A stretch of DNA of 24,186 nt, taken from positions 1-24,186 of the IMG/VR virus record IMGVR_UViG_3300047481_001570. One strand, written 5' to 3'. How positions within the stretch are numbered: the stretch's first letter is position 1; every line of letters begins with the position of its first letter. Positions 1-24,186 of the stretch are shown in pieces. The notes below the pieces were generated by a model. That model was not told the origin of the DNA. It saw only the letters and a program-made list of their open reading frames with translations, and made no database searches. This stretch comes from a virus. Position numbers and translations under genes: made by a program.

Positions 1-1677
1 AACATAGGCCGATCAGCTATTAATATTGTAAATAAAGCATCGTCGATTGTACTTGGAGTAGATCAAGAAATACAAAATATTAAAGATAGAGTACAGACAA
101 TTTCAGAGGATGCAACTGATGCAAATAAACAATTAATAGAGCAGTTTGCTAATCAAAGTGGTCTAAGTGATATATCAAATATACTCACGCAACTAGTTGT
201 TGAAAATAAAGTAAACGCACAGCAAGTTATAGAGTTACTATCGAGCAAATCAGCACTAGTAGCACAATACTACAACCAACTTATAACCATAGTTAATAAA
301 GATATACCATCACTATTAGATGAAATAAGAGATGCTCGAAGCGATCGAAGACAAAAAAAAATCACAGAGACAAAAAAAGAAACATCCTTTATTGAGTTCT
401 ATAATTTCTATAAATACAACTTTAGGCCACAAGTAACAAACCTAGACGAAATAATTAAAAGAAAAACAAACGAAGTTAAAAAAAGTGTTGAAGAAAAGTT
501 AGATAGTTCAAAACAAGATCTCACTGAATTTGGAATAAACTTAATTCCAGTCAAAAGTGATAAAGAGGATAAAACTACAAAAAAACTAGAGTTAGAAGAA
601 AAAAAGCGCCTTATCGAGGATAAAAAGAAGAAATTAAAAAGAGTTAAAGAGTATATACGATGCGGGAAACTAGTTGCTCAGGGAGCAGTACAATTAACCC
701 AAAACCTCTCAGAAGGACAATATTTTTATTCTAAAAATAGACAAGCAATCACACGCATAGCTGATGGTTATTTTGATTTTAAATCAATAGCAAAAAATCC
801 AAATCAAATACAAGCCATACTTCAAAAAAAGAAAAAATTTAATAATAAGCTCGAAGATTTAGCAATAGTAGAAAATTTAATATTAGCCATATTATCAATA
901 GTTGAAGAAATTAAATCTGATCCAAACTTTTTTGCGAATTGGAAGACTCAAGTACTAGATAACATAACCGATAATCGCAAATTTACAATAATACAAACAC
1001 TTGGTGAGGTCTTAAACGGAACAATAACAAATCCAAAAGATATCCTCGACCTTGCAAACAAACTAACATACTCAATTAATCAAGACATTGACTTAATTAG
1101 AAGCATTGCAACAATAGAACAAAGATATACACAGAGAGCATTGCAGCTAGCTAACCGAATAGCCCAATCAAAAACAAAAGTTGGTGAGTACTTTAAGTTT
1201 TACATAGTACCTGAAATACAAGGAACAAAATCAGTTGTAATGTTTTTGTTTAATACACTAGATTCAACTAAAAGTAGTGTTGTGACATACGTTAATAAGT
1301 TTATTGATGATGCACAACAAGAGATTCGTGACATTATTCGAACGAAAAAAGAAAAAATAATAGCAGATAACAAACAAGGTTTAGATAAGCTAAAAGAAAA
1401 AGCTGTGAATGTTAAAGCTGGTTTAATGGGATTAACCTTCAGTCTAGCAACACGAGCATTATGGTCTGGTGCTACTTGGATTGGTCCGACCGGCACTGTA
1501 TTTACTGTTGCAACCATAGGACCATTTAAACCTATTAAAGCTCAAGTAGCAGGTGGTGCTAGTGCAATGATTGCAGAAATTGCTCGAGGGTTCGAAACAC
1601 AATTAAAAGCACTAACAGGAACATACTCAAATCCAGGAGCAGGCATAACTCCAATACCGTTCATCGGATATAACTGA
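1..1677 (+). CDS. Long helical virion protein, 5' end outside window (partial)
   Basis: Frame 1 is open from the first base to the TGA at 1675-1677, giving 558 residues with no natural start, so the gene begins upstream; the TTG at 1141 is internal and should not be used. I do not recognise the family. The visible part is rich in Lys, Glu, Gln, Ile and Asn and looks almost wholly alpha-helical, with likely coiled coils around window codons 15-110 and a very charged K/E-rich stretch near codons 155-220. The last quarter (about codons 470-535) is different: Gly/Ala-rich, hydrophobic, and low in charge. Its place directly upstream of gp25 and gp6 suggests a tail or baseplate component. A tape-measure or hub-associated protein is possible given the long helices and hydrophobic segment, but that is inference only. 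The downstream gene starts 11 bases after the stop, with a TATTTATA box between them. Confidence 0.8.
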   Translation, partial: NIGRSAINIVNKASSIVLGVDQEIQNIKDRVQTISEDATDANKQLIEQFANQSGLSDISNILTQLVVENKVNAQQVIELLSSKSALVAQYYNQLITIVNKDIPSLLDEIRDARSDRRQKKITETKKETSFIEFYNFYKYNFRPQVTNLDEIIKRKTNEVKKSVEEKLDSSKQDLTEFGINLIPVKSDKEDKTTKKLELEEKKRLIEDKKKKLKRVKEYIRCGKLVAQGAVQLTQNLSEGQYFYSKNRQAITRIADGYFDFKSIAKNPNQIQAILQKKKKFNNKLEDLAIVENLILAILSIVEEIKSDPNFFANWKTQVLDNITDNRKFTIIQTLGEVLNGTITNPKDILDLANKLTYSINQDIDLIRSIATIEQRYTQRALQLANRIAQSKTKVGEYFKFYIVPEIQGTKSVVMFLFNTLDSTKSSVVTYVNKFIDDAQQEIRDIIRTKKEKIIADNKQGLDKLKEKAVNVKAGLMGLTFSLATRALWSGATWIGPTGTVFTVATIGPFKPIKAQVAGGASAMIAEIARGFETQLKALTGTYSNPGAGITPIPFIGYN

Positions 1678-1685
1678 TATTTATA
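1678..1685 (+). promoter_or_regulatory. TATTTATA box before the 127-aa gene
   Basis: Exact TATTTATA fills most of the 11-base gap between the TGA at 1675-1677 and the ATG at 1689, ending 3 bases before the start. There is no Shine-Dalgarno sequence here. It is one of six exact copies at gene boundaries in this window. It could be a late-promoter -10 element giving a leaderless or nearly leaderless RNA, or a signal read on the other strand as TATAAATA. Confidence 0.4.
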
Positions 1686-1688
1686 ATT

Positions 1689-2072
1689 ATGAAAGCACAA
1701 GAATTTGTACAAATACTAAGAAAGGTAATTCGCGAAGAGATTAGATCTGTAGTGGGAGAGGAGCTACGAAAAGTTCTAAATGAGGAAATTGCAACAACCA
1801 AACCAAGCGTACGCGAACAAGCTAAACCTAAACAAAAGACAATTAACAGGATGCAATATCAAAGAGACTACCCACTAGTGACTATGGATGATATTTTTGC
1901 AGATACAAGAGCTAATATGGGTGGATTTGGGGACGATCAAGTAGGACCAACCATCCAAGAAACTTATAATCCAGAATTACCAGCGTCTAGTGCACAAACT
2001 ATGACATTAATTAAAGATTACAGTTCTTTATTAAAGAGAGCTGACGAAATAGCTAACAATAGTAGGGGATAA
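1689..2072 (+). CDS. Small helical protein, unknown function (127 aa)
   Basis: This short protein has an N-terminal amphipathic helix of alternating basic and acidic residues with regular hydrophobic spacing (residues 1-35), typical of an oligomerising helix. A Lys/Gln/Pro-rich linker (about 36-55) and a mixed-polarity C-terminal half follow. No catalytic motif, Cys cluster, signal peptide or membrane segment is visible. I do not recognise a named family. Wedged between a long helical structural gene and gp25, it is probably a minor virion or baseplate assembly protein; this rests on context alone. The ATG follows a TATTTATA box rather than a ribosome-binding site. Its TAA stop shares one base with the gp25 ATG (TAATG at 2070-2074), so the two are likely translationally coupled. 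Confidence 0.75.
   Translation: MKAQEFVQILRKVIREEIRSVVGEELRKVLNEEIATTKPSVREQAKPKQKTINRMQYQRDYPLVTMDDIFADTRANMGGFGDDQVGPTIQETYNPELPASSAQTMTLIKDYSSLLKRADEIANNSRG
2064..2068 (+). promoter_or_regulatory. Ribosome-binding site for gp25
   Basis: AGGGG lies 3 bases before the ATG at 2072, inside the last codons of the upstream gene. It is one of the few Shine-Dalgarno-like sequences in the window and supports the ATG at 2072 as the gp25 start together with the TAATG overlap. Confidence 0.5.
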
Positions 2073-2491
2073 TGGCACAAGAAATTAGAGTCGATCCTAT
2101 TGATCTGGAACTAGATACTGCAATTGGTATTGATTTACCAATTATAGGATCTAATGGATCTACGTTTGCACAAACATACCTTACAGTAGATGCAGCACTA
2201 GCAAATGCTAAAAATTTACTTTTCACAAATAGAGGTGAACGCATAATGCAACCTAATCTAGGTTGTGATCTCAGAAAGTCAATTTTTGAGTTTAATGACG
2301 ATATGTTAACTACAGACATTGATACTAAGATAAGATCTCAATTTGAGTTTTGGCTTCCGTATATATTTATTAATGAGTTGACAATAACACCATCACAAGA
2401 TGAAAATAAAGTCTTTGTTAAACTGACAATTAGTTTGCAAGGAGATCAATTTAATACAAGAAGCATATCACTACAGATAGATACAAATTAA
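2072..2491 (+). CDS. gp25: Baseplate wedge protein gp25 (gpW/gp25 family)
   Basis: This 139-aa protein is a baseplate wedge subunit of the T4 gp25 / phage P2 gpW / type VI secretion TssE family. In known members it bridges the wedge to the end of the sheath and helps start sheath assembly. The family core is plain: an alanine-rich helix followed by NLLFTNRGER (residues 48-57), then QPNLGC (60-65) and a Phe-rich helix (IFEF, 71-74). This corresponds to the usual 'nLLlT.kGEr.m.P.fGc.lr..lFe' pattern. The C-terminal half alternates hydrophobic residues as expected for the beta-strands that close the fold. Length matches T4 gp25 (about 130 aa). gp6 begins 1 base after its stop, the order seen in T4-like phages. 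The N-terminal 20 residues, rich in Asp and Ile, are less conserved. Confidence 0.93.
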   Translation: MAQEIRVDPIDLELDTAIGIDLPIIGSNGSTFAQTYLTVDAALANAKNLLFTNRGERIMQPNLGCDLRKSIFEFNDDMLTTDIDTKIRSQFEFWLPYIFINELTITPSQDENKVFVKLTISLQGDQFNTRSISLQIDTN

Positions 2492-2492
2492 G

Positions 2493-4370
2493 ATGCCTAC
2501 TAAAGATATAAAATACCTAGGTCGCGATTTTGACCAGTTTAAACAGGGCTTAATTGAATTTGCAAAAGTTTATTATCCAACAACGTATAACGATTTCAAC
2601 GAAACATCACCAGGAATGATGTTTATTGAGATGGCTGCTTATGTGGGTGATGTATTAAATTATTATATTGATAGTCAATTCAAAGAGAATCTAATATTAC
2701 ATGCACAGGAACGTAGAAATTTACTAGACATAGCAAGTGCGTTTGGATATAAACCAAAGCTCTCAATTCCATCGATAGTAGACATTGATATATACCAACT
2801 TTTACCAGCAACTGGCACTGGGACAAATGTGACAGCAGATACAACTTACGGCTTAATAATAGACGCTGGGATGCGAGCAAGATCAACCGTAGGTCAAGTA
2901 GAGTTTACAGTTCCAGATATTGTAGATTTTACAACTAGTACATATCTATCACCTACAGAAATAAACGTATATAGTGTTGATCAAACAACAGGAGCACCAA
3001 ATTACTATCTAGCTAAAAAGACAGTTAGAGCAATAAGTGCAATACAAGAAACAATAACTGTGGACATAGGTACAGCTGAGAAATTTAAAAAAATACTTGT
3101 GTCAGCAGATAATTTAGTTGGAATTGAGAGTGTTATAGATTCTGATGGTAATATTTGGTATGAAGTGCCTTATCTAGCTCAAGATACTATATTTGAAAAG
3201 GTTACAAACACACAACTCAATGACCCTGATGCTGCTGTTTATTCAAATGAAGTTCCATATCTATTAAAACTTAAAAAGGTATATCGTAGATTTATAACTC
3301 GAATTAAGGAGAATGGAATCGAAATCCAGTTTGGTTCCGGAGTATCATCAACTCCAGATGAGGAGCTACTAGCAACACCGGAAAATTTAGGACTATCTTT
3401 ACCAACAGGCAAAGATGATTTAGACGCTGCCATTGATCCAGCTAGCCCACTATTCACCAGATCTTATGGTATAGCGCCAAGTAATACAACTCTTACCATA
3501 ACTTATTTAGTTGGTGGTGGAATAGCATCTAACGTGCCATCGGCAACAATCACAGAAGTTACAAATGTAAATATACAAACAAATAATTTACCAAATAATA
3601 CACCAATATTAAATCAACAAATCATAAACTCGCTAGCAGTTAATAATTCAGTCGCAGCTAGTGGTGGTAAAAGTGGCGAATCTATAGATGAAATAAGACA
3701 AAATACATTAGCACAATTTACATCGCAAAATAGAGCTGTAACACGGGAAGATTATATAGTGAGAGCATATGCGATGCCTCCAGCATATGGAAGTGTAGCT
3801 AAGGTTTTTATAACGCCAGATGAGCAAAACAACATAGGTACAACAGAATTGAACGATACAGTAGCTAATCCACTAGCTATGAATATGTTTATTTTAGGCT
3901 ATGATAATAATAAAAATCTAACGGTTGTTAATAGAGCTGTAAAAGAGAACTTAAAAGTATATCTCGACACATATAGAATGCTCACAGACAGCATTAACTT
4001 GCGAGATGCCTATATAGTCAATATTGGTGTTGATTTTGATATAATTACATTACCATCATACAATGCTAATGAGGTTTTACTCAGATCTATTGATGCGATG
4101 AAGAGCTACTTTGATATAGATAAGTGGCAAATAAATCAGCCAATAAATATTAATGAGATTTATAATGAATTGTTAAAAGTTGATGGCGTACAAACAGTCA
4201 CAAAAGTTGCTATAAATAACAAAAATGATTCCTATAGTGGCTATAGTGATGTTTCCTATGATATTGTAGGAGCAATTCGTAATGGTATAGTTTATCCAAG
4301 CTTAGATCCATGTATCTTTGAAGTAAAATACCCAAATGTAGATATAAAAGGCAGAATAGCAACATTCTAA
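2493..4370 (+). CDS. gp6: Baseplate wedge protein gp6 (baseplate J-like)
   Basis: This 625-aa protein is the gp6/gpJ-type baseplate wedge subunit, which in T4 forms the ring that holds the wedges together. The N-terminus carries the gp6 signature YLGRDFDQFKQGLIEFAK (8-25), then SPGMMFIEMAAYVGDVLNYY (39-58) and an ERRNLLDIASAFGY segment (73-86). The centre is the beta-rich baseplate-J region. The typical J-family stretch follows: GGKSGESIDEIR near 390-401 and RAVTREDY at 414-421, then a segment ending 'AYGSVAKVFI'. The C-terminal part (about 465-625) is a helical/strand region ending in the wedge-binding domain. Length is close to T4 gp6 (660 aa). The gene starts 1 base after gp25 and ends 1 base before the next ATG, so the run is probably one transcript. 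No Shine-Dalgarno is visible and coupling to gp25 is likely. Confidence 0.93.
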   Translation: MPTKDIKYLGRDFDQFKQGLIEFAKVYYPTTYNDFNETSPGMMFIEMAAYVGDVLNYYIDSQFKENLILHAQERRNLLDIASAFGYKPKLSIPSIVDIDIYQLLPATGTGTNVTADTTYGLIIDAGMRARSTVGQVEFTVPDIVDFTTSTYLSPTEINVYSVDQTTGAPNYYLAKKTVRAISAIQETITVDIGTAEKFKKILVSADNLVGIESVIDSDGNIWYEVPYLAQDTIFEKVTNTQLNDPDAAVYSNEVPYLLKLKKVYRRFITRIKENGIEIQFGSGVSSTPDEELLATPENLGLSLPTGKDDLDAAIDPASPLFTRSYGIAPSNTTLTITYLVGGGIASNVPSATITEVTNVNIQTNNLPNNTPILNQQIINSLAVNNSVAASGGKSGESIDEIRQNTLAQFTSQNRAVTREDYIVRAYAMPPAYGSVAKVFITPDEQNNIGTTELNDTVANPLAMNMFILGYDNNKNLTVVNRAVKENLKVYLDTYRMLTDSINLRDAYIVNIGVDFDIITLPSYNANEVLLRSIDAMKSYFDIDKWQINQPININEIYNELLKVDGVQTVTKVAINNKNDSYSGYSDVSYDIVGAIRNGIVYPSLDPCIFEVKYPNVDIKGRIATF

Positions 4371-4371
4371 T

Positions 4372-5472
4372 ATGATAATTAGCTTTTACCCACAAAAAGA
4401 CGCAACAATATACGAAAAGTACGTAAACAAAAATACGGGACTTGACGCTATTCTTGATATAAGTAAGATATCAGAAGGTACTACACACTTTAATTCAAGA
4501 GCTTTAATTAAGTTTGACTTAACAACACTTGCACAATACAGCAGCTCTGGTCTAATAACATCGGCATCCGACGCAAAATATTACTTAAAATTATATGCAA
4601 CTGAACCAGAAGAGATACCGGTTGAATATACAATTGAGTGCTATGCTGTTAGTGGTAGTTGGAATATGGGTACTGGTAGATATGCAAATACACCAGAAAC
4701 AACAGATGGTACAACTTGGCGCTATAGAAATACCGTATCATCTACCGGACTAAGATGGGCAACATCATCTTATGCTATAGGAACAACAGGATCCTACGCA
4801 ATAACTCCAGGAGGGGGAAATTGGTATACGGGATCTGCTGGATCACAATCTTACAACTACGCTACATCAGACGCCGAAATAGATGTTACTAACATCGTAA
4901 AAAGCTGGCTATCATCAACAATACCAAATGAGGGATTCATTATAAAAAAGACAGATACAGCCGAGCAGAGCAGCAACACGTTCAAGAGTCTTAAATTTTT
5001 TAGTAGAGATAGTCATACAATATGGATACCTAGACTCGAAGCAAGATTTAATGATTACCAACACACAGCTAGCTATACAAATATTAATATTAACGACGAA
5101 AACTACGTAAATATATCAAACATTAAAGACACCTACAATGAAAAAAGTAGAGTTGTTTTTAGAGTTAATGCTAGGCCTAGATTCCCACAAATATCATTTC
5201 AAACATCCTCCCTCTTCCTAAATAATTACCTGATACCATCAGAATCACAATATAGTATTATTAAAGCAGATACGAGAGATGTGGTTGTTCCATTTGATAC
5301 TGGATTCACAAAAATATCAGCCGACGATGAAGGAAACTACTTTAAATATTATTTAGACGGATTACAACCAGAACAATACTATAAAATAATTATTAAAGTT
5401 GTTAATTCTGCAGTTGGATATGAAGAGATTTTTGACAATGATTGGATTTTTAAGGTAGTTAAACAACAATGA
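4372..5472 (+). CDS. DNRLRE/CBM96-like virion protein
   Basis: This 366-aa protein begins like DNRLRE-domain proteins, a beta-sandwich family now linked to carbohydrate binding (CBM96). A strand ending in KDATIYEKY (9-17) is followed by SRALIKFDLTTL (about 43-54), a YYLKLYATEPEE strand, and a late DVTNIVKSWL segment before a GFIIKK strand. 'FDL' followed by a 'V..W' helix is the usual DNRLRE pattern. Residues up to about 225 make this domain, with a Gly/Ser/Thr-rich loop near 100-165. The remaining 140 residues look like one or two further beta-sandwich domains and contain no recognised catalytic residues. It likely decorates the baseplate or acts as an adhesin base. It lies 1 base after gp6, and its TGA overlaps the next ATG (ATGA at 5469-5472). 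The domain call is moderate; the exact virion position is unknown. Confidence 0.7.
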   Translation: MIISFYPQKDATIYEKYVNKNTGLDAILDISKISEGTTHFNSRALIKFDLTTLAQYSSSGLITSASDAKYYLKLYATEPEEIPVEYTIECYAVSGSWNMGTGRYANTPETTDGTTWRYRNTVSSTGLRWATSSYAIGTTGSYAITPGGGNWYTGSAGSQSYNYATSDAEIDVTNIVKSWLSSTIPNEGFIIKKTDTAEQSSNTFKSLKFFSRDSHTIWIPRLEARFNDYQHTASYTNININDENYVNISNIKDTYNEKSRVVFRVNARPRFPQISFQTSSLFLNNYLIPSESQYSIIKADTRDVVVPFDTGFTKISADDEGNYFKYYLDGLQPEQYYKIIIKVVNSAVGYEEIFDNDWIFKVVKQQ

Positions 5473-7238
5473 GAGGTATAGATGGAAGTGTTATTATTAA
5501 TTTGGGAGATGGAAAGAGCACGAAGATAAACTCACCATTAACAAGTCTTGCAATCTCAACATTGAATGAGAATGAAACGACCTATAATCTATATCCATCT
5601 CGCTTAAATGAACCACCAATCATAACAGCCGGTATATATGAAGCCAGCATCCCACAAGTAAGATCTATACAGGCAGCAGAACCTGGTACCAGATTAATGT
5701 ATTTAAACGCCGATCAAACAATACGCATCGCGGTCGGTAAAACAATAACACTCAGAATACAAGCACAACAACCAGATACACTAAATGTAGAAAATGGTGT
5801 ACCTGAGATAATACCATCAACAGAAAAACTAACATATATTTGGAGAAAAGACAACATAGCTATAAACGCTACAGAAAATCGTCAAAATGATCAACCCGGA
5901 TATATCGTAATTGAAAATGCATTAATCATAATTAATCCAGATACAACATATAGTGGTACTTATACTTGTGATGTTAATAATGACATTGGTACAACAAGCT
6001 CGGAAGATGTTGAATTAGAAGTAATTGATGTACAAAATAATCCCTTTTTTAAATTAAATCATGTAACAAATCCCATAGGAATTAATAATCGTGAAGGCTG
6101 GATTGATTCCATAGGTAGTATACAAGTTAGAGGCTTCAGTAATAGTACATCAGATGATTTAAAGAGAGTAGAAAAAGCTGATGAATTTGCATATATAGCA
6201 GACATGCTCAATCCAAATCCTTTAGATTTATATGACACTTATGGAGACTTACTCAACTATGATCCATATTGGCTAGTAACTAATGGAAGTTACTTCACCA
6301 GAACAAAGATTAATTACTATATTAACGGCGAAGTCTTAACTGTATCAGCATACCAAGATATAGATTTAACAGAGGTGCAAGAATATATACAAGGTAGTAT
6401 TTATGGTGTAACAGGTGCTAAAGCCGTATTTAGTTGTTATATAGGAAATGCAGTTTCAAGATTTTTACATACCGCACCTTTTAGAACACCAAAACTCAGA
6501 CGTCCTAGACGTAATTATATATTTGAAGAACCGAGACTTAGTTTTGCAAACATGCAACTTGCGGGATTACCCGAAATAAATGAGACCGTTGAGGTATTAT
6601 TGGAGGAGTATGATAAGGAAACACAATTACCAAGTATTATACTTGACGAATCAACAAATAGAATACAAAAAGTACCTAGAATTAGTTTTCTTGATCCGTG
6701 GACTGTGGCAAAAAATAATGTAAGTGGTGGTGGTAGATTGCAAAATCTAAACGCGGTTATAAATAGGGTATACGATAACAATAATGACAATAAATACACA
6801 CTCGGACAATTCATTCAACACAATAAAGTTACAATCAATCAATTAAACTATAACACCACCAAAGTTAGAATTAGATTAAATTTCAGTATAAATGATATTA
6901 GATTAGTTGAGGAAGATCCATCTTACACAGAAGATACAGATGAGATATATGATATAATAAGCTGGCAGAAGCCATATGCATATAATCCTAATACAGGACA
7001 ATTAGTTAATGATGGTGAATTTATAGGCTATGAACAATCACAAACACCTAGAAATGCGAATAAACCAGTATCTAACTATATACCAAAGAATGGCATATCT
7101 CGAGGATTGGTAACGGGTATTAATTTTAATATTATGCCAATTTTAGATAATACAGTGATTAGGCAAAGTATACAAGTTACTGGAAGACGCAGTTCTTTAT
7201 TTTCAACTTTTACCACATTACCAAATCCAACAATATAG
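5469..7238 (+). CDS. Ig-like plus jelly-roll virion protein, copy A (589 aa)
   Basis: This is a probable surface-exposed tail or baseplate protein. Residues about 84-187 form an Ig-like domain: the core Trp is W125 (YIWRKD), and the F-strand hallmark is SGTYTCDV, with C167. The B-strand cysteine is absent, so no canonical disulphide forms. Residues about 190-340 look like a galactose-binding-like jelly roll, including NNREGWIDSIG and the motif IDLTEVQEYIQGSIYGV. The remaining 250 residues are beta-rich and unknown. Domain order and several motifs match the next gene, so the two are tandem paralogues. The start ATG overlaps the previous stop and no good ribosome-binding site is present, which suggests coupling. 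Ig-like domains in tailed phages are usually dispensable surface decorations that bind cell-surface sugars. Here binding is inference, and the ligand is unknown. Confidence 0.7.
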   Translation: MRGIDGSVIINLGDGKSTKINSPLTSLAISTLNENETTYNLYPSRLNEPPIITAGIYEASIPQVRSIQAAEPGTRLMYLNADQTIRIAVGKTITLRIQAQQPDTLNVENGVPEIIPSTEKLTYIWRKDNIAINATENRQNDQPGYIVIENALIIINPDTTYSGTYTCDVNNDIGTTSSEDVELEVIDVQNNPFFKLNHVTNPIGINNREGWIDSIGSIQVRGFSNSTSDDLKRVEKADEFAYIADMLNPNPLDLYDTYGDLLNYDPYWLVTNGSYFTRTKINYYINGEVLTVSAYQDIDLTEVQEYIQGSIYGVTGAKAVFSCYIGNAVSRFLHTAPFRTPKLRRPRRNYIFEEPRLSFANMQLAGLPEINETVEVLLEEYDKETQLPSIILDESTNRIQKVPRISFLDPWTVAKNNVSGGGRLQNLNAVINRVYDNNNDNKYTLGQFIQHNKVTINQLNYNTTKVRIRLNFSINDIRLVEEDPSYTEDTDEIYDIISWQKPYAYNPNTGQLVNDGEFIGYEQSQTPRNANKPVSNYIPKNGISRGLVTGINFNIMPILDNTVIRQSIQVTGRRSSLFSTFTTLPNPTI

Positions 7239-7247
7239 AAGTAGGTT

Positions 7248-10103
7248 ATGCAAAGAGTATTCAGATTACAACCTAGTGAAACCGATAAAGCTAATAGAAG
7301 TACGGATTACCAACTACTACCAGTAAACCAAGTACCTCCTATCATATCTGCACAACCAACAAGAGGTTTTTATCAAACCACATGGCTCGAAGCTCCGGAT
7401 CAACCAAAACCGTTTATACCAACAACTAACAGAGTTCAAATGGTTGAAGGCACTCAATTTGGTATGACTGTCATAGCTATTGATCCGTCAAATTTGCAAA
7501 ATCCAAATGACGATAGTAACTTAAAGTATGTTTGGAAAAGAGATGGTAGTCCACTATATGAAATAAATAAACTCAATAACAACAGAGGTATTCGAGGATT
7601 AAGTGTACCGGCCAGTGAATCGAGAAAAGAATTATCGGGAGTATATACCGTTGAAATTTCAAATCAATATGGCACAACAACTTCGGGAGATTTAATAATC
7701 AACATATTCAAAGTAGAAGAACATCCATTTCTCTATAAAAATTTACTACTTAATGGTAATGGTGATGAGGGTTTAGATGGTTGGAATGCTGACACATCAA
7801 TAAGAACTGAAGGTTATTTTCAAGGTGGTTTTGTAGAAAGTAACAACTTTGGTAGTTTTAATGTTAAGTTAGATGAACCATTAAATGATAGTTATAGGCA
7901 ACAGCTATTTCATTTTGCAAAAGGTTCTAACTGGAATAATCTACCAGGAGTATATACTCGCATAACAAATAATGATAATGTTGACGATCCGGGATTTAGG
8001 TGGTCTCGATCATTCCCAGCTGCTCTTATACCAAATGAAGCAAAAGAGAGTAGCAGATTAGGAACATTTTTTCCAGATCCTAGTTGGATTGATACCTTTA
8101 ATACAAACACAGGAATAAATACCCCAACACTATCCCAAGAATTAGAAAAATCCAACGCATATTTTACAAGAGATCCTGTAAAATTTAATAAATTTACAGA
8201 CAGACAACAAGACACAATCAAAGCTTCACAAATTATAGATTTGACAGAGGTAGCTGATGTTATAGATGGTAATGTTTTTGGAATAAACGAGCTATACGCT
8301 CAGTTTTTCGCTTATATAGGTATTGGATTAACAAGATATAAATTTAGAGTTCCGTTTAAGGGAAAAACGGTGGGCCTTCTCAATATATCAACAGTACCAA
8401 CATCATCGACAGAAACTAACTGGTTTATTTTAGACAAGAGAGTATATGAGGATATTGGAGATGATTTTAACACAAGAGGACCAGCATCAGAGTTTTATCC
8501 GGAAGGTGGTGTAGATGAAACAAAACCAATTGAATTGATACCATTAGCGGAGGATATAACAAATGTACAAATATCCTATTTAGATGAAAACGATCAAGTA
8601 ATAGGACAATATCCAGTAGCCGGACCAACTGCAGAAGATATATTCGCCGTAAAGGAAAAGTTTTATATACCAAAATTTATTGAAACGCCAATCCGCAACG
8701 GAATATCATATAAGGATATTACTGTTTATTATGAGTTTGATCTAGCAAAAACAGAAGAATTATTAAATGCATGGAAAGAAGAAGCCGATTTGCAGGGGGT
8801 ACGTGTTTCTCTTAAAGCATTATCAAATGCCGTCAGCACAGTTGCAAATCCAGAGATATTTTATAATCAAATTATAAGCCTGATAAAAACCTTAGATTCA
8901 AATACCCTCGTATACCCGTTTATAGATTTTTCAAAAATAGAGACTGAAATCAACATAATTCTAGCAGGAATTTCAGTCATTGCATATATACTACCACTAC
9001 CACTACGTGCCATATTATTAGCAGTTCTAAATAGAGTCACTAACGCGTTGAGCGAATTATCGCTAGCAGCTAATAACGCAGAACAAGAATTATCAGGACT
9101 TCCACAATCAACATATTTAGATGATAATGTATTTTATAATGTATTTTATCCAGTAATAGTTGAGTTTCTAAAAACATACGTATATATACTTGATGAAGAT
9201 TTAGCTAATGAAGATATAGCTAATGAAGATGCGGGTAGTAGTAGGAGTTTCGCATATCTAGCAAATCAACGACTTCGATTAGCAGAATATAATACATGGG
9301 TTGATAATTATAAAAACAATAATGATAATGGAAGCGCTTATAAAGATAGTATTGATGATTGGGAACAAAGAGCAGTGGATCAATACTTTTTAATCTTTGG
9401 AAAATTTCTTGAATACGCAGAATCTGGAAAACGAAGAATTGAGCAATCAAACAGATATACTAATCCAATAAAAATCTACGATCAAACATACAGTACAGTT
9501 GATGCGATTTCTAATTTCACAGATGAGAATCTAAAATGGATTAACGTTAATCTTAGTAAAAGACCTGGACTCACAGGACAGTATCCACTTAGACCAGATC
9601 CTGGTGCAGCTGCATTCTTTGCTATACAACATACTGAATCTATACCAGTAGGTACACGAAAAGTGCAAATAACATTCGAATTTAAAAACACGTCAGAAAT
9701 GGTATCTGATCTTACACCTGAAACAAAAAATTGGGATAAAGAAGAATTATACGTTGATTTGTTTGGAAATACAAACGAAGATAAGGATGTATATTTTAAA
9801 TATGGTCCACCACGCTGTGCAATCACTTCGATGAAATATGTTTTATATCCTGGTGATGTAACAATTAATCCACGCTATAATTCATACCACATACCAAATG
9901 AAAATATATGGTATACTGAACGAGTTAGATTAGAGGATGATGTATATAACTCATCAAAACAACTAAGATATAACGTAACTACTGTGGATAATATATTACC
10001 ACTATCATCACTACAATTGAATGAGGAAGAGATAGCAAACGCTATACAGCGAGACGCAAGTCAAATAGAAGCACAACAAGTACAGCAATCAACAAAGAAT
10101 TAA
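7248..10103 (+). CDS. Ig-like plus jelly-roll virion protein, copy B (951 aa)
   Basis: This is the longer paralogue of the preceding gene. An Ig-like domain spans about 64-157, with core W96 (YVWKRDG) and F-strand motif LSGVYTVEISNQYG, where the hallmark Cys is replaced by Val. A jelly-roll-like domain follows (about 162-375), starting at NLLLNGNGDEGLDGW and including IDLTEVADVIDGNVFGI. A 575-residue C-terminal extension has no counterpart of equal length in copy A. It contains a markedly hydrophobic stretch near 570-595 (roughly IILAGISVIAYILPLPLRAI), then a helical region with the tandem repeat ANED-[IL] near 650-661, and a final beta-rich part. A hydrophobic segment of this length is unusual in a soluble virion protein and might meet a membrane during infection. 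The AGTAGG just before the ATG at 7248 is a weak ribosome-binding site. Function beyond a structural role is unknown. Confidence 0.7.
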   Translation: MQRVFRLQPSETDKANRSTDYQLLPVNQVPPIISAQPTRGFYQTTWLEAPDQPKPFIPTTNRVQMVEGTQFGMTVIAIDPSNLQNPNDDSNLKYVWKRDGSPLYEINKLNNNRGIRGLSVPASESRKELSGVYTVEISNQYGTTTSGDLIINIFKVEEHPFLYKNLLLNGNGDEGLDGWNADTSIRTEGYFQGGFVESNNFGSFNVKLDEPLNDSYRQQLFHFAKGSNWNNLPGVYTRITNNDNVDDPGFRWSRSFPAALIPNEAKESSRLGTFFPDPSWIDTFNTNTGINTPTLSQELEKSNAYFTRDPVKFNKFTDRQQDTIKASQIIDLTEVADVIDGNVFGINELYAQFFAYIGIGLTRYKFRVPFKGKTVGLLNISTVPTSSTETNWFILDKRVYEDIGDDFNTRGPASEFYPEGGVDETKPIELIPLAEDITNVQISYLDENDQVIGQYPVAGPTAEDIFAVKEKFYIPKFIETPIRNGISYKDITVYYEFDLAKTEELLNAWKEEADLQGVRVSLKALSNAVSTVANPEIFYNQIISLIKTLDSNTLVYPFIDFSKIETEINIILAGISVIAYILPLPLRAILLAVLNRVTNALSELSLAANNAEQELSGLPQSTYLDDNVFYNVFYPVIVEFLKTYVYILDEDLANEDIANEDAGSSRSFAYLANQRLRLAEYNTWVDNYKNNNDNGSAYKDSIDDWEQRAVDQYFLIFGKFLEYAESGKRRIEQSNRYTNPIKIYDQTYSTVDAISNFTDENLKWINVNLSKRPGLTGQYPLRPDPGAAAFFAIQHTESIPVGTRKVQITFEFKNTSEMVSDLTPETKNWDKEELYVDLFGNTNEDKDVYFKYGPPRCAITSMKYVLYPGDVTINPRYNSYHIPNENIWYTERVRLEDDVYNSSKQLRYNVTTVDNILPLSSLQLNEEEIANAIQRDASQIEAQQVQQSTKN
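9195..9230 (+). repeat. 15-base in-frame tandem repeat (2.4 units)
   Basis: The unit GAAGATwTAGCTAAT occurs at 9195-9209 and 9210-9224, followed by a partial GAAGAT. It encodes an acidic pentapeptide repeat (ANED plus Leu or Ile) inside the 951-aa virion protein. Being in frame, it can expand or contract without disrupting the gene. Confidence 0.8.
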
Positions 10104-10123
10104 CTGCAAATAAAATAGGTTGA

Positions 10124-10131
10124 TATTTATA
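10124..10131 (+). promoter_or_regulatory. TATTTATA box before the 1196-aa gene
   Basis: Exact TATTTATA sits in the 39-base gap between 10103 and the GTG at 10143, ending 11 bases before the start. An ATG at 10131 is followed at once by TAA and is not a usable start. It is one of six exact copies at gene boundaries and a candidate late-promoter element. Confidence 0.45.
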
Positions 10132-10142
10132 TGTAAAAAGTA

Positions 10143-13100
10143 GTGGCACAACCAGTCAATATACCACCAACAGTAAGATCACTCAACACAAGTCTAAATA
10201 ATGTATCTGTTCCGTTATTTGGAACACATCGCCAAAGCATGACAAGCTATCCAAGCGATTGTGTACAAGTCGATATAGCTAATTTAAACTCAATTTACTT
10301 AGAGTCAATAGCCCGTGGTACAGTTACAAACATAAAAGGAACAGAAGTTGCAGTAGACCCAGAAAAGGATCTAGTAGAAGCGGGATACATATCAGGTAAG
10401 TATAATATAACCTATCGATTTTTAAGAAATTATTTAGGATCAAGTGATACTCACAAGCTCTCAATACAAGAGATAAGTAATGATAGATTAGAAATTAGGG
10501 TAACTCCATTTTTATCTAATAATATATCCAATGTAGAATTTGTTAATTTTTTTGGTAGTGGATTTTTCCAACATCAAAAATTAATAGTTTTACCAAACCT
10601 CTACATCTATACTGATGCAACTAATAGGATTGGTGTCTTCGATTACATACAGGATAAGATAACAATAATAGATTCCCCACATAGTATCATATTCAAATTA
10701 ACAACACCACTACCAAATGATATTACAATTGGCGATTTAGTGTGGTTAAGTCAAGAAGTTTCTACCGCAATACAAGATGTTGTTACTATTATACCACCAA
10801 AACTAGCAAGAAGAAATACTCGAATTGCAGGTCCTAATTTTGAGGTATTAATCAAACAGAGAACAAATCAACAAACGTCTTTTAAAAACTGGAATGACTT
10901 AATAACAACATCATCGGCTAATATACAAAGCATTGTTAGTTCTGTTTTGAGTGGATCGTTGATTGAGGGAGTTCCACTTAATATAGATTATAGAAACTTT
11001 GATAACTTTGTGTTTTTTGGTTCAGCTACCGAAAGATTATTAAATTTTAAATATAAAGTTGAACTTCTCGAATCATATAATGCGCGTATTGCTCAACTAT
11101 CAACAGATCTATCAGGATTATCAAATAGTGATTCATCTGGATCTTTTTACTATCTAAGTAATGTAGCTGATGCCAAGAATAAAAAAACCATACTATTAGG
11201 TGGTTTTGATGGGTATGAAAAGTATCTATATTACTCATCACACTCATATGAGAGTTCGTCTTTCGGAGAATTTTATCCATCTACATGGCCAAAACAAACA
11301 AGTGAAAAACCATATATTTTATATCATAGCACTTCATCTCAAGTAGAGGAGTGGTTTGAAGGAATACTATCTTCAGCAAGCATATATGATTACAACAATG
11401 CAAATAGCCTACAAAAATTAACTCCAGAACACATACAATTAGATAACACAAACGACTCATATACTCTGTTTGTGAATATGATTGGACATTACTACGATCT
11501 AATATATGCATATATAAAACAATATGTAAAATTATACGATCGAAACGAATCACTCCTTGAAGGTTTTAGTAAAGATCTAATATATGCAGTTTCACAGAAT
11601 TTAGGAATAGATTTTGAAAATGGAGCAAGTATAGAGGATTTGTGGGAGTATGCAATTGGCGTAGATTCTACTGGTAGTTATAAAAGTACCTTTAAAGTGT
11701 CCTCGGAAGATCGAGTAAAAGAAACTTGGAAGCGAGTTATAGCGAACTTACCATACTTGTTAAAAACAAAGGGTACGGAAAGAAGTATTCGAGCACTAAT
11801 TAACTGCTACGGATTACCGGCAACAATACTGAGAATACGTGAATATGGTGGTCCAGAACCAGAGTTTACCACTAAAACCGACTTAAAGTACGAGAGATTT
11901 TTCTATGACTTATCAGTTGGACAAACTAGTGGATCTGATTTTTCTAGAATTCTAGCTCCGTGGCGTAGTACAATCGAAACAAACCGTCTACCTGACGCTA
12001 TACAACTTAGATTTAAAATTCCAAAAGGAGACAGAAGAGCACAGACAATAATGGAATCTCAAGCTAGTTGGCAGCTTCGAGCTTTTCCGTCTGGATCTGG
12101 TGATTACATAGGCTTTTTCTTATACGGAACTGCCGCTGTTGCAACAGCATCCGTATCATGTTCTGTATTTGATGGTAATTATCACTCTGCGACGATTATG
12201 CGGTCAGTGGAAGATGATAATATATCAACAGATCAAACCTATAAGCTGGTTGTAAAAAAAACAAATTACCAGAAAGTAGTTCAGACAGCAACTGCAAGTA
12301 TATTCGTTGAAGGTGCAACAAGCTCCTCTTATAATCAAAACTATATTCGACCTCCACAAATATATATCCCAGCATATCCGGGTACTACTGATTATTTCAC
12401 AGGATCTATACAAGAGTTAAGATATTGGGCAAAAGCTATAGATGATAGTGTTTTAGATAACCACGCCTTAGCACCAACAAGTTATCAAGGAGATTTAGAT
12501 AGCTCTTTTACGGGAACTACGTCAAGTTTTTATAACTTAATTTATAGACAAACTTTTGGTTCAGATAATATTAAATACGATCACGCAATTACTCAAAGCG
12601 TACTAAGTAAGCATCCAAACCAATCAATAAGTACATTCCCATCAAATAGAATAAAATCCGCATCATTTGTTAACTTTCTGCCAAGCGCGTCGACATACTA
12701 TAATCCAGTAACGGAGTTCCACTCCCTTGAATGGCCAGATCTAGGAGGTAATAGAAGTGTATCTAACAAAATAAGAATTGAGCCGACACTTACAGTTGGT
12801 GCTGGTCTATATAGAAATAGATCAATTCAACGATCATTAACAGATACACAACCACCAGATAGTCCAAGATTGGGAGTATTTTTATCACCACAAAACGAAA
12901 TAAATCAGGACATAGCTGAACAGTTTGGCGGAATTAGTATTGATGATTATATAGGAGATCCACAGGATGTATATAGAGAATATTACCCAGATCTAGCAAA
13001 TTTAAGTAATGAATATTTCAAGAAATACACAGCTCATAACTTATATAATAATTACATACGGATAATAAAACACTACGATGCATCGTTATTCCAACTGATA

Positions 13101-13733
13101 AAAAAACTAGCTCCACATAGAGCAAATTTACAGACTGGATTAGTAATAGAACCAAGCATACTGGAGCGTAGTAAGTTTGCAACAAATAAGCCAGTGGTCA
13201 ATGACTTATTGCTTACATCGTCAATAGATGTACCAGATGTATATATTGTAGCTGGTAATATTCAAGATGCTGATGGGGATGTAAGAGATCAAGGTGATTA
13301 TGTTTGGGGAACAGAAATAGATATGCCTCAAAAGGAATTAACAGGCAGCTACGATTATTTAGAAACCCAATTATCTGGATCACTATTTACTCTACAAGCT
13401 TACCAATACGAATATAATAATCAACAAGTAGAACAGCAACTTGACAGCGAAGAAAGACTAGATGATAACATTGATACTGCAATAACTGCTTATGGACGTG
13501 ATAGTAGAGTGGATGGTAGTCAGTATGAATTTTACACTTGGAATCGCAGTGGATCCGAAGGATTTATTTACGTACCAAGTGTACGCTACGACTACTCAGA
13601 AGCACTGCAACCAACAATCTACGATAATACAACATCACAATATCAAAGATTAATTAACTACGATTTACCACCAGGGGTAGTCATACTACCAGATGGAACA
13701 GCTTATTACGACTTCATTTCTGGAGATATCTAA
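10143..13733 (+). CDS. Giant baseplate wedge protein, gp7 / tail protein I-like with lectin-like insert
   Basis: This 1196-aa protein occupies the slot of T4 gp7 (1032 aa), the large wedge protein related to P2 tail protein I. The key match is at about 528-572, where a helix is followed by LPYLLKTKGTERSIRALINC and a strand ending IREYGG. This resembles tail-protein-I's 'P..hr.KGT..aIr.al..lG' core. Residues about 620-785 resemble a concanavalin/LamG sandwich, ending in a strand-helix segment GSIQELRYWAKAIDD that is typical of LamG_3-like domains. The C-terminal 200 residues are rich in Tyr, Asp and Gln with low complexity. The start is GTG at 10143; it gives MAQPVN, whereas the next in-frame ATG would remove over 30 residues. 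It is the largest gene here and likely forms the wedge backbone. The gp7 assignment is inference from position and the short motif. Confidence 0.65.
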   Translation: MAQPVNIPPTVRSLNTSLNNVSVPLFGTHRQSMTSYPSDCVQVDIANLNSIYLESIARGTVTNIKGTEVAVDPEKDLVEAGYISGKYNITYRFLRNYLGSSDTHKLSIQEISNDRLEIRVTPFLSNNISNVEFVNFFGSGFFQHQKLIVLPNLYIYTDATNRIGVFDYIQDKITIIDSPHSIIFKLTTPLPNDITIGDLVWLSQEVSTAIQDVVTIIPPKLARRNTRIAGPNFEVLIKQRTNQQTSFKNWNDLITTSSANIQSIVSSVLSGSLIEGVPLNIDYRNFDNFVFFGSATERLLNFKYKVELLESYNARIAQLSTDLSGLSNSDSSGSFYYLSNVADAKNKKTILLGGFDGYEKYLYYSSHSYESSSFGEFYPSTWPKQTSEKPYILYHSTSSQVEEWFEGILSSASIYDYNNANSLQKLTPEHIQLDNTNDSYTLFVNMIGHYYDLIYAYIKQYVKLYDRNESLLEGFSKDLIYAVSQNLGIDFENGASIEDLWEYAIGVDSTGSYKSTFKVSSEDRVKETWKRVIANLPYLLKTKGTERSIRALINCYGLPATILRIREYGGPEPEFTTKTDLKYERFFYDLSVGQTSGSDFSRILAPWRSTIETNRLPDAIQLRFKIPKGDRRAQTIMESQASWQLRAFPSGSGDYIGFFLYGTAAVATASVSCSVFDGNYHSATIMRSVEDDNISTDQTYKLVVKKTNYQKVVQTATASIFVEGATSSSYNQNYIRPPQIYIPAYPGTTDYFTGSIQELRYWAKAIDDSVLDNHALAPTSYQGDLDSSFTGTTSSFYNLIYRQTFGSDNIKYDHAITQSVLSKHPNQSISTFPSNRIKSASFVNFLPSASTYYNPVTEFHSLEWPDLGGNRSVSNKIRIEPTLTVGAGLYRNRSIQRSLTDTQPPDSPRLGVFLSPQNEINQDIAEQFGGISIDDYIGDPQDVYREYYPDLANLSNEYFKKYTAHNLYNNYIRIIKHYDASLFQLIKKLAPHRANLQTGLVIEPSILERSKFATNKPVVNDLLLTSSIDVPDVYIVAGNIQDADGDVRDQGDYVWGTEIDMPQKELTGSYDYLETQLSGSLFTLQAYQYEYNNQQVEQQLDSEERLDDNIDTAITAYGRDSRVDGSQYEFYTWNRSGSEGFIYVPSVRYDYSEALQPTIYDNTTSQYQRLINYDLPPGVVILPDGTAYYDFISGDI

Positions 13734-13734
13734 C

Positions 13735-13742
13735 TATTTATA
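13735..13742 (+). promoter_or_regulatory. TATTTATA box before the 327-aa gene
   Basis: Exact TATTTATA begins right after the TAA of the preceding gene and ends 4 bases before the ATG at 13747. With usual -10 spacing, transcription would begin at or next to the A of the start codon, giving a leaderless message. No Shine-Dalgarno sequence is present. Confidence 0.42.
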
Positions 13743-13746
13743 ATAT

Positions 13747-14730
13747 ATGAATAATCAACAAGTTGGATACATCTTTGCAGAAAAGTTTAACAGCGAATCT
13801 GTTAATTATGGTACTGGTTTCAATCCACTAAGAGGAAAAGGTTATAGTGCATCTGTACGTGATTTGGTATTTGATGAGCAATTTTACGGAGATCCCCAAT
13901 ATGGAGGTGCTGAATACGGTGGAAATAGTGAAGGCTACTATATTAGATGGATGTTTACTTCATCCTTAACACAAAGCTTTTACGACGCAAATCCAGGAAT
14001 AAGTCCAGATGAAAACTTATATGTTTTATATCAAAATTATATACCGACTGGATCTGGATCGACCCTAAACCACAAAACTGTAATACAGTACACAACATAC
14101 ATACCATTAGGTACACAAAATTTTGTATTTCCACCAACTAATACTAACTTTAAGTATACAATAACTGGGGAGTACTACAGTATTGGAACACCAGATTTAT
14201 CTAACAGCGGCCGCTCATATCTAAGATTTGGTACAGGATCTACGGAGATCACCAGCTCAGTACTATCTCAACTAGGAGATTTTCCGGGAAATAGTTATAT
14301 AGACCAGTCGGATCCGAGTGGTATCCCATCAGGCTCCTTTGTGTTAACAGCATCTGCGGATAGTCCACAATTGTCAATTAGAGTAACCAACAGATACACC
14401 TCAACCGGTTCAGTATTTGTTTTACGAAACTTAAAAATAACCTACCCAGTAGATTCCACAATATTTGAACCATTTGCACAAACACAGGACTTACATCTTC
14501 AAACAGATACTGGTTTAATTAACTCACGCTATGAAGGTTGTAAAATGACATCTCCAGACTTCAACGTAGATAGTCCAGATACAATCGACGGAGGACCGGT
14601 AGTAACTGTAACAACCGTTAATCCAAACTTACCAGTTAAGGGAGATATAGTACCTAAAAAGAAGATATCACAACAAGAAGTAAAAGCTAATAGCTTGATA
14701 AGTGGAAAAGGCAACTTCAAAATTAAATAA
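13747..14730 (+). CDS. Virion structural protein, unknown (327 aa)
   Basis: I do not recognise a named family. The protein has a Gly/Tyr-rich stretch early on (YGDPQYGGAEYGG, about residues 49-61). It then has a beta-rich body with many Ser/Thr/Tyr residues, and a Lys-rich tail after a Pro/Val/Thr-rich linker (about 275-327). Strands around 120-245 alternate hydrophobic residues like a jelly-roll or carbohydrate-binding sandwich, but no diagnostic motif is seen. There is no signal peptide, membrane segment or catalytic signature. It sits between the gp7-like wedge protein and other virion proteins, so a peripheral baseplate or fibre-attachment role is likely. The start ATG at 13747 follows a TATTTATA box by 4 bases. 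Confidence 0.7.
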   Translation: MNNQQVGYIFAEKFNSESVNYGTGFNPLRGKGYSASVRDLVFDEQFYGDPQYGGAEYGGNSEGYYIRWMFTSSLTQSFYDANPGISPDENLYVLYQNYIPTGSGSTLNHKTVIQYTTYIPLGTQNFVFPPTNTNFKYTITGEYYSIGTPDLSNSGRSYLRFGTGSTEITSSVLSQLGDFPGNSYIDQSDPSGIPSGSFVLTASADSPQLSIRVTNRYTSTGSVFVLRNLKITYPVDSTIFEPFAQTQDLHLQTDTGLINSRYEGCKMTSPDFNVDSPDTIDGGPVVTVTTVNPNLPVKGDIVPKKKISQQEVKANSLISGKGNFKIK

Positions 14731-14745
14731 AACCAAAACATAACA

Positions 14746-14753
14746 TATTTATA
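14746..14753 (+). promoter_or_regulatory. TATTTATA box before the 290-aa gene
   Basis: Exact TATTTATA lies in the 41-base gap between 14730 and the ATG at 14772, ending 18 bases before the start. This is the only box with room for a short conventional leader, which contains a weak AAAAAG purine run before the ATG. Confidence 0.45.
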
Positions 14754-14771
14754 TAAAAGACAATAAAAAGT

Positions 14772-15644
14772 ATGGGATACTTAAATAATGCTACAGTAAC
14801 TGTAGACGCAATTCTAACAAACAAAGGCCGGCAGATACTAGCTGCAGGTGGCCAACTCAACATTACAAAGTTTGCGTTGAGTGATGATGAAATCGATTAC
14901 GATCTCTGGAATCCAGCACATACCCTAGGCACTAATTACTATGGAGCTGTTATAGAAAATATGCCAGTTCTTGAAGCATTACCTGACGAAGGCCAGATGA
15001 TGAGATATAAACTAGTCACACTACCTAAAAATGTTATTGGTATCCCACAAATCACAGTAACACCAGGATCAATCACGTTCAATGCATCTAGTGAAGCTGT
15101 AACGGTTACTCCAACAACTATCAATCTCGATGGAGCAAATAGCACACTCGGGTATACTGCAATTATAAGTGATGATACCGTAGCTACAATTGAAGTAGCA
15201 CCAGACGGTACAGTTGCAAGACCCGCTGCAGGTGGCTTTGCTACAACGCTACCAGGCGCAGCTGCAGGAGCTCAGCAATTAAATATTAGTACAGCTAGAA
15301 TAGCAACGGGACCAGGTGCAACCTCAATGGTTGGTTCAGGACCATTAACACCATCATCAAACAACCCAACACCACTTATCGCAGCAGATGCAAGTATTAC
15401 AAACTTTATTGATGATGAAGCTACCGGAATAACAACAGCAGGCAAAACCATAACTCGTGTTGGTAGAAAGTTCATTGTGAGACCGGTACCACAACCGGTA
15501 ACAGCACAAAGACCAGCTGGAACAATAGTGCGTGCATTACTAACTATTATTGGTAATGAAACTGGTGGATTTAAAACAATTCAAATTACATCCGCTCTTG
15601 GAATATATCAAGACGTTAATCAGTTTAATAGATTTACATCATAA
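14772..15644 (+). CDS. Virion structural protein with Ig/BIG-like C-terminal region (290 aa)
   Basis: The N-terminus is distinctive: GYLNNATVTVDAILTNKGR (2-20), FALSDDEIDYDLWNP (34-48) and YYGAVIENMPVLEA (56-69). I recall this pattern from uncharacterised structural proteins of marine T4-like phages, where its role is not established. Residues from about 95 onward form a beta-rich region with a BIG2-like pattern, including ITVTPGSITF (94-103) and SDDTVATIEV (133-142). It is interrupted by an Ala/Gly/Pro/Thr-rich low-complexity loop (about 150-205). The last 80 residues contain further strands. No enzyme motif is visible. Spacing of 41 bases from the upstream gene and a TATTTATA box suggest its own transcript start. 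A tail or neck structural role is inference from context and resemblance. Confidence 0.7.
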   Translation: MGYLNNATVTVDAILTNKGRQILAAGGQLNITKFALSDDEIDYDLWNPAHTLGTNYYGAVIENMPVLEALPDEGQMMRYKLVTLPKNVIGIPQITVTPGSITFNASSEAVTVTPTTINLDGANSTLGYTAIISDDTVATIEVAPDGTVARPAAGGFATTLPGAAAGAQQLNISTARIATGPGATSMVGSGPLTPSSNNPTPLIAADASITNFIDDEATGITTAGKTITRVGRKFIVRPVPQPVTAQRPAGTIVRALLTIIGNETGGFKTIQITSALGIYQDVNQFNRFTS

Positions 15645-15649
15645 TAATT

Positions 15650-15657
15650 TGTTTATA
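15650..15657 (+). promoter_or_regulatory. Variant box TGTTTATA before the 348-aa gene
   Basis: One mismatch from TATTTATA, in the 21-base gap between 15644 and the ATG at 15666, ending 8 bases before the start. It keeps the TTTATAATT right half seen at other boundaries, which supports inclusion as a weaker member of the set. Confidence 0.3.
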
Positions 15658-15665
15658 ATTACAAA

Positions 15666-16712
15666 ATGGCAGATATATATAAAGCGTTTACAACAGACGA
15701 CGTAATTACAGGCGATATCCAAACTGTTTCACAACCGTTATGGTCAGAAAATATTAATCCATTGTCCGGTGGATATTCAGCTGGTATTGGATTTTTTACA
15801 TCATCTACACAAATGTCACAATCGGGTGATTACTATGTAAATGTTTATCACCGAGATCCAGTAGCACAAAGCACTACAGCACAGATACAGTTTGCCATAG
15901 CGTATGGCCATAGACTGGGTAGTGGTTCAGAAGGAGATCCAAATACAACCGGCCAAAATACAAACGATACACCATCCAGAGCAATATATTCTCAATACAG
16001 AAATCAGTTATTGCCACCAACCGATCAAGCTTTTACGTTCGGAAACACTACACCAGATGATATTTTTGTAATTAATATTGCTAGAAATAGATTTAGACAA
16101 AAAATTGATCCAGGTAACTGGGAATTGAGATTAGCATCGGGATCAGCAACAGCAGCTGAATATAGTGTATTTATTGATGGTTCCGGAGCTGGTGAAAATC
16201 CATCTGTAAATCAAGGAGGACGTGTATTTGCAATCTATAGTGGTTCTGGTGGAGTCACAGCATCTAGCACCGTATACGGATTATTCTATCCAGATAATGG
16301 ATTATTTATATTCAATGCAACATCACTGAGTTCCTCTTTAGGTATAGCGGTTGATAAGAGCTCTCCAACAGCACTAGCTGGATCACAGAATCCAAGAAAT
16401 CACACAAAGTTATATGAACACATCAGCAGTTCAAACTGGTTTGCAGCTAGAACAGAAGAAAAGGTAACTTCAACACATTATTTTGTTCGAGTAACAAACA
16501 AGCAATTTAATTTCTCAAATAATCCAACATTTGTAACCGGATCAGCTGGTAATTTTAGGCATGCATCTATGATTAGAAATCCAAGTGTGTATATTACTAC
16601 AATTGGTATGTTTGATAACAATAACAGACTACTTGCCGTAGCTAAGTTAAGTAAGCCGCTATTAAAGTCATTTAATCGTGAGGCTTTAATTAAAGTAAAA
16701 CTAGACTACTAA
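15666..16712 (+). CDS. Virion structural protein with shared C-terminal module (348 aa)
   Basis: This resembles uncharacterised virion proteins I recall from marine T4-like phages, with SGDYYVNVYHRDP near 53-65, an AIAYGHRLGSGS segment, RAIYSQYRNQLLPP and a DPGNWELRL strand. The body is beta-rich, with Gly/Ser-rich turns near 170-205. The last 70 residues (about 280-348) form a module beginning FNFSNNPTF and running through YITTIGMFDNNNRLLAVAK to an 'IKVKLDY' end. The 902-aa protein downstream ends with a diverged copy of this module, so the module may be an assembly or docking element used by several virion proteins. The gene is followed directly by the only strong intrinsic terminator in the window. 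The function is not established beyond a structural role. Confidence 0.72.
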   Translation: MADIYKAFTTDDVITGDIQTVSQPLWSENINPLSGGYSAGIGFFTSSTQMSQSGDYYVNVYHRDPVAQSTTAQIQFAIAYGHRLGSGSEGDPNTTGQNTNDTPSRAIYSQYRNQLLPPTDQAFTFGNTTPDDIFVINIARNRFRQKIDPGNWELRLASGSATAAEYSVFIDGSGAGENPSVNQGGRVFAIYSGSGGVTASSTVYGLFYPDNGLFIFNATSLSSSLGIAVDKSSPTALAGSQNPRNHTKLYEHISSSNWFAARTEEKVTSTHYFVRVTNKQFNFSNNPTFVTGSAGNFRHASMIRNPSVYITTIGMFDNNNRLLAVAKLSKPLLKSFNREALIKVKLDY

Positions 16713-16719
16713 AAACCTC

Positions 16720-16740
16720 TCCATGGATAGTCTCCTTGGA
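16720..16740 (+). other. Upstream hairpin next to terminator
   Basis: TCCATGGA (16720-16727) and TCCTTGGA (16733-16740) pair as an 8-base stem with one T:T mismatch around the 5-base loop TAGTC. It ends 3 bases before the GC-rich terminator stem. It has no T tract of its own, so it may stabilise the RNA 3' end or help the second hairpin fold. Confidence 0.45.
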
Positions 16741-16743
16741 CCG

Positions 16744-16776
16744 ACCCCCCAACAACATGGGGGGTTTCCTTTTTAC
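16744..16776 (+). terminator. Intrinsic (Rho-independent) terminator
   Basis: A perfect 7-bp stem, ACCCCCC (16744-16750) with GGGGGGT (16759-16765), encloses the loop AACAACAT and is followed by a T-rich tract (TTTCCTTTTTAC). The six consecutive G:C pairs stand out in this AT-rich genome. It lies 31 bases after the stop of the 348-aa gene and just before the box and ATG of the 902-aa gene, so it separates two transcription units. Confidence 0.88.
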
Positions 16777-16780
16777 TTGA

Positions 16781-16788
16781 TATTTATA
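16781..16788 (+). promoter_or_regulatory. TATTTATA box before the 902-aa gene
   Basis: Exact TATTTATA follows the terminator's T tract and ends 5 bases before the ATG at 16794. Because a strong terminator lies immediately upstream, a promoter is needed here, and this is the best candidate. Usual -10 spacing would place the start at the first base of the ATG, a leaderless message. Confidence 0.5.
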
Positions 16789-16793
16789 AGCAT

Positions 16794-19502
16794 ATGGCAG
16801 GAGTTTTTAAAAGTTTAGATAAATCAGACGTACGTCTAACCCCGTTTCGAGCTTATAAACAGTGGAGTGATACTATATCATACTGTAACTATTCAGCTAG
16901 CTTAGGAACCTTAACAAACCCAACACTTATAACACTATCTAATAATGGAGGTGACCTCGTAATTGCAACTACTACAAACTACGCAATATTAGATCCAACC
17001 AACGAAAACTTAGAAAATCTATCTGGAACAACTGCATTCGCAGATACCCCAGTTTCTAACATATTTAAACATCCTACTGATCCAAATCAAGTAATAGTAT
17101 TAAGCAATAAGTTTGGAACGATAGATTTAACTACACTCACATATACCACACAAATAGCTTATCCTGGCACTGACACAGCTTATGATACGGTTGATAATGT
17201 GCATGTAATAGCATATGGAGCTGGATTAAATCAAGGAAGAATCGCAATATTAGACTCATCTTACAATAACCAAGATGATATAATTGAAACTATCAGGCTT
17301 AATAAGGTTAGTACTGATGCACATAACTTGGGAGATGATTCTAATTATTTTTTCTTAGCTGAAGACAAAACCGGTGGTATAAATAACGGTTCCTATCTCA
17401 TCGCATTTTCATATACAAGTCCTAATCTAACATTTAGTTATAAAATCCAAATAACTACAGAGACTGGAACACAAACACTACTTTATAATAGTAATCAACA
17501 AGGGCACTACGCTTTAACAAACAATAAATTATATTTCATAGATCTAGCAACGTATGTTGTAATTTTAGTAGCCACCGGAGTTACCCAGGTACTATCTGAT
17601 ACAAACGATAAAATACACGCAATATTACAAAATGGTGATATTTTGACAGATGTTGTAGTTAGTGGTGCTACTGTAATATATGATACAATTCAAGGATCTA
17701 GTTACGCCGGATCAAACACAGCAACTCAGGCAGTTATTAATTCAAATAATGAAATAGGAATTCTAGCAGGTAATGTTTTTTATATGTACAATGTAGATAC
17801 AAACACATTTAAAAATCCAAAATACATACCTGCAAGTATAGCTATAAATAAAATATATAGTGATAAAGATGTAACTACTAAAATATATGGCATAGGTTCA
17901 AACATACTAATGAATTTAACTTGTGAGCCTGATGATTTCACACTGTATAAAGCTGATTACTCTGGCCGCCCTTATTATTTAACAAATAATCCAATTGATA
18001 TTAACTTCGATCAAGGAAATGGACCTATAACGGGGGAGGAGATATTAACAGCTGAAGGTAAGTATGAAAGAGTTGTGCATAGATCTATAGATCATTTATT
18101 TTACAGAGATTACAAGACAAATACAAAGGCAACTTTTGGTGGAGCAAATGTTAATTATCAAAGAAGAACCTTAAATGATAGAGCTTATATATTATCACTC
18201 CCACAAAAAAAGTACGGAGAAGAAATACAACAAGGCTCAGTAATAATAGATATAAAGCGTAAAGGAACATACTACAACGGAGATTACACTTTGATAGATG
18301 ACATATATGGTAATCTCTATGTAAGTAATTCAATAGGAGGAACGCAAGTATCCTCTTCGAATGAAGTAGGTCGATTCCATTTTGACTTTGGTTATAAATA
18401 TTATAATAAAGGAGCCACAACAGTCACAGATGAGTACGCAGACGGTTACTGGCCGATGAAAGCTACCTATAAAAACATAATTTACGATAGAATATACAGT
18501 GATTTAGGAGCGTGTGCTTATTTTACTGCTAGCAATCAAAGTGTTCTAGTGATATCACCAGGTCCTGTACAGAAATTTAAGCAGAGCTATAATTTTGAAA
18601 ATAGTGATTTCAGTATATTCTTTACACTAAAACCACAGTATCCTACTGCAAATTACGAATTTGCAAATTTAGTCGCTAAGGAAGGTTCAGTTGAGGATAT
18701 TTTTATAGACATAAATGGTAATGTTGGCTCAACACCGGTTGGAACTAATTATCCATATAAAATAAAATTATGCGTATCTGGATCAAATCAAGGAAAACTC
18801 TACTTCAGCAGAAGTTCAGGATTTCAAACAACTGAAATAAGTACAGGGCCAGGAGATCAACTATCAGCAAATACCGTATATAATATAGCAGCTGTTAAAA
18901 GTGGAACTACTATGCAAATCTACATTAATGGATTTTTAAGAGCTACTGGTACAGATACAACAACAACCGGAACATACCAATCTAAGCAGTGTAGTAACGA
19001 ATCTAGCATCTTTGTGGGTGCAAACTATGCAACAAGTAGTGCCTATAACGGGTATTTGGATAACTTAAAATTTTATAACAAGGCTCTAACTTCAAATGAT
19101 TTATTATATCTAACAAACACCCGCGGAGTAGGAAATAGATATGTTGGAAATGTATTTTACAAGCATGGATTAGTGATAATTACAGACCAATTAGTAGATG
19201 AATCAGATGTATTAACTGCCACCTGCAGAGGTACACAAACAATATATGAAACAGAAGTATCTTGTACTATAGGTGGAGGAGAATTTAATCACTCATCAAA
19301 TCCAACACTACAAGAATATGAGCCTATATCAGATGAATTTATATTTAGACCATTTGTAAGTAGCTCTGACTTTAAGCCATATATAACAACTATAGGTTTG
19401 TATGATGATAGAGGTAATTTATTAGTTATAGGAAAACTAGGTCAACCAATCAAAGCCCCAAATAATACAGATACAACATTTATAGTTAGGTTTGATAGAT
19501 AA
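16794..19502 (+). CDS. Candidate receptor-binding or fibre protein: propeller-like, LamG-like and shared C-terminal module (902 aa)
   Basis: This is a large virion protein. Residues about 50-370 contain repeated four-strand-like blocks with 'V.V.S..G.IDL' patterns that suggest a beta-propeller; this call is tentative. Residues about 390-500 include HRSIDHLFYRDY and RAYILSLPQKKYGEEI, a segment I associate with marine phage virion proteins. Residues about 600-775 look like a LamG_3 / concanavalin-like lectin domain, with VYNIAAVKSGTTMQIYINGF and the closing YLDNLKFYNKALTSNDLLYL. The last 70 residues (about 830-902) match the C-terminal module of the 348-aa protein: NHSSNPTL, then YITTIGLYDDRGNLLVIGK. 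Together these suggest an exposed adhesin that binds a surface glycan. It begins after a terminator and a TATTTATA box, and the resolvase gene starts 2 bases after its stop. Confidence 0.72.
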   Translation: MAGVFKSLDKSDVRLTPFRAYKQWSDTISYCNYSASLGTLTNPTLITLSNNGGDLVIATTTNYAILDPTNENLENLSGTTAFADTPVSNIFKHPTDPNQVIVLSNKFGTIDLTTLTYTTQIAYPGTDTAYDTVDNVHVIAYGAGLNQGRIAILDSSYNNQDDIIETIRLNKVSTDAHNLGDDSNYFFLAEDKTGGINNGSYLIAFSYTSPNLTFSYKIQITTETGTQTLLYNSNQQGHYALTNNKLYFIDLATYVVILVATGVTQVLSDTNDKIHAILQNGDILTDVVVSGATVIYDTIQGSSYAGSNTATQAVINSNNEIGILAGNVFYMYNVDTNTFKNPKYIPASIAINKIYSDKDVTTKIYGIGSNILMNLTCEPDDFTLYKADYSGRPYYLTNNPIDINFDQGNGPITGEEILTAEGKYERVVHRSIDHLFYRDYKTNTKATFGGANVNYQRRTLNDRAYILSLPQKKYGEEIQQGSVIIDIKRKGTYYNGDYTLIDDIYGNLYVSNSIGGTQVSSSNEVGRFHFDFGYKYYNKGATTVTDEYADGYWPMKATYKNIIYDRIYSDLGACAYFTASNQSVLVISPGPVQKFKQSYNFENSDFSIFFTLKPQYPTANYEFANLVAKEGSVEDIFIDINGNVGSTPVGTNYPYKIKLCVSGSNQGKLYFSRSSGFQTTEISTGPGDQLSANTVYNIAAVKSGTTMQIYINGFLRATGTDTTTTGTYQSKQCSNESSIFVGANYATSSAYNGYLDNLKFYNKALTSNDLLYLTNTRGVGNRYVGNVFYKHGLVIITDQLVDESDVLTATCRGTQTIYETEVSCTIGGGEFNHSSNPTLQEYEPISDEFIFRPFVSSSDFKPYITTIGLYDDRGNLLVIGKLGQPIKAPNNTDTTFIVRFDR

Positions 19503-19504
19503 AT

Positions 19505-19918
19505 ATGGCAAAAAGAGGTTTCAATAAAAGATCTTCTGCAAAAGCAAGAGGATATCGAAGTGGTTTGGAGGAAGTGATCCAAGCTGAATTACAAGCTCGA
19601 GGTGTAAGTGGTGAGTACGAGCAACATAAAATTGAGTACATTAAACCAGCAACAACTCATAGCTACACACCAGATTTTAAATTACCTAATGGTATTTTTG
19701 TAGAAACTAAAGGTAGATTTGTTATCGAGGATCGTAAAAAACACATACTAATAAAAGATCAATTACCTAATCTTGATATCAGATTTGTTTTTCAAAACTC
19801 AAAAAATAAAATTCGAAAAGGGTCAAAAACAACATACGCTGATTGGTGTATAAAGCATGGATTTAAGTACGCAGACAAGACAGTTCCAACTGAGTGGCTA
19901 TTGGAAGTTGCAAAATAA
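19505..19918 (+). CDS. Holliday-junction resolvase, T7 endonuclease I family
   Basis: This 137-aa nuclease should cleave four-way and branched DNA, clearing junctions before packaging and aiding recombination. Similarity to T7 gp3 (149 aa) is strong over nearly the whole length: GYRSGLEE, a YE..K..Y segment, SYTPDFKLPNGIFVETKG (53-70), RKKHILIKDQ, and the late WCIKHGFKYADK. The T7 catalytic residues E20, D55, E65 and K67 correspond to E22, D57, E67 and K69, so it is likely active. The N-terminus is basic (KRGFNKRSS). T4 itself uses an unrelated resolvase, endonuclease VII (gp49), so this gene is a functional replacement from a different family. It follows the adhesin gene by 2 bases with no visible ribosome-binding site or terminator. 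A GATAAATA sequence (19498-19505) runs into the start codon. Confidence 0.95.
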   Translation: MAKRGFNKRSSAKARGYRSGLEEVIQAELQARGVSGEYEQHKIEYIKPATTHSYTPDFKLPNGIFVETKGRFVIEDRKKHILIKDQLPNLDIRFVFQNSKNKIRKGSKTTYADWCIKHGFKYADKTVPTEWLLEVAK

Positions 19919-19941
19919 GATAAAAGTTACTATAGTTAACT

Positions 19942-20850
19942 ATGCAACAAGTAGTATCTATACTGGAATCGGCGCTCGGATCATGCACAACACACAAGAA
20001 AGGTGAACTAAGTTTTCACTGTCCTAAGTGCAATCACTATAAAAAGAAACTGCAAGTAAATTATCTAACACAAAGTTATCATTGTTGGGTATGTGGATTC
20101 AAGGGAAGAAGTATAGTACAGCTACTTAGAAAAGTAAATGCTGGACCATTTCTTATTACGAAAGCAAAAGAATTAGTTGGAGACAACACTACCACTAAAG
20201 GTAATAATACACAAACATTAACACTATCACTACCAACAGAGTTTCGACCACTACACATAAACTGGAATACACCTCACTATAAAAATGCTCTACATTACGT
20301 TTTTAATCACCGCAAACTAACACCAATAGAAATATTACGATATGGTATAGGTTATTGTGAAGAGGGTGATTATCATGGAATGATCATAGTTCCAAGCTAT
20401 GATGATAATAATCAGCTAAATTACTTTGTAGGTCGCACTTTTTATGATATAAATTTTAAACATAAAAATCCCGAAATGTCTCGAGACATTGTAGGATTTG
20501 AAAATTTAATAGATTGGGATCAACCAGTGACTTTAGTTGAAGGAGCTTTTGATGCTATAACAGCAAAACGTAATACAATACCTTTATTTGGAAAACGCAT
20601 ACTACCTAAGTTGCGTGGAAAGTTAATAGAAAGGCGTGTACCAAGAATAAATCTAGCGCTAGATGCAGATGCCTTAAAAGATGCAATTAATGAAGTGGAA
20701 TACTTCATAAATAATGGAATAGAGGTTAATGTAGTTAAGTTACCAGGTAAAGATCCTAATGAGATAGGATACACTAAAACGATAGAATCAATAAATAATT
20801 CAACTACAGTAGATTTGCTGGAGATGATAATGTTAAAAATGACAATATGA
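19942..20850 (+). CDS. DNA primase (zinc ribbon plus Toprim, gp61-like)
   Basis: This 302-aa protein makes RNA primers for lagging-strand synthesis and would work with a gp41/DnaB-type helicase that is not in this window. An N-terminal zinc ribbon has CPKC at 27-30 and CWVC at 48-51, the CHC2-like site for template recognition. A Toprim catalytic core follows: the acidic motif VEGAFDAI with E200, the DxD motif LALDADA with D241 and D243, and a KDPNEIG segment (270-276) typical of primases. Length is close to T4 gp61 (342 aa) and well short of bacterial DnaG (about 580 aa), because the helicase-binding C-domain is absent. The gap before it is 23 bases with no clear Shine-Dalgarno. Its stop overlaps the next start (ATGA, 20847-20850), so the fused nuclease-ATPase is probably translationally coupled to it. 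Confidence 0.92.
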   Translation: MQQVVSILESALGSCTTHKKGELSFHCPKCNHYKKKLQVNYLTQSYHCWVCGFKGRSIVQLLRKVNAGPFLITKAKELVGDNTTTKGNNTQTLTLSLPTEFRPLHINWNTPHYKNALHYVFNHRKLTPIEILRYGIGYCEEGDYHGMIIVPSYDDNNQLNYFVGRTFYDINFKHKNPEMSRDIVGFENLIDWDQPVTLVEGAFDAITAKRNTIPLFGKRILPKLRGKLIERRVPRINLALDADALKDAINEVEYFINNGIEVNVVKLPGKDPNEIGYTKTIESINNSTTVDLLEMIMLKMTI

Positions 20851-23800
20851 TAAATAAGATAGACTGCAATCTTCAAAAAATAGACTATATATACCACATC
20901 GCAGACATCCACATTCGCAATTGGAAAAGACACGCAGAATATAAACACATCTTCACAAAACTTAAAAAGGAATTAAAAAAACTACCAAAGAATTCCATAA
21001 TTACGGTAGGTGGAGACATTGTGCATGCAAAAACAGACATGAGTCCAGAGCTTATAGCTATGGTAGATTTGTTTTTCACAACACTAACAGATATTGCACC
21101 AACTATTGTGATTTGTGGTAATCACGATACAAATCTAAATAATAATCACAGATTAGATGCATTAACACCTATCATTGAACTTCTAAATAAAGAAAATTTA
21201 TACTATTTACGAGATAGTGGTGTATATCAATTGGGCAACGTCTCGATTACAGTAATGTCATTATTGGATAATCCAAGCAGATATACAAAAGCATTAGATG
21301 TTGATTTGCGAGTTGATAAAAAGATTGCAATGTATCATGGAACTATTCAAAACAGTGAAACAGATACAGGAATGATTCTAAAGCAGGGATTAGATGCTAA
21401 AATCTTTGATGGCTACGATTTAGTATTATTGGGTGATATTCACAAAAGACAAATACTAAAACAAAATCCATATACGTTTTACCCTGGAAGCCTCGTTCAA
21501 CAAAATTTCGGTGAAAGCTATGATGGGCATGGTTATTCTATAACTAACGTAAATACTCTAGAAACAACTTTCCATGATATACAAAACGATTATGGATACT
21601 TTACTCTAGATTTACAAGATGATATTGTACCTGATGATTTACCTATAGGTCCTAAAACAACTATACGAATACGTACAAAGAACATATCACCTGCGCAATT
21701 AAAACGTGTTACTGCAGATGTAAGAAAAAAATACAAATGCACCGATATAACAGCTGGCATAGTAGGCACTTCATCAGCAACAGACACAACACAGACGGAT
21801 ACATTTTTAGAAGGTGACATCCACAATATACAATATCAAAACACTCTAATCGCAGAGCAGTTAATATTACAGCAATTAGATGATGAACTTATCCACCAGG
21901 TAATAGCTATAAACACAGCACTAAACGCAGCATTAAATAACATTGATAGAGTTAGAAATGTAGTTTGGAAGCCAAAAAGATTTGAGTTTGATAATATGTT
22001 TTCTTATGGAGAAAATAATGTTATTGACTTTGAGCGAATGAATGGAACTTGTGGATTATTTGCACCTAATCATGCTGGCAAATCAGCAGTACTGGATGCG
22101 CTATGCTTTTGTTTATTTGATCACTCATTTAGAGCTTCAAAAGCTGAACAAGTATTAAATAATAAAAAAGATTCATTTAGATGTAAGTTTAATTTCATGT
22201 TAAATGGACATGATTATTTTATTGAAAAGAAAGCAACAAGATACGCAAAAGGACCACTAAAAGGTAAGCTCCGAGTTGATATTGATTTTTGGTATATTGA
22301 TGAGGATGGTGATATAAAATCACTAAATGGGGAACAAAGACGCGATACAGATAAAGCGATACAATCTTACGTAGGTACCTTTGATGATTTTATTTTAACA
22401 GCGTTATCACTTCAAAATAATAACTCAAACTTCATAGAAAAAACACAAGGAGAGCGTAAAGATTTACTAGCTAATTTTCTTGATCTTAAAATATTTGATC
22501 AATTAACAGAATTAGCAAATAAAGAAATAAGGTCATCGGTAGTATTGCTGGAAGAATATCAAAAACAGGACTTTGAAACACGATTAGCTGACGCAGAATC
22601 GATGAAAGAAAAGCTGGAAAAGCAATACGAAAACGCTAAGGAATATTATGAGTCAACAACAAAAGTTCAGATGGAAGATCTTAACGAAGAGATTATCGGA
22701 TGGACTGAAAAAATACAAGCAACATCCGCGGATAATCTCAACATTGATCAATTAAACGAAAGTAGAGCTAAATTACAAAAGCAGCTAGACGACCTGATAC
22801 CAGAAGTGGAAAGATATAACAAAGATTTACCAGTGAGAGAAAGAGCAAGAGATGAGAGTTTGGCTAGGATAAAGAGCTTTGACGAGAATCTAATTACCCA
22901 AAATGCAACTTTATACGAAAATAATAAGCGTGAATTGCAAAGTGTAGAAACTAAACTAGAAAGATTAAAAATAGTAGTTTCTAGCAAACTAGAAAAACTA
23001 GCTAGACTAGAGGAACATGAATATGATCCTAATTGCTCTTACTGCATAAATAATGTGTTTATAAAGGATGCTCAACAAACCAAGCAAGATCTTGAAAAGG
23101 ATAAAGTCTTAGTAACAGAGTTATTAAAAAATAGAACAGACTTAACTGATTTTCTAGTAGCTACAAAGCAGTATGAGGACACATTTCTAGAATTTAAAAC
23201 TTTAAAACAAAATCACTCACTACTGGAATCAGAATACAACTCAACTCAAAATAGATTAAACCAGTTATTAAACCAGGAACAGAGAATTACTTTTGATATC
23301 AAGGAGATTGACTCTAAAATTAGTTTATACGAACAAAATAAACAAACAATAGAATTAAATAAAAAGATACAATCGCAGATAGAAGCTCTCAAAAAGACAT
23401 TACAAGAGACAAAGCAAGAAGCCTCTGAATCCGAACACAAACTTCGTGATTTACATGGAAAAATAAAAGTATCTGAACAGATAATAAACGAGTGCAATAA
23501 TAGCCTAATTCACATGCAGGAATTAGTTGAAAAGGTAGCAGCCTATGAATACTATATAAAACTAGTATCCAGAGATGGTATACCGTTTAATTTAATCTCA
23601 AGAGCAATTCCATTTATTCAAAATTATGTAAACAACATACTTAGTCAAGTTGTTGACTTTACTATTAATTTAGAAACCGACGGTAAGAATATTAACGCTT
23701 TTATCATATACGATGGTAATAAATGGCCATTAGAATTAGCTTCTGGTATGGAAAAATTTATGTCTTCGCTAGCTATAAGAGTTGCATTAATCAAGATTAC

Positions 23801-24014
23801 AAATCTACCAAAACCAAACTTTATTGCAATTGATGAAGGTCTTGGAGTATTAGATTCAACTAATCTAAATTCTATGCACGCATTCTTTAATCAACTTAAA
23901 GAACTATTTACATTTAGTCTCGTAATTTCACATATTGACGTAGTTCGAGATATGGTTGATAATATTCTAAGTATTGATATAAAGGATGGTTTTAGTTCAA
24001 TAAGCTATTTATAA
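20847..24014 (+). CDS. gp47/gp46: Fused Mre11-Rad50 (gp47-gp46 / SbcD-SbcC) recombination protein
   Basis: One 1055-aa polypeptide carries both halves of the DNA end-processing complex, which T4 makes as separate gp47 (339 aa) and gp46 (560 aa). Residues 1 to about 370 form the Mre11-type nuclease: D20 and H22 (ADIH), GGD 55-57, GNHD 91-94, H164 (YHG) and GDIH 196-199, where cellular Mre11 has GHxH. From about 372 comes the Rad50-type ATPase: Walker A APNHAGKS (406-413), Q-loop Q523, coiled coils (about 555-725 and 735-900), zinc hook CSYC (730-733), signature ASGMEKF (965-971), Walker B with D996 and E997, and switch H1029. It should resect broken ends to feed recombination-dependent replication. 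The reading frame is unbroken across the junction. The short coiled coils match viral rather than cellular Rad50. Start ATG overlaps the primase stop. Confidence 0.93.
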   Translation: MINKIDCNLQKIDYIYHIADIHIRNWKRHAEYKHIFTKLKKELKKLPKNSIITVGGDIVHAKTDMSPELIAMVDLFFTTLTDIAPTIVICGNHDTNLNNNHRLDALTPIIELLNKENLYYLRDSGVYQLGNVSITVMSLLDNPSRYTKALDVDLRVDKKIAMYHGTIQNSETDTGMILKQGLDAKIFDGYDLVLLGDIHKRQILKQNPYTFYPGSLVQQNFGESYDGHGYSITNVNTLETTFHDIQNDYGYFTLDLQDDIVPDDLPIGPKTTIRIRTKNISPAQLKRVTADVRKKYKCTDITAGIVGTSSATDTTQTDTFLEGDIHNIQYQNTLIAEQLILQQLDDELIHQVIAINTALNAALNNIDRVRNVVWKPKRFEFDNMFSYGENNVIDFERMNGTCGLFAPNHAGKSAVLDALCFCLFDHSFRASKAEQVLNNKKDSFRCKFNFMLNGHDYFIEKKATRYAKGPLKGKLRVDIDFWYIDEDGDIKSLNGEQRRDTDKAIQSYVGTFDDFILTALSLQNNNSNFIEKTQGERKDLLANFLDLKIFDQLTELANKEIRSSVVLLEEYQKQDFETRLADAESMKEKLEKQYENAKEYYESTTKVQMEDLNEEIIGWTEKIQATSADNLNIDQLNESRAKLQKQLDDLIPEVERYNKDLPVRERARDESLARIKSFDENLITQNATLYENNKRELQSVETKLERLKIVVSSKLEKLARLEEHEYDPNCSYCINNVFIKDAQQTKQDLEKDKVLVTELLKNRTDLTDFLVATKQYEDTFLEFKTLKQNHSLLESEYNSTQNRLNQLLNQEQRITFDIKEIDSKISLYEQNKQTIELNKKIQSQIEALKKTLQETKQEASESEHKLRDLHGKIKVSEQIINECNNSLIHMQELVEKVAAYEYYIKLVSRDGIPFNLISRAIPFIQNYVNNILSQVVDFTINLETDGKNINAFIIYDGNKWPLELASGMEKFMSSLAIRVALIKITNLPKPNFIAIDEGLGVLDSTNLNSMHAFFNQLKELFTFSLVISHIDVVRDMVDNILSIDIKDGFSSISYL
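24006..24013 (+). promoter_or_regulatory. TATTTATA box before the last gene
   Basis: Exact TATTTATA covers the last codons and stop of the Mre11-Rad50 gene, ending 13 bases before the ATG at 24027. An AAAAGG run (24017-24022) lies between box and start and is a plausible ribosome-binding site. Together they suggest a new transcription unit begins here. Confidence 0.42.
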
Positions 24015-24026
24015 TTAAAAGGTTTA

Positions 24027-24186
24027 ATGTTAACAACCTACAAAGCGCGTTTAAAAAAAGGATACGCAAACAAAGAGTTTTACATAGAGGATACAACACC
24101 AACATCACCAAACTACTTTGACATTACAGAGTTTCCAGATTATATTGGTGGAGGTAAAAGTATTATAAAAATTAAAGGTGCTGGAC
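24027..24186 (+). CDS. Probable virion protein, 3' end outside window (partial)
   Basis: An ATG at 24027, preceded by AAAAGG at a 4-base spacing, opens a frame that stays open to the window edge (53 complete codons). The peptide begins MLTTYKARLKKGYANKEFYI and continues with a Pro/Thr/Ser segment and an FDITEFPDYIGGGK motif. The pattern is strand-rich and resembles the N-terminus of uncharacterised tail or fibre proteins I recall from marine T4-like phages, but I cannot name it. The box upstream links it to the structural-gene set rather than to the DNA metabolism genes it follows. Confidence 0.7.
   Translation, partial: MLTTYKARLKKGYANKEFYIEDTTPTSPNYFDITEFPDYIGGGKSIIKIKGAG

What the first reader, a model, noticed from the sequence alone, without database searches (positions are those of the whole stretch)
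20847..24014. Single-chain fusion of Mre11 and Rad50 homologues
Seen: one unbroken 1055-aa frame contains a complete set of Mre11 nuclease motifs (D20, H22, D57, N92, H93, H164, H199) followed by Rad50 Walker A, zinc hook, signature and Walker B. Known: in T4 (gp47/gp46), bacteria (SbcD/SbcC) and archaea/eukaryotes these are two proteins that assemble as M2R2. Inference: the fusion fixes 1:1 stoichiometry and puts the nuclease at the N-terminus of the ATPase. The roughly 100 residues about 270-370, which hold the capping/helical region that normally binds the Rad50 coiled-coil base, would act as an intramolecular tether. I do not recall a characterised phage example.
Basis: partly seen in the sequence, partly recalled or inferred. 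Interest (0 to 1): 0.72.

Follow-up and report, generated by a model that had tools for sequence, protein, structure and literature searches.

The report
Phage DNA-break nuclease in one chain
This phage gene makes the two halves of a widespread DNA-break repair machine (the nuclease Mre11 and the ATPase Rad50) as a single protein; that kind of fusion has been known from sequence since 2011, but here it proves to be common in aquatic phages, and one related group has cut the fused gene again at a different place.

Summary
Window 20847-24014 (+) is one 1055-aa frame with a phosphoesterase core, cap, helix-loop-helix, a ~10-residue linker and a complete Rad50 (AlphaFold pLDDT 82). It is not a sequencing artefact: the junction is in one open frame in 160 of 160 related loci that hold it, with purifying selection through it. 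In 12 of 14 large contigs or records it is the only strong SbcC/SbcD-like match. One detail is corrected: the metal ligand equivalent to Pyrococcus His206 is Asp197 (51/51), as reported for Mimivirus R555.

The kind is known. Yoshida et al. 2011 (PMC3175470) described such fusions in Mimivirus, bacteria, plasmids, eukaryotes and a Bacillus phage, and inferred that abundant metagenomic homologues sit in phages beside primases and T7-type endonucleases. This window has exactly that neighbourhood; a primase lies directly upstream in 151 of 155 loci.

Not found in the papers searched: a related phage group encodes the nuclease core alone and puts cap + helix-loop-helix + Rad50 on the second protein. 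Tree, synteny and anatomy favour fusion first, then fission at a new breakpoint. Function (homodimeric ATP-gated end resection) is inferred.

The parts
20847..24014 (+). Fused Mre11-Rad50 (SbcD-SbcC) gene, 1055 aa; its ATG overlaps the primase stop (ATGA)
20847..21581 (+). Mre11-type phosphoesterase core, residues 1-245 (D20 H22 D57 N92 H93 H164 D197 H199)
   Evidence: Pfam; AlphaFold; conservation
21594..21761 (+). Cap-like region, residues about 250-305
   Evidence: AlphaFold secondary structure; profile match to the N-terminus of split Rad50s
21762..21827 (+). Disordered loop, residues 306-327 (pLDDT below 50 at 308-318)
21828..21932 (+). Helix-loop-helix (Rad50-binding domain), residues 328-362
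   Evidence: (same topology at the N-terminus of split Rad50s)
21933..21962 (+). Linker joining the Mre11 and Rad50 parts, residues 363-372
21963..22487 (+). Rad50 N-lobe of the ATPase head, residues 373-547; Walker A (APNHAGKS) at 22062-22085
22488..23567 (+). Antiparallel coiled coil (548-721 and 737-907) with CxxC zinc-hook motif C730/C733 at 23034-23045
23580..24011 (+). Rad50 C-lobe, residues 912-1055: signature SGME 23742-23753, Walker B 23820-23837, switch His1029 23931-23933
19942..20850 (+). Phage DNA primase, directly upstream in 151 of 155 fused loci with room
19505..19918 (+). T7 gp3-type endonuclease I (Holliday junction resolvase)
   Evidence: Pfam E 4.9e-61; upstream in 105 of 141 loci

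Best explanation
The gene encodes a single-chain Mre11-Rad50 nuclease of the R555-type fusion kind. Shown: one frame, all domains in canonical order, conserved active-site residues, and the only strong SbcC/SbcD-like match in most large relatives. Inferred: two chains form a homodimer equivalent to M2R2. The nuclease domains pair, and the two Rad50 heads close on ATP and open on hydrolysis. Each chain's helix-loop-helix binds the coiled-coil base of (most simply) its own Rad50 part through the short linker. The coiled coils with the CxxC hook hold DNA ends or sister molecules. ATP-gated opening lets the Mn-dependent nuclease trim or nick blocked ends and hairpins, giving 3' ends for the phage RecA and recombination-dependent replication, with endonuclease I resolving junctions, much as gp46/gp47 do in T4. 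The family's ancestor was probably already fused; one later lineage re-split the gene between nuclease core and cap.
For: Domains and motifs. AlphaFold gives core-cap-loop-HLH-linker-Rad50 in order. Best full-length structural matches are giant-virus DNA repair exonucleases, then Tenacibaculum phage pT24/PTm1 proteins; PDB matches are Mre11, Rad50 and SMC heads. One frame across the junction in 160/160 loci; many synonymous and few amino-acid changes across it. Only strong SbcC/SbcD-like match in 12 of 14 large contigs or records. RecA homologue in 6 of 7 records tested. Primase 151/155 and endonuclease I 105/141 upstream. Fission: split Rad50 ORFs carry the cap-HLH; tree and AU test p = 0.0155; a primase is also upstream of split loci.
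Against: No biochemical test of this protein or of any R555-type fusion was found. The nuclease carries Asp in place of one metal-binding His, so activity is not certain. Only a monomer could be modelled (pTM 0.49), so the dimer and the cis or trans binding of the HLH are inferred. The window is a 24-kb fragment, so other genes of this phage are unseen. The 735-kb record LR756501 also carries a separate SbcC and an SbcD-like gene, so the fusion may have another job there. In the tree, L003 and PTm1 are long branches and the outgroup is distant.
Confidence: 0.85

Rival explanations
1. The fused frame is an assembly or sequencing artefact joining two genes.
For: Single 24-kb metagenomic record; frameshifted copies exist elsewhere (L050, L054, L075), though none at the junction.
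Against: 160/160 loci cross the junction in one frame, also in an isolated phage, Mel-JY01 PP395634; selection on the frame.
Confidence: 0.01
2. The gene is translated as a fusion but works as two subunits after proteolysis or internal initiation near residue 373-384.
For: M384 is Met in 48 of 51 sequences; a related clade encodes two proteins.
Against: M384 lies inside the first Rad50 strand and the 20 bases before it (AAAGATTTGAGTTTGATAAT) show no clear ribosome-binding site. In the split clade the break is about 110 residues further upstream, not here.
Confidence: 0.07
3. The main role is not recombination but breakdown of host DNA or processing of host-defence structures.
For: T4 gp46/gp47 are annotated as needed both for recombination and for host-DNA degradation.
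Against: Synteny with primase and Holliday junction resolvase, and RecA in the larger relatives, point to replication and recombination. The two roles do not exclude each other.
Confidence: 0.25
4. The split group descends from separate genes with the cap already on Rad50, and the fused forms arose twice by joining them (two fusions, no fission).
For: Also needs only two changes on the tree; L003 and PTm1 are long branches.
Against: In characterised Mre11-Rad50 the cap and Rad50-binding domain are on Mre11 (PMC10418313), so this needs an extra domain transfer; all fused forms share the same domain order.
Confidence: 0.25

Closest known systems
Mimivirus R555 and the Mre11/Rad50 fusion proteins of Yoshida et al. 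2011 (PMC3175470)
   Same: Same N-to-C order, cap and HLH region retained, short linker, Asp in place of the Pyrococcus His206 ligand; metagenomic homologues had the same phage neighbours (primase, T7-type endonuclease). Top structural matches are giant-virus proteins of this type.
   Different: 1055 aa against 1351 aa (R555 has a longer coiled coil according to the paper); in a tailed phage rather than a giant virus. R555 itself was not among the sequences available to align.
Tenacibaculum phage PTm1/pT24 'DNA repair exonuclease' (AP019524, 1318 aa; phrog_35725)
   Same: Fused nuclease-Rad50 in an isolated phage.
   Different: Distant in sequence, longer, different phage and gene neighbourhood.
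T4 gp47/gp46 and SPO1 gp21.3/gp21.9 (SbcD/SbcC)
   Same: Same domains; same nuclease-then-ATPase gene order; a primase lies nearby in SPO1 and SIOphi.
   Different: Two proteins; about 23% identity for SPO1; His rather than Asp at that ligand in T4 and SPO1.
E. coli SbcCD and cellular Mre11-Rad50
   Same: Catalytic and ATPase folds.
   Different: Two chains; E. coli SbcC is 1048 aa alone against about 680 aa for the Rad50 part here.

Membership tests
Mre11/Rad50 (SbcCD) complex | Calcineurin-like phosphoesterase with Mre11 metal-ligand motifs | tested here: met
   one ligand is Asp197 in place of His
Mre11/Rad50 (SbcCD) complex | ABC-type head with Walker A, Q-loop, signature, Walker B and switch His, split by a long coiled coil | tested here: met
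Mre11/Rad50 (SbcCD) complex | CxxC zinc hook at the tip of the coiled coil | tested here: met
   C730 51/51, C733 50/51; lies between the two coiled-coil arms
Mre11/Rad50 (SbcCD) complex | Cap and helix-loop-helix Rad50-binding domain | tested here: met
   Strand-helix-strand at 272-305 and two helices at 328-362
Mre11/Rad50 (SbcCD) complex | ATP-stimulated, Mn-dependent nuclease; M2R2 assembly | not testable with these tools
R555-type Mre11/Rad50 fusion | Both parts in one open frame, nuclease first | tested here: met
R555-type Mre11/Rad50 fusion | Outside canonical SbcCD clades | tested here: inconclusive
   Groups with other fused phage proteins apart from four canonical phage pairs; R555 and cellular sequences not in the tree; structural similarity only
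R555-type Mre11/Rad50 fusion | Asp at the His206-equivalent ligand, as in R555 | tested here: met
   D197 51/51; R555 Asp242 as reported in PMC3175470

The most novel reading that the evidence does not exclude
In aquatic phages the ancestral fused Mre11-Rad50 gene was later broken again at a new point, so that one lineage runs a nuclease core alone with a Rad50 that carries the cap and Rad50-binding helices on its own chain, and with a small conserved third protein encoded between them: a re-partitioned Mre11-Rad50 machine.
Probability: 0.6. Interest if true: 0.55.

Novelty: new member of a known kind. Interest (0 to 1): 0.42.

Why it matters
It gives long-contig support to the 2011 inference, made from short metagenomic sequences, that the many R555-like genes in water samples belong to phages. 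A single-chain Mre11-Rad50 with a fairly short coiled coil is a practical object for structural work, since stoichiometry is fixed. The re-split relatives are a natural test of which Mre11-Rad50 contacts must be covalent: there the cap and Rad50-binding helices sit on Rad50, and the nuclease core has to dock without them.

Tried and rejected
Immutovirus phages have a similar primase, but the next genes are not Mre11/Rad50. Bacillus phage SP-15 primase neighbourhood: no SbcCD beside it. Group I intron in LR756508 and L053: no Rfam match, so a homing-endonuclease insertion is the better guess. Plasmid search: only the Rad50 half at about 22%. Internal re-initiation at M384: no support. The best-80 lists favour full-length matches, so a nuclease-half-only scan was run to look for unfused relatives; that is how the split group was found. 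The tree of the nuclease half alone is poorly resolved.
Full report
What is there. Window 20847-24014 (+) is a single 1055-aa frame. It starts with an ATG that overlaps the stop of an upstream primase gene. Pfam finds Metallophos (15-200) and SMC_N/AAA_23 (378-617); PHROGs finds an SbcD-like part (15-325) and an SbcC-like part (375-1054); sequence comparison with solved structures finds SbcC, SbcD, Mre11 and Rad50. An AlphaFold model from 51 sequences (mean pLDDT 82, pTM 0.49) gives the order phosphoesterase core, cap, disordered loop (306-327), helix-loop-helix (328-341 and 346-362), a linker of about ten residues, Rad50 N-lobe from 373, coiled coil with hook at C730/C733, and C-lobe to the end.

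Motifs. D20, D57, N92, H93, H164 and H199 are invariant in 51 aligned sequences and H22 is His in 49. The residue at the place of P. furiosus His206 is Asp197 in all 51. Yoshida et al. report the same change in Mimivirus R555 (Asp242; PMC3175470). In T4 gp47 and SPO1 gp21.3 that residue is His. In Rad50 the first Walker A glycine is Ala in 48 of 51, and the signature is SGME rather than SGGE.

Is it real. Relatives came from a phage collection, IMG/VR and MAG contigs. Of 164 loci, 160 hold the junction and all 160 cross it in one frame; three others are cut by the contig end and one is the unfused L094. An isolated phage, Microcystis phage Mel-JY01, has the fused gene. Comparison with two close relatives shows many synonymous and fewer amino-acid changes in every part, junction included. 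The best-80 lists favour full-length matches, so '160 of 160' describes the fused group and not the whole superfamily.

Only copy. SbcC and SbcD profiles were run over 14 large contigs or records. In 12 of them (four contigs of 122-166 kb, Mel-JY01 at 190 kb, seven contigs of 114-274 kb) the fused frame is the only strong match; weak extra hits (E 7e-6 to 3e-4) occur in G002 and Mel-JY01. The 735-kb record LR756501 is different: besides the fused gene it has a strong separate SbcC match and an SbcD-like match. In LR756508 (484 kb) the SbcD profile missed the interrupted gene. A RecA homologue is present in six of seven records tested.

Neighbourhood. The window carries a T7 gp3-type endonuclease I and a primase just upstream. 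Among fused loci with room, a primase lies directly upstream in 151 of 155 and an endonuclease I upstream in 105 of 141. Yoshida et al. noted just these neighbours, phage primases and gp3-type endonucleases, on marine scaffolds with R555 homologues, and argued that these belonged to phages (PMC3175470). The rest of the window is structural: a gp25-like baseplate wedge, other baseplate proteins and a LamG-domain protein, so this is probably a contractile-tailed phage (inference).

Closest known. Foldseek against predicted viral structures puts Tupanvirus, Harvfovirus, Yasminevirus, Terrestrivirus and Catovirus proteins first, over nearly their full length, followed among others by Tenacibaculum phage pT24 and PTm1 proteins. 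PTm1 is an isolated phage whose gene is a 1318-aa fusion. The kind is therefore known, including in phages, although I found no biochemical study (the paper library is open-access only).

The split group. A scan with the nuclease half only found 38 viral contigs (some near-identical) in which the nuclease core is a separate ORF of about 260-275 aa that ends near where the fused protein's cap begins (L177 and L094 are more distant and have no Rad50 hit). In 34 of the 38 a Rad50-like ORF lies downstream. In the 30 loci where its start and Walker A can both be read, Walker A lies 146-172 residues from the start, against about 30-40 in T4 gp46 and relatives. That extension aligns with the fused protein's residues 267-364 (profile comparison probability 94%, E 1.6e-7, with null controls). 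It is predicted to fold in the same order: strand 21-27, helix 34-47, strand 53-59, disordered 61-73, helices 82-95 and 102-122, then the Rad50 strand at 128. In the fused protein the matching elements are 272-277, 282-296, 301-305, 308-318, 328-341, 346-362 and 373. A primase homologue is upstream in 34 of 38 split loci, and a small ORF of unknown family follows the nuclease in 37 of 38.

Direction of change. In a tree of the concatenated nuclease and Rad50 parts, rooted on the T4, S-SKS1, SPO1 and SIOphi pairs, the split proteins form one clade (100/99) inside the family and group with the fused L003 and PTm1 proteins (97/97) rather than lying outside all fused ones. Holding all fused proteins as one clade is rejected at p = 0.0155. 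In characterised Mre11-Rad50 complexes the cap and the Rad50-binding domain are part of Mre11 (PMC10418313), so a cap on Rad50 is what a second break of a fused gene would leave. I read this as fusion first and fission later, at about 60% confidence, because L003 and PTm1 are long branches and the outgroup is distant. Two separate fusions are the main alternative.

Mechanism. By homology, two chains would make the equivalent of M2R2: paired nuclease domains, ATP-dependent closure of two Rad50 heads, HLH bound to the coiled-coil base, and hook-mediated tethering. The ~10-residue linker agrees with the 9-12 residues that Yoshida et al. estimated from the 28 A gap in the Thermotoga complex, which makes binding in cis possible; trans binding is not excluded. 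The likely role is end processing for recombination-dependent replication, as for T4 gp46/gp47, whose annotation also names host-DNA degradation. All of this paragraph is inference.

Verdict. The finding is correct and the interpretation mostly sound, but the architecture is a known kind. The wider survey adds phage prevalence, synteny that matches the 2011 inference, and a re-split clade with a changed domain partition.

Noticed in passing
L002:5540-6596 (LR756508, 484 kb) and L053:3100-3193: In LR756508 the fused gene is interrupted right after the GDIHKRQ metal-ligand motif by about 1 kb with an HNH-type endonuclease ORF; L053 has a ~90-bp insert at the same place, and both upstream pieces end in a similar tail (YLNSGWKL / YLQQGWEK). 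It looks like a homing-endonuclease site and its scar; no Rfam intron match.
   Followed up: partly
L189:4785-5285, L191:969-1256, L199:4791-5219 and others: Small ORF after the nuclease core in 37 of 38 split loci: a conserved ~45-aa N-terminus (YC.LN.I...GF...KYG), often low-complexity VEKEVIKEVPVE repeats and a tail like LYDE. No Pfam or PHROG family; possibly a third partner.
   Followed up: partly
LR756501 (735 kb): 278540-282079, 670999-672753, 451881-452144: This megaphage record has the fused protein plus a separate strong SbcC match and an SbcD-like match.
   Followed up: no
L087, L088, L090, L091, L093: MAG contigs labelled Nitrosopelagicus, Chloroflexi, Pelagibacteraceae, Flavobacteriales and Gammaproteobacteria carry relatives of the fused gene; where flanks were listed (L087, L088, L091, L093) an ORF of primase size lies directly upstream, so they are probably phage contigs binned with cells.
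   Followed up: no
L097:2130-4869 (Vibrio phage D254): Separate SbcD and SbcC genes overlap by 26 bases, the kind of arrangement from which a fusion could form; its SbcD also has the GD.H form of the ligand motif.
   Followed up: no
window 16794-19502 and 5469-7238: Large structural proteins with a LamG-type lectin domain and weak Ig-like domain matches, probably tail fibre or host-contact proteins.
   Followed up: no
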